Below, in pieces: positions 1 through 64,000 of a stretch of 64,000 nucleotides of DNA. This stretch comes from Mycobacterium sp. 155. GTDB taxonomy: Bacteria; Actinomycetota; Actinomycetes; Mycobacteriales; Mycobacteriaceae. The stretch spans positions 2,723,463-2,787,462 of the forward strand of contig NZ_KB892705.1 of assembly GCF_000373905.1 (NCBI RefSeq), written 5' to 3'. The translations under genes were made by a program, and so were the position numbers. Position 1 is the stretch's first letter. Every line of letters begins with the position of its first letter. The notes below the pieces were generated by a model. It was not told the origin of the DNA. It was given only the letters and a program-made list of their open reading frames with translations, and made no database searches.

Positions 1-116
1 GTCGATGCCCACCGAGGGCACTGGGATGGGGCGGAGCCGCCGTAGTACTGCGAGGCCGGGAAAGCCGGTCACATCGGGAAGGGCGGCAGTAGGACACGCA
101 GAATACGGAGATTGCC

Positions 117-1571
117 ATGTCAGAAGATGCACCGATGAATATCGGTGCCGCGCTGGAGTTGCCGTCCGTGGCGGCCCAGCGGGTACTGAGGATGCAGACC
201 AAACTGCACTGTTGGGCGATGGCCGATCGTGGTCGTCGGTTCGACGATCTGTTCAACCTCGTGGCGGACCCGTGTTTCCTCGCGGTAGCGTGGGCACGGG
301 TCCGGGAGAACACCGGTGCCCGCAGTGCGGGGATCGATAAACGCACCGCCCGCGGCATTGAGGCTAGTGCCGATGGTGTCGTCGGGTTCCTCGAACAGTT
401 GCGGGACGCATTGCGCTCCGGCATGTTTCGACCGGTACCGGTGCGGCGAGTCGAGATACCCAAAGCCAGCGGCAAGGTCCGCAAGTTGGGTATCCCGACC
501 GTGGCCGATCGGGTGGTACAGGCGTCGCTGAAGCTGGTGCTGGAACCGATATTCGAAACGGATTTCTCCGATTCGAGTTACGGGTTCCGGCCGCAGCGAC
601 GGGCTCAGGACGCGATCGAGGACATTCGGATGTTCGCTCACCGTGGTTATGAGTGGGTGTTCGAAGCCGACATCGCAGCGTGTTTCGACGAAATCGACCA
701 CACTGCCCTGCTGCACCGGATACGTGGTCGGATCGGCGATAAACGCATCCTGGGGTTGGTGAAGGCATTCCTGAAGGCCGGAGTGCTCGGCACCGACGGC
801 ACCACCTATGACACCTACACCGGAACTCCCCAGGGCGGCATCCTCTCGCCGCTGCTGGCCAACATCGCTCTGTCGGTTATCGATGACCACTTCGACAATC
901 GCTGGGCGGCCCACCGGCACGGATCGGCCCGCAGGACCCATCGCCAGCACGGCGGAGCGACGTATCACCTCGTGCGATACGCCGATGACTTCGTGGTTCT
1001 GGTCTTTGGCCAACGCGGGCACGCCGAACAACTGTGGGAGGACATGACCGATCTGCTGGCACCGATGGGGCTGCGGTTGGCCCCGGCCAAGACGCAGGTC
1101 GTGCATATCGACGAGGGCTTCGACTTTCTGGGATTCCGCATCCAGCGGCATATCCAGCGGGGAAGCAACCGGGCATACGTCTACAGCTACCCGTCGCGCA
1201 CCTCGCTGCAGACGATGCGACGCAAGCTCAAGACGGTGACCAAACGGATTACCCACCAACCCGCCGATCAGCTGTTCGGGCAACTGAGCCGGATGGTCCG
1301 CGGTTGGGCCCAGTACTTCCGGCACAGTTCAGCCAGCCGGGCCTACTCCCACATCGCCAACTACATGTGGTGGCGGGTGTGGAGCTGGCTGCTGCACAAA
1401 CATCCCCGCACCGGCAAACGGGCCCTCTGGGCCCAGTACCACGTGCGCCGCTGGCCGCAGTACAACGGTGTTCGGCTCTACAACCCCACCACGATGAGCA
1501 TCCAGCGCTATCGCTACCGGGGCTCGAAGATCCCGACACCCTGGGCAACACCTATCGTCGTCCCAGCTTGA
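117..1571 (+). CDS. ltrA: Group II intron reverse transcriptase/maturase
   Basis: Intron-encoded protein of 484 residues that binds the intron RNA, helps it fold and splice, and reverse-transcribes it into a new DNA target. The reverse transcriptase domain covers about residues 60-330: 'TPQGG' is at about 237-241, and the catalytic YADD box at 288-291 lies within 'VRYADDFVV'. A basic group II maturase domain X follows (about 350-450), ending in a 'RRWPQYNGVRLY' region. No C-terminal HNH endonuclease is visible, so target nicking would rely on another route. ATG at 117 opens a full-length frame with no internal stop or frameshift. The gene ends 9 nt before domain V, as usual for an ORF looped out of domain IV. 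Confidence 0.93.
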   Translation: MSEDAPMNIGAALELPSVAAQRVLRMQTKLHCWAMADRGRRFDDLFNLVADPCFLAVAWARVRENTGARSAGIDKRTARGIEASADGVVGFLEQLRDALRSGMFRPVPVRRVEIPKASGKVRKLGIPTVADRVVQASLKLVLEPIFETDFSDSSYGFRPQRRAQDAIEDIRMFAHRGYEWVFEADIAACFDEIDHTALLHRIRGRIGDKRILGLVKAFLKAGVLGTDGTTYDTYTGTPQGGILSPLLANIALSVIDDHFDNRWAAHRHGSARRTHRQHGGATYHLVRYADDFVVLVFGQRGHAEQLWEDMTDLLAPMGLRLAPAKTQVVHIDEGFDFLGFRIQRHIQRGSNRAYVYSYPSRTSLQTMRRKLKTVTKRITHQPADQLFGQLSRMVRGWAQYFRHSSASRAYSHIANYMWWRVWSWLLHKHPRTGKRALWAQYHVRRWPQYNGVRLYNPTTMSIQRYRYRGSKIPTPWATPIVVPA

Positions 1572-1579
1572 CCTACGGA

Positions 1580-1671
1580 GAGCCGGATGCGATGAGAGTC
1601 GCACGTCCGGTTCGGGGGCGCGGCGGCGGGAAATAGCCTGAGCGACAAGCTCAGACACTACGCCCGCCGCC
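1580..1671 (+). ncRNA. Group II intron ribozyme domains V and VI
   Basis: Domain V is the 34-nt hairpin at 1580-1613, with the near-invariant outline 'GAGCCGGATGCGATGA' and 'GTCGCACGTCCGGTTC' and the catalytic AGC triad at 1581-1583. Domain VI appears to be the hairpin closed by 'GGCGGCGGG' (1622-1630) pairing with 'CCCGCCGCC' (1663-1671), with an inner 'ctgagc/gctcag' stem and unpaired A residues that could supply the branch point. These parts look intact, consistent with a splicing-competent intron. Confidence 0.85.
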
Positions 1672-1674
1672 GAC

Positions 1675-1956
1675 GCCTACTGGGAGGACGGCGGGCGCAC
1701 CGACCTGGACAATCTGGTGTTGGTATGCCCATATCATCACCGACTGCACCATCGCGGGGGTGTCACCATCACCGGACCGGCTGACCGACTCATCGTCACC
1801 GATGCCGCCGGGCGACGACTCAGTGCAGGGTCCCTGGCCCGGCCACCAACCACACCCCCACCCGACGTCCCACCCTGCCCCGGACCCACCGGCGAACACG
1901 CCAACTGGTGGTGGTACACACCCTTCCAACCCCAACCACCACCATCGACGAACTAG
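1675..1956 (+). pseudogene. 3' exon of a DUF222/HNH endonuclease gene interrupted by the group II intron
   Basis: Immediately after the intron the forward frame reads 'YWEDGGRTDLDNLVLVCPYHHRLHH', the typical end of the HNH nuclease motif in the DUF222 (13E12-repeat) family of actinobacteria. A Pro-rich tail follows to a stop at 1954-1956. The N-terminal DUF222 part and the first half of the HNH motif must lie upstream of the intron, outside the window. The gene is split at the DNA level; it would be functional only if the intron splices. The exact first exon base is uncertain within about 6 nt. Confidence 0.75.
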
Positions 1957-2094
1957 GGTCTCCGCGAGCAGATCCTCGACCGACGTCGCACCGGCCAAGG
2001 CCAATCGCTGCGCAAGTGTCGTCTGGATATCGGCAGGCCCGAGTCCGAGCGCCTCGTCGATGATCCGCTGGGTTTCGTCGTTGTCGCTTCCCAC
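1957..2094 (-). pseudogene. Truncated ORF of unknown function, N-terminal remnant
   Basis: A GTG-started frame (2094 downward) encodes about 48 natural-looking residues ('MGSDNDETQRIIDEALGL', 'LAQRLALAGATSVEDLLAETLV'). It then runs into sequence antisense to the HNH exon, where composition becomes Trp/Gly/Pro-rich noise. The likely reading is that the 3' part of this gene was lost when the HNH/intron segment arrived. No family is recognised. It is divergent from the hypothetical gene at 2141. Confidence 0.35.
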
Positions 2095-2140
2095 GCCGGC
2101 GACGGTAGCTCACCAGGCGTAGTGCTGTCAGGATGGCCGG

Positions 2141-2917
2141 GTGGACCACCACGTGGAGTCGACGGAGATCTCCGATGTCACCGATGCGCTGGGCCTGTGG
2201 CGGCAGCTGGTGTCGGGTGCTGTCGGCCGTCCACTGCCGCCGGCTGTCGCGGTCGATGCATTCCGACGAGTCCACCGCGGGGGTGAGTCGGGCGCCTTCG
2301 ATTCCGCCCTGCTGCTGTGTACCGACTGGCACTGGCGCCGCGTGAGCGCGCAGGTGCTTGCCGGCATCGTGGAGTCAGGCATCCTCGACGATGACGACCA
2401 AGATCGGCTCGCCGACACGCTGCTCTGGCAGGAGCGGGTGCACTACCGGCACCCGATCTGGTGGGTCGGCACCAGCTTCGTCGAGTACCGCCTCGGCGCT
2501 CCAAAAGCGGGCCGGACGATCCGCGTCCACCCCGACACTCTCGCTACTGCGGACCGCAGTGTGTGGCCGCCGCTGCGAACCTGGGCTGCTGGCCACGTTC
2601 TGTGTCGAGGCCGAGCTGCAGCCGACGACGTCCTGCAACACGCACGGTCGCTGCCGGCCCGCGACGCGGCAGCCGTCGTGACCGGAGCCGTCCGCGTAGC
2701 CGACGCCCTTGACGACGATCAGGCGCGAACCGTGCTGAATGCGGCGTTGGACTGGGGACATAAAGCACCCCGCAAGGCAGCCCTGGAACGGCTGCTTGCC
2801 AGCGGCGACGACGAACTGGTTCAGGCGCTGGCCGCAGACGATCCAGACGCCTCGATCCGACAGTGGGCATCCGAACAACTCTTCAGCAAAGCCACCCAGG
2901 ACGGCCTATTCGACTGA
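2141..2917 (+). CDS. Hypothetical protein with HEAT-like C-terminal helices
   Basis: A 258-residue protein starting at GTG 2141 (AGGA about 8 nt upstream). No family is recognised and no signal peptide or membrane segment is present. The N-terminal half is rich in Trp and acidic residues ('HPIWWVGTSFVEYRLG'). The C-terminal third has alternating helices ('RKAALERLLASGDDELVQAL', 'DDPDASIRQWASEQLF') resembling HEAT/armadillo-type repeats. It sits in the accessory patch beside the intron-bearing HNH gene, with no operon partner. Confidence 0.55.
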   Translation: MDHHVESTEISDVTDALGLWRQLVSGAVGRPLPPAVAVDAFRRVHRGGESGAFDSALLLCTDWHWRRVSAQVLAGIVESGILDDDDQDRLADTLLWQERVHYRHPIWWVGTSFVEYRLGAPKAGRTIRVHPDTLATADRSVWPPLRTWAAGHVLCRGRAAADDVLQHARSLPARDAAAVVTGAVRVADALDDDQARTVLNAALDWGHKAPRKAALERLLASGDDELVQALAADDPDASIRQWASEQLFSKATQDGLFD

Positions 2918-2997
2918 CGCACCATGCATCCCATCCGTTGAGCGCCTCCGTCGTCGGTGGGATCCACCAGATGTGCAGTCGGATGCGAGACACACCG

Positions 2998-3291
2998 CTA
3001 GCTAGTGCCCAACGGATCGATGGTCCACGCGATGTAGAGCACCGCCGCGCTGACGGTGGCCGTGGTGACGAAATCGATCGCCCGGGTACGCACCACCAGC
3101 AGGCCGGCCCGGTCATCGGTCAAGGTCAGCCGCAGCGCCGCAGCCACCCCGACACCGATGCCGATGACCAGCGCACCGCGCCGCCAGTAACCCGCCACGA
3201 CCAGGGCGAACGCCGCGATGAAGATCAGCCCGACCACGAGGATCGGCCATTGCCGGGCGAACAGCTTGTGGGCGAATTCCTGGACGGTCAC
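2998..3291 (-). CDS. Small membrane protein (DUF3017 type, Rv3355c-like)
   Basis: A 97-residue protein with about three hydrophobic segments ('[22 protein letters not shown]', '[19 protein letters not shown]' region, '[16 protein letters not shown]'). The chosen start is GTG at 3291 because it overlaps the folD stop (GTGA). The longer upstream frame is out-of-frame folD sequence. A small membrane protein directly after folD is conserved in mycobacteria. Its function is unknown; translation is probably coupled to folD. Confidence 0.75.
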
Positions 3292-4139
3292 GCCAGTTTC
3301 GACTCTTCGAGCTCGACGACGTTGGTCAGCAGGAACGCGCGAGTCAGCGGGCCGACCCCGCCGGGATTCGGCGACACGTGACCGGCCACCTCCCACACAT
3401 CGGGGGCCACGTCACCGGTCAACTTGCCGTCGACTCGACTCACCCCGACGTCGACGACGGCAGCGCCCGGCTTGACCATGTCCGCAGTCAGCAGATGCGG
3501 TACGCCGACCGCCGCGATGATGATGTCGGCCTGCCGGGTTAGGCCAGGCAGATCACGGGTTGCGGTGTGACACAACGTCACCGTGGCGTTCTCCGAGCGG
3601 CGTGTGAGCAGCAGACCCATCGGACGGCCAACCGTGATACCGCGGCCGATCACCACCACGTGGGCCCCCGCGATCGGCACGTCGAACCGGCGCAGCAGAT
3701 GCACGATGCCGCGCGGGGTACAAGGAAGTGGTGCCTCTACACCGAGGACCAGCCGGCCCAGGTTGGTCGGGTGCAGCCCGTCGGCATCCTTGGCCGGATC
3801 GATGCGCTCGAGCGCCGAGTTCTCGTCGAGGTGCCTGGGCAGCGGCAACTGCACGATGTAGCCGGTGCAGTCGGGGTTGGCATTGAGTTCGTCGATGGTG
3901 GCATCGAGTTCGGCCTGCGAGATGTCCGCGGGCAGATCGCGCCGGATCGAGTTGATACCGACCTTGGCGCAGTCGGCATGCTTGCCGCGCACATAGGCCT
4001 GCGATCCGGGGTCGTCACCGACCAGTACGGTGCCCAACCCGGGCGTCCGGCCCGCAGCAGTCAATTTCGCTACGCGCTCTTTGAGATCGGTGAAGATCTC
4101 GTCGCGCGTGGCCTTACCGTCCAGCGTTATCGCACCCAC
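3288..4139 (-). CDS. folD: Bifunctional methylenetetrahydrofolate dehydrogenase/cyclohydrolase
   Basis: Interconverts 5,10-methylene-THF and 10-formyl-THF in cytosolic one-carbon metabolism, using NADP. The 283-residue protein shows '[22 protein letters not shown]' (catalytic Lys/Tyr region, near residues 40-60), the 'GYIVQLPLP' motif and '[14 protein letters not shown]', with the Rossmann fingerprint '[17 protein letters not shown]'. The start was taken at GTG 4139 ('VGAITLDG'), matching the family length of about 281-285; upstream residues in the frame are not family-like. The adjoining membrane gene overlaps the stop codon. Confidence 0.95.
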
Positions 4140-4281
4140 ACTGTCATTCTGACAGGCCGCCTCGCCGACTCCCCGCTGTGCACAGTTCTCCGGACGTGTT
4201 CTAGCGCCCAAGGCCGACGATTTCCCGCCACACCCACTGGGTGATCACTGAAGCGCCGGATTCTCTGTCAATCTGAGGGGT

Positions 4282-5196
4282 ATGCGGGAGACCGCCGACG
4301 ACGCGATGGTGACCTACCGCTACGTGCGGGTCGGTCTCGTCGCGCTGGTGGTGTTCCTGATCGTGTCGCTGGTATTAACAGCCGCACATAGCTGTCTGCA
4401 GGGTTCGATCAGTGCGTTCTTCTACACCCGCACCCATGCGGTGTTCCTTGCCGCGCTCTGCGCCATCGGCGTCTGTCTGATCGCCTACCAGGGCAGCCGC
4501 ACCGCCGAGGACGCGCTTCTGAACTTCTCCGGATTCATGGCGTTCATCGTGGCCCTGATCCCGACCGGCAGCGCCGGGGTGTGCCGAGCCTGGTTGCCGA
4601 CTGTGGTCGACCCGCTCGGCGGCGTCGCCAACAACGTCACCGCCCTGTTCGTGGCCGCGGCCGCCGGTATCGCGCTGTATCTGGCGCTGAGCCGGTGGCG
4701 GCCACCCCAGCCGGAACCCACCGCCGAAGACGAGGAGTGCGCCACCGCCGCAGCCCTGTGGAAGTGGCTGGCGAAGGCCCTGTTGAAGACCGAATCCTGG
4801 TTACCCAAAGCCTTGTTCGCACTCGCGGTCATCGGTGCGCTGGCGCTGTTCTCGGACTGGTTCATGGCGCGGGCGCACGCGTTCGCCGCGGTCGCCATGT
4901 TTCTGGCGATCACGATGGTCGCCGTCTATCACGCGTGCTACGCCCGGGCCGCCGGGCGCCAGCAGCGGGCCCGCTTCTACGCCGTGATCGCGGTGCTGAT
5001 GCTGGCCACGGTGGTCCTGGCCGTGGTACTGCTCGTCAAGCATGTGGAGTTCGGCCTGCTGCTCGTCGAACTCCTCCTGATCGGCCAATTCGCGCTGTTT
5101 TGGGCTGTGCAGACCTGGGATGTCTGGGAGCCCCGCGACAAGTATCCCGGCGAGGCGGTACCCGCGCTGGCCAATACGCCTCAGGCCGCCCGGTAA
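4282..5196 (+). CDS. Multi-pass integral membrane protein, function unknown
   Basis: A 304-residue protein starting at ATG 4282, with GAGGGG just upstream. About seven to eight hydrophobic segments are visible, starting at 'VGLVALVVFLIVSLVL' and ending at 'LLVELLLIGQFALFWAV'. A cytoplasmic-looking loop ('RWRPPQPEPTAEDEECAT') splits them into two groups. No catalytic motif is recognised. The gene is divergent from folD. Its last 16 nt overlap the end of the convergent PQQ-repeat membrane gene, leaving no room for a separate terminator. Confidence 0.72.
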   Translation: MRETADDAMVTYRYVRVGLVALVVFLIVSLVLTAAHSCLQGSISAFFYTRTHAVFLAALCAIGVCLIAYQGSRTAEDALLNFSGFMAFIVALIPTGSAGVCRAWLPTVVDPLGGVANNVTALFVAAAAGIALYLALSRWRPPQPEPTAEDEECATAAALWKWLAKALLKTESWLPKALFALAVIGALALFSDWFMARAHAFAAVAMFLAITMVAVYHACYARAAGRQQRARFYAVIAVLMLATVVLAVVLLVKHVEFGLLLVELLLIGQFALFWAVQTWDVWEPRDKYPGEAVPALANTPQAAR

Positions 5197-6959
5197 CCGT
5201 CGATCAGCAGGTTCTGCCCATCGCGCCGCAGCACAAGCACGGCGCCCGGGACCGGGATCATGCCCTCGACGGCCGCCGCGGGAACCTCTCCGGATTCTGC
5301 ACACGTGGTGCTGTCGAAGGTGCGCAGCGCCGGTTGGATGCCTCGGTCGGCGACGACGAAGCTGCGGGGAAAGGCCAGGTAGGACAGTCCGGCCGCACGA
5401 CCGGGCACTCGACTGTTAAGTCCGCTGACATTCCTACCGACCGTGCAACGTTGCTTGCCGTCGGCGCCGAACAACGTCAACTGCCGGTCCGAGACGACGA
5501 ACTCGTCACTGGGCCCGAGGGACGGTTGCGGGAACCCCTGTTCGGGTAGCGCAGTGACCGTCTTCCGCGCGATGTTCGCGTACGACGGTGCCTGCGGCGC
5601 GCCGAACCCGTCGAACTGCAGGAACACCCCGACGGAGTTGGCGGGCGCGGCTATCACGTCCAGCGGTCCCCCCTCTTGTTGCTGGTGTTCCTGCGGGCGC
5701 GCCGCATGCAGCACCGTCGTATCCCACTGGGTGTGGCCACTGGCAGGGTCGAGCGCGATCAGCCGGATGTCGACACCGGCCGTCGAGGTGCAGCGAGCGA
5801 TCGACACCACCCACGAGCGTGTGTCGGCGTCGATCTCGCCGTCCGCGCACTCCGACGGGTTTGGATCCGGCACAGTCCAGGCTGATCTGCCGGTGCGGGT
5901 GTCGAACCGAGTCCACGACGCCACATCCCGGAAGACCAGGAACGGCACGTCCCGGTCGCCGGCATGCCCGACAGCCTCCAGCAGCCGGGGGTCGGCGCTC
6001 GTCCACAGCTTCGCCCCGGTGACGGCATCGAGTGCCACCAATGCCCGACCCAGGGAGACCACCACGGTGGCGCCGTTGTCATAGACCGAGATGCCGTCGA
6101 CGACGACATCGCTCTGGCCGGTGCGGGCATAGTGCCAGCGCTCGGTGCCGTCGATGCCGTAGGCCGTCACGCGGTGGTTGGTATAGACGACAAAACCGGC
6201 TCCGGCGGCAGCGATCTGATAGTGCCCGGGTTTGCCGCCGATCGCACCGGGCGCCTCGGCATCGAACGCGTCGGGGACCGTGAGGCCGAATCCGCGCCGG
6301 CCGAGCGCCGACGGCAATGCGGGCACATCGGTCGCGGCAGCCATAGACGCGTCGACAAAGCGGTCGTCGTCGCCGGCCCGCAGTGCGCCGACGGTCACCA
6401 CGACCCCGGCGACCACCGCGATGACCACGCCCACCGCGACCAGCCGCAGGCTGTCGCGCCCCAGCCGGGCGAACGCCGCGGTGGCCAGCAGAGTGGCGAT
6501 CGCGCCGGCCACGCAGAGCAACCACGCCGCCACGCCGGCTGCCAGTGCCGGCGTCACCGGATACGCCTGCGTGAGCGTGCGGTAGAACGCCGGTATTCCC
6601 TGCGTGAAGTACGCGAAGAACACCAGGACTGCCAACGACACCAGGATCACCGGTATGCCCGGCAAATGTCGTCCGGCACGCCCACGCTGCCGGACACTGA
6701 CCATCGCGGCGATCAGCAGCAGTGCCACCACAGTCACTGCGAGCGGGATCCGGCTCGGCAGATCCGCACCCCAACGGTGCAGACCACCGATGAACCAGGC
6801 ATCAAGACCGAGCGGGCGCGGCGGCCCCAACCGGCTCCACCACGCGAGCGCGACCGCGCACACCAGCAATCCCACCGCGACGCCGGCACATACCGTCGCC
6901 GCCGGCCGCAGCACCGCGCGAATTCGTTCAGTCGCCTCATCCCAGGCCATGCGGGCCAT
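5181..6959 (-). CDS. Membrane-anchored beta-propeller (PQQ-like) protein
   Basis: About 592 residues. The first ~220 carry some five membrane segments (for example 'AGVAVGLLVCAVALAWW' and 'LVAVGVVIAVVAGVVVTVGA'). The rest resembles an extracytoplasmic PQQ-type propeller, with repeats such as 'GFVVYTNHRVTAYGIDGTERW', 'ALVALDAVTGAKLW' and 'LIALDPASGHTQWD'. No pyrroloquinoline enzyme active site is recognised, so a binding or scaffold role is more likely than dehydrogenase activity. The start is ambiguous between ATG 6959 and 6950. It is divergent from the FHA-ABC gene across about 70 nt, suggesting shared control. Confidence 0.72.
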   Translation of the reverse strand: MARMAWDEATERIRAVLRPAATVCAGVAVGLLVCAVALAWWSRLGPPRPLGLDAWFIGGLHRWGADLPSRIPLAVTVVALLLIAAMVSVRQRGRAGRHLPGIPVILVSLAVLVFFAYFTQGIPAFYRTLTQAYPVTPALAAGVAAWLLCVAGAIATLLATAAFARLGRDSLRLVAVGVVIAVVAGVVVTVGALRAGDDDRFVDASMAAATDVPALPSALGRRGFGLTVPDAFDAEAPGAIGGKPGHYQIAAAGAGFVVYTNHRVTAYGIDGTERWHYARTGQSDVVVDGISVYDNGATVVVSLGRALVALDAVTGAKLWTSADPRLLEAVGHAGDRDVPFLVFRDVASWTRFDTRTGRSAWTVPDPNPSECADGEIDADTRSWVVSIARCTSTAGVDIRLIALDPASGHTQWDTTVLHAARPQEHQQQEGGPLDVIAAPANSVGVFLQFDGFGAPQAPSYANIARKTVTALPEQGFPQPSLGPSDEFVVSDRQLTLFGADGKQRCTVGRNVSGLNSRVPGRAAGLSYLAFPRSFVVADRGIQPALRTFDSTTCAESGEVPAAAVEGMIPVPGAVLVLRRDGQNLLIDGYRAA

Positions 6960-7027
6960 CGTCACACACGCCGCCACGCGTCCATGGCGCGGCAATTCGA
7001 GCAGCCGGACCGATAGAGTTGGTCCCG

Positions 7028-9661
7028 ATGAGCCGACCAGCCCCGCCCGCGCTGACCGTTCGGTACGACGGGTCGACCCGTACCTTCGCCCCCGGCAACG
7101 ATGTCGTCATAGGCCGTGACCTGCGCGCCGACGTCCGCATCGCCCACCCGTTGATCTCACGTGCGCACCTGGTGCTGCGGTTCGATCAGGGCCGATGGGT
7201 TGCGATCGACAACGGCAGCCTCAACGGCATGTATGTCAACGGCCGCCGAGTGCCTTCCGTGGATATCCAGGACGGCCAGGTCATCAACATCGGGAACCCG
7301 GACGGCCCACAGCTGAGCTTCGAGGTCGGCCACCACCAGGGCAACGTGGGCCGCACGCCGACTGTTGCGGTGCCGATCGCCACACGACAATCCGGCAGCT
7401 GGCCCACCCAGGCGCCCACCGGAGGGGGCTGGCAGCAGCCGCCTGGCAGCGCCCAGCGCCCGGGCTATCCGTCGGGCCCGCAGCAGCGTTACCCGACCGG
7501 CACGCAGTCCGGTTTCTCCAGCGGGCCGCAAGCGGGCTATCCGAGCGGTCCCCAGCCGGGTTACCCCAGCAGCCCGCAGTCGTACCAGCCACCGTCACCG
7601 GCGCGGCCGACTGGTCCGCCGTCTGCGCAGGCTCCGACCACCATGGGCCCCGCCGTGTCGGCACCGCGCGGCAACGAGCCGATCGCCAACAAAGCGACCA
7701 GCATGCTCAAAATCCTGCGGCCGGGCCGGACACCCGAACCGACTGCAGGAGCGGTGAAGATCGGTCGCGCCACCGACAACGACATCGTGATTCCCGACGT
7801 GCTCGCCTCACGGCACCACGCCACCCTGCTCCCGATGCCCGGGGGCACCCAGATCCGCGACGAACGCAGCATCAACGGCACGTTCGTCAACGGCGCCCGG
7901 GTGGACTCGGCGATCCTGCACGACGGCGACGTGGTCACCATCGGCAACGTCGACCTGACCTACACCGGCGGCACGCTGGTGCGGCGCAGCGAGACCGAGG
8001 CCGACACCCGCACCGGTGGGCTGGAGGTCCGCGCCCTGACGTGGACCATCGAGGGCAACAAGACCCTGCTGGACAACATTTCGCTGGACGCCCGACCCGG
8101 CACGCTGACGGCCGTGATCGGTCCGTCCGGCGCCGGCAAGTCGACCTTCGCCAAGCAGGTCGCGGGCCTGACCCATCCGACCAGCGGCACGATCACGTTC
8201 GAGGGTCACGACGTCCACGCCGAGTACGCCTCGCTGCGCTCCCGTATCGGCATGGTGCCGCAGGACGACGTGGTGCACGGCCAGCTCACCGTTCGGCAGG
8301 CGCTGATGTACGCCGCCGAACTCCGGCTGCCGCCCGACACCACCAAAGCCGACCGAGAACAGGTCGTCATGCAGGTGCTCGAAGAGCTCGAGATGACCAA
8401 GCATCTCGACACCCGCGTCGACAAGCTCTCGGGCGGGCAGCGCAAGCGCGCATCGGTGGCGTTGGAGCTGCTCACCGGCCCGTCGCTGCTGATCCTCGAC
8501 GAGCCCACCTCGGGGCTGGACCCGGCACTGGACCGCCAGGTGATGACGATGCTGCGGCAGCTGGCCGACGCCGGCCGCGTGGTGCTCGTGGTCACCCACT
8601 CGCTGACCTACCTCGACGTGTGCGACCAGGTGCTGTTGCTGGCGCCCGGTGGGAAGACCGCCTTCTGCGGGCCACCCAGCGAGATCAGTGCGGAGCTGGG
8701 CACCACCAACTGGGCGGACATCTTCAGCACGGTCGCGGGTGACCCCGAAGGGGCCAAGCAGCGGTACCTGACCATCCACGGGCCGCCACCGCAACGCCCG
8801 CCCGCGGACAAGCCTGCGAGCCTCGGCGAGCCCGTGCACACCAGCCTGCTGCGCCAGTTCTCCACGATCGCGCGCCGCCAGATGCGGTTGATCATCTCCG
8901 ACCGTGGCTACTTCGTCTTCTTGGCGCTGCTGCCGTTCATCATGGGCGTGCTGTCGCTGTCGGTGCCGGGCGAGACCGGCTTCGGACCGCCGAACCCGCT
9001 CAGCGACGCGCCGAACCAGCCCGGGCAGGTGCTGGTGCTGCTCAACGTGGGTGCGATCTTCATGGGTACCGCACTGACCATCCGCGACCTGATCGGCGAG
9101 CGCGCGATCTTCCTGCGTGAGCAGGCCGTCGGGTTGTCCACGACGGCCTACCTGTTAGCCAAGATCTGCGTGTACAGCATCTTCGCGGTGATCCAGGCGG
9201 GCATCGTCACAGCCATCACCATCATCGGTGTTGGCGCCCCGACTCAGGGCGCCAACCTGCTCGGCAACGCGTCCCTGGAACTGTTCGTCGGTATGGCTGC
9301 GTGCACGGTCTGCGCCGCGACGGTCGGCCTGGCCTTGTCGTCGGTCGCCAAGACCAGCGAGCAGATCATGCCGCTGCTGGTGGTCGCGATCATGAGCCAG
9401 TTGGTGTTCTCCGGTGGCATGATCCCGGTGACCGGCCGGGCCGTGCTGGACCAGATGTCGTGGGTCACCCCGGCCCGCTGGGGATTCGCGGCGACGGCAT
9501 CGACGGTGGGACTCACCGATCTGGTGAAACCGCCGATCGTGCCCGACGACTCGCTCTGGAAGCACTCCGAAGGGGCCTGGCTGTTCAACATGGCGATGCT
9601 GGCCGCGCTGTCGATCTTCTACGTCAGCTTCGTGCGTTGGAAGATCCGCCTCAAGGGCTGA
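7028..9661 (+). CDS. FHA domain-containing ABC exporter, Rv1747-like
   Basis: An 877-residue fused transporter. An N-terminal FHA domain (about 10-95, 'GRDLRADVRIAHPLISRAH') is followed by a low-complexity Gly/Pro/Tyr/Gln linker (about 100-215) with repeated 'GYPSGPQ'-type units. A second FHA domain (about 225-310, 'GRATDNDIVIPDVLASRHH') precedes an ABC ATPase with Walker A 'GPSGAGKST' (near 367), signature 'LSGGQ' (467-471) and Walker B 'LLILDEP'. An ABC-2 membrane domain with about six helices ends the protein. In M. tuberculosis the homologue Rv1747 is phosphorylated in the linker by PknF, and its FHA domains bind the phosphothreonines; linked cell-envelope export is inferred. The start is ATG 7028; the in-frame TTG at 7019 is less likely. 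Confidence 0.92.
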   Translation: MSRPAPPALTVRYDGSTRTFAPGNDVVIGRDLRADVRIAHPLISRAHLVLRFDQGRWVAIDNGSLNGMYVNGRRVPSVDIQDGQVINIGNPDGPQLSFEVGHHQGNVGRTPTVAVPIATRQSGSWPTQAPTGGGWQQPPGSAQRPGYPSGPQQRYPTGTQSGFSSGPQAGYPSGPQPGYPSSPQSYQPPSPARPTGPPSAQAPTTMGPAVSAPRGNEPIANKATSMLKILRPGRTPEPTAGAVKIGRATDNDIVIPDVLASRHHATLLPMPGGTQIRDERSINGTFVNGARVDSAILHDGDVVTIGNVDLTYTGGTLVRRSETEADTRTGGLEVRALTWTIEGNKTLLDNISLDARPGTLTAVIGPSGAGKSTFAKQVAGLTHPTSGTITFEGHDVHAEYASLRSRIGMVPQDDVVHGQLTVRQALMYAAELRLPPDTTKADREQVVMQVLEELEMTKHLDTRVDKLSGGQRKRASVALELLTGPSLLILDEPTSGLDPALDRQVMTMLRQLADAGRVVLVVTHSLTYLDVCDQVLLLAPGGKTAFCGPPSEISAELGTTNWADIFSTVAGDPEGAKQRYLTIHGPPPQRPPADKPASLGEPVHTSLLRQFSTIARRQMRLIISDRGYFVFLALLPFIMGVLSLSVPGETGFGPPNPLSDAPNQPGQVLVLLNVGAIFMGTALTIRDLIGERAIFLREQAVGLSTTAYLLAKICVYSIFAVIQAGIVTAITIIGVGAPTQGANLLGNASLELFVGMAACTVCAATVGLALSSVAKTSEQIMPLLVVAIMSQLVFSGGMIPVTGRAVLDQMSWVTPARWGFAATASTVGLTDLVKPPIVPDDSLWKHSEGAWLFNMAMLAALSIFYVSFVRWKIRLKG

Positions 9662-9671
9662 GTTCCCTCCC

Positions 9672-9730
9672 GCGAGCAGACGCTCGGGTACGCCAGCCTC
9701 GGCGTGTCGGGGACCTCAGCGTCTGCTCGG
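9672..9730. repeat. ~60 bp inverted-repeat element, copy A (convergent gene end)
   Basis: A perfect 12-bp inverted repeat, 'CGAGCAGACGCT' at 9673-9684 with its complement at 9718-9729, encloses a GC-rich centre containing 'ggcgtgtcgg'. It lies between the stop of the FHA-ABC gene (9661) and the stop of mfpA (9741). A related element occurs at 29342-29402 in the same convergent setting, so a bidirectional transcription-termination or mRNA-stabilising role is plausible. Confidence 0.7.
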
Positions 9731-9740
9731 CGGAAGAAAG

Positions 9741-10307
9741 TTACCCACCGACGACGAGACCATGCGCAGCGGCGTAGGCCAACGACTGGTCGACGTCGAC
9801 GCGTGCACCACGGAGTTTGGCGGTGGTCCACAGCGTGGGGTCGACGCGGGCACCGCGCAGGTCCGCCTCTTCAAGCCGGGCGTCCTGCACCCGCACGCCG
9901 GTCAGATCGGCGCGGCGCAGCACTGCCTTACGCAGATCCGTTCCCACCAGGCCGGCCTCGCGCAGCCGGCAGTCGGACAGGTCGACGCCTCGCAGATCGC
10001 ATCCGCCGAGCACTGCCAGTGTCAGATCTGACTCGACGAGAGTGATCGGCCGCAGGCGCGCTTCGCTGAACACCGAGCCCAGCAGACTGCAGTTGGTGAA
10101 CGTGCTGTGCCACAGCGTGGCCCGGCGGAACGTGCAGTTGCGGAACGCCGAGCCGGAATGCTCGGACTCGGACAGGTCGACTCCGCTGAAGTCGCATTCG
10201 GTGAAGACCACACGCTCGGTGCGGAGACGACTCAGAGCTCCGTCGTATTTGTCGGCGCGAAAATCCACGCCGACAAATTCCTCATCGGCCCAGAACAGCT
10301 CAGCCAT
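9741..10307 (-). CDS. mfpA: Pentapeptide-repeat DNA-gyrase-interacting protein
   Basis: A 188-residue protein built almost entirely of pentapeptide repeats (A/C-[D/N]-[L/F]-x-x), for example 'CDFSGVDLSESEHSG', 'CDLRGVDLSDCRLREAGL' and 'ADLTGVRVQDARLEEADLRG'. The family folds into a right-handed beta-helix that mimics B-DNA. MfpA of mycobacteria binds DNA gyrase and lowers fluoroquinolone susceptibility. It is the last gene of the operon with the small GTPase 4 nt upstream, the same order as Rv3361c-Rv3362c. Confidence 0.93.
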   Translation of the reverse strand: MAELFWADEEFVGVDFRADKYDGALSRLRTERVVFTECDFSGVDLSESEHSGSAFRNCTFRRATLWHSTFTNCSLLGSVFSEARLRPITLVESDLTLAVLGGCDLRGVDLSDCRLREAGLVGTDLRKAVLRRADLTGVRVQDARLEEADLRGARVDPTLWTTAKLRGARVDVDQSLAYAAAHGLVVGG

Positions 10308-10311
10308 TGGC

Positions 10312-10911
10312 TCAGCCGGGCAGCGCCGTCAGGCTGGTCAGCGAGTACTCGGTGAGGGCGATCAGCGCGGCCTTCGCCGAGTTGCGATCCCGGGCATCAA
10401 CCGTCATCACCGGAATGTGCTCGGGCAGCGCAAGCGCCGTGCGCACGGCCTGCGGGGGGTGCCGCGGAGCGTCGTCGAATTCGTTGACCGCCACGATGAA
10501 CGGCAGATTGCGGGCCTCGAAGAAATCCACCGCGGCGAAGCTGTCCTGCAGTCGGCGGATGTCGACCAGCACGATCGCGCCGATGGCGCCGCGCACCAAG
10601 TCGTCCCACATGAACCAGAACCGCCGCTGGCCGGGGGTGCCGAACAGATACAGGACCAAATCCTCGTCGAGGGTGATCCTGCCGAAATCCATCGCGACCG
10701 TGGTGGTCCGCTTGTCGGGAGTGCCGTCGAGGGCGTCGACGCCCTCGGAAACGTTGGTCACCAACGCCTCTGTCCGCAACGGCATGATCTCCGAAACCGA
10801 GCCGACGAATGTCGTTTTTCCTGCGCCGAACCCTCCGGAGATGACGATCTTCGTCGACGCGGCCCGCCGCCGGGGGCTGCCGTCGGCGCGGTCAGAGTGC
10901 TCGTAGACCAC
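10312..10911 (-). CDS. MglA/CvnD-type small GTPase
   Basis: A 199-residue P-loop ATP/GTP-binding protein with Walker A 'GGFGAGKTT' (about 26-34) and a G3-like 'FGTPGQRRFWFMWDDL', followed by 'AVNEFDD' (NKxD-like). It belongs to the family of Rv3362c and the Streptomyces conservon protein CvnD. In such operons the GTPase works with a sensor ATPase, a roadblock protein and a DUF742 protein; MfpB of M. smegmatis is the direct parallel, linked to MfpA action on gyrase. It overlaps the upstream DUF742 gene by 20 nt, so translation is probably coupled. Confidence 0.9.
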   Translation of the reverse strand: MVYEHSDRADGSPRRRAASTKIVISGGFGAGKTTFVGSVSEIMPLRTEALVTNVSEGVDALDGTPDKRTTTVAMDFGRITLDEDLVLYLFGTPGQRRFWFMWDDLVRGAIGAIVLVDIRRLQDSFAAVDFFEARNLPFIVAVNEFDDAPRHPPQAVRTALALPEHIPVMTVDARDRNSAKAALIALTEYSLTSLTALPG

Positions 10912-11260
10912 GCAGAGTCCTTCCTATCAGCTCACGGCGCTCGTCGAAGCTCGCCGAATCGTCGAGAGTGGTGAGTACGCGTAGATAACCCTGCGCCACC
11001 AAGTCCCCGACAAGCACGCGCGCCACGCCGAGAGGTAGGGACAAATATGCTGCGATCTCGGCCACAGACGGCCTGTCGGCGCACAGTTCCACGATTTGGC
11101 CACGAACATCGCGGGCCGACCAGCGCGGTTCACGTGGCGGTGGCTCCAGTGCCTCTACCGGTGCTTCCAACGGCAGGTGGACGCGCGAATCGGTCCGGCC
11201 AGCCGTCAGCGTGTAGGGCCGGACAAGACTTGGCCGTTCGGCCGATTCGAACGCATCCAT
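10892..11260 (-). CDS. DUF742 winged-helix-like protein (CvnC type)
   Basis: 122 residues, the same length as Rv3363c. It has the DUF742 outline: 'SLVRPYTLTAGRT' near the N-terminus, then 'QIVELCADRPSVAEIAAYLSL', 'GVARVLVGDLVAQGYLRV' and a conserved C-terminal 'ELIGRTLRGLRAL'. The middle resembles a winged helix. The start at ATG 11260 ('MDAFESAERPSLVRPYT') was chosen from family length; the frame extends upstream into non-family sequence. It is the third gene of the conservon-like operon; its role is not established. Confidence 0.88.
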   Translation of the reverse strand: MDAFESAERPSLVRPYTLTAGRTDSRVHLPLEAPVEALEPPPREPRWSARDVRGQIVELCADRPSVAEIAAYLSLPLGVARVLVGDLVAQGYLRVLTTLDDSASFDERRELIGRTLRGLRAL

Positions 11261-11267
11261 GAGCAGC

Positions 11268-11678
11268 TCACGAAGGTTGGGGCGTCCGGCGCGACGACTG
11301 CACCACAGCGCCGACGCGTTCGACCAGGATCGCCATCTCATAGCCGATCTGCCCGATATCGCAGGACCGGCCGGCCAGCGTCGCCAGGTTCGAGCCATCA
11401 CCGACCCGCATCAACAGCAGATAGCCGTTGTCCATCTCGACGACCGACTGCAGCACGTTGCCGCCCTCGAACAGTTGTGCCGCACCGGTGGCAAGGCTTG
11501 CCAGACCGGACGCCACCGCCGCGAGCTGATCGGCGTGCTCGGTCGGCATGTGCTCACTGGCCGCCATCAGCAGCCCGTCGGCAGACACCAGCACAGCGTG
11601 TGACACCCCGGACACCTCGCGGGCAAACTTCGACACCAACCAGTCCAGGGAGTCACGCTGCGTTCCTCCACGGGTCAT
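11268..11678 (-). CDS. Roadblock/LC7 domain protein (CvnB type)
   Basis: 136 residues with the roadblock fold pattern: '[31 protein letters not shown]', '[22 protein letters not shown]', '[18 protein letters not shown]' and '[16 protein letters not shown]'. Roadblock proteins modulate small GTPases of the MglA type, and the GTPase lies two genes downstream. The start ATG at 11678 overlaps the stop of the sensor gene (ATGA), so the two are translationally coupled. Orthologous to Rv3364c by sequence and position. Confidence 0.9.
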
Positions 11679-14473
11679 TCGTTATCGGTTCCTCTAGTCT
11701 CTCGGGCGTGCGACCGGCCGGCGGCCACACCGCCGAAATGGTTGCTGATGCTCGCGCGGACAGCCTCCGGATCACGCGGCTGGAACACCGCGAAAACGTC
11801 GCTGCCAGGGTTGTCTGCCGATGCTACCGCCTCAGGGCTGTCGTCATATCGATGTGCTGGGTGCTGGTCGTTGAGCCCGGCGACCGCCGCGACCCCGCCC
11901 GGCACGAGACGGGCACCCGGCGTACGCATCGGCAGGCCTTCCTCGGTGTGCTGCTCGACGGGCGCGTCCTGCGCCGCGGCCGCCACAGTCCAGCCCTTCT
12001 CCCAGACGGTCTTCCAGTCCAGGTCAGCGCTGCGCACGTGCGTCGCTGGGTCGATGTCCCATTCGGTCATCATCGACTGGTAGATGGCGTCGGTCGTTGA
12101 CGCCGGACGCGGCTCACCTGCCGGCGATTGCTGCTCGGCAGAGGCGGTCGGCGGGCCGAACTCGGGCTGCACGCCGTTGGAGGCGGCCTGTGCACGCGAG
12201 GCGAAAAACGCCGAGGTGTTGGTGACCGCCGTGTTCGTCAGCGCCCCAGTGCTCGGCACCGGGTCGAGAGACTGCTTCTCGTCCGCGGCCGCCTGCTCGG
12301 CTGTCTCTTGTTCGGCAACACCGTCGACTGGGTTCTCCGTGTCCGAGGCAATCGGGGTCAGCGTCGGCGACAGGTCGGAGATGCCGCTAGCACCGGGGTT
12401 GCGCCGCGGCAACGACCCGAACGGCAGATCGGCATGGCCGTTGCGCAGCAGGTCAGCGGATTCGGTTGCCGCATCGGCCGCTCGCGTGTCCAGGCCCATC
12501 GCGGCAGCCAACCCGTATGAGGGGTCGTCAGATGCTGTGGCGAACGATGCCGGGGCAGCCATCGGCACCCCGTCGCGCACCAGCAACTCCACCGGAATAT
12601 AGATCCCGGCGATGGTCCCCGAGTTTGGATCCTCGGCGACGGTGCTGCGCAACCGGACCACCAGACCGTGCTGGGTGGCCAGGCGCCCAACCACGAACAG
12701 GCCCATGTGGCGGGCGGTGTACGGATTGACCTCGCCACCGGACTGCAGACGCGCGTTGGCGACCCGAAGATCGGCATCGGTCATACCCAGACCTACATCG
12801 CTGACTTCGATGACCAGCCCGCCGGTGTCCGCATACCCGGCAGACACCCGGACCTGGGAGATCGGCGGTGAGTAGCGCAGCGCGTTGTCGAGCAACTCGG
12901 CCAACAGGTGGATCAGGTCGCCGGCGGCGGAGCCGACGATCTCGACATCGGCGACGGTCGCGGTGACGACGCGCGCGTAATCCTCGACCTCGGAGGCCGC
13001 GGCGTTGATGATCGTCTCGATCGGCACCGGCTCTTTGTGCTCGCGGGTCACCTTGGAGCCCGACAGCACCAGCAGATTGGCGCCGTTGCGCCGCATCCGG
13101 GCCGCCAGGTGGTCCAGCTTGAACAGGCTATCCAGCCGCTCGGGATCGTCCTCGTTGCGCTCAAGGCGGTCGATCAGGGACAGCTGCTGATCTACCAGCG
13201 AACGGCTGCGCCGCGACAGCGTCTCGAACATGTCGGAGACCTGCGACTGCAACTGCGCCTGTTCACCGGCCAAGAAGACGGCCTGCTGGTGCAGTTCGTC
13301 AACAGCGTGGGCGACCTGACCGACCTCTTCGGTGGTGTACACGGGCAGCGGCTCGACGATGCCGGGCTCACCGCCGCCACGGACACGTTCGATCTCGGCG
13401 GCCAGATCCTCGTGGGCGACCTTGAGCGCACTATCGCGCAGCGCGCGCAGTGGACGCACCAGCGAACGGGCCACCAGCAACACGATCACCAACGCGGTGA
13501 CGATGGCCGCGCCAACCAAAATTGCATCGCGGATAGCCACGTTGCGCTGATGATTCGCTTCGGCGTCGACGTCGGTCGGGATGGAGGCCGTGAAGTTGCC
13601 GATCATCTGGTCGGCGATCTTGCCGGTCGCCTGCAGCGAGGCGAGCAGGTCAGGATTGTCGACGAGCGTAGTCGTCGGGTCGGACAGTATCCCCAATCGC
13701 TTGACCATCTCCGAACGCAGCGTCGCCGCCTGCTCCGGGGCACCACCCAAGGCCTTCGCCATCGCCGTCACGGTCGACGGTTCGGTACCGGCCAATGCGA
13801 TCATCGAGTTGCGAAGTTCCGACTCGGGGAGATCATCACCGCGGGTGACCAGCAGCCGCTGCATCATCATCTGCCCGCGGGCACCGATCGCCCGGGACAA
13901 CGCGTCGGCCTTCAGTTGCACGTCCTGATCGTCGGTTCGTACCGATCCGGTGACTGCAGTTTCCGCGGTGAGCAGCAGCGACCCGTATTCCATCACCTGG
14001 GTCCGTAGGTCGACCGCGTTGGTCGTCACCGCGCCTACCAGTTCCTGCCCCTTGTCGAGCAGGCTGTTCACCGATTGCCCGACGTCGTCGGCAACCTGGG
14101 TGGAGTCGGTGCGCTGACGCAGGTCGGTCTTGCGCGCGTTGAAATCCGCCAGCGCGGTCTGGCTGTCACCACCCTCGGTGGCAGCCACCATGACGCCTTC
14201 CAGCGCAGCCATGTACTTGTCGATGTCCGGGATCAATTCGGCACGATCGGCGGCCAACCGCAGACGGGAGGCCTCGACTGAGCTGCCGTAGATGCGTAAT
14301 CCGCCGAACACGACGGCCAGAATCAGCGGCACCAGAACAATGGCGAGCACTTTCCCGCGGACGGGCCAATTCGCCGGAGACCAACGGGAGGGCCGCTCAG
14401 CCGGCACGTATGGCGCCGGCGTGAATTCGACCACCGTTCCGTCGGCCTGTTTCAGCTGCGTAAAGGCGGTCAT
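11675..14473 (-). CDS. Membrane sensor histidine-kinase-like ATPase (NIT-HAMP-HATPase, CvnA type)
   Basis: About 932 residues, the top gene of the operon and equivalent to Rv3365c. A first membrane helix ('[18 protein letters not shown]') is followed by an extracytoplasmic nitrate/nitrite-sensing-type helical domain (about 65-310). Then come a second helix ('[17 protein letters not shown]'), a HAMP segment, a dimerisation stretch with '[14 protein letters not shown]', and a HATPase domain with '[11 protein letters not shown]' (N box) and '[13 protein letters not shown]' (G box). The last ~250 residues are low-complexity and divergent. No response regulator is adjacent, which suits signalling to the GTPase/roadblock partners. 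ATG 14473 is preferred over 14479. Confidence 0.88.
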
Positions 14474-14767
14474 CGGCATCCAACCCTGCTATCGACCGAG
14501 TCTCGCCACTTTGGTCCTGAGGCGTGATTCATAAGGCTTCCTGCTGATTTCGCCCACGCTCGGGCGGGCGTCACTACGCCTGGCAATTCGACGAGTATGA
14601 CAGCCACTCGCAGGCGTTTCCACAATTCTCACTGAACAGCCAGAGTTTGTGACCGAGCTGTAGCGCAGTCGTATGTTAATTGAGCAAACCTCGCAACGAT
14701 CACTGATCTTGTCGACGACGATCACCCGGAGTACGGTGCGGCACCCCGCCGTACGATCGTCGGCGAA
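14474..14767. other. Divergent intergenic region, no gene seen
   Basis: About 290 nt between the sensor gene and trmL, which diverge. It must carry both promoters. An antisense open frame here has no family features. No palindrome or riboswitch was recognised. Confidence 0.5.
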
Positions 14768-15232
14768 ATGTTTCGGCTGCTGTTCTTCTCACCTCGAATC
14801 GCACCCAACACGGGCAACGCGATCAGAATGGTCGCTGCCACCGGCTGCGAATTGCATCTCGTGGAGCCATTGGGATTCGATCTGTCGGAGCCCAAACTGC
14901 GCCGCGCGGGACTCGACTACCACGATCTGGCGTCGGTGACCGTGCATCCGGATCTCGCGACGGCATGGTCGGCGCTGATGCCCGCCAAGGTATACGCGTT
15001 CACAGCGCACGCTGCGACGTCGTTTGCCGATATCAGCTACCAACCGGGCGATGTGCTGATGTTCGGGCCCGAACCCACCGGACTGGATACCGAGACGCTC
15101 GCCGATCCCCACATCACCGGCCGCGTGCGGATCCCGATGCTCGACGGCAGGCGGTCGCTGAACCTGTCGAACGCCGCCGCGGTCGCCGCTTACGAGGCGT
15201 GGCGGCAACACGGCTTCAGCGGCGCGGTCTGA
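14768..15232 (+). CDS. trmL: tRNA (cytidine(34)-2'-O)-methyltransferase, SPOUT family
   Basis: 154 residues matching SpoU/TrmL-type methyltransferases (Rv3366 position): 'FFSPRIAPNTGNAIRMVAATGCELHLVEPLGF' (motif 1), 'DVLMFGPEPTGLD' (motif 2) and 'IPMLDGRRSLNLSNAAAVAAYEAWRQ' (motif 3, trefoil knot with the S-adenosylmethionine site). The enzyme is predicted to methylate the wobble ribose of tRNA-Leu species. ATG at 14768 gives the full family length. It converges with the nitroreductase gene. Confidence 0.92.
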   Translation: MFRLLFFSPRIAPNTGNAIRMVAATGCELHLVEPLGFDLSEPKLRRAGLDYHDLASVTVHPDLATAWSALMPAKVYAFTAHAATSFADISYQPGDVLMFGPEPTGLDTETLADPHITGRVRIPMLDGRRSLNLSNAAAVAAYEAWRQHGFSGAV

Positions 15233-15250
15233 TTTCCTGATCCGTCCGAC

Positions 15251-15904
15251 TCACCAGGTGTCCCAGTGCGTGAGCTGATCGGCGGGCAGCCGCTTGGCCG
15301 GCTTGAAGTCGGTGCCCTTGGTGTAGGCGATCGGGAACAGCCCCGCCTGCGCGTACTGGTCGAACGGAATGCCCAGGACCTCAGCGGCCTGTCTCTCGCC
15401 GTCGCCGAGCAGATGCAACGTCGTCCACGCCGAGCCCAGCCCGCGGGACCGCAGCGCAAGCATGAAGCTCCACACCGCAGGCAGCAACGAGCCCCAGTAC
15501 GACGCCTGCTTTCCGACCGGCGCTCCGTCCGGACGGCCCGCCAGACACGGCACCATCAGCACGGGCACCTTCTCGAAGTTCTCACTGAGGTACTTCGCTG
15601 AGCTCATCACGGCGCCGACTTGCTCGTCGCGGATGTCGCCGCGCTCGGGGGCAGGGTGGTCGAGGTACGGGTTGGCGTTGGACCGGTAGATGTCGGCCAG
15701 CGCCTGCTTCTTTGCAGGATCGGTCACGAAGACCCACTGCCAGCCCTGAGCGTTGGACCCGGTCGGCGCCTGCAGCGCCAACCCCAGGCACTCCATGATC
15801 ACTTCGCGCGGCACCGGTTTGTCGAAGTCGAGTCGTTTGCGCACCGATCGAGTGGTGGTCAGAAGTTCGTCAGTGGACAAGTTCAAATTCAGATCGGCTG
15901 TCAT
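15251..15904 (-). CDS. FMN-dependent nitroreductase (Rv3368c-like)
   Basis: 217 residues of the nitroreductase fold. 'TTRSVRKRLDFDKPVP' carries the FMN-binding Arg cluster near residues 19-24. 'ALQAPTGSNAQGWQWVFVTD' and 'LRSRGLGSAWTTLHLLGDGERQAAEVLGIP' are further FMN-site and dimer motifs. These enzymes reduce nitro or quinone-like substrates with NAD(P)H; the natural substrate is unknown. The C-terminal 'LPADQLTHWDTW' is also typical of the mycobacterial orthologue. Confidence 0.9.
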   Translation of the reverse strand: MTADLNLNLSTDELLTTTRSVRKRLDFDKPVPREVIMECLGLALQAPTGSNAQGWQWVFVTDPAKKQALADIYRSNANPYLDHPAPERGDIRDEQVGAVMSSAKYLSENFEKVPVLMVPCLAGRPDGAPVGKQASYWGSLLPAVWSFMLALRSRGLGSAWTTLHLLGDGERQAAEVLGIPFDQYAQAGLFPIAYTKGTDFKPAKRLPADQLTHWDTW

Positions 15905-15944
15905 GGCGCGAGATTACATTCGGACTACGAGTGCGAGCGCGGGC

Positions 15945-16175
15945 TCAGCGGTGCTGCATGACCGCGATGTGCCACGCGCCGTGGTGGTTGTGCCAGCCGG
16001 GCGCAGCGTTGGGCGCGGGGTGGGCGTGCGTGCTCGGGCTGAAGGAGTGGCCCGGGCCTGACGGAGCCTGGGCAGTGGTGCTGGCCGATGCGGTGCCGGC
16101 CAGGCCGAGCGCGGCCCCGCCGATGACGCCGGCGGAGATGATCGGGAGCGCGATGGTGCTGATGATGCGGATCAT
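15945..16175 (-). CDS. Small secreted His-rich protein
   Basis: A 76-residue ORF with a credible Sec signal peptide ('MIRIISTIALPIISAGVIGGAALGLAGTASA', cleavage after an Ala-Ser-Ala-like site near residue 31). The mature part is about 45 residues, rich in His, Pro and Ala, with 'HAHPAPNAAPGWHNHHGAWHI'. The function is unknown; a metal-binding role is only suggested by the His content. It stands alone between the nitroreductase and dnaE2. Confidence 0.62.
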   Translation of the reverse strand: MIRIISTIALPIISAGVIGGAALGLAGTASASTTAQAPSGPGHSFSPSTHAHPAPNAAPGWHNHHGAWHIAVMQHR

Positions 16176-16353
16176 TTCTGTAATCCTTTGTGTGAGTTGG
16201 GTTTTGGTCTATCTGTTCGGCTTGTTTCGCCGTTGAGATAAGAATGCCGCCCAACTCGGCCCGGGTCTGTCGCCCTAGTGGTGGATGCACGCGATGAACG
16301 TGGTGTCCCCCTATCGGAGGAAAGCCGGTGTCGCCCGCCGGGGGCGGCCCGCG

Positions 16354-19300
16354 TCAGCGGAAGTCCCGCGAGCGGGACCCCATCCTGAGGTCCACGGGAC
16401 TCATCTGGTCGGCCAGAACGGTGACCGCGCCACTGGCGTTCTGCACGATGCCCCTGATGAGCAGCGCCGAGGCCGTCTGCGCCAGCTTGCGGTAGCGCGC
16501 CCACACCCCCGAGGCGCACAAAACGTTGACCATGCCGGTCTCGTCTTCCAAGTTGACGAACGTGACGCCCTGCGCCGTCGCCGGTCGCTGACGGTGTGTC
16601 ACCGCCCCCGCCACCAGGATTCGTGTTCCGTCGGGAATCTCCAGCAGTCTGCCCGCGGGCACGACTCCCAGAGTGTCGAGACCCTCCCGCAGGAACTGGG
16701 TGGGATAACTGTCTGGCGAGATACCGGTGGCCCATACATCCGCGGCCGCCAGTTCCAGGTCGGTCATCCCGGGCAGTATCGGGATGTGCGACGACGACCC
16801 CACCCCCGGCAGCCGGTCCGGGCGCTGGGTGGCGGCCGCACCCGCCGCCCACAGCGCCTCGCGGCGAGTGATCCCGAAACAACTCAGCGCACCGGCGGTG
16901 GCCAGCGCCTCGGTCTGCGGGACGTTCAATTGCATCCGCCCGGTCAGATCGATAAGAGCCGTGAACGGGCCGTTGGCATCCCGTTCGTCGACGATGCGCT
17001 GTGCCAGGTCGTCACCGATGTGACGGACACTGCCGAGCCCCAGCCGAACATCCATGCCGCGGTTCTCCAGCGTCGCGTAGGCCAGGCTGGCGTTGACGTC
17101 GGGTCCATGCACCGCCACCCCGTGCCGCCGCGCATCGGCGACCAGCGATTGCGGCGAGTAGAACCCCATCGGCTGCGCCCGCAGCAGCGCCGCGCAGAAC
17201 GCCGCCGGGTGGTGCAGCTTGAACCATGACGAGTAGAACACCAGCGACGCGAAGGAAAGCGAATGGCTTTCCGGGAAACCGAAATTGGCGAAGGCCTCCA
17301 ACTTGTCGTAGATCCGTTCGGCCACCTCGCCGGTGATGCCGTGTTTCTTGCGCATCCCGTCGTAGAAGCGGGCCCGCAGTCGCTGCATCTTCTCGGTGGA
17401 GCGTTTGGACCCCATGGCCCGGCGCAGCTGATCGGCCTCGGCCGCGGTGAACCCCGCACAGTCGACCGCCAACTGCATGAGCTGTTCTTGGAACAGCGGC
17501 ACACCTTTGGTCTTCTCCAGCGCCGGTTTCATCGACGGGTGGTCACACTCCGACTCTTCTTCCCCGTTGCGCCGCTTGATGTAGGGGTGCACCGAGCCAC
17601 CCTGGATCGGGCCGGGACGAATCAGCGCCACCTCGACCACCAGATCGTAGAACTTGTCCGGTTTCAGTCTCGGCAGCGTCGCCATCTGGGCGCGTGACTC
17701 GACCTGGAACACCCCGACCGAGTCGGCCTTCTGCAGCATCTCGTAGACCGCGGGTTCACTCAGGTCCAGTTTGGCCAGGTCGACCGCGATGCTCTTGTGG
17801 TCGGCCACCAGATCGATCGCGTAGTGCAGCACCGAGAGCATACCGAGCCCGAGCAGGTCGAACTTCACCAGGCCGATGGCCGCGCAGTCGTCCTTGTCCC
17901 ATTGCAGGACACTGCGATTGGCCATACGCGCCCATTCCACCGGGCACACGTCGGCGATGGGGCGGTCGCAGATCACCATGCCACCAGAGTGGATGCCCAT
18001 ATGGCGGGGCAGGTTGGCGATCTGGGTGGCCAGGTCGATCACCTGCTCCGGGATGTCCTCCACGTCCGGCGAGTCGACCCGGCCGTTCCACCGGCTGATC
18101 TGCTTGCTCCAGGCATCCTGCTGGCCCTGGGAGAACCCGAGCGCGCGGGCCATGTCCCGCACCGAACTGCGCCCGCGGTAGGTGATGACGTTGGCGACCT
18201 GAGCGGCGTAATCCCGGCCGTAGCGTTCGTAGACATGCTGGATGACGTTCTCGCGCAGGTCCGATTCGATGTCGATGTCGATGTCGGGCGGGCCGTCGCG
18301 AACCGGCGACAGAAATCGCTCGAACAACAGGTTGTTGGCGATCGGGTCGACATTTGTGACCTTGAGCGCGTAGCAGACCGCCGAATTGGCCGCCGATCCC
18401 CTGCCTTGGGCCAGGATGTTTTTCTCCCGGCAGAACTGGGTGATGTCGTGCACCACCAGGAAATAGCCCGGAAACCTCAGCTGCTCAATGATTTTCAGCT
18501 CATGATCGATCTGCGCATACGCCTTGTGCGCCTGCGCGCGCGGACCGTAGCGTTCGGCGGCACCGACCATGACCAGGTGCCGCAGCCAGGTGTCCTCGGT
18601 GTGCCCAGCGGGAACGTTGAAGGGCGGCAACTGCGGGGCGATGAGTTCCAGCCGGAACGCGCACTGATCACCAAGATCCGCTGCTGCAGATACGATTTCG
18701 GAACCGAACAGCTGCGCCATCTCCTCCCCCGAGCGCAGATGCGCTCCACCCAACGGGGCCAGCCAACCGGCCGCGGCCTCCATCGAGTTGCGGGCCCGGA
18801 TCGCCGCCATGGCCATGGCCAGACGCCCACGGGCCGGTGCGGCGAAGTGCGCGCCGGTGGTCGCGACGATGTTCACCCCGAACCGCGGCGCCAGTTCGGC
18901 CAGCACAGCGTTGCGTTCGTCGTCGCACGGCCGGCCGTGATGGGTGAGCTCGACGCTGACCCGGTCGGCCCCGAACCGGTCCACCAGTTCCGCTAGCGCA
19001 CGCTCGGCACCCTCCGGGCCGCTGCGGGACAATGCCTGGCGGACATGGCCTTTGCGGCATCCGGTGAGGATGTGCCAGTGCCCGCCAGCCGCCTCGGTGA
19101 GCGTGTCAAGGTCGTAGCGGGGTTTCCCCTTCTCGCCGCCGGCCAAATGCGCCCTGGCGATCTCCCGGGACAACCGCCGGTAGCCCTCGGGCCCGCGGGC
19201 CAGCACCAGCAGGTGCGGGCCGGGCGGATCCGGAACGTCCGTGCGCGGGGTGTCGCCCAACGACAACTCGGCGCCGAACACCGTGGCCACATCGAGTTCA

Positions 19301-19665
19301 CGGGCCGCCTCGGCGAACCGCACCACCCCGTAGAGCCCGTCGTGGTCCGTCAACGCGATGGCCCCGAGATTCAGCCGGGCCGCCTCCTCGACCATCTCCT
19401 CGGGGGTGCTGGCCCCGTCGAGGAAGCTGTACGCCGAATGTGCGTGCAGTTCGGCATAGGGCACCGAGTCGGAGGCACGGGGCACCTCGGGCGGCCGATA
19501 GACCCCGCGCTTACGCGACCAGGCCGGGCTGTCGCCGCCATCGCCGGACGATTCCAGAGGAAGGCCGGACCGGCGCGGCTTGCCATCCTCGGCGGCCCGA
19601 GGCGGCCGACCAGACAGCACCCGCTCCATCTCGGCCCAGCTCGGTGGCCCGTTATGCCAACCCAC
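16354..19665 (-). CDS. dnaE2: Error-prone DNA polymerase III alpha subunit 2
   Basis: 1103 residues, a C-family polymerase for damage-induced mutagenesis acting with ImuA' and ImuB. A PHP domain is at the N-terminus ('YAELHAHSAYSFLDGAST', 'ALTDHDGLYGVVRF'). The palm has the catalytic acidic run 'PPDIDIDIESD', followed by 'GRGSAANS'. A C-terminal OB-fold part starts near 'RILVAGAVTHRQRP'. The start is GTG 19665 ('VGWHNGPPSWAEMERVLSG'), matching the mycobacterial N-terminus; the frame is open further upstream without family residues. A LexA box lies 13 nt upstream. A TATACT -10 hexamer six bases before the GTG suggests a leaderless transcript. Confidence 0.96.
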   Translation of the reverse strand: MGWHNGPPSWAEMERVLSGRPPRAAEDGKPRRSGLPLESSGDGGDSPAWSRKRGVYRPPEVPRASDSVPYAELHAHSAYSFLDGASTPEEMVEEAARLNLGAIALTDHDGLYGVVRFAEAARELDVATVFGAELSLGDTPRTDVPDPPGPHLLVLARGPEGYRRLSREIARAHLAGGEKGKPRYDLDTLTEAAGGHWHILTGCRKGHVRQALSRSGPEGAERALAELVDRFGADRVSVELTHHGRPCDDERNAVLAELAPRFGVNIVATTGAHFAAPARGRLAMAMAAIRARNSMEAAAGWLAPLGGAHLRSGEEMAQLFGSEIVSAAADLGDQCAFRLELIAPQLPPFNVPAGHTEDTWLRHLVMVGAAERYGPRAQAHKAYAQIDHELKIIEQLRFPGYFLVVHDITQFCREKNILAQGRGSAANSAVCYALKVTNVDPIANNLLFERFLSPVRDGPPDIDIDIESDLRENVIQHVYERYGRDYAAQVANVITYRGRSSVRDMARALGFSQGQQDAWSKQISRWNGRVDSPDVEDIPEQVIDLATQIANLPRHMGIHSGGMVICDRPIADVCPVEWARMANRSVLQWDKDDCAAIGLVKFDLLGLGMLSVLHYAIDLVADHKSIAVDLAKLDLSEPAVYEMLQKADSVGVFQVESRAQMATLPRLKPDKFYDLVVEVALIRPGPIQGGSVHPYIKRRNGEEESECDHPSMKPALEKTKGVPLFQEQLMQLAVDCAGFTAAEADQLRRAMGSKRSTEKMQRLRARFYDGMRKKHGITGEVAERIYDKLEAFANFGFPESHSLSFASLVFYSSWFKLHHPAAFCAALLRAQPMGFYSPQSLVADARRHGVAVHGPDVNASLAYATLENRGMDVRLGLGSVRHIGDDLAQRIVDERDANGPFTALIDLTGRMQLNVPQTEALATAGALSCFGITRREALWAAGAAATQRPDRLPGVGSSSHIPILPGMTDLELAAADVWATGISPDSYPTQFLREGLDTLGVVPAGRLLEIPDGTRILVAGAVTHRQRPATAQGVTFVNLEDETGMVNVLCASGVWARYRKLAQTASALLIRGIVQNASGAVTVLADQMSPVDLRMGSRSRDFR

Positions 19666-19677
19666 CCCACCAGTATA

Positions 19678-19693
19678 TCGAACATATGTTCGG
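19678..19693 (-). promoter_or_regulatory. LexA (SOS) box of dnaE2
   Basis: 'TCGAACATATGTTCGG' matches the mycobacterial SOS consensus TCGAAC-N4-GTTCGA at all but the last base. It abuts a TATACT -10 element on the minus strand (19672-19677), so bound LexA would cover the promoter. Confidence 0.92.
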
Positions 19694-19751
19694 ATACGCC
19701 ACCCGCGGATGTAGGGTGGGTTGCAGGGTGGGTCCTGGGTCGCTGTCCTCC

Positions 19752-19804
19752 AATTCAACGAAAAGGTCGCAAAACCTCAGCAACAACGACCTTTTCGTTG
19801 AATT
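19752..19804. repeat. Perfect 18-bp inverted repeat between usp and dnaE2
   Basis: 'AATTCAACGAAAAGGTCG' (19752-19769) is exactly complementary to 19787-19804, with a 17-nt spacer. It lies 40 nt downstream of the usp stop and about 60 nt upstream of the LexA box. It probably acts as a terminator that insulates dnaE2 from usp transcription, although the stem is followed by no long U run. An operator is an alternative. Confidence 0.6.
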
Positions 19805-19843
19805 CGACGTGTGCGCTAGGCCGCAACCAACGCGTTTCGCGCG

Positions 19844-20731
19844 TCATTGCCCCTCGCCGTCACCCACATCGTCGCGCGGTACCACAACCATCGGAACGTC
19901 GAGCACCCGCAACATCTTTGCCGCGATGGAGCCGAGGAAGATTCGCCTGGGTGCACTGAGCCTGCTGGAACCCACCATCAGCACGTCACCGTCCTGCCAC
20001 TCCAGCTTGCTCACCGCGGCTTCCACCGTGGGCCCGTCGACCACCGTCGAAGTCACCGGAAAACCCTCCGGCAGACTGGCTTTCGCTGTTTCCAGGGTCT
20101 TCCTGGCGTGGTCAAGCGCATGCTTACGCACAGCATCGCTATCCGAACGCAACGAGCCGAAGGTGGGATCGAGCGCCACCAGGGACACCAGCCGCAACGG
20201 TGTACCCGCCGCCCTGCTTGCTTGCACCGCGGTATCCAGCAACCGATCTGCGCCTTTGCGGGTCCCGAGCGCGCACGTGACTTCCCGAACCCGCTCGATC
20301 TTCGATTCACGGGTTCCGCGCGGCGCCACCACGACCGGTACCGGCGACGAGTACAGCAGCTCGTTGACCACCGAGCCCAGCGAATAGCTACCGGCCAGGC
20401 CGCCGCCGGAACCACCTACCACGATGGCCTCGGCTTCAAGCCGTACCGCCTCGTGGATCAGTCCGTCGGTGAACGATTCATCGAAGCTCAGATGGCTATG
20501 CGCGACAAGATCATCAGGTACTGCGGCAAGCGCCTTCTCGAGCCAGCCCCGGGCCTGTCGGGCGAGGGCCTTCTCGAAACCACCTCTGGGCACCAATGCG
20601 GGTAGGCCCGTGTCCGGTGGTAGCACGATGCATATCTCGACCTCCGCGCCGAGCGTTCGGGCGAAGCGCACCGCGAGCGCCAACGCGTCGGCGCCGCCGG
20701 GTGTGGCGAGGTAACCAACGACCAACTTCAT
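19844..20731 (-). CDS. Universal stress protein, tandem UspA domains
   Basis: 295 residues containing two Usp domains. Domain 1 begins 'MKLVVGYLATPGGADALALAVRFA' and has 'VVGGSGGGLAGSYSLGSVVNELL'. Domain 2 ends with 'LMVGSSRLSAPRRIFLGSIAAKML' and 'VPMVVVPRD'. Both carry the G-2x-G-9x-G(S/T) ATP-binding pattern. Mycobacterial Usp proteins of this size respond to hypoxia, stationary phase or nitric oxide; no DosR box was recognised upstream. The substrate or partner is unknown. Confidence 0.9.
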   Translation of the reverse strand: MKLVVGYLATPGGADALALAVRFARTLGAEVEICIVLPPDTGLPALVPRGGFEKALARQARGWLEKALAAVPDDLVAHSHLSFDESFTDGLIHEAVRLEAEAIVVGGSGGGLAGSYSLGSVVNELLYSSPVPVVVAPRGTRESKIERVREVTCALGTRKGADRLLDTAVQASRAAGTPLRLVSLVALDPTFGSLRSDSDAVRKHALDHARKTLETAKASLPEGFPVTSTVVDGPTVEAAVSKLEWQDGDVLMVGSSRLSAPRRIFLGSIAAKMLRVLDVPMVVVPRDDVGDGEGQ

Positions 20732-20843
20732 GTGTCACCGCCATTTCCGTACTGCGTTGTGTGACCGTAGTCGTACAAATCCTGTCAACCCGCGGCCCGG
20801 CTTATCGTCGCTTCGACGAAATTGACTGCAGGGCGGGAATCTG

Positions 20844-21713
20844 TCAGTCGATGTGCTCGGCAACTCCGTCGTCGAGCACCACCCGGGCGCCCGTCCCGTC
20901 CGGCGCGGCAGCCTCGGTACGGAACACGGCTGTTCCCGGCGCCGTACGCCAGATCGACGTGGTCAGCGTCTCCCCCGGAAAGACTGGTGAGCTGAACCGG
21001 GAGGCGACCGCGCGCAGTTTCGTTGCGTCACCGCCGCACAACTCGGCCACCAGTGCGCGTCCGGCGACACCGTAGGTGCACAGCCCGTGCAGGATCGGCT
21101 TCGGGAAGCCGGCGAGGTTCTTGGCGAACCACGGGTCGCTGTGCAGCGGGTTGCGGTCACCGGACAACCGGTAGATCAGCGCCTGGTCCTCGCGGATGGG
21201 CAGGGCCAGCCGGGCGTCGGGTTCGGACCCCGGAATCTCGGGGGCCGCCGGGCGCCTGCCGGGTTGCCCGCCGAAACCACCCCCACCGCGAATCACCACG
21301 GTGGTAAGGGTTTCCACGAGCACCTCGTCGGTGTCCAGGTCGGTTCCGACGCCCTTGAGCATCACCACGGCGTTCTTACCCTCACCCTTGTCCTGGATGT
21401 CGGCGACCTCGGAGACCACCCGCATCTTCCCGGCCGGCGGCAGCGGTTTGGTCACCCGGATCTCCTGCGAACCGTGCAGCAGCATGCCGAAGTTGAACGT
21501 GCCGATCCTGGCGGCCGCCGCGAACGGTGAGCACGCGATGATCGCGTAGGTCGGCAGCACCTGCTGTTGGATCCCATGGCTGTTCTCGGTGGTGAACGCC
21601 AAATCGTCGACGCCCGCGCCGACGCCGATGGCGTACAGCAGGGTGTCGCGGTCGGTCCAGTCGAAGACATAAGCGTCGGTCTTCTCACCGATGGCATTGG
21701 GGTTGATCGGCAT
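20844..21713 (-). CDS. htdY: (R)-specific enoyl-CoA/3-hydroxyacyl-thioester dehydratase, MaoC-like
   Basis: 289 residues with a double hot-dog layout, equivalent in position and length to Rv3389c (HtdY). The C-terminal half contains the hydratase-2 motif 'YRLSGDRNPLHSDPWFAKNLAGFPKPILHGLCTYG', with the catalytic Asp and His. The N-terminal half has 'YAIGVGAGVDDLAFTTENSHG'. It is expected to hydrate trans-2-enoyl-CoA to (R)-3-hydroxyacyl-CoA in lipid or sterol metabolism. The start is ATG 21713; residues further upstream are antisense to iunH. Confidence 0.9.
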   Translation of the reverse strand: MPINPNAIGEKTDAYVFDWTDRDTLLYAIGVGAGVDDLAFTTENSHGIQQQVLPTYAIIACSPFAAAARIGTFNFGMLLHGSQEIRVTKPLPPAGKMRVVSEVADIQDKGEGKNAVVMLKGVGTDLDTDEVLVETLTTVVIRGGGGFGGQPGRRPAAPEIPGSEPDARLALPIREDQALIYRLSGDRNPLHSDPWFAKNLAGFPKPILHGLCTYGVAGRALVAELCGGDATKLRAVASRFSSPVFPGETLTTSIWRTAPGTAVFRTEAAAPDGTGARVVLDDGVAEHID

Positions 21714-21777
21714 GATTCGGACGATAGACCCTCCGTTGACTGGTACCCAGCGTGCACTGGTAGCCGAGGGCGTTATC

Positions 21778-22827
21778 GTGGGCGACGTGACGCCGCAGCC
21801 AGTCTTCGCCGACGTCGACACCGGAGTCGATGACGCGATGGCCCTGGTGTACCTGCTGGCCAGCCCCGATGCGAAGCTGGTCGGCATTGCCTCGACAGCG
21901 GGAAACATTGGCGTGCAACAGGTCTGCGTCAACAACCTGGGTCTGCTGGAACTGTGCCGGGCCGCCGACATCCCGGTGTCCAAGGGCGCCGAGCAACCCC
22001 TGAGCGCCCCGCTGCGCACCGCGGAGGACACCCACGGGCCCGAGGGGCTGGGCTACGCCCGGCTACCGGCCACCGAGCGGCAACTGACCGGGCACGACTC
22101 CGCGCGGGCGTGGGTGAACGCGGCGAAGGCGCATCCCGGTGAGCTGATCGGGCTGGCCACCGGCCCGTTGACCAATCTGGCCCTGGCGATGCGCGCGGAA
22201 CCCCGACTACCCCGGCTGCTGCGCCGGCTGGTGATCATGGGCGGGGCTTTCGACTACCGCGGCAACACCACCCCGGTCTCGGAGTGGAACATCAGCGTGG
22301 ATCCGGAATCGGCGGCCGAGGTGTTCGGCGGCTGGGCCGCGGCATGGGGTTCGGATGCGCCGGAGCATCTGCCGATTGTGTTGGGGCTGAACCTCACCGA
22401 GCACATCGCGATGACGCCTGCGCTGCTGGGCCGGCTGGCTGACGCAGCGGGATCACCGACCGGACCGATGAGCGAGTTCGATGCTCGCGGAACCCGATCG
22501 GCGGCGGCCAATCCGCTGATCCGGGTGCTCGAGGATGCGATGCGGTTCTATTTCGAATTCCACTTCGACACCGGTGACGGGTATCTCGCGCATCTGCATG
22601 ATCCGCTGGCCGCCGCGGTGGCACTGGATCCCGATCTGGTGCGGTGCCGGCGGACCACGATTGACGTTGAGCTGACGGGCACCTTGACCCGTGGTATGAC
22701 GGTGGCCGACTGGCGTGGGCACTGGGGTCGTCAGCCCAACGCGCTCATCGGCGACCACGTGGACCCGGTGGCGTTCTTCGACAGGTTCATCGGCCGGGTC
22801 GGCCCATTTGCCCGGGAGCTGGGCTGA
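21778..22827 (+). CDS. iunH: Inosine/uridine-preferring nucleoside hydrolase
   Basis: 349 residues of the nucleoside N-ribohydrolase family, which cleaves the N-glycosidic bond in purine or pyrimidine salvage. The N-terminal Ca-binding signature is 'FADVDTGVDDAMAL' (usually DTDPGxDDA; note Val for Thr in the first half). Later come 'GLATGPLTNLALAM', 'IMGGAFDYRGNTTPVSEWNI' and a C-terminal 'HDPLAAAVALDP', supplying the remaining metal and ribose ligands. GTG 21778 has GAGGG seven nt upstream; GTG 21787 is possible. It matches Rv3393 by position, next to imuB. Confidence 0.88.
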   Translation: MGDVTPQPVFADVDTGVDDAMALVYLLASPDAKLVGIASTAGNIGVQQVCVNNLGLLELCRAADIPVSKGAEQPLSAPLRTAEDTHGPEGLGYARLPATERQLTGHDSARAWVNAAKAHPGELIGLATGPLTNLALAMRAEPRLPRLLRRLVIMGGAFDYRGNTTPVSEWNISVDPESAAEVFGGWAAAWGSDAPEHLPIVLGLNLTEHIAMTPALLGRLADAAGSPTGPMSEFDARGTRSAAANPLIRVLEDAMRFYFEFHFDTGDGYLAHLHDPLAAAVALDPDLVRCRRTTIDVELTGTLTRGMTVADWRGHWGRQPNALIGDHVDPVAFFDRFIGRVGPFARELG

Positions 22828-22837
22828 GCACTGGCGG

Positions 22838-24412
22838 CTATTCATAGGCCCCCTCCAGGTACCACCGTCGCTGCCGATAGCACAGCAGCAGCGCCAGACC
22901 GTCCTCGCCGTCGCCGAGCAACACCTGCGCCCGCGCGGTCCGACCAGCACCCCGGCTCTGCGGATCCCACCACCGCTCATCGACCAGCCATGGCCCGGCC
23001 CACCAGCGCAGGCTGCCGTCGCGCCGGCCCGCACCGGACAGCCGGGCGGGATCGGTGGAGAACATCCCCCGACTGGTGACCCGCACGGGATCACCCTGCC
23101 CGTCAAGGAGTTCCACCGGATCATCGAGCAGGACGGTCGGCGAAGGCTCGGGTAGGCGCCCGGGCCAGGGCTGCCGCGGGTCGGCGCGCGGTACCGGCTC
23201 GTCCCCCAGCGGGGTGAAGGTGATGCGTTCGGCGGGCCCGCGCCCACCACTGAGCACCGGCATCTGCACCGCTTCCGGCCCGAGCAAGCCCTGGACCCGT
23301 ACCAACGCACGCCGGGCCCGCAACCGGTCCTCCTCGCCCATCCCACCCCACAACGGCAGCTGCAACGCTGCAGCGGACACCACTTCCACCGGGCGCAACT
23401 GCAGCACGGTGACCGGCGCGGTAGGCCGGTCGGAGGTACGGCGGTTCAACCAGCCGTCCAGTTGCCAGCGCACCCGGTCGGCCGTGGCATCCTCGGTCAG
23501 TGGTTCGGCACATCGCCAAACCCGTTCCAGCTCCTCACCGTTGGCTGTGACGGCGTGGACGGCCAACCGGGTGCAGCCGACCCCCGCCGATTCCAGGCTG
23601 CGATGCAGAGCACTGGCCAGCGAGCGCCCGGCGAAGGCCGCCGCATCCACCCGTTCGATCGGTGGATCGCAGTTCATCACCGCGTCGAGTTCGGCCGCCG
23701 GCTCGCGCCCCGACGGCCCCCTGGCCGACTCGCCACGGGCGAAGCGGTGCGCGAGTACCGCGTCAGCCCCGAACCGGGAGGCCACATCGGTACGCGACAA
23801 TTCGGCGAACTGGCCCAGGGTTCGGATACCCATACGCCACAACAGATCTGCCAGCTCTTCCCGGCCGGGCGCCGCCAAAGCCGGTTCGGTGGACAACTGC
23901 CGGATCGACAACGGGAACAGGAACGGAGCGTCCATCCCCGGTTCGACGATGCGCCCCTCCCGGGCGGCGAAAACTGCGGTGGGCAACTGATCTGCGATGC
24001 CCACCTGGCATTCCACCCCCGTCGCGGCCACCGCGTCGACCAGCCGTTCGGCAGCGGCCGGTTCGGATCCGAAGTAGCGCGCCGCACCGCGCACCGGCAG
24101 CACCAGCAGACCCGGTCGCAGCACCTCGGCCCGCGGCACCAGATCGTCGACTGCGATCGTGACGTTCTCGAAGTGACGGGCATCGCGAGCCGGATCGGCG
24201 GTGACCACATGCAGGTAGGGACACCGGGCCTGGGCTTCTCGGCGGCGCAACCCGCGCCGTACCCCCGATGCCCGCGCCGACGCGGAGCAGGCGACGACCC
24301 GGTTGGCCAGCGTGACCGCGACCGGCGCGGTCGGTTCCAACCGTGCCGCGGTGGCTGCCGCGACAGCAGGCCAGTCCATGCACCACAGCGCCAGCACTCG
24401 AGACGCCGACAC
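22838..24412 (-). CDS. imuB: ImuB, Y-family polymerase-like mutasome hub
   Basis: 524 residues resembling DinB/Y-family polymerases but without an intact catalytic acidic set. The opening 'LALWCMDWPAVAAA' replaces the usual DxD-containing strand, so the protein is a non-catalytic adaptor, as known for the family. 'LQLPLWGG' near residue 350 is the beta-clamp-binding motif. The C-terminal region links to DnaE2 and ImuA'. It sits 3 nt downstream of imuA' in one operon under the LexA box at 25151. It ends 10 nt from the convergent iunH stop. Confidence 0.94.
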   Translation of the reverse strand: MSASRVLALWCMDWPAVAAATAARLEPTAPVAVTLANRVVACSASARASGVRRGLRRREAQARCPYLHVVTADPARDARHFENVTIAVDDLVPRAEVLRPGLLVLPVRGAARYFGSEPAAAERLVDAVAATGVECQVGIADQLPTAVFAAREGRIVEPGMDAPFLFPLSIRQLSTEPALAAPGREELADLLWRMGIRTLGQFAELSRTDVASRFGADAVLAHRFARGESARGPSGREPAAELDAVMNCDPPIERVDAAAFAGRSLASALHRSLESAGVGCTRLAVHAVTANGEELERVWRCAEPLTEDATADRVRWQLDGWLNRRTSDRPTAPVTVLQLRPVEVVSAAALQLPLWGGMGEEDRLRARRALVRVQGLLGPEAVQMPVLSGGRGPAERITFTPLGDEPVPRADPRQPWPGRLPEPSPTVLLDDPVELLDGQGDPVRVTSRGMFSTDPARLSGAGRRDGSLRWWAGPWLVDERWWDPQSRGAGRTARAQVLLGDGEDGLALLLCYRQRRWYLEGAYE

Positions 24413-24415
24413 GAT

Positions 24416-25114
24416 CTATCCGCCTGCCGCACAGACTGATCCCGCGGCTCCCCGCATGGACAGCCGGACCCTGCCGATCCGGCCGCGCCCGGGAACAGGT
24501 GCGCCGTCACCCGCACCGGTCACGTCGTAACCGCAGACCCTGGCTTCCAACCGCGTAGACGCACCCTGCCAATTGCCGTCGACGACCAGCAGCGTGCACC
24601 CTTTCTGCCGGGCCCGTGCCACCATCACCCGCGCCCGGTTCGGCGGTACTGCGCGTCCGCCCAGCCCGAGCAGCACCAGGTCCATCCCGTCCATCAGCAC
24701 CGACGCCACTTCGACCGGATCGGCACCCGGATCCGGAACCACCGCAAGACGGCTCAGATCGGCACCCATTTCCACCGCGGCCAGCAGCCCCACATCGGGT
24801 TGCCCGACGATCGCGGCATGCCCTCCTGCCTTCGTCACCGCTGCCACCATGCCCAGCGGCAGCGACCGGGCACCCGTCATCACCGCGACGGTTCCGCGCG
24901 GCAGCGTCGTGAGCAACTCGGCGGGTGGCGGATCAGCCGGCGATTCAGGTAGTTCCAGCAAAGAATTCCCGGTAGGAACCACTGCGCCGGTCCGGCCCAC
25001 TTCCGGATGCGCCGGACCGACCTTCCTCGACACCGCAGCGATCTTGCGACGCAGATGTTCTACCTGTTCAACACGGGTAAGATGACTCAGGCCGAGGTCT
25101 ACCGCAACGGCCAC
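24416..25114 (-). CDS. imuA': ImuA', RecA-fold mutasome accessory protein
   Basis: About 232 residues (Rv3395c-like), required with ImuB and DnaE2 for induced mutagenesis. Visible features are '[23 protein letters not shown]' at the N-terminus, '[38 protein letters not shown]', which resembles a RecA-like core lacking a good Walker A, and '[30 protein letters not shown]'. GTG 25114 was chosen because GGAGG sits seven nt before it. The frame is open to 25171, but that stretch contains the LexA box. Confidence 0.88.
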
Positions 25115-25150
25115 AGCAGCACCTCCAACACCACCCAAACCCAGATATAT

Positions 25151-25166
25151 TCGAAAATATGTTCGA
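25151..25166 (-). promoter_or_regulatory. LexA (SOS) box of imuA'-imuB
   Basis: 'TCGAAAATATGTTCGA' matches TCGAAC-N4-GTTCGA with one mismatch. It is centred about 45 nt upstream of the imuA' start and supports co-induction with dnaE2. Confidence 0.88.
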
Positions 25167-25398
25167 TGCATCGAGTAAACACCCGCACCCCGACACCGTC
25201 AAGCCGCGGACGCCGGGGCCTGCGGGTCGGCAACACCACCGGGAATGCTCCACACCCTTTTGAGCTTTAAGTTAAAGTTCGACTACCAAAACCCACCTCG
25301 GAACGGGATCTGGTGCACGATCATCCGATCGTGCGTAATTGCACAACGATTCGCCGAAGCCAGCGCTCAAATACCGGGGAACAAGTGAGGAAACCATC

Positions 25399-25677
25399 AT
25401 GAGGTCTGGGCAATTGACTCGTCGGCTCGCCATCATCGCAGGTGGCGCCGCAGTCGTCGGGATGATTTCGTTCACCGCGTCGTGCGGTACCAAAGAGAAG
25501 GCCCCCGAGACTACGACGCCGACCACCACGACCACCACCACGACGACTCCGGCCACACCCGCGCCGCCGCCCTCGGTGGAGCCCACCGAGAAGTCGATCA
25601 ACCCCACCGGCGGCAACCTGTTCACCCCGACGGTGAAGGCACCGCCCGCACCGACCGCCATCCCCGGCGACAACTAG
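25399..25677 (+). CDS. Small putative lipoprotein, Thr/Pro-rich
   Basis: 92 residues from ATG 25399 ('MRSGQLTRRLAIIAGGAAVVGM'). A hydrophobic signal segment ends in 'FTASCGTKE'; the Cys could be lipidated, but the -3 residue is Thr rather than Leu, so the lipobox is weak. The rest is a disordered Thr/Pro tract with a run of nine Thr, ending 'APTAIPGDN'. It probably sits outside the membrane. It lies 34 nt upstream of the S53 protease gene on the same strand, so co-transcription is likely. The function is unknown. Confidence 0.65.
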   Translation: MRSGQLTRRLAIIAGGAAVVGMISFTASCGTKEKAPETTTPTTTTTTTTTPATPAPPPSVEPTEKSINPTGGNLFTPTVKAPPAPTAIPGDN

Positions 25678-25711
25678 AACCTCGCGAGGTTCGTTCGTCA
25701 GTCGTCCGTCC

Positions 25712-27334
25712 ATGGCCGGGACACGCGTCATCCCCGGATACGCACTACTGACGCTGATCCTGGCTGGAGCACTGCTCCTGGCCTCGGACCTGCGGGTTAC
25801 CCAAGCACCGGGCGTAAGGACTCCTATCGGCGGTCCTTACGCCCAGTTGCTTGCCGCCTCAACCGATCTTGGGCCTTCGCACCATGACTCGGTCCAGCTC
25901 ACAGTCGCCCTGCAGGGCCAGCACCGGCCGGCGGCGCTGTACACCTGGGCGGACGGCCGAGGGCTGTCGGTGCGATGGCGCGCCGGCGACCCGTGGGCCA
26001 TCATCGACGGCGCCCCCGCGGCCATGGCCGCTGCCTTCGGTGTCGACATCCATGATTACCGGGGTAGACGGGGCCAGGTGTTCTACGCCTCGCCGCAACA
26101 GCCGTCGACACCCGAACCGCTGCGCGGCGAGGTCGTCGAGGTCGGCCGTATCCTCAGCTACACCCCGCCCCGGATGTCCCGGCCGGACCTGTCGAACCTG
26201 CCCACCGACGTCCCCGACCGGGGGCTGACCCCGACGGCGCTGCTCAACACCTACAACTTGAGCGAGCTTGCACAGCAGGGCTACACCGGCAAGGGCACCA
26301 CCATCGTGATCTTCGCGTTCGACGGTTTCGACCAGACCGATCTGGACACCTTCGCCACCACCTTCAACCTGCCGAGGTTCACCCCCACCCTGATCGGCGG
26401 ACAGCCCAGCGAACCCCACGGCGAGACCACCATGGATCTGGAGGTCGCCCACGCCCTTGCGCCCGATGCGCGCAAGGTGGTGGTCAACGCTCGACCGACG
26501 GTCCAGGGAGACGGAGCCTACGAAAAGATCGGGCAGATGCTTCAAACGGCAGACTCCCAGTTCCCCGGTGCGGTCTGGAGCTTTTCCATCGGCTGGGGCT
26601 GCGACAAGCTGATCACCGCCGCCGATCTGGCCCCGGTCCGCTCCGCGCTGACCACAGCACACTCCCACGGCACCACGGCATTCAATGCCAGCGGCGACCT
26701 GGCCGGCCTGGAATGCAAAGGCGGACAAGACTGGTCGTCGCCTCCGGGACCCGACGACATCGGGTTGGACTCGGTCGCATCGCTGCCCGAGATCACCAAT
26801 GTCGGTGGCACCACGTTGTCCACCGATACGGACGGCGGTTGGCTGGCAGAACAGGCCTGGTTCGACGTACCGCTGACGCAGGGCACTGGCGGCGGGGTTT
26901 CGGCGCTGTTCGACCGACCGGACTGGCAGCGCGGTGTCACCGCGCCCGGCAGCACCGAAGCCGGCGGCGACCACAAGCGGCTCACCCCGGATGTGTCCGC
27001 GGTCGCCGACCCGTTCACCGGCGTGAAGATCGTGTTGAACAATCAGCTGCTGGTCGGTGGCGGCACGTCCCAGTCGGCGCCGCTGTGGGCCGGCATGGCC
27101 GCGGTGATGGATCAGTATCTGCTCGCCAACGGTGGCCGGGAGCTGGGTGATCTCAATCCGCTGCTGTACCGCATCGCTGCCGGGGCGCCACTGCCCGCCT
27201 TTCACGACGTCACGCTCGGTGGCAATGCGGTGGCCAATGCCGGGCCGGGCTACGACCTGGTGACCGGCCTCGGAACACCCAACGTGGACAACCTCGTCAA
27301 GAACATCCTTGTCTGGCAGAGAGCGAACCCATGA
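25712..27334 (+). CDS. Sedolisin-type (S53) serine carboxyl protease, exported
   Basis: 540 residues. A hydrophobic N-terminus ('YALLTLILAGALLLASDL') serves as signal or anchor. A pro-domain fragment (about 55-150) is followed by the S53 catalytic domain: E238 and D242 in 'PHGETTMDLEV', oxyanion Asp 329 in 'NASGDLAG', and the nucleophile Ser 453 in 'GGGTSQSAP'. The C-terminal Ca site is 'FHDVTLGG ... GPGYDLVTGLGTP'. The triad appears complete, so activity at low pH is expected; the substrate is unknown. Its stop overlaps an ATG (ATGA) that begins the first of two tiny ORFs leading into the zinc-ribbon membrane gene. Confidence 0.9.
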   Translation: MAGTRVIPGYALLTLILAGALLLASDLRVTQAPGVRTPIGGPYAQLLAASTDLGPSHHDSVQLTVALQGQHRPAALYTWADGRGLSVRWRAGDPWAIIDGAPAAMAAAFGVDIHDYRGRRGQVFYASPQQPSTPEPLRGEVVEVGRILSYTPPRMSRPDLSNLPTDVPDRGLTPTALLNTYNLSELAQQGYTGKGTTIVIFAFDGFDQTDLDTFATTFNLPRFTPTLIGGQPSEPHGETTMDLEVAHALAPDARKVVVNARPTVQGDGAYEKIGQMLQTADSQFPGAVWSFSIGWGCDKLITAADLAPVRSALTTAHSHGTTAFNASGDLAGLECKGGQDWSSPPGPDDIGLDSVASLPEITNVGGTTLSTDTDGGWLAEQAWFDVPLTQGTGGGVSALFDRPDWQRGVTAPGSTEAGGDHKRLTPDVSAVADPFTGVKIVLNNQLLVGGGTSQSAPLWAGMAAVMDQYLLANGGRELGDLNPLLYRIAAGAPLPAFHDVTLGGNAVANAGPGYDLVTGLGTPNVDNLVKNILVWQRANP

Positions 27335-27404
27335 ATAGCCGGCGAGAAGCGAAGGCGGGTCCCGCATGAATAGCCAGCGAGAAACGAAGGCGGGTCCCGC
27401 ATGA
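27331..27404 (+). repeat. Two tandem 35-bp units, each an ATG-started mini-ORF
   Basis: Units at 27331-27365 and 27366-27400 differ at two bases. Each begins with ATG and encodes a 12-residue peptide (MNSRREAKAGPA and MNSQRETKAGPA). Each is closed by a TGA that overlaps the next ATG (ATGA), at 27366-27369 and 27401-27404. The first ATG itself overlaps the protease stop. Ribosomes could thus pass by termination-reinitiation from the protease through both peptides to the zinc-ribbon gene. Confidence 0.8.
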
Positions 27405-29326
27405 AAACCGACCCAGGCCTCGTCGGTCCGGAGACGATGGAATGCGAGGTCTGCCAACTCGAGGTCCCCGCAGGGCGGTACTGCGGGCTCTGCGGCGCTC
27501 CGCTGTCGGACCACCGGGCCAACGGTCCGCACTGGCTGCGGGCGCGGTCTTTCAGCGCGGCTCCGGGACAGCATCTGCTGATCCCTTCGGTCGCCAGTTC
27601 GCTGTTCCCGCATCTGTCTCCACGGTCGCGGATGGCGTTCCTGGGCGGCCTGGCACTGCTGTTGGCGGCACTGGTGGCCGCTGCCCTGTTCCGGCTGCCT
27701 GCCGCACTCATCGCCGTCGCCTCGCTGGGTCTGCCTCTGCTGTTCGGAATCTACCTGCGGGAGTCCGACGTTCATCGCGACGTCCCGAGCAGCACCCTGG
27801 TCCTCACCGCACTGCTGGGCGCGGGTCTCGGGATCGGCTGGGTGCTGTTGACCGGTGAGGCGATGGCCCGCGTGTACGGCGTCCCGCTGGGCATGGGTAT
27901 CGCCGGGTCGCGCATGCTGCGCGAGAGCATCGGGGTGTCCTTGGGCGGCATGGTGTTGATGCTGGTACCCGCGCTGGTAGTGCGCTTCACCCGTCGGGGA
28001 ACACAAGAAGCGTTGGACGGCTACGCAATCGGCGCGTTCGGCGCGCTGACCTATTGTGCTGCGGCGACGATGACGCGCCTGGCGCCGCAGTTCACCACCG
28101 GCATGGTGGCCCGCGACCGGCCGATGAGCGGGCTGCTGGTCGAGGCCGGGATCCGCGGTGTCGCGGTACCGACGATCGCTGTCGCGGTGGGCGGGCTGAT
28201 CGGTGCAGCGCTATGGTTCACCAGACCACCCAACAAGGTTCACGTACACCGCGGGTTCGTCCGTATCACCCTGACCCTGTTCGCGGTCGGGGTGATGATC
28301 CTCTACGCCGGGCTCGGCCTGATCGACATTGCGCGATTCCCGCAGTGGCTGCAGTTCGGGCTGTACATCGCCTTGGCAGCGATCGCGCTGCTACTCCTGC
28401 GGCTCGGTGTGCATCTGGCGCTGCTGCACGAGGCCCAGGATGAGATCCACACCGATGAGCCGCTGCTGTGCATCCAATGCGGACATGTCGTGCCCGACGC
28501 TCCTTTCTGCGCACACTGCGGTGCGGCCATCCATGCCTCGTCGCGCAGTTCGCGCAAAGCCCGCAGAACGGGCCGGCCGATACGTCAGGGCGAGCCAGGG
28601 GAGATCACGGTCGGGCTGCTGCCCGGCTACTCGATCCACAAGGGGGCGTTCACCGCTGCGCCCGTGCACAAGACGTCGTACACCAGGTTGGCTCTGGCCC
28701 TCGGGGTCGTCATCGTCGTCGCGGCGGCCGGGTTGGTCGGCCTCTCGGCGGTACTGCAGAAGCCGGCGGCACGCTACGTGTGCCCGCCGAACTGTGGCTC
28801 GCCACCGTTCGGACAACCCGTCACCATCAACCCTCTGTACACGGCGGCCGACGGCTCGTTCACCGTGTCGTATCCGGCCGCGGGGTCGGCCTACAAGGTC
28901 AGCACCAATGATCACGGCGTGATGGCGAACCTGCTGGCCGGCGACGGGGGCACCATGCAGCTGTTCAGCAAGCCGGCGGCCGGCAAATCACCGAAAGACA
29001 TTGCCGTCCAACTGGTTCGCCAGACATTCCCGGACACCAAGACCGCCTACGAGATACCCAACACGATGGTGGGCTATCAGCCCGGGTTCGGACTTACCGC
29101 CGACTACTGGCCACAGGGCTCGACCAGCAGCTACGCCCGGATGCGCGTAATCATCATGGTGGCGGTCAAACATGATCTCGCGCTCATTGCCGCGGCCGTC
29201 GGGCCCTACCGCAAGTTCGGTCCGGACTCGGGTTCCGGCAAGCCGTCAGGCGCCAACCTGCAGCTCGCGCTAGATATGGGTAAGTATGTCAACAGTTTTC
29301 GCTGGCGTGGAGACCCCAGCCGGTAG
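27401..29326 (+). CDS. Zinc-ribbon multi-pass membrane protein, function unknown
   Basis: 641 residues. An N-terminal zinc ribbon (C15, C18, C28, C31 in 'CEVCQLEVPAGRYCGLCG') is followed by about eight to nine membrane helices from residue 75 to 345 and a second ribbon near 355-375 ('CIQCGHVVPDAPFCAHCG'). A further helix ('LALALGVVIVVAAAGLVGL') precedes a roughly 190-residue extracytoplasmic domain ending 'KYVNSFRWRGDPSR'. No catalytic motif is recognised. It follows the S53 protease through two tiny coupled ORFs, so the two proteins may work together at the membrane. The start at ATG 27401 is forced by the third ATGA overlap. Confidence 0.75.
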   Translation: MKTDPGLVGPETMECEVCQLEVPAGRYCGLCGAPLSDHRANGPHWLRARSFSAAPGQHLLIPSVASSLFPHLSPRSRMAFLGGLALLLAALVAAALFRLPAALIAVASLGLPLLFGIYLRESDVHRDVPSSTLVLTALLGAGLGIGWVLLTGEAMARVYGVPLGMGIAGSRMLRESIGVSLGGMVLMLVPALVVRFTRRGTQEALDGYAIGAFGALTYCAAATMTRLAPQFTTGMVARDRPMSGLLVEAGIRGVAVPTIAVAVGGLIGAALWFTRPPNKVHVHRGFVRITLTLFAVGVMILYAGLGLIDIARFPQWLQFGLYIALAAIALLLLRLGVHLALLHEAQDEIHTDEPLLCIQCGHVVPDAPFCAHCGAAIHASSRSSRKARRTGRPIRQGEPGEITVGLLPGYSIHKGAFTAAPVHKTSYTRLALALGVVIVVAAAGLVGLSAVLQKPAARYVCPPNCGSPPFGQPVTINPLYTAADGSFTVSYPAAGSAYKVSTNDHGVMANLLAGDGGTMQLFSKPAAGKSPKDIAVQLVRQTFPDTKTAYEIPNTMVGYQPGFGLTADYWPQGSTSSYARMRVIIMVAVKHDLALIAAAVGPYRKFGPDSGSGKPSGANLQLALDMGKYVNSFRWRGDPSR

Positions 29327-29341
29327 CCGACCCATCATTGG

Positions 29342-29402
29342 CGCGAGCAGACACTGCGGTACCCAAACTGCGGCGTGTCGGGTACCTGAGTGCCTGCTCG
29401 CG
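29342..29402. repeat. ~60 bp inverted-repeat element, copy B (convergent gene end)
   Basis: The arms 'CGCGAGCAGACACT' (29342-29355) and 29389-29402 pair with one mismatch. An inner 'GGTACC'-type pair extends the stem, and the centre carries 'ggcgtgtcgg' as in copy A (9672-9730). It lies between the stops of the zinc-ribbon gene and guaA, again convergent. Confidence 0.72.
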
Positions 29403-29408
29403 GGGGAA

Positions 29409-30968
29409 CTACTCCCACTCGATGGTGCCGGGCGGTTTGCTCGTGACATCCAGCACCACTCGATTGACTTCGGGCACCTCGTTGGTGATACGGGTTGAAA
29501 TCCGTTCCAGCACTTCATAGGGCACCCGAGTCCAGTCGGCGGTCATGGCATCCTCGCTGGACACCGGGCGCAACACGATCGGATGGCCGTAAGTGCGCCC
29601 GTCGCCCTGCACTCCGACAGAGCGAACGTCGGCGAGCAGTACCACCGGGCACTGCCAAATCTGCTGATCCAGACCCGCGGCTGTGAGTTCCTCACGGGCG
29701 ATCGAGTCGGCGCGGCGCAGCGTGTCGAGCCGCTGGGCGGTCACCTCACCGACGATGCGGATGCCCAGCCCAGGACCCGGGAAGGGTTGGCGCCCAACGA
29801 TTTCCTCCGGCAAGCCGAGCTCACGACCCACCGCCCGTACCTCATCCTTGAACAGCAGGCGCAGCGGCTCGACGAGTTTGAACTTCAGATCGTCAGGCAG
29901 ACCGCCGACGTTGTGGTGACTCTTGATATTGGCCGTGCCGGTGCCGCCGCCGGATTCGACGACGTCGGGATACAGTGTGCCCTGCACCAGGTACTCGATC
30001 TCGGCCTCGGAGCTGCCCAGGGTGTCGCGCACCGCGCCCTCGAAGGCCCGGATGAATTCGCGGCCGATGATCTTGCGCTTGCCCTCGGGATTGGTGACAC
30101 CGCTGAGCGCCTCAAGGAACCGGTCGGCGACGTCGATGGTGACCAGTTTGGCACCGGTGGCGGCGACGAAGTCGCGTTCCACCTGAGCTCGCTCCCCCGC
30201 CCGCAGGAGGCCGTGGTCGACGAATACGCAGGTAAGCCGGTCGCCGATGGCGCGTTGCACCAGCGCTGCGGCCACCGCGGAATCGACGCCGCCCGACAGC
30301 CCACAGATGGCCTGACCATCACCGATCTGCTCCCGCACCGCCGCGATGAGTTGCTCGGCGATGTTGGCCGACGTCCAGGTCGGTCCGATCCCGGCGAACT
30401 CATGCAGAAACCGGGTCAGCACCTGCTGGCCGTGCGGTGAATGCAGCACCTCGGGGTGGTACTGCACACCCGCCAGCCGGCGGGCCCTGTTCTCGAATCC
30501 GGCAACCGGCGCCCCGGAGCTTGAGGCGATGACGTCGAAGCCGTCCGGTGCGGCGGTGACTGCGTCGCCGTGGCTCATCCAGACCGGCTGCATCGTGGGC
30601 AGGTCGGCGTGCAGCTCTCCGCCGGTCACCTTGAGCTCGGTGCGGCCGTACTCACTGGTTCCGGTGTGCTCGACGGTGCCGCCGAGCACCTGCGCCATGG
30701 CCTGGAATCCGTAGCAGATGCCGAACACAGGCACGTCGAGATCGAACAGTGCAGGGTCGAGTTGCGGAGCACCGTCGGCGTAGACGCTGGCCGGGCCGCC
30801 GGACAGCACGATCGCCTGCGGGTCGCGCGCCTTGATCTCCTCGACGCTAGCGGTGTGCGGGACGACCTCGGAGTAGACCCGCGCCTCACGGATGCGCCGC
30901 GCGATCAGCTGGGCGTACTGCGCGCCGAAGTCAACGACGAGAACGGGGCGGGGGGATTCTGCTGCCAC
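29409..30968 (-). CDS. guaA: GMP synthase (glutamine-hydrolysing)
   Basis: 519 residues; aminates XMP to GMP using glutamine and ATP. The N-terminal class I amidotransferase has the nucleophile elbow '[10 protein letters not shown]' (Cys about 85) and 'GVQYHPEV' (catalytic His). The ATP-pyrophosphatase domain has P-loop '[14 protein letters not shown]' (about 225-238), and the dimerisation domain ends '[13 protein letters not shown]'. It is part of the guanine cluster with guaB3 and guaB2 further along, separated here by inserted genes. The 130-nt gap upstream holds its promoter. Confidence 0.97.
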
Positions 30969-31098
30969 CGGCTCAGTCTAGGAGTTGGCTGGTCCCGGTC
31001 CGCGTCGCCACCGCACAGAGGCACATTCCTCAGGTACGGGACGCGGCATCGGTGCCATGCCGCCCAGCCGCGGGATCAGCACCGGATGAGCGCGGGGC

Positions 31099-33123
31099 TC
31101 ACATCTTGATCGCCGGTATCAGCCTGTTGAGGTTCCACAGTCGGTCTCGCCGGGCGGACAGACAGGAGATCGTCATCGCTCCTATCCAGATGATCACGAG
31201 CGCGACGATGGCCTGCCACAGCCGGAAGTCGATCCCGCCGAGGATGAGCTGGCGTAAGCCATTGACGCCGTAGGTCATCGGGTCGTACTTGTGGATCACC
31301 TGGAAGGGCTTCGACGTGGTTTCGACGGGATACATGCCGCCGGCACTCACCAACTGCAGCATCAGCAACGCCATCACCAGCACGCGCCCCACCACCGGCC
31401 CGACGAGGGCGTTGATCGCCTGCGTGGCAGCGACGAACGTACACGAGATCAACACCATGAACCCGAGCATCGCGACTGGGTGCGCGGCGTGCATACCGAG
31501 GGCGAACCGCACCACGCAGTACAGGATGACGGCCTGGCAGAACCCGATCATCGCCGCGGGCAGGTAACTGGCGAGCACCACCCGGATCGCCAGCACCTCC
31601 GCGGCGACAGCACGACTCTGCAGGGGCCGCAGGATCATCCACAGCACCAAAGCACCGAAGAACAAGGCCAGAGTGAGGAAGAACGGCGCCATGCCGGTGC
31701 CGAAGTTGGGTGCGGCGTTCTCGTGTGAGGTTTCGAGATTGACCGGGCCGCCGATCGTGTCGGCGATCGCATTCTTCTGCTGGGCGCTCCAGTCGGGAAC
31801 CTGCTTGGCGCCTTCGGCGAGTTTGGTCGCCAGCTCGGCCGACCCCGACCGCAGCTGAGCGGTGCCCGATTTGAGCTGGGTCGCACCGTCGTCGAGTTTG
31901 ACGATACCGCTGGCCAATTCTGCGCTGCCCGAGGACAGCTGCTGTGCTCCGCTACGGAGTTGCGTCAGCTTGTTGTCGAGGTCCCGGCCCGTGCCACCAA
32001 CTTGGTTGAGCGCGGAGTTGAGCGGGCTGCCGGGAGCGCGCAGCGCCGTGGTCATCGAGATGGCCGCGTTCTCGGCGTCAGTGAGCTGCTGACGGACCTG
32101 CGGGGTGAACTGGTGACCGCGCAGCTGGTCCTGGATCCCGCGTAGGGTTCCGGCGGCGTTGTTGGCCAAGGGATCCGGGCTCGCGGATAACTGGTCGATC
32201 ACCGTGGTCAACGAATCAGCAGCGGCGTCCTGCGCCGTCGCGATGCCACCGATCTGGTCGTTGGCCTGCTGCAGCGCGGTTGCGCCCTGCTGTAGCTGGT
32301 CGGTGTTGCCGCCGATCTGCGACAGCGCCCTGGTCACTGTGACCAATGGATCGGTGGCCTTGATGATCCCGTCGGAGAGCTGCTTGGCACCAGCGGCGAC
32401 CTGCGCCGAACCAGAGCGAGCGGTGTGCAGGCCCGCCGCCAGCTGCCCGGCGCCGTCATCGACTTTCACCGCCCCGTCGGCAAGCTGCTGGGCGCCGTCG
32501 GCGGCTTGCCTGATGCCCGCCCCGGACGAAACCACCACTGACAGCACCTGATTGACCGCCTGCCCGGAGATCCGGGTGGAAACGGCATTGAGCACCTGGT
32601 CGACGGCGGTGCGTCCGATACTCGACGAGATGTAGTTGTTGGCGTCGTTGTACACCGCAATCAGGTTCGCCCGCTTGGGTTCCCCGGTCACGGGCGACGC
32701 GATCGCCTCACTGAAGTTCGGCGGCAACTCGAGCATGAAGTAGTACTTGCCGTGGTCGACGCCCTGACGGGCCTCATCGAGGTCCATCACGTGCCAGTCC
32801 AGGCTGGCATCATCGGTGAGACTCTTGGCGATCTCGTCGCCCGCGTTGATCTTCTGCCCGGAAACCACGGTCCCCCGGTCGGAATTGACCAGCGCGACAG
32901 GCATCTTGTTGACGTGACCGAACGGGTCCCAGTACGCCCACAGATACAGCGCACCGTAGACCAGTGGCAGCAACATCAGCACGACGATCGCCAGCCGGGT
33001 CATCCGGCTGCGGCCGAAGCGCTTGATCTCCGAGCCGAGTGCGAGCCCAGCCAGCGGGGATGAGCCGCTTGCGCGAAGACCTTTCAGCGGGGATGAGCCG
33101 CTTGCGCGAAGACCGTTTAGCAT
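31099..33123 (-). CDS. YhgE/Pip-type membrane export protein
   Basis: 674 residues. An N-terminal membrane helix ('LAIVVLMLLPLVYGALYLW') is followed by the YhgE/Pip hallmark 'HVNKMPVALVNSDRG'. A long external helical region of repeated 'QLADGA', 'QLSSGSAELASG' and 'QLKSGTAQLRSG' heptads (about 200-430) leads to five or six C-terminal helices resembling ABC-2 permeases. Related proteins act in export of envelope or toxin-like substrates. It probably pairs with the degenerate ABC protein 15 nt upstream. The N-terminus carries an 11-residue tandem duplication. The substrate is unknown. Confidence 0.85.
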   Translation of the reverse strand: MLNGLRASGSSPLKGLRASGSSPLAGLALGSEIKRFGRSRMTRLAIVVLMLLPLVYGALYLWAYWDPFGHVNKMPVALVNSDRGTVVSGQKINAGDEIAKSLTDDASLDWHVMDLDEARQGVDHGKYYFMLELPPNFSEAIASPVTGEPKRANLIAVYNDANNYISSSIGRTAVDQVLNAVSTRISGQAVNQVLSVVVSSGAGIRQAADGAQQLADGAVKVDDGAGQLAAGLHTARSGSAQVAAGAKQLSDGIIKATDPLVTVTRALSQIGGNTDQLQQGATALQQANDQIGGIATAQDAAADSLTTVIDQLSASPDPLANNAAGTLRGIQDQLRGHQFTPQVRQQLTDAENAAISMTTALRAPGSPLNSALNQVGGTGRDLDNKLTQLRSGAQQLSSGSAELASGIVKLDDGATQLKSGTAQLRSGSAELATKLAEGAKQVPDWSAQQKNAIADTIGGPVNLETSHENAAPNFGTGMAPFFLTLALFFGALVLWMILRPLQSRAVAAEVLAIRVVLASYLPAAMIGFCQAVILYCVVRFALGMHAAHPVAMLGFMVLISCTFVAATQAINALVGPVVGRVLVMALLMLQLVSAGGMYPVETTSKPFQVIHKYDPMTYGVNGLRQLILGGIDFRLWQAIVALVIIWIGAMTISCLSARRDRLWNLNRLIPAIKM
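33053..33118 (-). repeat. Tandem 33-bp duplication at the start of the YhgE-type gene
   Basis: Units 33053-33085 and 33086-33118 differ only in the last few bases. In frame they encode 'GLRASGSSPLK' and 'GLRASGSSPLA' directly after MLN, ahead of the conserved 'GLALGSEIKRFGRSRM'. The unit reads 'TCTTCGCGCAAGCGGCTC' and so on in the coding direction. Confidence 0.82.
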
Positions 33124-33138
33124 CGTCAGTCCTTCCGG

Positions 33139-33843
33139 TCAGGATGCGGTGTGATCGTGCAGATCGTGGATGGGGGCATCGACGCCGAGCGGGTTGGTGA
33201 CACCGACCACGACGGTGCGCCGCGTCGCGATGGCGGCGAGACGTTCAACGGCGGTCGCGCGTCTGGTGTAGTCGCGGACCTGCTCGAGATCTCCGACCAC
33301 CAGGATCTGCCGGTCCGAGAACAGCGACAGGGTGACGCGTAGCAGGAACAGCTCGAGGTCGGACAGGTCACTGATGAAGGCCTTCGGCGACGGCGACGGC
33401 ACGTCACCGAACACCTCGGCCAGTTCGGCCTCTCCGGCTTGGTCGGGCACGCGCGAATACCACGGTGCGAGCCATCGCCGCTGCTCGACGACAACGGTTC
33501 GCACGGTCACAGAGTCGGGGAGATCATCGATGTCGTCGAACGCGGCGATCGAGCAATGCCGGCGGATGGCTCGGGGCTGGGTGTCGCCGCATACGGTCAC
33601 AGTTCCGTGGGTGGGCTTGAGGCGGCCGGCCAACGTCAACAGCAGGGCGGTCTGCCCCCAACCTCCGGGCATCTGAATCGCGTGAAAACCTCGCGTGAGT
33701 TCCAGGTCGACACCGGAGAACAGAGGCTCGTGTTCGCCGTCCACGCCGAGGCCGGTGGCGACTATCAGGGGTTTGTCGTCCGGTTCGGCCGGGCCCTCGT
33801 CGGGCTGCACACCACCCTCGCCCGGTTCGTCCTCTGCGTGCAT
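33139..33843 (-). CDS. Degenerate ABC-type ATPase-like protein
   Basis: 234 residues with the length and order of an ABC ATPase but every nucleotide motif altered. The Walker A position reads 'MPGGWGQTALLLTLAGRLKP' (Gln for the essential Lys, about 58-66). The signature region is 'ISDLSDLELFLLRVTLSLFSD' instead of LSGGQ. Walker B is 'QILVVGDLE' without the Asp-Glu pair, and the switch His is missing ('RTVVVGVTN'). It is probably a pseudo-ATPase or a structural or regulatory partner of the YhgE-type protein next to it. ATG 33843 has an upstream GGAAAGAG; GTG 33876 is an alternative. Confidence 0.78.
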   Translation of the reverse strand: MHAEDEPGEGGVQPDEGPAEPDDKPLIVATGLGVDGEHEPLFSGVDLELTRGFHAIQMPGGWGQTALLLTLAGRLKPTHGTVTVCGDTQPRAIRRHCSIAAFDDIDDLPDSVTVRTVVVEQRRWLAPWYSRVPDQAGEAELAEVFGDVPSPSPKAFISDLSDLELFLLRVTLSLFSDRQILVVGDLEQVRDYTRRATAVERLAAIATRRTVVVGVTNPLGVDAPIHDLHDHTAS

Positions 33844-33953
33844 GCGGTTGCTCTTTCCGTTGCCCGTTGCCGTCACCGGTCGGTCCGATACGAGGTGCCG
33901 TTGCCGCTACCCCGCCGAACCACCGGATCAAAGTCTGCCATCCCGGCAATTTC

Positions 33954-33990
33954 GATACTGACTGGTATCCATTCGATACTAATGAGTATG
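33954..33990. promoter_or_regulatory. Two tandem operator-like palindromes before tetR
   Basis: 'GATACTGACTGGTATC' (33954-33969) and 'GATACTAATGAGTATG' (33975-33990) share the pattern GATACT-N4-AGTATC, with starts 21 bp (two helical turns) apart. They lie in the region between the divergent tetR and pseudo-ABC/YhgE genes; the second covers the most upstream tetR start codons. Autoregulation by the TetR protein and control of the exporter are inferred. Confidence 0.7.
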
Positions 33991-34617
33991 CTGCCGGGTA
34001 TGCCGTCCGTCAAACCCGCACGCACCAGGCCCACCCGCGGCGAGGTTCGCGACCGAATCCTTGACGCAGCCCTGGAGGTGTTCGCCGCCGAAGGGTTCGC
34101 GGGCGCCACCATCGACGCGATCGGTCAGGCCGCGGGTTTCACCAAGGGCGCGGTGTACTCCAACTTCGAATCCAAGGACGACCTGTTCCTGGCATTGCTG
34201 GACCGCCAGTTCGAGACCCGGGGTGAGCTGATCGCGACGGCTTTCGACAACAACGGCGGTGACACGGCCGCCACCGCGCGGGCGTTGAGCCGATCCATGC
34301 TGGAGTCCATCCGCAATCAGAACGAGTACTACGTTGTCCTCACCGAATACTGGCTACGGGCCGTGCGCGATCCACAACTGCGCGACCGGCTTATCGCACG
34401 CCGCCGCACCGCCGTCCAGCAGGCACTGCAGGTCGTCAACAACGTCGCGACCGCGTTGCCGCGGCAGAATCTGCTGGCACTCGCCCAGCTCGTCGTCACG
34501 ATGTCGACGGGAGTCGCGATGGAGGAACTGCTCCAGCCCGGGACGATCGACGAGACCATGCTGGCACGCCTCATCGCCGCGTTGGTCGAAGCGGCGCCGG
34601 ACGCCGACGAGCAGTAG
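33982..34617 (+). CDS. TetR-family transcriptional regulator
   Basis: About 205-211 residues. An N-terminal helix-turn-helix ('RDRILDAALEVFAAEGFAGATIDAIGQAAGFTKGAVYSNFESKDDLF') precedes an all-helical ligand domain. In-frame ATGs at 33982, 33988 and 34000 are all possible. If the upstream palindromes are its operators, 34000 is the likeliest. It is divergent from the pseudo-ABC/YhgE module, the usual place for a repressor that responds to the exported compound. The ligand is unknown. Confidence 0.88.
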   Translation: MSMLPGMPSVKPARTRPTRGEVRDRILDAALEVFAAEGFAGATIDAIGQAAGFTKGAVYSNFESKDDLFLALLDRQFETRGELIATAFDNNGGDTAATARALSRSMLESIRNQNEYYVVLTEYWLRAVRDPQLRDRLIARRRTAVQQALQVVNNVATALPRQNLLALAQLVVTMSTGVAMEELLQPGTIDETMLARLIAALVEAAPDADEQ

Positions 34618-34718
34618 GACGCGTTTCGCCGACCTCTGAGACCGCAGCCCGGCCCACGGTCAGTGATGGCAATCCGCCGGGTAGTGCCGCATACCCGGAT
34701 GTGACGCCTTAAGGTGGC

Positions 34719-35273
34719 GTGATGCGCAGGAGAATGCTGATGCCTCTGGCGAGCGCGGTGATCGGCGTTGGTCTCGGTGTCGCCGGCGTGGCCGCGGCGG
34801 ACCCGCCGCCACCTCCGCCCCCTCCACCTCCGCCCCCGCTGAATCTCAATGCGCTTGCGCCGGTCAAACCGTCGGAGTTCGCGATGCAGAACGGTGAATA
34901 CTACGCATTCGCGGTGCCGGGCGATATCGCGTGCGCCATCAGCCGCACGTCCGGCAACTACGGCTGCACCGGCCCACTGCCCGCAGCTCCAGACGGGGCC
35001 AACGCGGTCACGGGTGGACAACAGGGGCCGCCCGGCTTCGTCAACGACAACCGGCCGCTGTTCGCCTTCGACGGGCTGCCCAACCGATTGCTGCCCGGGT
35101 CGCGCATCAGCTTCCGCAACGTGACGTGCGGGACCGACGGCACGGTGACGATGTGCAGCAACTCTTTTGACGGGGCAGGGTTCGTCCTGAGCCCCGGGGG
35201 CAGCTATGTCCTCGAGCCGAACAACCCGCTGCTGCTCAACACCGGCGAGGGACGCAACCCGTTCGCCAACTAA
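34719..35273 (+). CDS. Secreted protein with polyproline N-terminus
   Basis: 184 residues. A signal peptide ('MLMPLASAVIGVGLGVAGVAAA', cleaved before DPPP) is followed by a run of twelve Pro and a compact domain with four Cys ('GDIACAISRTSGNYGCTGP', 'NVTCGTDGTVTMCSNSF') that probably form two disulfides. The domain resembles small extracellular mycobacterial proteins of unknown role. GTG 34719 or ATG 34722 is the start. Its stop overlaps the stop of the convergent GMC oxidoreductase by 4 nt. Confidence 0.75.
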   Translation: MMRRRMLMPLASAVIGVGLGVAGVAAADPPPPPPPPPPPPLNLNALAPVKPSEFAMQNGEYYAFAVPGDIACAISRTSGNYGCTGPLPAAPDGANAVTGGQQGPPGFVNDNRPLFAFDGLPNRLLPGSRISFRNVTCGTDGTVTMCSNSFDGAGFVLSPGGSYVLEPNNPLLLNTGEGRNPFAN

Positions 35274-37021
35274 GCGGTTGTGTTGACCGGCTCGATCGGC
35301 AACCGCCGCAACGCACCCGGAGCATCGGTGGGCACCACGGGATGCAACGGGGCGACCGGGTCGAGCCGCTGATACGGCTCTCCCTGGGCCGGCCGGACGT
35401 CTTCCTGATCCTTGTTGGGCCACAGCGCCGCCGCCCGCTCTGCTTGTGCAGTGATCGAAAGAGACGGATTCACACCGAGATTCGCTGAGATCGCGGCGCC
35501 GTCGGCGACGTAGAGCGTTGGGTAGTTGTACACCCGCTGGTACGGGTCGATGACGCCGTGTTCGGCATCGGCACCGATCGCGGCACCGCCGAGGAAGTGC
35601 GCGGTCAGCGGGATGTTGAACAGTTCACCCCAGGTACCGCCCGCGATGCCGCCGACTTTTTCCGCCATCCGCCTGGTGAACTCGTTGCCGACCGGGATCC
35701 ACGTCGGATTCGGTTCTCCGTGGCCCTGTTTGGACGTCAACACCCGCCGGCCCCCCGGCCCGCGTCTGGTAAAGGTGGTGATCGAGTTGTCCAGATGCTG
35801 CATCACCAAGGCGATGACCGTCCGTTCACTCCAGCGAGCCGGGTTCAGCAGCCGGATCAGCAGCGCAGGCTGCTCACGGCCTTGGTCCAGGAACTGGCGC
35901 CAGCGCGGCACATCGGTGCCGCCCGGGCCGGCGCCGTCGGTCATCAGCGTCTGCAGCAGGCCCATCGCATTGGACCCCTTGCCGTACCGCACCGGCTCGA
36001 CGTGGGTGTCGGCGGTGGGATGTACCGACGATGTGATGGCCACACCATGGGTGAGATCCAGATCCGTTGGTACCGTGAGGGTTTGAGCTCCGACAATCGA
36101 CTCGGAGTTGGTGCGGGTCAGCACGCCCAGCCGATCGGACAGCCTGGGCAGTTTGCCGGTGTCACGCATCTTGAAGAGCAGCTTCTGCGTGTTGTACGTG
36201 CCCGCCGCCAGGACCAGATGCGACGCGGTGAAAGTCTTGCGGTGACGACGCAGCTTGCTGCCCGTCTTCACTGTGCCGACCTCCCACAGACCGTCGTGCC
36301 GCTGCTCGAATCCGGTGACCGTGGTCATCGGATGCACTTGCGCACCAGCCGATTCGGCGAGGCCGAGGTAGTTCTTGACCAAGGTGTTCTTGGCGCCGTG
36401 GCGGCAGCCCGTCATGCACTCGCCGCATTCCAGGCACCCGGTACGGGCGGGCCCCGCGCCACCGAAGAACGGATCGGGCACAGTCCTGCCCGGGGTCTTC
36501 TCGCCGTCAGGCCCGAAGAACACACCAACAGGAGTGGCGACGAAGGTGTCCCCGCATCCCATGTCGTCGGCGACCTCTTTGACGATGCGGTCGGCATCGG
36601 TGAAGGTCGGGTTCTTCACCACGCCGAGCATGCGTTGCGCCTGCTCGTAATGGGGCATGAGCTCGGCACGCCAGTCGGTGATGCCCTTCCACTGCGGATC
36701 GTTGAAGAACGGCTCCGGCGGCACGTACAGCGTGTTGGCGTAGTTCAGCGATCCGCCACCGACGCCGGCGCCGGCCAGGATCATTACGTTGCGGAGCAGG
36801 TGGATACGCTGGATGCCGTACATGCCCAGCTGCGGCGCCCACAGGAACTTACGCAGGTCCCACGAGGTCTTGGCAAAGTCAGCGTCGGCGAACCGTTGAC
36901 CGGCCTCCAGTACACCGACGCGATAACCCTTTTCGGTCAGCCGCAGCGCGCTGACGCTGCCACCGAACCCGGAGCCGATAACCAGGACGTCGTAGTGAGA
37001 GTTCGAAGAGTCACTCCGCAT
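35270..37021 (-). CDS. choD: GMC-family oxidoreductase (ChoD/Rv3409c-like)
   Basis: 583 residues with an N-terminal FAD fold ('VLVIGSGFGGSVSALRLTEKGYRVGVLEAG'). A Cys-rich segment 'GCLECGECMTGCRHGAKNT' occurs near 195-215, and the C-terminal GMC motif is 'VADGAAISANLGVNPSLSITAQAERAA'. The mycobacterial orthologue was named cholesterol oxidase, but this subgroup differs from secreted cholesterol oxidases, and the true substrate is unsettled. The position beside guaB3 matches M. tuberculosis. ATG 37021 is the start. Confidence 0.88.
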   Translation of the reverse strand: MRSDSSNSHYDVLVIGSGFGGSVSALRLTEKGYRVGVLEAGQRFADADFAKTSWDLRKFLWAPQLGMYGIQRIHLLRNVMILAGAGVGGGSLNYANTLYVPPEPFFNDPQWKGITDWRAELMPHYEQAQRMLGVVKNPTFTDADRIVKEVADDMGCGDTFVATPVGVFFGPDGEKTPGRTVPDPFFGGAGPARTGCLECGECMTGCRHGAKNTLVKNYLGLAESAGAQVHPMTTVTGFEQRHDGLWEVGTVKTGSKLRRHRKTFTASHLVLAAGTYNTQKLLFKMRDTGKLPRLSDRLGVLTRTNSESIVGAQTLTVPTDLDLTHGVAITSSVHPTADTHVEPVRYGKGSNAMGLLQTLMTDGAGPGGTDVPRWRQFLDQGREQPALLIRLLNPARWSERTVIALVMQHLDNSITTFTRRGPGGRRVLTSKQGHGEPNPTWIPVGNEFTRRMAEKVGGIAGGTWGELFNIPLTAHFLGGAAIGADAEHGVIDPYQRVYNYPTLYVADGAAISANLGVNPSLSITAQAERAAALWPNKDQEDVRPAQGEPYQRLDPVAPLHPVVPTDAPGALRRLPIEPVNTTA

Positions 37022-37108
37022 GATTTCAGTATGACCCTACCGGCAGGTAACTAGCTAGACAGGAAGGCCTAACTTGTAAAGAACGACCGTCCGCGAGCTC
37101 GGCGGATA

Positions 37109-38254
37109 TTAGGACCCGACGGTCAAGCCGACCTTCTGAAACTCCTTGAGATCGCAGTACCCGGCCTTGGCCATGGCCCGACGCAGTCCGCCGACGAGGT
37201 TCAGCGAGCCGAACGGGTCATCCGAAGGTCCGTTGAGCACGGTCTCCAACGCCGGCCGCTCCCCCAGCGCAATCTGCAGCAGTGCGCCGCGCGGCAGCGA
37301 CGGGTGCGCCGCGGCGGCCGGCCAGAACCAGCCGTCCCCCTGCGCCTCCGCGGCAACCGAAAGTGGCGTGCCCAGCACCACTGCATCGGCGCCGCACGCA
37401 ATTGCCTTGGCCAGATCGCCCGATGTGTGGATGTCGCCGTCGGCCAGCACATGCACGTAGCGGCCGCCGGTTTCGTCGAGGTACTCCCGGCGTGCGGCGG
37501 CCGCATCGGCGATCGCCGTGGCCATCGGCACGCTGATACCCAACACCTCGTCGCTGGTGGTGACGCCCTGTGTGGAGCCGTAGCCGACGATGACACCGGC
37601 CGCACCCGTGCGCATCAAGTGCAGGGCGGTGCGGTGGTCCAGGACGCCGCCCGCCACCACCGGGACATCGAGCTCGGAGATGAACTTCTTCAAATTGAGA
37701 GGCTCACCGGCGCCGTCATCCTTGGCGACCCGCTCGGCCGAAATGATGCTGCCCTGGATGACCAGCAGGTCGATACCGGCAGCCACCAGGGCGGGCGTCA
37801 GCGCTTGGGCATTCTGGGGGCTGACCCGGACTGCGGTCGTCACCCCGGCCTCCCGGATGCGGGCCACCGACTGTCCCAGCAGCTCCGGGTTCAGCGGTGC
37901 CGCATGCAGTTGCTGCAGCAGCCGGATCGCCGCCGACGGCTCATCGGAAGCCGCCGCCTTCTCCAAGACCTGGGCGATCTTCTCCTCGACATCGGCGTGC
38001 CTACCGATCAGACCCTCACCGTTGAGCACACCCAGCCCACCGAGGCGCCCGAGTTCGATGGCGAATTCGACCGACACCAGCGCGTCCGTGGGATGGGCGA
38101 CGACGGGAATCTCGAACCGGTAGGCGTCCAGCTGCCAGGTCGTCGACACATCCTTCGACGACCGGGTGCGCCGTGACGGCACTATGTTGATGTCGTTGAG
38201 TTCATAGGTCCGGCGGGCGGTTCTGCCCATGCCAATTTCGACCATGTCACGCAT
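37109..38254 (-). CDS. guaB3: IMP dehydrogenase-like protein GuaB3
   Basis: 381 residues, a CBS-less IMPDH-like TIM barrel: 'YELNDINIVPSRRTRSSKDV', 'GRLGGLGVLNGEGLIGRH', 'GAAGVIVGYGSTQGVTT' and 'LADGDIHTSGDLAKAIACGADAVVLG'. The catalytic Cys loop of true IMPDH is absent, in line with the view that GuaB3 is not the main IMPDH of mycobacteria. ATG 38254 has GAGAGGG six nt upstream. It lies 43 nt downstream of guaB2 in the same direction. Confidence 0.93.
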   Translation of the reverse strand: MRDMVEIGMGRTARRTYELNDINIVPSRRTRSSKDVSTTWQLDAYRFEIPVVAHPTDALVSVEFAIELGRLGGLGVLNGEGLIGRHADVEEKIAQVLEKAAASDEPSAAIRLLQQLHAAPLNPELLGQSVARIREAGVTTAVRVSPQNAQALTPALVAAGIDLLVIQGSIISAERVAKDDGAGEPLNLKKFISELDVPVVAGGVLDHRTALHLMRTGAAGVIVGYGSTQGVTTSDEVLGISVPMATAIADAAAARREYLDETGGRYVHVLADGDIHTSGDLAKAIACGADAVVLGTPLSVAAEAQGDGWFWPAAAAHPSLPRGALLQIALGERPALETVLNGPSDDPFGSLNLVGGLRRAMAKAGYCDLKEFQKVGLTVGS

Positions 38255-38297
38255 GACGAGCCCTCTCTTTGCGTGTGCTTCGGCGCGCTAGCGCTCG

Positions 38298-40405
<2,108 letters not shown>

Positions 40406-40415
<10 letters not shown>

Positions 40416-41593
40416 CCGCCGCCGGCTGTATCGGGTAATCCGGGAGCCTCTATGACCGAGGTCGCCGGTAGCTGAGGCCGATTGGCCTGCCCTGGCTGGT
40501 CAAGGGCGCCCTGTCGCTGTTGAGGCACGTCCTGACCGGGCTGCTCCGCGCCGTCACCCCCACTTGTCGAGCCTCCGCGCGCCGGGCCGGTCACAGTTGG
40601 TTCGGCCGCCGAAGGAACGCTCACGGTAGGCAGGGTCGTGGTCTGGGTATGCGTCGGTGATGACACCACCGACGAGGCGACCGAGGACGGCGTGGCTTCC
40701 TCGCGCGGACTGGACGACGACGGGGCCGCCGTACTCGGCGACGTGACCGGCGACGACGTGGTGACCGATGCCGAGGTCCCGGTCGATGTGGACCTCGACG
40801 GGGTCGGGGACGACGAAGACGACGACGTATCGGACGGCGACGTGGTGGTCTCCTCCGGCGTCGACGAGCTCGTGCCCGACGGCGTGCTGGTCGGTGACGT
40901 GTTCGTCGGTGCAGACGTGTCGGACTCGCTCGTCGTGCCGGATGTGCTGGTCTGCGGCGTCGACACCTCCGGCAGCACCACCGGCGGCGCGTTGGGCGGC
41001 ACCGTCGCGTTGGGGTCGCGATTCTCGACCTTGACCGACAACTGCTGCAACTGATCGACCAACTGCTGCTTGCGCTCGGCGTCGTTGACCGTCGCCACCG
41101 TGGTGGTGATGGTGCTCAGCTTCTCCTGTGCGGCCTGCCACTGGCCCTGGTCGATGAGCTGCTGGACCTGCGCCAACTCAGCCGAGGCAAGCTCGACCTT
41201 GACGTCCCGGGTGGGTCGGTCGCCGAACATCACGGTGCGCATGCCGTAAAGCGCGTCGCCGGGACCTGCACCGTAGACGGCCGCACCGAACCCGCCCAGG
41301 CACAACACTGCCGCGGCCACCGATCCGACCAACGCCAACGGCAGCCGCGACCACCTGCGCGGCGTTCCGCGGTTCAGAGCCGAGATCGCGTCGCGGGTCG
41401 TCACGACACCTGACGTCGGACGCCGTGCCTCGTCACGCCACCCTGCAAGCAGCTGGGCCAGCTCGGCCTCGGCAGAGTCCGTCGCGTATACCGGGCGGTC
41501 CAGCGAGAGCGCCTCGATGAACCGGTCGGTGCGGTTGATCTCGTTCAGTGAGGGATCGCCACCATTGGACGTCCAGCGGCCGAAGTCAGGCAT
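40406..41593 (-). CDS. rsdA: Anti-sigma-D factor
   Basis: About 395 residues. The N-terminal cytoplasmic part ('NRTDRFIEALSLDRPVYATDSAEAELAQLLAGW') holds SigD without a zinc motif, as known for RsdA. One membrane helix ('LALVGSVAAAVLCLGGFGAAVYG') crosses near residue 90-110. A helical stalk 'AELAQVQQLIDQGQWQAAQEKL' precedes about 200 residues of Ser/Thr/Pro-rich external sequence, longer than in M. tuberculosis (299 in total). Regulated proteolysis releases SigD. ATG 41593 or GTG 41599 overlaps the sigD stop, giving coupling. Confidence 0.92.
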
Positions 41594-42164
41594 AGTCACG
41601 TCCCGTCGCCATGACTTCCGACTTCAGCCGACTCAGCGCCCGGTGCTGGGCCACACGGACCGCGCCGGCGGTGCTGCCGACGGCTTCTGCGGTCTCCTCG
41701 GCGCTCATGCCGACCACCACCCGCAGGATCAGGATCTCGCGTTGCTTCTCCGGCAGCACCGACAGCAGCTTGGCCATCCGCGCCGAGGATTCGGCGTCGA
41801 GAGCCGACTGTTCCGGGCCGGCTTCCAGCGAGTAGCGCTCCGGCACCGCATCGGTGGGGTCAGCCCGATTCCGGGCTGCCGCGCGATGCGCGTCGGCAAC
41901 CTTGTGCGCGGCGATGCCATACACAAACGCCAGGAAGGGTCGCCCCTGATCCTTGTAGCGCGGCAGCGCCGTAATGGCGGCCAAGCACACCTCCTGCGCA
42001 ACGTCATCCGCTGAAAGACCACTTCGTTCGGTCATGCCGACCCGTGCCCGGACGTACCGAACGATGATCGGCCGGATGATCTCCAGGACTTCCTGAAGCG
42101 CATTCCGATCGCCGGCCACAGCTTCAGCAACGACAGCGTCGAGACGGTCTCCCGAACTTGTCAT
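41586..42164 (-). CDS. sigD: ECF RNA polymerase sigma factor SigD
   Basis: 192 residues. Region 2 ('RPIIVRYVRARVGMTE ... DDVAQEVCLAAITALPRYKDQGRPFLAFVYGIA') recognises the -10 element. Region 4 ('LLSVLPEKQREILILRVVVGMSAEETAEAVGSTAGAVRVAQHRALSRLK') has the -35-binding helix-turn-helix. SigD controls ribosomal, lipid and stationary-phase genes in mycobacteria and is held by the membrane anti-sigma encoded just downstream. ATG 42164 gives a normal ECF length. Confidence 0.95.
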   Translation of the reverse strand: MTSSGDRLDAVVAEAVAGDRNALQEVLEIIRPIIVRYVRARVGMTERSGLSADDVAQEVCLAAITALPRYKDQGRPFLAFVYGIAAHKVADAHRAAARNRADPTDAVPERYSLEAGPEQSALDAESSARMAKLLSVLPEKQREILILRVVVGMSAEETAEAVGSTAGAVRVAQHRALSRLKSEVMATGRDYA

Positions 42165-42254
42165 CGTGAGCGATATCTCCAGCGTTACTCGGCACCGACA
42201 CTCGCAGGCGCTTGGTTGAGCTAAACAATAACGATCGGCGCGGGGCGACCGGGA

Positions 42255-43064
42255 TCAGTCGCCGGACCAGACCCCGCCCCTGCGACGCACTGTATCGGCG
42301 CACCCGCCGCGGATCGCTCCGAGTTGCGCAGGTGAGTGGGCTGCGCTGCCGATGTCGGCCAGCAGACACGCCAGCGCCCACCGTAACGGGATCAGACCGA
42401 ATTTCTCGGTCGCCAACAGCGCAGCGTCGGCCACGGCGCGGGCCCGGTCCAACTGTCCGGCGCTGCACAGGGCAGCGGCCAGGACGACATCGGACTTCAC
42501 CGCGTGGCGCGCAGACGGGTAGCCGGCGGCGACCTCGATTCCCTGTTCGGCATGTGTGACCGCCCGGGTTCCGTCGCCGCACATCATGGCCAGCTCGGCG
42601 CTGACCCATGCCAGCCGCACCGCGGGGCGCCCGCTGCGGTCACCCACAATCGAGCGAGCCCGATCCAGCAACCGCGCCGACATTGAGAACCGGCCCACGC
42701 CGAGCGCATCTGCGGCCAAACCGATCAATGCGTCGGCGGGTGCCTCGGGATCGGCGGAGCCATCTCCTCCGCTGTGGGCCCATGCTTGTCCGTCTGCGGC
42801 ACGGGCCCGGTCGTGCCCCCCGAGCTGACGCAAGAACGACGCCCGGGTGCTGTGGCTAAGCGACAGCAACGGTCCGGATCCGACGCTGCGGTCGATGACG
42901 GACAGTTCGGCCAGCGCACTGCCGTAGCGGCCCTGGCCTCCGGCGGCCACGGCACGCAACCATCGGTCGCGCGCCGTCGTGGCAGTCGGCAGCGGCCAGC
43001 GTCCCGGATCGTCTCCGAACGCGGCGTTCGCCAGCACGGTTGCTGCGTCAGTGATGCTGCTCAT
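42255..43064 (-). CDS. Conserved TPR-like protein (Rv3415c-like)
   Basis: 269 residues of paired helices with tetratricopeptide-like spacing, for example 'ARDRWLRAVAAGGQGRYGSALAELSVID', 'LIGLAADALGVGRFSMSARLLDRARSIV' and 'LAAALCSAGQLDRARAVADAALLATEKFG'. Same order as Rv3415c between sigD and whiB3. No enzyme motif; an adaptor role is inferred. The 90-nt gap to sigD could hold the sigD promoter. Confidence 0.85.
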   Translation of the reverse strand: MSSITDAATVLANAAFGDDPGRWPLPTATTARDRWLRAVAAGGQGRYGSALAELSVIDRSVGSGPLLSLSHSTRASFLRQLGGHDRARAADGQAWAHSGGDGSADPEAPADALIGLAADALGVGRFSMSARLLDRARSIVGDRSGRPAVRLAWVSAELAMMCGDGTRAVTHAEQGIEVAAGYPSARHAVKSDVVLAAALCSAGQLDRARAVADAALLATEKFGLIPLRWALACLLADIGSAAHSPAQLGAIRGGCADTVRRRGGVWSGD

Positions 43065-43493
43065 CGGTTTCCGACGCTATCAATGTCCCGCAAATACGGG
43101 GTCTGCGGGAACCATACCGCCAGGCACCGCCCAAAAGATATTGTCGAGTCTGCATCGGTTAACAATGGATGCACGCGACGTTAATGAATGTCAACCAGCC
43201 GCCTGACGTTACGAATGCCGCGTGCCGTCGTAGCGGTTCCGAACAGCACAAACGTCATCGCGCCGAGCACGCAGCAACACCGTTCCCGCAGCGCGCGCAT
43301 CTCAATGATGAACGTGATGTAAATTCTCGACCTGCGGATATGTCACGGAGCACACGCTCAGACTATTGACGCGAATTAATGAACGCCCCTAGTTTATGTG
43401 CACGAGTAGTCATCGGCGACATGTGCTCAGTTCGGTTCCACCAACTCACGCACGCTCACATAATCGGAATGGGCGTGCAGAGAGGGGCTTTCC
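43065..43493 (+). promoter_or_regulatory. Long whiB3 upstream region with a candidate promoter
   Basis: 429 nt without a credible gene, AT-richer than its surroundings. TTGACG (43366-43371) and TAGTTT (43390-43395), 18 bp apart, form a plausible sigma-A-type promoter with a leader of about 90 nt before whiB3. No riboswitch was recognised. Confidence 0.5.
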
Positions 43494-43784
43494 ATGCCAC
43501 AGCCGCAGCAGCTACCCGGACCCAATGCGGATATCTGGGACTGGCAGATGCAGGGACTTTGCCGGGGCGTCGATTCGTCGGTGTTCTTCCATCCCGACGG
43601 GGAACGTGGACGGGCCCGCGCCCAGCGCGAATCGCGCGCCAAGGAGATGTGCCGCAGCTGCCCCGTGATCATCCAATGCCGATCACATGCCCTCGCTGTC
43701 GCCGAGCCCTATGGCATATGGGGTGGGCTCAGCGAGTCCGAACGCGAACTCCTCTTGAAGCGGGGCATTCGCCGCACAGCCTGA
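43494..43784 (+). CDS. whiB3: WhiB3 iron-sulfur redox regulator
   Basis: 96 residues with the four WhiB cysteines C23, C53, C56 and C62 (C-x29-C-x2-C-x5-C) that ligate a 4Fe-4S cluster. The turn 'GIWGGLSESERELLL' and a basic tail 'KRGIRRTA' for DNA contact follow. WhiB3 of mycobacteria senses NO, O2 and redox state, binds SigA and steers lipid and redox metabolism. It is slightly shorter than the M. tuberculosis form because a few residues before the basic tail are missing. A strong terminator follows. Confidence 0.95.
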   Translation: MPQPQQLPGPNADIWDWQMQGLCRGVDSSVFFHPDGERGRARAQRESRAKEMCRSCPVIIQCRSHALAVAEPYGIWGGLSESERELLLKRGIRRTA

Positions 43785-43797
43785 CATCAGCAAACGA

Positions 43798-43836
43798 AAA
43801 AGGGCCCTCATTCCGCGGTGGAATGAGGGCCCTTTT
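43798..43836 (+). terminator. Intrinsic terminator after whiB3
   Basis: A perfect 17-bp stem: 'AAAAGGGCCCTCATTCC' (43798-43814) pairs with 43820-43836 across a 5-nt loop and ends in TTTTC. The A/T ends make it effective in both directions. Confidence 0.92.
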
Positions 43837-44033
43837 CGCACGCTCCGGATCTGATATCGCCGACAGCGGGCGACGGCTGCGCGCTGGCGGGACGGCAAAC
43901 CCCATCGAACCGACGGTGGTCTTGCGCGATTCGGCATCGTCGACGCTCAGCGGGCCGGCCCGGCGCGCCCCACAATCGGGCACGATCCGATGCAGCGGTG
44001 TTCAATCCGCGTCCGCCCGCCAAGGAGAGTTGC

Positions 44034-44180
44034 ATGACGACCGATGTGACCGTGACAGAAACCGGCTCGGGAACCTACACGCAGGAGATCACCGCCGGAA
44101 GCCACCGAATCATCGCCGAACGCTGCCCGGTACATCAGACGCTGACCTCGGAGGTACGCATCACCACGACCGCGGTGTGA
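44034..44180 (+). pseudogene. Internally deleted OsmC-family ORF (48 residues)
   Basis: The short frame starts 'MTTDVTVTETGSGTYTQEI' and 'TAGSHRIIA', the usual N-terminus of an OsmC/Ohr-type peroxidase. It jumps straight to 'ERCPVHQTLTSEVRITT', the usual C-terminus with its conserved Cys. A normal member has about 130-150 residues, so roughly 90 central residues, including the first active-site Cys, are missing while the frame is kept. AAGGAGAG lies just before ATG 44034. It may be a translated remnant or a repurposed small protein. Confidence 0.68.
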
Positions 44181-44223
44181 TCACCGGCTAGATCAACGCT
44201 GGCCTCTGGCCCCGCTGGGATCG

Positions 44224-44586
44224 TCAGGGAGTCGCGGGAAGTCCGCAGCGGTTGCGGAAGTCGACCGAGGGTTGTCTGATCCGCTGAAGATCGTCACGGA
44301 CTGTGGGGTTGGCTTCCAGATAACCCTGAACCTTGTTCGAGATTTGATCTTTGGGTTGACCCTTGAGACCGGTGAAGAAATCGTTGACGTCGGGGTGCTC
44401 GGTCAAATAGTTAGACGTGTCAAAGGTGACACCGGACATGACGCGCGCCATCTCAGCAGCCGTGCACGGCGGTGGTACCGGCGGTTCGGCGACGGCGGAC
44501 GCAGCGCCGAACAGCGCCAGGCCGGCCAGGACACCGGTACCGATCGCAGCGCCGATTGCGCGGTTTGTCAGACGGATTGGCAACAT
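44224..44586 (-). CDS. Exported hemophore-related heme-binding protein
   Basis: 120 residues. A signal peptide ('AIGAAIGTGVLAGLALFGAASAVA', cut before EPP) precedes the mycobacterial hemophore-like domain: 'CTAAEMARVMSGVTFDTSNYLTEHPDVNDFFTGL', 'YLEANPTVRDDLQRIRQPSVDFRNRCG', with two Cys probably bridged. The family includes Rv0203, which binds heme outside the cell and passes it to MmpL3/MmpL11. ATG 44586 was chosen because the signal peptide starts there. Confidence 0.85.
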   Translation of the reverse strand: MLPIRLTNRAIGAAIGTGVLAGLALFGAASAVAEPPVPPPCTAAEMARVMSGVTFDTSNYLTEHPDVNDFFTGLKGQPKDQISNKVQGYLEANPTVRDDLQRIRQPSVDFRNRCGLPATP

Positions 44587-44630
44587 ATTGGCTCCTTCAG
44601 CAGCTGGTCGACACTTCACGATGCGAATCC

Positions 44631-44933
44631 TCAACGTGGGCCGATACCACCACCCCCGCCGGGGCGACCCGGACCTCCCGGCCGTCCCGGGTTCCAAGCA
44701 ATGCCGAGATCCCAGTCGTTGCCGCAGTACCAGTCGTTTTCACAGGGATAGGGAACGACTGGCGTCGCAGCTACAGGTCCGCCATCCACGCCGCGCACAT
44801 CTCCTTGCGCGCATACGGTGGCGTAGCCCGAACTGGTGCAGTCGGCCTTCGCCGTCGGCGCGAAGGTAACCACCCCGATCGGCAACATCGCCATTGCCAA
44901 TCCTAAGACCAGGTAGCGCTGTCTTATCCGCAC
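44631..44933 (-). CDS. Small secreted Gly/Pro-tailed protein
   Basis: 100 residues with a signal peptide ('RYLVLGLAMAMLPIGVVTFAPTAKA', cut before DCTS). A short domain holds four Cys ('DCTSSGYATVCAQGDV', 'YPCENDWYCGNDWDLGI'), and the C-terminus is Gly/Pro-rich ('WNPGRPGGPGRPGGGGGIGP'). It is 44 nt upstream of the hemophore-like gene on the same strand, so the two may be co-transcribed. The function is unknown. Confidence 0.68.
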   Translation of the reverse strand: MRIRQRYLVLGLAMAMLPIGVVTFAPTAKADCTSSGYATVCAQGDVRGVDGGPVAATPVVPYPCENDWYCGNDWDLGIAWNPGRPGGPGRPGGGGGIGPR

Positions 44934-45229
44934 GGCCGCATCCCCTTATTTTGCAGTTAGGAGGGCTCGATGACCCGAATATACCGAGGTTATACGGCAT
45001 TTCCGGGACAGAGATACAAATCGACGCAATCGTAAACCGGGACGGCAATTATATTCCCCAACGCAATAAATTTGGCGTAGAGACCGCACGGGCACCGCCG
45101 GAGCTGGCAACGCCACATTGGCATGCGTGGTTGCCGGACCCCTTTCCCAAGCCCGTTCGGCGAGCTTCTGATGACCCTCTTCTGGAGCGCGCCGGAAACA
45201 CCCGCACCTGACGGACGGCACTTGCTCGG

Positions 45230-45328
45230 TTCGATCCGAAAGCCGCTCCGGCGGCCAAGCCCCCGGCGGCGCGGCGCAGAACCGTCTGACGCGAAACCCC
45301 GCCCGGGCCGTTCCGGCGGTACTGTCAT
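45230..45328 (-). pseudogene. Decayed 5' fragment of a FAD oxidase gene
   Basis: The plus-strand run from 'gttcgatccgaa' to 'ggtactgtcatgtccgag' aligns base for base, with small indels, to the start of the FAD oxidase gene at 48531-48630 ('gttggatccgaa' to 'ggtaccgtcatgtccgaa'). The similarity continues some 40 nt upstream of the ATG. The peptide 'AAGAAFGSNRAS' mirrors 'AAGAVFGSNRAG' of the intact protein but is in another frame from the ATG. Only the signal-peptide region is left. Confidence 0.72.
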
Positions 45329-45579
45329 GTCCGAGCTGTGAGCTACCGGGCAATGAAAACCGGCCGGTCACACCGCGTGTCGCGCCATCTACCCAAGCTG
45401 CTGATGTCCCGGCCCTCTCAGTTCTGACGGAGCCGTAAATTTTGAACCGAGACCGACCGGGCTAGTGCCTGTTGACAAGATTCAAACGCTGACTGCATAT
45501 TAGTTTTGCTGTTGGTTAAGTCATGCTCGATCCTCGCTATCAGCAGCTAACACGAAAGCCCGGCTGCGAGGAGACGGTC
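45329..45579 (+). other. Intergenic region before the repeat-rich surface gene
   Basis: About 250 nt. The first ~40 nt are the old upstream region of the decayed FAD oxidase copy. 45430-45530 is AT-rich and probably holds the promoter of the following gene. No other feature seen. Confidence 0.5.
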
Positions 45580-47130
45580 ATGATCACCACCCGTAGCCAG
45601 CGGCTTGCCGCTGCAAGCTTGATGTCGGCCGCCCTCCTGATGAACACCATGAATGGTGCGATTGCCTCCGCGGATTCCGAGTCCGACCCCACCTCAGGTG
45701 CGAGTCAGGAGAACTCCAGCAGTTCGGCCGGTGACGCCAGCGACCGCAACGTCACGAGCACGGCTGTTTCAGGCCCAAGCACCGACAAACCCCGCTCCAC
45801 ACTCTCCGCACAGACGAACACCTCGACTCAAACGGCGGATACGGCCGACGCGGCGGATAAGACAGACACCACACCGTCAACCACCAAAGCGTCAGCGGAT
45901 CCACCCAGCGCAGACCGCAACATCACCACCACGACGACTTCCGGAGCCGGCCCCAACAAACCCCGCTCCACACTCTCCGCACAGACGAACACCTCCACTC
46001 AAACGGCGGATAAGACAGACACCACACCGTCAACCACCAAAGCGTCAGCAGATCCACCCAGCGCAGACCCCGGCATCACCACCACGACGACTTCCGGAAC
46101 CGACCCCAACAAACCCCGCTCCGCACTCTCCACGGAGACGGACACAGCCACGCCATCAGGCGCACAAGGCGTGTCAGACAACTCCGGCCAAGCTGCAGCT
46201 GAACCGATAGCCTTCACCAAAGCGGTGGAAGCCCTGCTCGCCGCGGCCGACCAGCAGGTCCCGGCAATTCCACTTCCCATTCCGGCCACCAAGATCACGC
46301 CGAGCGCCGCCTCCGGGAACAAATCGACCGTCGCGGAGGCACCGAACGATTCCGACATCGCCAAATCCGCGCAGCCGTCGACTTCCTCAACGAGGGTCAC
46401 CGTGACGTCTGACGTCGACACTGCCGTCACAGCGGTCGCTGAGGTGGCTGCATCGACGTCAATAGCCGAGATAATCGCGAAGGCCGCGACAGTGGCGGTT
46501 CAGTACGCCGTCATCTGCCTCATGCGGACATTGGCGACAGCCTCCAATTTCGTCCACGCCATCTTGCAGCTACCAGCAACTATCCGCGACATACTCGCCA
46601 CCCTGTGGATCACATCCAGTGTCGAGAGCCACCACGGGCTCTTTTCCGCCTCGGACGGCGGGCCCCTGAACCTGACCGCGCCGGCGAGTGTCCAGGACAG
46701 TTCGCCAGGTACCGTCGGCAGCTCCCTGGCGGTCGATCGCGGAGGCATAGAGGTGGACGGCGGGATCGTGCTGTTGGCCTCGTTGCAGCCGCAGTCAGCC
46801 GCATCGACGCTCGCCAAGGCGACGCCTCCGGGTCACTCGACATTGAGTCTGATAAAGAACGCGATCGCTGCCGTCGCGGTGTCGGTGTCGATATGGGCGC
46901 TGCTGTATGCCGCATTGCCAGGCCTGGGCGGCTTCCTCTCCTTCGGGGCAATCGGCGTGCGGATCGGCTATCGCCAGTCCAGCGCCGGAATCGCCTTGCG
47001 CAGCCCGGAATTGGCGCGTTTCGTGCGATCCGGGCCTATCGGCGTCGCACGTACCGGATCATTGGTTTCCGTTCATGTCCGCACCGCAGATGCCAACCAC
47101 ACGACCCGGCACCTTCAACGCATCGCCTAG
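45580..47130 (+). CDS. Repeat-rich exported surface protein
   Basis: 516 residues from ATG 45580 (GAGGAG six nt upstream). A signal peptide ('LAAASLMSAALLMNTMNGAIASA') precedes a Ser/Thr/Asp-rich, probably disordered stretch with two and a half copies of a ~51-residue repeat ('NKPRSTLSAQTNTSTQTAD', 'KTDTTPSTTKASADPPSAD'). A less ordered middle leads to a hydrophobic helix pair near 320-350 and a C-terminal hydrophobic module 'ALLYAALPGLGGFLSFGAIGVRIGYRQ', ending in a conserved-looking basic tail. It is probably envelope-attached and perhaps O-mannosylated. The function is unknown. Confidence 0.7.
   Translation: MITTRSQRLAAASLMSAALLMNTMNGAIASADSESDPTSGASQENSSSSAGDASDRNVTSTAVSGPSTDKPRSTLSAQTNTSTQTADTADAADKTDTTPSTTKASADPPSADRNITTTTTSGAGPNKPRSTLSAQTNTSTQTADKTDTTPSTTKASADPPSADPGITTTTTSGTDPNKPRSALSTETDTATPSGAQGVSDNSGQAAAEPIAFTKAVEALLAAADQQVPAIPLPIPATKITPSAASGNKSTVAEAPNDSDIAKSAQPSTSSTRVTVTSDVDTAVTAVAEVAASTSIAEIIAKAATVAVQYAVICLMRTLATASNFVHAILQLPATIRDILATLWITSSVESHHGLFSASDGGPLNLTAPASVQDSSPGTVGSSLAVDRGGIEVDGGIVLLASLQPQSAASTLAKATPPGHSTLSLIKNAIAAVAVSVSIWALLYAALPGLGGFLSFGAIGVRIGYRQSSAGIALRSPELARFVRSGPIGVARTGSLVSVHVRTADANHTTRHLQRIA
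45742..46150 (+). repeat. In-frame 153-bp tandem repeats in the surface gene
   Basis: A complete unit at 45909-46061 (153 bp, 51 codons) is followed by a partial unit from 46062. It is preceded by a unit from about 45742 that has an eight-residue insertion (TADTADAA). Runs such as 'aaaccccgctccacactctc' are identical between units, pointing to recent duplication. Confidence 0.85.
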
Positions 47131-47175
47131 CCGACACTTGTCCCGATTCCCGGGTTGCTCGCCGATAACGTCGCA

Positions 47176-48630
47176 TCAAAGGTTCAGGCCGGAGAACATC
47201 ACCCGCCCCGGGTCGTATTTCTGCCGGACGGCGGCCAGCCGGGAGAGGTTGGCGCCGAAATACCGTGACGCAGGCTGGTTCGCCTCGAGATAGTTCACGT
47301 AGCCGCCGACCGAATACGGTGCCACCGCTTGGTGAGCGGTGCTGAGCCAGCCGGCTGCTGCCGCCGGCGAGCCCGAGGTCTCCACATACCACTGGACCAG
47401 AGCCGACTGCCTTCGCCACGGGAAGGCGGTGTCCCCCGGCCCCACGCTGGCCAGCGCGCCGTCGAGCGCATGCATGATCACCAACGGACGCCCGGCCCCA
47501 TTGGGAAAAGCATTGAACGCCGCGGCGATCCCCTGGGCTGCGGCCGGGGTGATCGAGGGAAAGACGTCGGATCCGCCGACGTAGCCCAGCGGCGACGGAT
47601 TGAGGTTGTTGACGGCCAAGTACTGCACCAGGTCCAGGTAATTGAACGTGTGTTTCTCCACCCCGATGGGTTGCAGCCCCACCGCTTTGGAGACGGCGGC
47701 CGCCGCGGCGTCACCGCCGCCAGCCGGACAGGTGGCCAGGATGCGACAGTGCGCGCCACCCGGGTCGGTGATGGTGTCGGCCAGTGCCCAGCTGCTGCGG
47801 TCGGCGGTACGCAGCCAGTTCTGCCATCCGACCAGAACCTGCGCAAAAGCCGGCAACGGGAAACTGAGGCTGACGGCATCCACGTCGCTGGTGGGAAACG
47901 TGGCGAAGGTCAGCGCTGTCGTCACTCCGAAATTGCCACCGCCCCCGCCTTTTAGCGCCCAGAACAAATCGGGATGCTCGTTGGCCGATGCGGTGACACC
48001 CGCGCCACCGGGCAGCACCACCGTCGCCGACACCAATTGATCACACATCAGGCCCGCGTGCCGCGATTGCGCGCCCAACCCGCCACCCAAAGCGTGCCCG
48101 GCCGCGCCGACCGTCGGGCATGTCCCCGTCGGGATCCCCCTGCCAGCTGAGGCGAGGGCCTGGTGGATGGTGTACAGACCGGTCGCGGGCGTCACCGTGA
48201 CATACCCGGTGGCGGCGTCGTAGTTGACACCGCCTGGCAGCTGACGCAGGTCCAGGATCATGGCGCCGGTCGCGGTCGACGCACCCACATACGAATGCCC
48301 GCCGCCCCGGGGAGCGACCTTGAGGTTGTGGGCAGCAGCGAAGGCCATCGCCTTTTGCACTTCCACCGCCGAGGTCGGGATGACGACGGCCGCCGGTACG
48401 AAGTCGTTGAAGTTGGTGTTGAAAACCGCTTTGGCCGAGTCGAATTGCACGTTGTCCGGCAAAATCACCGGATCTTTGATAGCTGCGGAGAGGCCCTCCC
48501 AGCCGGAGGCGCTGGGCTCGGCACCCGCCCGGTTGGATCCGAACACCGCTCCGGCAGCCAACGCCCCCACGGCGCCCCGCAGGAATGTTTGACGCGAGAT
48601 CCCACGCGGTAACTCCCGCGGTACCGTCAT
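47176..48630 (-). CDS. Exported FAD-linked oxidase, berberine-bridge type
   Basis: 484 residues. The N-terminal signal ('SRQTFLRGAVGALAAGAVFG') resembles a Tat signal but has only one Arg of the pair. The FAD_binding_4 domain has 'VAPRGGGHSYVGAS' (His for 8-alpha linkage) and 'GTCPTVGAAGHALGGG' (Cys for 6-S linkage), so bicovalent FAD is likely. The BBE segment 'YVNYLEANQPASRYFGANLSRLAAVRQKYDPGRVMFSG' closes the protein. The substrate is unknown; such enzymes oxidise sugars or alkaloid-like compounds. ATG 48630 is the start. A decayed copy of its 5' end lies 3 kb away. Confidence 0.87.
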   Translation of the reverse strand: MTVPRELPRGISRQTFLRGAVGALAAGAVFGSNRAGAEPSASGWEGLSAAIKDPVILPDNVQFDSAKAVFNTNFNDFVPAAVVIPTSAVEVQKAMAFAAAHNLKVAPRGGGHSYVGASTATGAMILDLRQLPGGVNYDAATGYVTVTPATGLYTIHQALASAGRGIPTGTCPTVGAAGHALGGGLGAQSRHAGLMCDQLVSATVVLPGGAGVTASANEHPDLFWALKGGGGGNFGVTTALTFATFPTSDVDAVSLSFPLPAFAQVLVGWQNWLRTADRSSWALADTITDPGGAHCRILATCPAGGGDAAAAAVSKAVGLQPIGVEKHTFNYLDLVQYLAVNNLNPSPLGYVGGSDVFPSITPAAAQGIAAAFNAFPNGAGRPLVIMHALDGALASVGPGDTAFPWRRQSALVQWYVETSGSPAAAAGWLSTAHQAVAPYSVGGYVNYLEANQPASRYFGANLSRLAAVRQKYDPGRVMFSGLNL

Positions 48631-48821
48631 GTCCGAATTGTGGCCCAGCTGGCACGAAAAGCCGTACACAGCAGGATGTGTCGCGGTCTCAGTCCGATAA
48701 CCGATTCGTCTACAAAGCGTGAAGTTTGTGACCACCTTTGAGCAGGGAAAGGATGCCGGAGTTCGCAGCACCTCTGACCACTCGCGAATGTGGCGCCGAG
48801 CACGACTGACGCCAACGAAAA

Positions 48822-48848
48822 CACCCCCGGCCCATCGGACCGGGGGTG
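48822..48848 (-). terminator. Intrinsic terminator of groES-groEL1
   Basis: 'CACCCCCGG' (48822-48830) pairs with 'CCGGGGGTG' (48840-48848). Read on the minus strand the hairpin is followed by TTTTCG, 15 nt after the groEL1 stop. Confidence 0.88.
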
Positions 48849-48863
48849 CTCCGTACGCACTAC

Positions 48864-50489
<1,626 letters not shown>

Positions 50490-50531
50490 TTAATTTCCCC
50501 GTCGCTGCGCTCGCCCAAGGCAATACGCATA

Positions 50532-50576
50532 CCGCCCCGGACACCACCCGTGCTCACACGGGGATCTCCGGGGCGG
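50532..50576 (-). promoter_or_regulatory. Nested hairpin between groES and groEL1
   Basis: Outer arms 'CCGCCCCGG' (50532-50540) and 50568-50576 enclose an inner 'CCCGTG/CACGGG' stem (50548-50553, 50558-50563). No U run follows, so it is more likely an mRNA processing or stability element, or a partial attenuator, than a full terminator. Confidence 0.6.
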
Positions 50577-50589
50577 GACACGGGTGCTT

Positions 50590-50889
50590 TTACTTGGAGA
50601 CGACAGCCAGCACGTCGCGGGCCGACAGGATCAGGTACTCCTCGCCGTTGTACTTGATCTCGGTGCCGCCGTACTTGCTGTAGATGACGGTGTCGCCCTC
50701 GGCAACGTCCAGAGGGATCCGCTTGTCGCCGTCCTCATCCCAGCGGCCGGGGCCAACTGCGACGACGGTGCCTTCCTGCGGCTTTTCCTTGGCGGTGTCG
50801 GGGATGACCAGACCGGAAGCGGTCGTGGTCTCGGCCTCGTTGGCCTGAACGAGGATCTTGTCCTCGAGTGGCTTGATGTTGACTGCCAC
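50590..50889 (-). CDS. groES: Co-chaperonin GroES (10 kDa)
   Basis: 99 residues, the lid of the chaperonin: '[46 protein letters not shown]' with the mobile loop, then '[34 protein letters not shown]'. First gene of the bicistronic operon, with the CIRCE operator about 130 nt upstream. Confidence 0.97.
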
Positions 50890-51194
50890 GATGGAAGCCC
50901 TCCACTTGTCGGGGTGTGGATCCGGGGGTATCCCAGATGCCGATTACCAGGTGTTCGTGGCATGCGCCCGTGCCCTCGCTCCGTCGTCGCGGGTGCCGGC
51001 GCTGGGGTTGGCCGCGTGCCACCTAGCACTCTATACATGCGAGTGCTAGCACTCAAGGTTGGGCTGTGACTATTTGGTCGTTTGTTCATTCACAGCGAAC
51101 ACAGTGGCGGTGCAGGTCGCGTCACAGCAGCCGGTGATCTCCAGCTTGTCCGCGGCAGTGCCGATGCGCGATCCGCCCGCGGCTTCTCGCTGGC
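50890..51194. other. Intergenic region groES-tsaD
   Basis: 305 nt holding the groES leader and CIRCE promoter. The rest (51060-51194) lies just beyond the tsaD stop, and no gene or strong terminator was seen there. Confidence 0.5.
51023..51049 (-). promoter_or_regulatory. CIRCE element (HrcA operator) of groES-groEL1
   Basis: 'CTAGCACTC'-N9-'GAGTGCTAG' is a perfect inverted repeat and matches the CIRCE consensus TTAGCACTC-N9-GAGTGCTAA except at the outermost bases. A TATAGA -10-like hexamer on the minus strand lies across its spacer, so HrcA would block RNA polymerase. A third half-site follows at 51045-51054. Confidence 0.93.
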
Positions 51195-52241
51195 TCACGC
51201 CACCTGACCCCGCACCACCGGTAGTCCAGGATCACTCGCGACGTCCAGCGGTGAGGGCTCGGCCCCCGCCGCGATGAGATGCGCTGCGAACGACGCGATC
51301 ATCGCGCCGTTATCGGTACACAATCGAGGCCGCGGGACCCGAAGTGTCAAACCTTCTGCGGCGCAACGTTCTTCGGCCATCTCACGCAGCCGCGAGTTGG
51401 CCGCCACGCCACCGGCGATCAGCAGTGTGGAGACTCCTAGGTCGGTGGCGGCACGCACGGCTTTACGGGTCAGCACGTCGGCGACCGCCTCCTGGAAGCC
51501 GGCCGCGACGTCAGCCTTGACCGCAGCGGAATGGACCGCTTCTTTTTCCCAGTGGCGCGCCACCGCCGTCTTCAGACCGGAGAAGCTGAACGCATACGGG
51601 TCGTCGCGCGGCCCGGTCATCCCACGAGGGAAGACGACGGCGTTGCGGTCACCCGTGCGGGCCAGGTCGTCGAGCACCTTGCCGCCGGGATAACCCAGCC
51701 CCAGCAGCCGGGCCACCTTGTCGTAGGCCTCGCCGGCGGCGTCGTCGACGGTGCTGCCCAACTCGATGATCGGCTCGCCGAGCGACCGGACGTGCAGCAA
51801 GTGGGTGTGTCCGCCGGAGACCAGCAGTCCGACGCTCTCCGGGAGCGGGCCGTGGTCGTACACGTCGGCGGCCAAATGCCCGCCGAGGTGGTTGACGGCG
51901 TAGAACGGCACATTCCAGCCGGCCGCATAGGCCTTGGCTGCGGCCACCCCGACCAGCAGAGCCCCGGCTAGGCCCGGACCGATGGTGGCGGCGACGACGT
52001 CGGGCCTCTCGATGCCCGCGGTGTCCAGCGCGCGCCGCATGGTGGGGCCGAGTGACTCCAGGTGGGCGCGCGACGCGATCTCGGGGACGACGCCGCCGAA
52101 CCGGGCGTGCTCGTCGACGCTGGACGCGACCTCGTCGGCAAGGAGAGAAACGGTTGCCGGCCCCCCGTCTTCCGGCAAGGAGAGCTCGGCGATGCCGACT
52201 CCGGTTTCGTCACAGGAACTTTCGATGGCCAGGATGATCAC
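51195..52241 (-). CDS. tsaD: tRNA N6-threonylcarbamoyladenosine transferase TsaD
   Basis: 348 residues (former Gcp) of the ASKHA fold; transfers threonylcarbamoyl to A37 of ANN-decoding tRNAs. '[15 protein letters not shown]' is the N-terminal phosphate loop, and '[16 protein letters not shown]' supplies the two metal-binding His. '[13 protein letters not shown]' and '[12 protein letters not shown]' complete the site. Translation starts at GTG 52241, overlapping the rimI stop (GTGA). It is the last gene of the alr-to-tsaD operon, with partners TsaB and TsaE encoded upstream. Confidence 0.96.
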
Positions 52242-52702
52242 GATGGACTCCGGGTAGGCAGGCGTTGCATGGTATAGGCGTCGGCACCGCTGACCCGGTA
52301 ATACCGTTTACGCAGACCGATGTTGACGAAGCCGACGCTCTCGTAGAGCTTGATCGCCGGTACGTTGTCGGTGCGGACTTCCAGGAAAACCATTCCACCC
52401 GAGGCTATCTCGAGCATGGCGTCGAGCAGCCGACGCCCGATGCCCTGGCCTTGGAAGTCGGGATCGACACCGATGGTGTGCACTTCGTACTCGTAGGGGC
52501 GGACCCGACCCAATCGGGAGATCCCGGCATAGCCGACGAGGCGTCCCTCGCAGCGCGCAGCGACGTAGTGGTTGTGCTTGGCGGCCAGCTCGGCGAAGAA
52601 GGCCCGTGCCGGCCAGGGATCGTCTCCGGGGAACAGCTGAGATTCCAGTTCCGCGCAGCGGTCGGCGTCGGCCTTGGTCAGCGCGCCGTACACGATGGTC
52701 AT
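52238..52702 (-). CDS. rimI: Ribosomal protein S18-alanine N-acetyltransferase-like GNAT
   Basis: 154 residues with the GNAT acetyl-CoA motif '[21 protein letters not shown]', and '[30 protein letters not shown]' at the C-terminus, typical of RimI. It acetylates protein N-termini. Overlaps both tsaB (ATGA) and tsaD (GTGA); this RimI/TsaB/TsaD clustering is common in bacteria. Confidence 0.92.
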
Positions 52703-53325
52703 TTCCGCGCCGCCACAGACGGTTTGGCGTCAGGCCGGCGCAGGTAGAGGGGGATCAGCGGAGCCGGGTTGCCCCAGTCGTTCACCGCAGCGACGAGGCC
52801 GTCCGGCGTCGGGTACACCGGTTCCAGGCGCGGCAGGTCGAACAGCGCGGTGTGCTCGGGCGATCCGGCCACTTCGTCGGCCCCGGCGGGCACGTCCGCG
52901 GGTGCGTTGACGGCCGGGCCCTCGATGCGGACCCCGTCGCGGTAGCGCGCCCAGTACACCTCACGGCGACGCGCGTCGGTAACCACCAGCACATCGCCCG
53001 AGGTACGCACCCCGATGGCGTCGAGGCTGCACACGCCGTACACGGGGACACCGAGTGCGTGCCCGAAGGCCGCGGCGCTCGCCATGCCGACCCGCAGCCC
53101 GGTGAAGGGGCCGGGACCGCAACCGACGACGACGGCGTCGAGGTCGGCCATCGTCAGCCCGGCATCGGCCAACGCAGCCAGCACATTCGGGGTGAGTTGC
53201 TCGGCATGCGCTCGCGGGTCGACGGTGACCCGTTCGGCCAGGATGGTCACGGTGCCGTCGTCGGCGCGCCGTGCCACCCCAGCGCTGACCGCGGGCGTTG
53301 CGGTGTCGATCGTCAGCAGGTTCAC
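52699..53325 (-). CDS. tsaB: tRNA t6A synthesis partner TsaB
   Basis: About 208 residues; non-catalytic partner of TsaD. 'LLTIDTATPAVSAGVARR' and 'VVVGCGPGPFTGLRVGMASAAAFGHALGVPVYGVCSLDAI' are the family hallmarks. GTG 53325 was chosen because it overlaps the tsaE stop (GTGA), as elsewhere in this operon; GTG 53343 is an in-frame alternative. Confidence 0.92.
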   Translation of the reverse strand: MNLLTIDTATPAVSAGVARRADDGTVTILAERVTVDPRAHAEQLTPNVLAALADAGLTMADLDAVVVGCGPGPFTGLRVGMASAAAFGHALGVPVYGVCSLDAIGVRTSGDVLVVTDARRREVYWARYRDGVRIEGPAVNAPADVPAGADEVAGSPEHTALFDLPRLEPVYPTPDGLVAAVNDWGNPAPLIPLYLRRPDAKPSVAARK

Positions 53326-53789
53326 GGCGCGCTCCACTGCCACGTCACGGTACGGACCTCACTGTCGGAGTCCCGGTCGATCCGGATGTCGAGATGGTGG
53401 TCGGACAACCGCTCGGCCAGTCCCTCACCCCACTCGACCACCACCACGGCGTCCTCCAGATCGGTGTCGAGGTCCAGCGCGTCGAGTTCACCGAGCAGAT
53501 CGGCTCCGGTGTGGTCGAGCAGCCGGTACATGTCGACGTGGATCATGGCAGGCCTGCCGGCTTGGCGCGCCCGATGCACCCGGGCCAGCACGAAGGTCGG
53601 CGACACCACGGGCCCGTCGACATCCATGGCTTGGGCAATGCCCTTGGCCAACACCGTCTTTCCCGCACCCAGCGGCCCGGACAGCACCACCACGTCGCCG
53701 GCGCTCAAGCCCGCACCCAGTGTGGCACCGAACACGATGGTGTCGTCGGCGGTCGACAGTTGCGCGGTTCCCGCGATGCGCTCAGTCAT
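53322..53789 (-). CDS. tsaE: tRNA t6A synthesis ATPase TsaE
   Basis: 155 residues with Walker A 'LSGPLGAGKTVLAKG' and a P-loop core continuing 'VSPTFVLARVHRA', 'MIHVDMYRLLD' and 'AVVVVEWGEGLAE'. It cycles ATP to reset the TsaB-TsaD complex. The start overlaps the end of the hydrolase gene by 8 nt. Confidence 0.93.
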   Translation of the reverse strand: MTERIAGTAQLSTADDTIVFGATLGAGLSAGDVVVLSGPLGAGKTVLAKGIAQAMDVDGPVVSPTFVLARVHRARQAGRPAMIHVDMYRLLDHTGADLLGELDALDLDTDLEDAVVVVEWGEGLAERLSDHHLDIRIDRDSDSEVRTVTWQWSAP

Positions 53790-54894
53790 GGGGCCGGATC
53801 CGGTCGCGCACCCGCCGCGACAATGTGACCAGCTTGGACGGGGTGGCCCGCTGGACCAATCCGACCAGCGCGTCGTCGATCACCTCGGGCTCCTCCAGTT
53901 GCACCAGATGGCCCGCTCCCCCGACGATCACCAACTCCGATTTGGGTAGCTGCGCGGCCATGACCTCTGAGTATTCCATCGGGGTGAGCAGGTCCCGATC
54001 ACCACAGGCGATCAATGTCGGCACCCGGGCCAACACCGGCAGGGCCGCCGTCTCGTCATGCACCTCGAGTGCGTGCAGGAACTCCACCACTGTCGTGATC
54101 GGCGTGCCGTGCATCATCTGCTCGGAGAACTCCACCACGCTGGGGCTGATCTTCTCGTCGCCGTAGGACGCGGCGCGCAGGATCGGGGCGATGACCGACC
54201 GCGCGGCACCGCGGGTGCGATGCACCGTCTTCGGTGCGTACCGCGCGGCGAACCGCACCACTTCCAGCGCCGGGTTGCGCAATATCTCGCCGAGCGGAGA
54301 CCGCGACACTCCTTCGGCGGCCGAGGCGATCAGGGCGGCACCTACGACCCTCGACGGGTAGCGCTTCGGGAACTGGCGGGCGTGCGACAGCACCGCCATG
54401 CCGCCCATCGAATGGCCCACGAGCACCACCGGGCCGCGCGGAACCGTCACCGCCAGCACGGATTCGAGGTCCTCGCCCAACTGCTCGACGGTGTAAGTGT
54501 CAGGCCCGGCTGTCCCCGACTGGCCGTGGCCACGCTGGTCGTAGAACACCATCCGCACCTGCGGACCCCATTGCTCGGCCAGCCGGGCCCGCTGAAAGTG
54601 GAAGGCACCCATCTCAAGACAGAATCCGTGGGCGAACACCACCGTAAGCGGGGCGTCGAGCGGTCCGACCTCGCGCACTGCGAGCGGCACTCCGTCGACG
54701 GTGGTGACGACCGAACTGCGGTCGGCGTCGAGTAGGTGAAAGTCCTCCCCGGCGTAGGGATCCTCGTCGAGGACCCGACGGCCCAGCGACCGTGCGACCG
54801 AGAGGCTCGCGACAGTGCCGACGGCGGTCAGTCCGGCTGCACCCGCCAGCCAGCGGGCCCGGTGATGGTGCTCATCGAAGGTGCTGCCGCTCAA
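53782..54894 (-). CDS. Alpha/beta-hydrolase, membrane-proximal
   Basis: 370 residues. A hydrophobic N-terminus ('[20 protein letters not shown]') could anchor or export it. The hydrolase fold has '[14 protein letters not shown]' (oxyanion), nucleophile '[14 protein letters not shown]', the acid in '[14 protein letters not shown]' and the His in '[13 protein letters not shown]'. The substrate is unknown. It starts at TTG 54894, overlapping the alr stop (TTGA), and lies between alr and the tsa genes in one operon. Confidence 0.86.
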
Positions 54895-56063
54895 TGGCTC
54901 TGGCCCGAAACGTAGGTGTGCACGACCCGGCCGCGCGGGCTGGTGACGATCTCGTAGTGGATGGTGTCGAGCAGATCCGCCCAGTCCTGTGCGGTGGGCT
55001 CACCCTGAGTGCCCGGCCCGAACAGGATGGCGTCGTCGCCCTCGGCGACGTCGGCCGCGTCAGGTCCGAGATCGACGACGAACTGGTCCATGCACACGCG
55101 CCCGACGGCACGCCGGCGCCTACCCCTGATCAGCACGTCGATCCGGCCGCTCAGAGCCCGGTAGACACCGTCGGCGTAGCCGATCGGCAGCAGCGCCAGT
55201 GTGGTGTCGCGGCGGGCGACCCACAGGTGGCCGTAGGACACCCCGTCCCCGGCTCGAACCGAACGCACCAGTGCCACTGGGCATTTCAAGGTCATCGCGG
55301 GCCGCAACCCCGTATCGCCCCGGTCCGGGACGGGGTTCAGACCGTAGACCGCGACTCCGGGCCGCACCATGTCGAAGGCCAGGTCGGGCCGGGTCATCAC
55401 GGCGGGTGAATTGCTCAGGTGGGCGATCTCGAAGGGCACTCCCTGTTGGCGGCCACGGTCGCGCATTTCAGTCAGCCGCTGCGCCTGCACGCCGTTGAAC
55501 GGATGCGCCGGGACGTCGCCGTGCACCAGGTGGCTCATGATCCCCCGCACCCGGATCGCCCCGTCGGTGTGGGCGCGGTGCAACGCGGTCAACATTGCGG
55601 GATAGTCGGCGGCGCTCACCCCGTTGCGGCTGAGCCCGGTGTCGACCTTCACCGACACTGTGGCGGTGCGGCCGGTCTGTGCGACCGCCAGCAGAACATC
55701 GTCGAGTTGGCGTGACGAGGACACCGCAATCTGGACATCGGCCGCCACGGCCGGGGCGAAGTCGGTTCCCGGCGTGTGCAGCCATGCCAGCACGGGGGCG
55801 GCGATCCCGCCCGCGCGCAGCGCCAGCGCCTCGGCGATGGTCGCGACGCCGAGTTCGGCGGCCCCTGCAGCGAGTGCGGCCTGGGCGGCCGGCACGGCGC
55901 CATGCCCGTAGCCGTCGGCCTTGACCACCGCCATGACCTGCGCCGCCCCGGCCAGCTCACGCAGCACGCCCACGTTGTGCCGGATGGCGCCGAGATCCAC
56001 CACTGCCTGCGGCGTTGCGCTCGGCGCCAGCGGGGTCGTGAGTTCGGTCGTCTGCATCGTCAT
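54891..56063 (-). CDS. alr: Alanine racemase
   Basis: About 390 residues; makes D-alanine for peptidoglycan and is the target of D-cycloserine. The PLP Lys is in '[12 protein letters not shown]' (about residue 43-54), the second catalytic base Tyr is in '[29 protein letters not shown]', and '[14 protein letters not shown]' lies near the C-terminus. Start candidates are ATG 56078, 56063 and 56057; the N-terminus 'MQTTE' of the last resembles the M. smegmatis enzyme. First gene of the overlapping operon running to tsaD. Confidence 0.94.
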
Positions 56064-56121
56064 ATCACCGCCCGCCATTGTCCCAGAGACGACGAGCCCC
56101 CCGCACCAACAGCAGGCACGG

Positions 56122-57516
56122 TCAGTGTGTGAAGGGCTGCACCCTGTCGAAGAATCCGCCGGGCTTGAGTTTGTCGAGGTGGCCCAGGACGGTGATGGTG
56201 TCCTCTTTGAAGGCCCTGGCCAGGTCCGTCGAGAACCCTTCACGGACCACGATCCGCAGCACGACGACGTCGTTCGCCTTGTCGGGCATGGTGTACGCCG
56301 GAACCTGCCAGCCGAATGCGCGCAACGCCTGTGACACGTCGAATTCGGTGTAGCCCGGGTTGCCCTTGAGCCGGAAGCTGATCACCGGGATGGCCGATCC
56401 GTCAGAGATGATGTCGAAGTGCTCGCTGGCACGGAGCTCGTCGCCGAGCCACCGCGCGGTCTGTGAGAGACATTTCATGACCTGGGTGTATCCGGCCCGG
56501 CCGAGGCGCAGGAAGTTGTAGTACTGGCCCACCACCTGGTTGCCGGGCCGGGAGAAGTTCAGCGTGAACGTCGGCATGTCGCCGCCGAGGTAGTTGACCC
56601 GGAACACGAGATCTTCGGGCAGGTGTTCCTTGCTGCGCCACACCACGAACCCGATACCTGGATAGGTCAGCCCGTACTTGTGCCCGCTGACGTTGATCGA
56701 CACCACGCGGGGCAACCGGAAATCCCACTCGAGGTCGGGGTGCAGAAACGGCACCACGAAGCCACCGCTGGCGGCGTCGACGTGCACCGGGATGTCGAGC
56801 TTTCCGGAGCCTGCGAGCTCGTCGAGGGCCGCGCAGATCTCGGCGACCGGCTCGAGTTCGCCGGTGAACGTGGTGCCGAGGATCGCGACGACGCCGATGG
56901 TGTCCTCGTCGACCGCGTCGAGCACCTGTTCGGGGGTGATGACGTATCGCCCCTCCTCCATCGGCAGATAACGCGGCTCGACGTCGAAGTAGCGGCAGAA
57001 CTTCTCCCACACCACCTGAACGTTGGAACCCATCACCAGGTTGGGGGTACGACCCTTCCATCCGGATGGGTTGTCGGTTCCGCCGAACTTTTCGCGCCAG
57101 CGCCATTTCAGCGCCAGGCCCGCCAGCATCACGGCCTCGCTAGACCCGATGGTGGATACGCCGGTGGCACTTGATGGATCGTCGTCGCGCAGGTCTTCGG
57201 CATGAAAGAGATCGGCGACCATGTTGACGCAGCGAGTCTCGATGGCGGCGGTCGCCGGGTACTCGTCCTTGTCGATCATGTTCTTGTCGAACGTATCTGC
57301 CATCAGCTTTGCCGCCTCGTCATCCATCCAGGTGGTGACGAACGTCGCCAGATTCAGCCGCGAACTGCCGTCGAGCATGAGTTCGTCCTGGATGAACCGG
57401 TAGGCCGCCGGAGGATCCATCGCGTCGTCCGGCAAGCGCAGCGCAGGGACCGGTGCCATGTCGAGTCGCCCGGTATAGGCGGGCGCGACGAGGGCATGGG
57501 AGTGCTTGCGGGACAT
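56122..57516 (-). CDS. gadB: Glutamate decarboxylase
   Basis: 464 residues, PLP-dependent group II decarboxylase converting glutamate to GABA, tied to acid resistance. The PLP Lys sits in '[19 protein letters not shown]' and the cofactor Asp in '[14 protein letters not shown]'. '[23 protein letters not shown]' is typical of GadB. Same order as Rv3432c, next to nnr with only 14 nt between them, so the two are co-transcribed. Confidence 0.95.
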
Positions 57517-57530
57517 GTGAATCCTTCCGG

Positions 57531-58943
57531 TTACAGCGACGCGATCGCGGTGCGGATGTGAGCAAGAATGCGGGAAGCCGAAGTCGGAGCCGGGTGCGGC
57601 CCCGGGTCGGCCGCGGAGAGGTTGGCCGCGCGCGTGTGTACGAATGCCCCGGCCGCCGCGGCCTGCGCGGGCTGCAGCCCGGCGGCCAGTAGCGCCCCGA
57701 TGATGCCCGACAGTACGTCACCCGAGCCCGCGGTGGCGGCCCACGACTGCCCGGCCCGGTTGAGGTAGGTCGTCCCGTCGACGCCGGCGATGACGGTGAC
57801 GTTTCCTTTGAGCAGAACGGTGGCGCCGAGCCGGTCGGCGAGGCAGCGGGCGGCGGCGACCCGGTCGACCCCCACGGGTTCACCGGCCAGCCGCTGGTAC
57901 TCACCCGCGTGCGGGGTCAGCACAGTCGGAGCACGCCGTCCGGCGAGCAGGCCGGGATCCTTGGAAAGCAGGGTCAGCCCATCTGCGTCGACAAGTACCG
58001 GCAGATCGGTGTCGAGCGCGAACCGCAGGGCCGCCTTCGCATGGTCATCGGTGCCCATGCCGGGGCCGGCCACCCATGCCTGTACCCGGCCCGCCGCCCC
58101 GGGTCCTGCTGCCGCGATCACCTCGGGCCAGTGAGAAAGCACCTGCTGCGCAGCACTTCCCGCATAGCGAACCATCCCGGAGGTGGCGGCCACAGCGGCC
58201 CCGACGCTCAACACCGCGGCCCCGGGATAGGTCGCCGAGCCGGACAGCAGCCCTGTCACGCCCTGGGTGTATTTGTCGTCGTTGGGTCCGGGCACCGGCC
58301 ACAGCGCTTCGACATCGTCGGCGTCGAGTCCGAGCAGATCGGTAGCGGGTAGGTCCAGGCCGATGTCGACGAGTTCGACGCGTCCGCAATCAGCCAGCGC
58401 ATGAACGGGTTTCAGACCGCCGAAGGTGACCGTGAGCACAGCCCGCACATGCGGACCGTCGGTCGCCCCGGTCTGAACATCGATACCGCTGGGAATGTCG
58501 ACGGCCACCACTGGCGCAGAACTGGCCGCGAACACCTCGGCGGCGGCCGGCCGCAACGCGCCCCGGCCCGAGATTCCCACCACGCCATCGATCACCAAAT
58601 CCGTTGCGGCGGCGATCGTTTGCACGATCCGGCCACCGGATGCACGAAACGCTGCCAGCGCTACGGGGTGGGTGTGGTCCGGGTTGAGCAGCACAGCATC
58701 AGCAGCTGCACCGCGACGACGCAGGAACGTCGCAGCCCACAGCGCGTCCCCGCCGTTGTCACCAGAGCCCACGACAGCGCACACCCGCCGGCCGGAAATC
58801 CCTCCGGTACGGTTCACCAGCTCACGACCGATCGCCGTCGCCAATCCGTAGGCGGCGCGGCGCATCAGCGCGCCGTCAGGCAACGATGCCAGTAGCGGCG
58901 CCTCGGCGGCTCGGATCGCATCGGCCGTGAAGTAGTGCCGCAT
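57531..58943 (-). CDS. nnr: Bifunctional NAD(P)HX epimerase/dehydratase
   Basis: 470 residues; repairs hydrated NAD(P)H. The N-terminal YjeF_N epimerase domain (1-210) contains 'CAVVGSGDNGGDALWAATFLRRRG' and 'VVAVDIPSGIDVQTGATDG'. The C-terminal dehydratase domain has 'VLVDADGLTLL', 'VLTPHAGEYQRL' and the ATP/ADP loop 'SWAATAGSGDVLSGIIGALLAAG'. Equivalent to Rv3433c. About 100 nt without a gene separates it from sdaA. Confidence 0.94.
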   Translation of the reverse strand: MRHYFTADAIRAAEAPLLASLPDGALMRRAAYGLATAIGRELVNRTGGISGRRVCAVVGSGDNGGDALWAATFLRRRGAAADAVLLNPDHTHPVALAAFRASGGRIVQTIAAATDLVIDGVVGISGRGALRPAAAEVFAASSAPVVAVDIPSGIDVQTGATDGPHVRAVLTVTFGGLKPVHALADCGRVELVDIGLDLPATDLLGLDADDVEALWPVPGPNDDKYTQGVTGLLSGSATYPGAAVLSVGAAVAATSGMVRYAGSAAQQVLSHWPEVIAAAGPGAAGRVQAWVAGPGMGTDDHAKAALRFALDTDLPVLVDADGLTLLSKDPGLLAGRRAPTVLTPHAGEYQRLAGEPVGVDRVAAARCLADRLGATVLLKGNVTVIAGVDGTTYLNRAGQSWAATAGSGDVLSGIIGALLAAGLQPAQAAAAGAFVHTRAANLSAADPGPHPAPTSASRILAHIRTAIASL

Positions 58944-59045
58944 CAGCCCCCGTTCCGCTCGACGAATCGCGACGTGCCCGCGCGCCGACAGGTTACGCGG
59001 GATTAGCGGGTGGCGTCATGGGTTCAGTGCCGGCACGCCTTCCCC

Positions 59046-60440
59046 TCAGCACTCGACCACGTTCAGCGGCAGCTCGACGACGTTGAGAGCCAAGCCGCCA
59101 CGGGCGGTCTCCTTGTACTTGACGCTCATGTCGGCGCCGGTTTCACGCATGGTCTTGATCGCCTTGTCCAATGAGACGTGGTGGGTGCCGTCGCCGTGCA
59201 AGGCCATCCGAGCAGCGCTGATCGCCTTGATCGAGCCGACGGCGTTGCGCTCGATGCACGGGATCTGCACCAGCCCCCCGACGGGGTCGCACGTCAGGCC
59301 GAGGTTGTGCTCGATGCCGATCTCGGCAGCGTTCTCCACCTGTTCGGGGGTGGCGCCGAGCACTTCGGCCAGGCCTGCCGCCGCCATGGAGCACGCGGAG
59401 CCCACCTCACCCTGACAACCCACCTCAGCACCCGAAATGGAGGCATTCTCCTTGAACAGCAACCCGATTGCTCCCGCGGTCAGCAGGAACCGCACCACGC
59501 CGTCCTCGCTGAAGCTACTGATGAACTGGCGGTAGTAGTGCAGCACAGCGGGGATGATGCCGGCGGCGCCGTTGGTCGGCGCGGTGACGACACGACCGCC
59601 CGCGGCGTTCTCCTCATTGACCGCGAGCGCATACATGGTCACCCATTCCATCGCCCGCAGCGCGTCCTGCTCGTCGCCGCCGCTCTCCAGACGTTCGCGC
59701 AGCTCGGCGGCGCGGCGCCGGACCTTGAGCCCTCCGGGCAGTACACCGCTGACGTGCGTTCCCCGCTCGACGCATTGCTGCATGACCTCCCAGATGTGCA
59801 GCAGGCCCGCCCTGATCTCGGCTTCGCTGCGCCACACCTTCTCGTTGGCCATCATGAGATCGCTGATACTCATTCCGGTCTCGGCGGTCAGCCTGAGCAT
59901 CTCGGCTCCGCTGCTGAACGGGTAAGGCACCGGGGTCGGATCGACAACGAGGACCCGGGTACCCGTTTCGTCCTCGTCGAGGACGAAACCACCTCCGACG
60001 GAGTAGTACTCGCGGCGCTCCAGTTGCTCCCCGGCCGCGTCGAATGCGTAAAAGACCATGCCGTTGCTGTGGAAGTCCAGGCGCTTGCGGCGGTGCAGCA
60101 CGATGTCCTCGTCGACGTCGAACCGGATCGGGTGAGTACCCGCCAGCCGCAGCTGCCCTTCGGACCGGATGGCATCCACCCTCGGGTCGGCCGCGACCGG
60201 GTCGACCAACTGGGGCTGTTCCCCCTCCAGGCCCAGGACCACCGCCTTGACGCTGCCGTGGCCGTGTCCGGTGGCTCCGAGCGAGCCGAACAGTTCACAG
60301 CGCACGGCGGCGGTGTTCTCGATCAGGCCCTCCGCGGCCAGCCGGGATACAAACAGATAGGCGGCCTTCATAGGCCCGACCGTGTGGGAGCTCGATGGGC
60401 CGATGCCCACCTTGAACAGCTCGAAAACGCTAACAGTCAC
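59046..60440 (-). CDS. sdaA: L-serine dehydratase (iron-sulfur type)
   Basis: 464 residues; deaminates serine to pyruvate with a 4Fe-4S cluster. '[28 protein letters not shown]' begins the beta domain. The alpha domain has '[13 protein letters not shown]', '[18 protein letters not shown]' and '[20 protein letters not shown]', whose Cys residues hold the cluster. GTG 60440 matches the family start and has AAGG upstream. Divergent from the GntR gene, with an AT-rich palindrome in the shared region. Confidence 0.93.
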
Positions 60441-60508
60441 GCCGTTGACCTTTATGTTCGGTGACAATCCGAGGAGGCTCACCCCGACGCCCGCGATTGA
60501 ATACACGA

Positions 60509-60520
60509 TTAATATATCAA
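60509..60520. promoter_or_regulatory. Candidate GntR operator between sdaA and gntR
   Basis: 'TTAATATATCAA' stands out from the GC-rich surroundings and is a near palindrome. It differs by one base over eleven from the site at 61500-61510 before glyA, suggesting one regulator for both. Confidence 0.55.
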
Positions 60521-60576
60521 CTGAGTTTCAATCTGCATAGAAGCTGTTGGCGGCAATAACTGTTGGATACCACTGC

Positions 60577-60582
60577 TAAGAT
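60577..60582 (+). promoter_or_regulatory. -10 element for a probably leaderless gntR transcript
   Basis: TAAGAT lies six bases before the GTG start at 60589, the spacing seen in leaderless mycobacterial messages. No Shine-Dalgarno is visible before the GTG. Confidence 0.5.
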
Positions 60583-60588
60583 CTGGCC

Positions 60589-61263
60589 GTGGCGATCGCT
60601 CCACTGAGCTCGATGGACCAGGCCGGCCCTCCAGCCTCCTTGGCGGACCGGGCGTACCTGGCGCTGCGTGATCAGCTGACCACGCTGCAGATCCGGCCGG
60701 GCGAGCCCATCGATGATGTTCGGGTGTCCAACGAATTGGACGTCGGCCGCACACCGGTGCGCGAGGCGCTCAAACGCCTCGAAGACGATCGTCTGGTCAT
60801 CTCCTATCCACGCCGCGGGACCTTCGCCACGGGTGTGGAGATCACGGACCTGGCCTATATCAACGAGATTCGGCTACAGCTCGAGCCCCTGGCCGCCCGT
60901 CGCGCGGCTGAACGCGCCAACGCGAGCCAGCGCGCCGAGCTGCAACAGCTGCTCGACGCCTACAAGACCATCGACGACCTGCCTGGCGACCCCATGGAAT
61001 TGATGCGACTGGACATCGCCATCCACCGCAGCATCTACCGAGCCGCGGGCAACCCGCACCTGGAAGACGTACTGATCCGCTACCACAACCTCGTGACCCG
61101 AATCTTCTGCCTGTTCCTCGAGCGGCTCACCGATGTCGCAGAGCACATCAACGAGCATTCGGCCATCCTGTCGGCCATCATCAACGGCGATGCCGACACC
61201 GCGGCCGAGTTGACACTGCAGCACGTGACCGGCTTCGAGGTCGGGGTTCGGGCCGTCATCTGA
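60589..61263 (+). CDS. GntR/FadR-family regulator (FCD domain)
   Basis: 224 residues. A winged helix ('DQLTTLQIRPGEPIDDVRVSNELDVGRTPVREALKRLEDDRLVISYPRRGTF', about 28-80) is followed by an FCD effector domain whose metal site includes the D-x3-H of 'LDIAIHRSIYRAAGNPHL' and later His residues ('EHINEHSAIL'). Lying between sdaA and glyA-soxB, it probably responds to serine, glycine, sarcosine or a derivative. The effector and sign of regulation are inferred. Confidence 0.88.
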   Translation: MAIAPLSSMDQAGPPASLADRAYLALRDQLTTLQIRPGEPIDDVRVSNELDVGRTPVREALKRLEDDRLVISYPRRGTFATGVEITDLAYINEIRLQLEPLAARRAAERANASQRAELQQLLDAYKTIDDLPGDPMELMRLDIAIHRSIYRAAGNPHLEDVLIRYHNLVTRIFCLFLERLTDVAEHINEHSAILSAIINGDADTAAELTLQHVTGFEVGVRAVI

Positions 61264-61460
61264 CGCGCACCGCCGGGAAACAATCCCCTCGCAGTGGGCG
61301 AGGCCGCCGGCAACTCGACACCCCCGCTGCGCCCTATGCCGAGAGTGTCGGCTTCCGCGACGACACGCCGGGCACCATCACAACAAGCTGCACGCCCGCC
61401 ACAGTGGCCGGCTCGCAATATCACCGGCAAACGCACGTCGATCAAAACCCGACAGAACCC

Positions 61461-61510
61461 TTGACCGGCTTCTCTTGCGGCCATACAGTGATCGCCAACT
61501 GATATATCAA
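61461..61510 (+). promoter_or_regulatory. glyA promoter with overlapping palindromic operator
   Basis: TTGACC (61461-61466) and TACAGT (61484-61489) are 17 bp apart. The perfect palindrome 'TGATATATCA' (61500-61509) falls around the expected transcription start, a place suited to repression. GAGGAG (near 61522) is the glyA ribosome-binding site. Confidence 0.62.
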
Positions 61511-61533
61511 TCGTCTGGATCAGAGGAGTCTGT

Positions 61534-62847
61534 ATGGGTGTTCAAACAGAGGCCGCACACGGCACCGTCTTGGGCCAATCGCTCGCCGCTGCCGATCCGG
61601 AAGTCTATGCCGCCGTCGTCGACGAGCAGCGCCGCCAAGAAAACACCCTGGAGATGATCGCCAGCGAGAACTTCGCGCCGCTGTCGGTGATGGAGGCGCA
61701 GGGCAGCGTGCTGACCAACAAGTACGCCGAGGGCTACCCCGGCCGGCGCTACTACGGCGGCTGCGAGCATGTCGACGTGGTCGAGCAGCTCGCCATCGAC
61801 CGGATCAAGGCGCTGTTCGGCGCCGAGTACGCCAACGTCCAGCCCCACTCGGGCGCGCAGGCCAACGCGGCCGCCATGGCCGCCCTGCTCCAGCCCGGCG
61901 ACACCATCCTCGGCCTGGCCCTGGCCCACGGCGGTCACCTGACCCACGGCATGCACCTGAACTTCTCCGGCAAGCTGTACAACGTCGCCGCCTACCACGT
62001 CCGCGAGGACGACCACCGCGTCGACATGGCTCAGGTGGAGGAGCTCGCGCGCGAGCACCGTCCCCAGGTGATCATCGCCGGATGGTCGGCCTACCCACGG
62101 CAGCTGGACTTCGCGGAGTTCCGCCGGATCGCCGACGAGGTAGGCGCGTACCTCATGGTGGACATGGCGCACTTCGCCGGTCTCGTCGCCGCCGGGCTTC
62201 ACCCGTCACCGGTGCCGCACGCTCACGTGGTCACCTCGACGACCCACAAGACTCTCGGCGGCCCGCGTGGTGGCATCATCCTCACCAACGATGCGGCGCT
62301 GGCGAAGAAGTTCAATTCGTCGGTGTTCCCGGGTCAGCAGGGCGGCCCGCTGGAGCACGTCATCGCCGCCAAGGCCGTGTCGTTCAAACTGGCCGGCGAG
62401 CCCGAGTTCCGCGAGCGCCAGCAGCGCACCCTCGACGGCGCGAAGATCCTGGCAGACCGCCTCCTGCAAGAGGATTCGCGCAAGGCGGGCATCAACGTGG
62501 TCTCCGGCGGCACCGACGTGCACCTGGTTCTGGTCGACCTGCGGGAATCCGAACTCGACGGCAAGCAGGCCGAGGACCGGCTGCACCGGGTCGGAATCAC
62601 GGTGAACCGCAACGCGGTCCCGTTCGACCCGCGACCACCGATGGTCAGCTCAGGTGTGCGGATCGGCACCCCCGCCCTGGCTACGCGGGGATTCGACCTC
62701 GATGCGTTCCGCGAGGTTGCCGACGTCGTCAGCCTCGCCCTGCGGCCGGACACCGACGACGCCGGCCTGGCCGCTCTGCGCGACCGGGTCGATGTTCTGG
62801 CCGCCCGCTTCCCGCTGTACCCCTCCCTGACGAAGGCCGCACTGTGA
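61534..62847 (+). CDS. glyA: Serine hydroxymethyltransferase
   Basis: 437 residues; interconverts serine and glycine with THF/methylene-THF. '[38 protein letters not shown]' is the N-terminal signature, and the PLP Lys is in '[16 protein letters not shown]'. The 3' end overlaps soxB (GTGA). Because it heads a sarcosine oxidase operon and is not next to folate synthesis genes, it is likely a catabolic glycine/sarcosine copy; a second housekeeping glyA elsewhere would be expected. Confidence 0.95.
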
Positions 62848-64000
62848 CAACAGCTTCCACGCCGACCCCGCCCGGCGCCCACCTGCCGGAGCACCCAGAT
62901 TTCCTGTGGCGCACCCCCGATCCCAAGAAGTCCTACGACGTCGTGATCGTCGGTGGCGGTGGACACGGCCTCGCCACCGCCCACTACCTGGCGAAGAACC
63001 ACGGCATCACCAATGTCGCAGTGCTGGAGCGTGGTTGGCTGGCCGGCGGCAACATGGCCCGCAACACCACGCTGATCCGGTCGAACTACCTGTGGGACGA
63101 GAGCGCCCGCATCTACGAGCACGCCCTGAAGCTCTGGGAAGGTCTCGAAGAGGACCTGGATTACCCCATCCTGTTCAGCCAGCGCGGCGTGCTCAACCTC
63201 GCACACAGCCTGCAGGACGTGCGCGACAGCGTACGGCGGGTGGAGGCCAACAAACTCAACGGGATTGACGCCGAGTGGGTCGATGCTAAACAGGTCAAAG
63301 AGCTGTGCCCCATCGTCAACATATCCGACGACATCCGGTACCCGGTGCTCGGTGCGACCTATCAACCGCGCGCCGGTATCGCCAAACATGATTATGTCGC
63401 ATGGGGATTCGCGCGGCGGGCCGATGAGGCCGGCATCGACATCGTCCAGAACTGCGAAGTCACCGGGTTCGCCACCGAAGGCGACCGGGTCACCGGGGTG
63501 CGCACCACCCGCGGTGACATCGCGGCCGGCCAGGTGCTGCTGTGTGCGGCCGGGCACACCTCGACCCTGACCGACATGCTCGGCATCCGCACGCCGCTGC
63601 AGAGCCATCCACTGCAGGCGCTCGTCTCCGAACTCCTCGAGCCGGTTCATCCCACGATCGTGATGTCGAACGCCGTGCACGTCTACGTCTCTCAGGCGCA
63701 CAAGGGCGAGCTGGTCATGGGCGCGGGTGTCGACTCCTACAACGGGTACGGCCAGCGCGGCGCGTTCCACATCATCGAACGCCAGATGGCCGCCGCGGTG
63801 GAGTTGTTCCCCGTGTTCGCCAGGGCGCACCTGCTGCGCACCTGGGCAGGCATCGTCGACGTCTGCCCGGACGCGTCGCCCATCGTGGGCCGCGCCGGCT
63901 ACGAGAACCTCTACCTCAACGCCGGTTGGGGCACAGGAGGTTTCAAGGTGACCCCCGGCATCGGATGGTGTCTCGCGGACACGATCGCCAACGGCCGCGA
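62844..64000 (+). CDS. soxB: Sarcosine oxidase subunit beta, 3' end beyond the window
   Basis: At least 385 residues, read from GTG 62844, which overlaps the glyA stop. FAD fold '[24 protein letters not shown]', then '[24 protein letters not shown]', the SoxB region that carries the covalent-flavin His area, and '[17 protein letters not shown]' near the cut end. The enzyme oxidises sarcosine to glycine plus methylene-THF and H2O2 as a heterotetramer; soxD, soxA and soxG would be expected just past 64000. GlyA then handles the glycine and one-carbon unit. Confidence 0.94.

Follow-up and report, generated by a model that had tools for sequence, protein, structure and literature searches.

Between the genes for a protease and a membrane protein in Mycobacterium sp. 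155 lies a tandem array of 35-bp units, which are very probably copies of a small non-autonomous mobile repeat, similar to the mycobacterial interspersed repetitive units (MIRUs), that inserted at a coupled start codon. Ribosomes would cross the inserted DNA by termination-reinitiation, which would explain why the insertion is tolerated. The window, that is, the whole stretch of DNA that was analysed, spans 64,000 nucleotides of contig NZ_KB892705.1, and coordinates given below are those of the window.

The first unit (27331..27365, + strand, ATGAATAGCCGGCGAGAAGCGAAGGCGGGTCCCGC) consists of ATGA and seven variable bases (11 nt), followed by a purine-rich 24-nt core (27342..27365, + strand). 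Translated from the letters, it encodes the peptide MNSRREAKAGPA, which ends at a TGA stop at 27367-27369. The second unit (27366..27400, + strand, ATGAATAGCCAGCGAGAAACGAAGGCGGGTCCCGC) is identical to the first at 33 of 35 positions, with two differences, and its 24-nt core lies at 27377..27400 (+ strand). It encodes MNSQRETKAGPA, and its TGA stop (27402-27404) overlaps the start of the membrane-protein gene; the letters at 27401 are ATGAAAACC. The chain runs from the protease TGA/ATG through one 12-aa ORF to a TGA/ATG, and through another 12-aa ORF to the TGA/ATG of the membrane gene. Tandem Repeats Finder gives the array a score of 138 at period 35; the only higher score among its 55 rows for the window belongs to a 153-bp direct repeat at 45851-46145 (1.9 copies, 92% matches). 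The letters, the ORFs and Tandem Repeats Finder bear out the two tandem 35-bp units with ATGA-coupled 12-residue ORFs that a preliminary description of this DNA had reported.

The upstream gene (25712..27334, + strand) encodes an S53 (sedolisin/kumamolisin-like) serine-carboxyl protease according to its ORF and phmmer, and its stop TGA (27332-27334) falls inside the first ATGA. The label of S53 protease had been proposed before and is confirmed by the phmmer match of the ORF to kumamolisin-As (1sio_A, E = 1.4e-33), though Pfam and NCBIfam gave no match at E 0.001. The downstream ORF (27401..29326, + strand) opens on the ATG of the third ATGA. It encodes a membrane protein that matched no family in Pfam or NCBIfam; its putative zinc ribbons are read from two CxxC...CxxC motifs.

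The repeat is dispersed across the genus. A pattern derived from the core, with up to three mismatches allowed, matched in 162 of 396 same-genus genomes, and the reversed-pattern control gave 0 matches. Because this query ended in ATGA, the search was repeated with the core only: 54 of 118 genomes matched, and the reversed control produced one match each in three of the 118. Of 30 loci from the core-only search, 25 carry DTGA on both sides of the core, three on one side and two on neither; two of the 30 look like chance matches. In a named collection 103 stretches matched; those listed (80) come from Mycobacterium or Mycolicibacterium records and from a few actinobacterial MAGs. Viral contigs held no match to the exact pattern, and carriage of the repeat by phages was set aside on this ground.

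The genome of Mycobacterium sp. 155 itself holds a second complete single unit (C1:3885153-3885191), placed exactly on the ATGA between two other genes. A model built from sequence only (R1) found at least 13 matches at E < 0.001 in nine places of this genome (150 of 3871 candidates scored), diverged copies among them. A possible decayed copy lies in the window at 51164..51194 on the - strand, directly after a stop codon and with its ATGA lost (ATCGG), although the R1 match is weak (E = 0.0077). The recurrence of the core throughout the genus, with a reversed control of 0, and the second copy in a like junction of the same genome place the ATGA chain noted earlier beyond chance.

These observations also bear on the suggestion that the repeat is simply a duplicated initiation region, produced by local slippage with no mobile element involved. 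The two window units are indeed tandem and nearly identical, and they appear to have been homogenised, because the end of the core of unit 2 is unit-1-like in the window and family-consensus-like in Mycobacterium sp. 141. Slippage would account for the tandem copy, however, and not for the first unit, and the same core stands before 51 downstream-gene families and in the 162 genomes already mentioned. We regard this explanation as scarcely credible; the genus-wide search rules out local duplication alone as the origin, and the unit is instead a dispersed, apparently mobile repeat that was inserted and then tandemly duplicated.

The count of 51 families comes from gapped clustering of the genes at whose starts 118 arrays sit; these arrays derive from 115 fetched regions and the window, among the matches listed in the genus-wide search, and three with a short downstream frame (L125, L129 and L160) were left out of the clustering. 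One family, MrpF-like by Pfam at L078, bears the element before the gene at 13 fetched loci with one to six units (L078, L099, L100, L111, L116, L122, L157, L158, L163, L165, L167, L177 and L179), which may reflect either recurrent or retained insertion at one junction.

Across the arrays, each unit opens with DTGA, as a rule followed by seven variable bases, and closes with the 24-nt core, of which GCGAGAAGCGAAGGCGGATCGCGC and GCGAGAAGCGAAGCGGGATCGCGC are the common forms. The segment before the core measures 11 nt in 84 of 112 arrays, giving 35-bp units, and 8 nt in nine of them, giving 32-bp units; the other six of the 118 arrays, with no DTGA close upstream, were set aside in the frame tests. 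In 97 of the 112 arrays, the chain of mini-ORFs that begins at the first DTGA has its stop precisely at the downstream start. In nine arrays the chain stops slightly inside the gene, with a stop codon that starts five bases in (ATGAxTAA or ATGAxTGA), in two it lies within a few bases of the downstream start, and in three the chain is fused in frame to the gene (L097, L142 and L166); a single array (L069) fits no frame pattern. When one site per downstream family is counted, the frame is exact in 43 of 48 cases (0.326 expected from three frames, P = 3e-16), and the stop of the chain lies at most eight bases from the downstream start in 45 of 48.

When GC3 is compared between the three frames upstream of the array, the frame closing on the first DTGA comes highest in 98 of the 112 arrays, 91 of which are free of stops in this frame; the corresponding counts with one site per family are 40 of 48 and 38. 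The frame and GC3 results therefore place most units in coupled junctions. There are exceptions that have no overlapping upstream gene, for example L323 and L068. A gene for an XPB-type helicase follows the unit at L068, L072, L114, L152 and L169 (assigned by Pfam for L068), and at several of these loci the DNA directly upstream has the look of a promoter and not of the end of a gene. At two loci, L142 (an allophanate hydrolase-like gene) and L328, the second ATG is lost and the unit reads in frame into the gene; the host protein apparently now begins with residues encoded by the repeat.

An empty counterpart was found for the second site of the Mycobacterium sp. 155 genome (L339). Where this genome holds a 35-bp unit, a relative (L340) has the plain junction ...GCGC-ATGAGCCCAGACGG, and 29 other loci at this site have no unit in the 75 bases upstream. 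At 21 other protease/membrane junctions from the first search for relatives, several of which are paralogues, no unit was present; in 18 of them the two genes overlap by DTGA. The two most similar of them (L004 and L005, 70 and 65%) have a TGATG overlap, not ATGA.

The comparison of copy number among relatives that the preliminary description had put forward was carried out for the window junction and gave zero, one (32 or 35 bp) or two units (two at L196, one each at L232, L215 and L241). Two units stand there in Mycobacterium sp. 141 (94.9% over 5 kb), and Mycobacterium sp. 852013-50091 (86%) has a single 35-bp unit whose first 11 bases are exactly those of the gene start. Mycobacterium sp. 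ST-F2 and a MAG (about 69-70%) carry one 32-bp unit each; the unit-bearing relatives were found through the repeat itself and are not a census. Arrays elsewhere have one to six units.

Such variation, with one stop/start step added by each unit, would be in keeping with selection on copy number to adjust, through extra reinitiation steps, how much membrane protein is made relative to protease, a tuning role that had been proposed for the window array. However, a single unit is the commonest state (153 of 222 arrays, in a set that includes repeated genomes), and the placement of the element before 51 gene families in 118 arrays, among the matches listed, is as expected of a tolerated insertion. 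We consider a selected tuning device unlikely. Taken as a whole, the earlier reading of the locus is partly supported.

Insertion of a mobile repeat appears to have left a duplication. In the 11-nt class, with one site per family (n = 39), the fifth base of the first unit, which follows DTGA, is the same as the corresponding base of the downstream gene in 30 of 39 cases. Permutation gives an expectation of 15.2 (z = 5.2), and 30 was not reached in any of 10,000 permutations. Bases 6 and 7 give a hint only (P = 0.06 and 0.10) and bases 8-11 no signal; base 1 stood outside this test, being fixed on one side by the query. The pattern fits a short target duplication, DTGAN, on insertion, and gene conversion inside arrays could be a source of part of the base-5 signal. 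A duplication of the full 11 bp was considered and rejected, the permutation test backing base 5 only; exact 11-bp duplications number two among the 118 arrays (L077 and L098), in addition to the window junction of L232.

These figures depend in part on the clustering. An ungapped version (63 families), which had split some genes shifted by one residue and was replaced by the gapped one, gave stronger values: 53 of 59 exact frames, a match at base 5 in 34 of 44 cases, and P = 0.016 and 0.048 for bases 6 and 7. A looser clustering on translated DNA was discarded as over-merged, with 103 of the 118 arrays in one group. Its 14 groups gave 13 exact frames and a match at base 5 in nine of 11 cases (P = 0.016), with no signal at the other bases.

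The open frame of the unit keeps its start and its stop, and small proteins are common in mycobacteria; the 12-residue peptide might accordingly be a functional small protein or a leader peptide. Departures from the core consensus in the 118 arrays, which are clustered in few columns, number 106, 111 and 25 at codon positions 1, 2 and 3, or 50, 43 and 12 with one site per family. The peptide is not conserved: it is the first and second codon positions that take most of the changes, and constraint on a protein would give the reverse pattern. Its first residues also vary between sites. A functional peptide is highly improbable on this evidence, and the lack of conservation points to ribosome passage rather than a peptide product. 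The reading of the repeat as an RNA hairpin is likewise unsupported: RNAalifold on the family gave four pairs, none changed on both sides, at -2.6 kcal/mol, and no conserved fold.

The core could also have been kept as a portable translation enhancer, that is, a purine-rich, fresh ribosome-binding site for the downstream gene. Duplex energies were computed with letters that we take to be the anti-Shine-Dalgarno tail. With them, the core of unit 1 reaches about -9.3 kcal/mol, and in the region -20 to -4 the units average -6.84, close to native upstream regions (-7.07) and well apart from random positions (-3.15). Shuffled cores score -7.83, however, at least as good as real cores, so the Shine-Dalgarno-like energy reflects purine composition, and no ordered motif is evident. 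An enhancer selected as such is, in our view, distinctly unlikely.

We therefore return to the mobile repeat, for which we propose the following course of events. One 35-bp unit would have landed exactly at the ATGA shared by the protease stop and the membrane-protein start, duplicating the gene start (DTGA and the next base). The old start would then open an ORF of 12 codons, and the TGA of this ORF would overlap the start that the insertion restored to the gene proper; at the window junction the unit would later have been duplicated in tandem. A ribosome that ends the protease could reinitiate at the successive ATGAs and still arrive at the membrane gene. Each unit would add a purine-rich stretch, at the spacing usual for a Shine-Dalgarno sequence and with a pairing energy like that of native sites. 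Further tandem units would keep the chain intact because the unit length is 2 mod 3. Dispersal, placement at start codons, the frame rule, empty sites, the duplication signature, differing copy number and the lack of peptide conservation are all visible in the sequences; we infer both the actual reinitiation of ribosomes on the mini-ORFs and the transposition of the element.

A broader reading, to which we give about even chances, is that the units represent a genus-wide family of tiny mobile repeats that seek start codons. Their 24-nt core would duplicate DTGAN, bring a purine-rich ribosome-binding stretch and a stop/start relay, spread through unrelated operons while leaving them expressed, and in some cases become the N-terminus of a host protein. 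A mobile repeat that occupies the start codon, where a gene is most sensitive, may stay tolerable by acting as a ribosome relay. With many insertions at the same genes, one to six copies and empty counterparts, the family could serve as a natural library for the efficiency of chained ATGA reinitiation in mycobacteria. It also calls for caution in annotation, since units create short ORFs or altered N-termini, and it raises the question of what moves such elements.

The window holds a second short repeat (33052-33121, 33 bp x 2.1, + strand ATGAGCCGCTTGCGCGAAGACC...), which belongs to a separate interspersed family. This family has 18 matches in the same genome and occurs in 21 of 61 genomes searched (that of Mycobacterium sp. 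155 included), with a reversed control of 0 and periods of 32, 33 and 34. In the window a minus-strand ORF (31099..33123) includes the repeat in frame at its 5' end, where it is translated as (N/K)GLRASGSSPL repeats; at some other loci the repeat lies directly upstream of ORFs.

In the open-access literature searched we found no description of the 35-bp family; an earlier description elsewhere is possible. The closest known elements are the MIRUs, reportedly going back to Supply in 1997. They are defined by an internal ORF whose ends overlap the neighbouring genes, and DTGA is a term used for them. The 35-bp family likewise consists of interspersed direct repeats at multiple loci with variable tandem copy number, and the ORF within the unit overlaps both neighbours, with the exact chains counted above (97 of 112, and 43 of 48 with one site per family). 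Its units stand at start codons with a -4 overlap, as seen from DTGA on both sides at 25 of 30 core-only loci and from the empty site at L340. A review describes MIRUs as mobile and as inserting at start codons with -4 spacing, which preserves coupling, the same logic as proposed here for the 35-bp unit (PMC12548453). Accounts of their host range conflict in the parts of the papers at hand, one giving 'many mycobacteria' (PMC12548453) and the other limiting them to M. leprae and the M. tuberculosis complex (PMC4213456); the 35-bp family is found in Mycolicibacterium and other Mycobacterium records. A MIRU can also make up the entire 5' UTR of a gene whose counterparts elsewhere are leaderless, according to the accessible portion of PMC4128351. 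The length given for MIRUs in the available part of PMC2734929 is 40-100 bp, whereas units of the present family mostly measure 35 or 32 bp. Because of this difference in length, and with the comparison made by description only, we call the family MIRU-like and not MIRU.

Two further mycobacterial systems share features with the array. In uPPE2-PPE2 of M. tuberculosis, an AUGA overlap works mainly by termination-reinitiation, and translation of the downstream gene depends on the short upstream ORF, as the available sections of PMC11260477 describe. The stop of a short ORF overlaps the next start by AUGA there, as in the 35-bp units; that system, however, has a single uORF under a riboswitch, whereas the present family consists of dispersed, repeated and chained units known here from sequence alone. 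ETR-F / VNTR3239, upstream of fpg in M. tuberculosis, resembles the 35-bp array in being made of tandem repeats between two genes, and the flanking genes are nearly contiguous in other mycobacteria (PMC2734929, in the portion available). Its composite units are longer, at 55 and 79 bp, and the chain of ATGA mini-ORFs that marks the present family is absent from that portion of their description.
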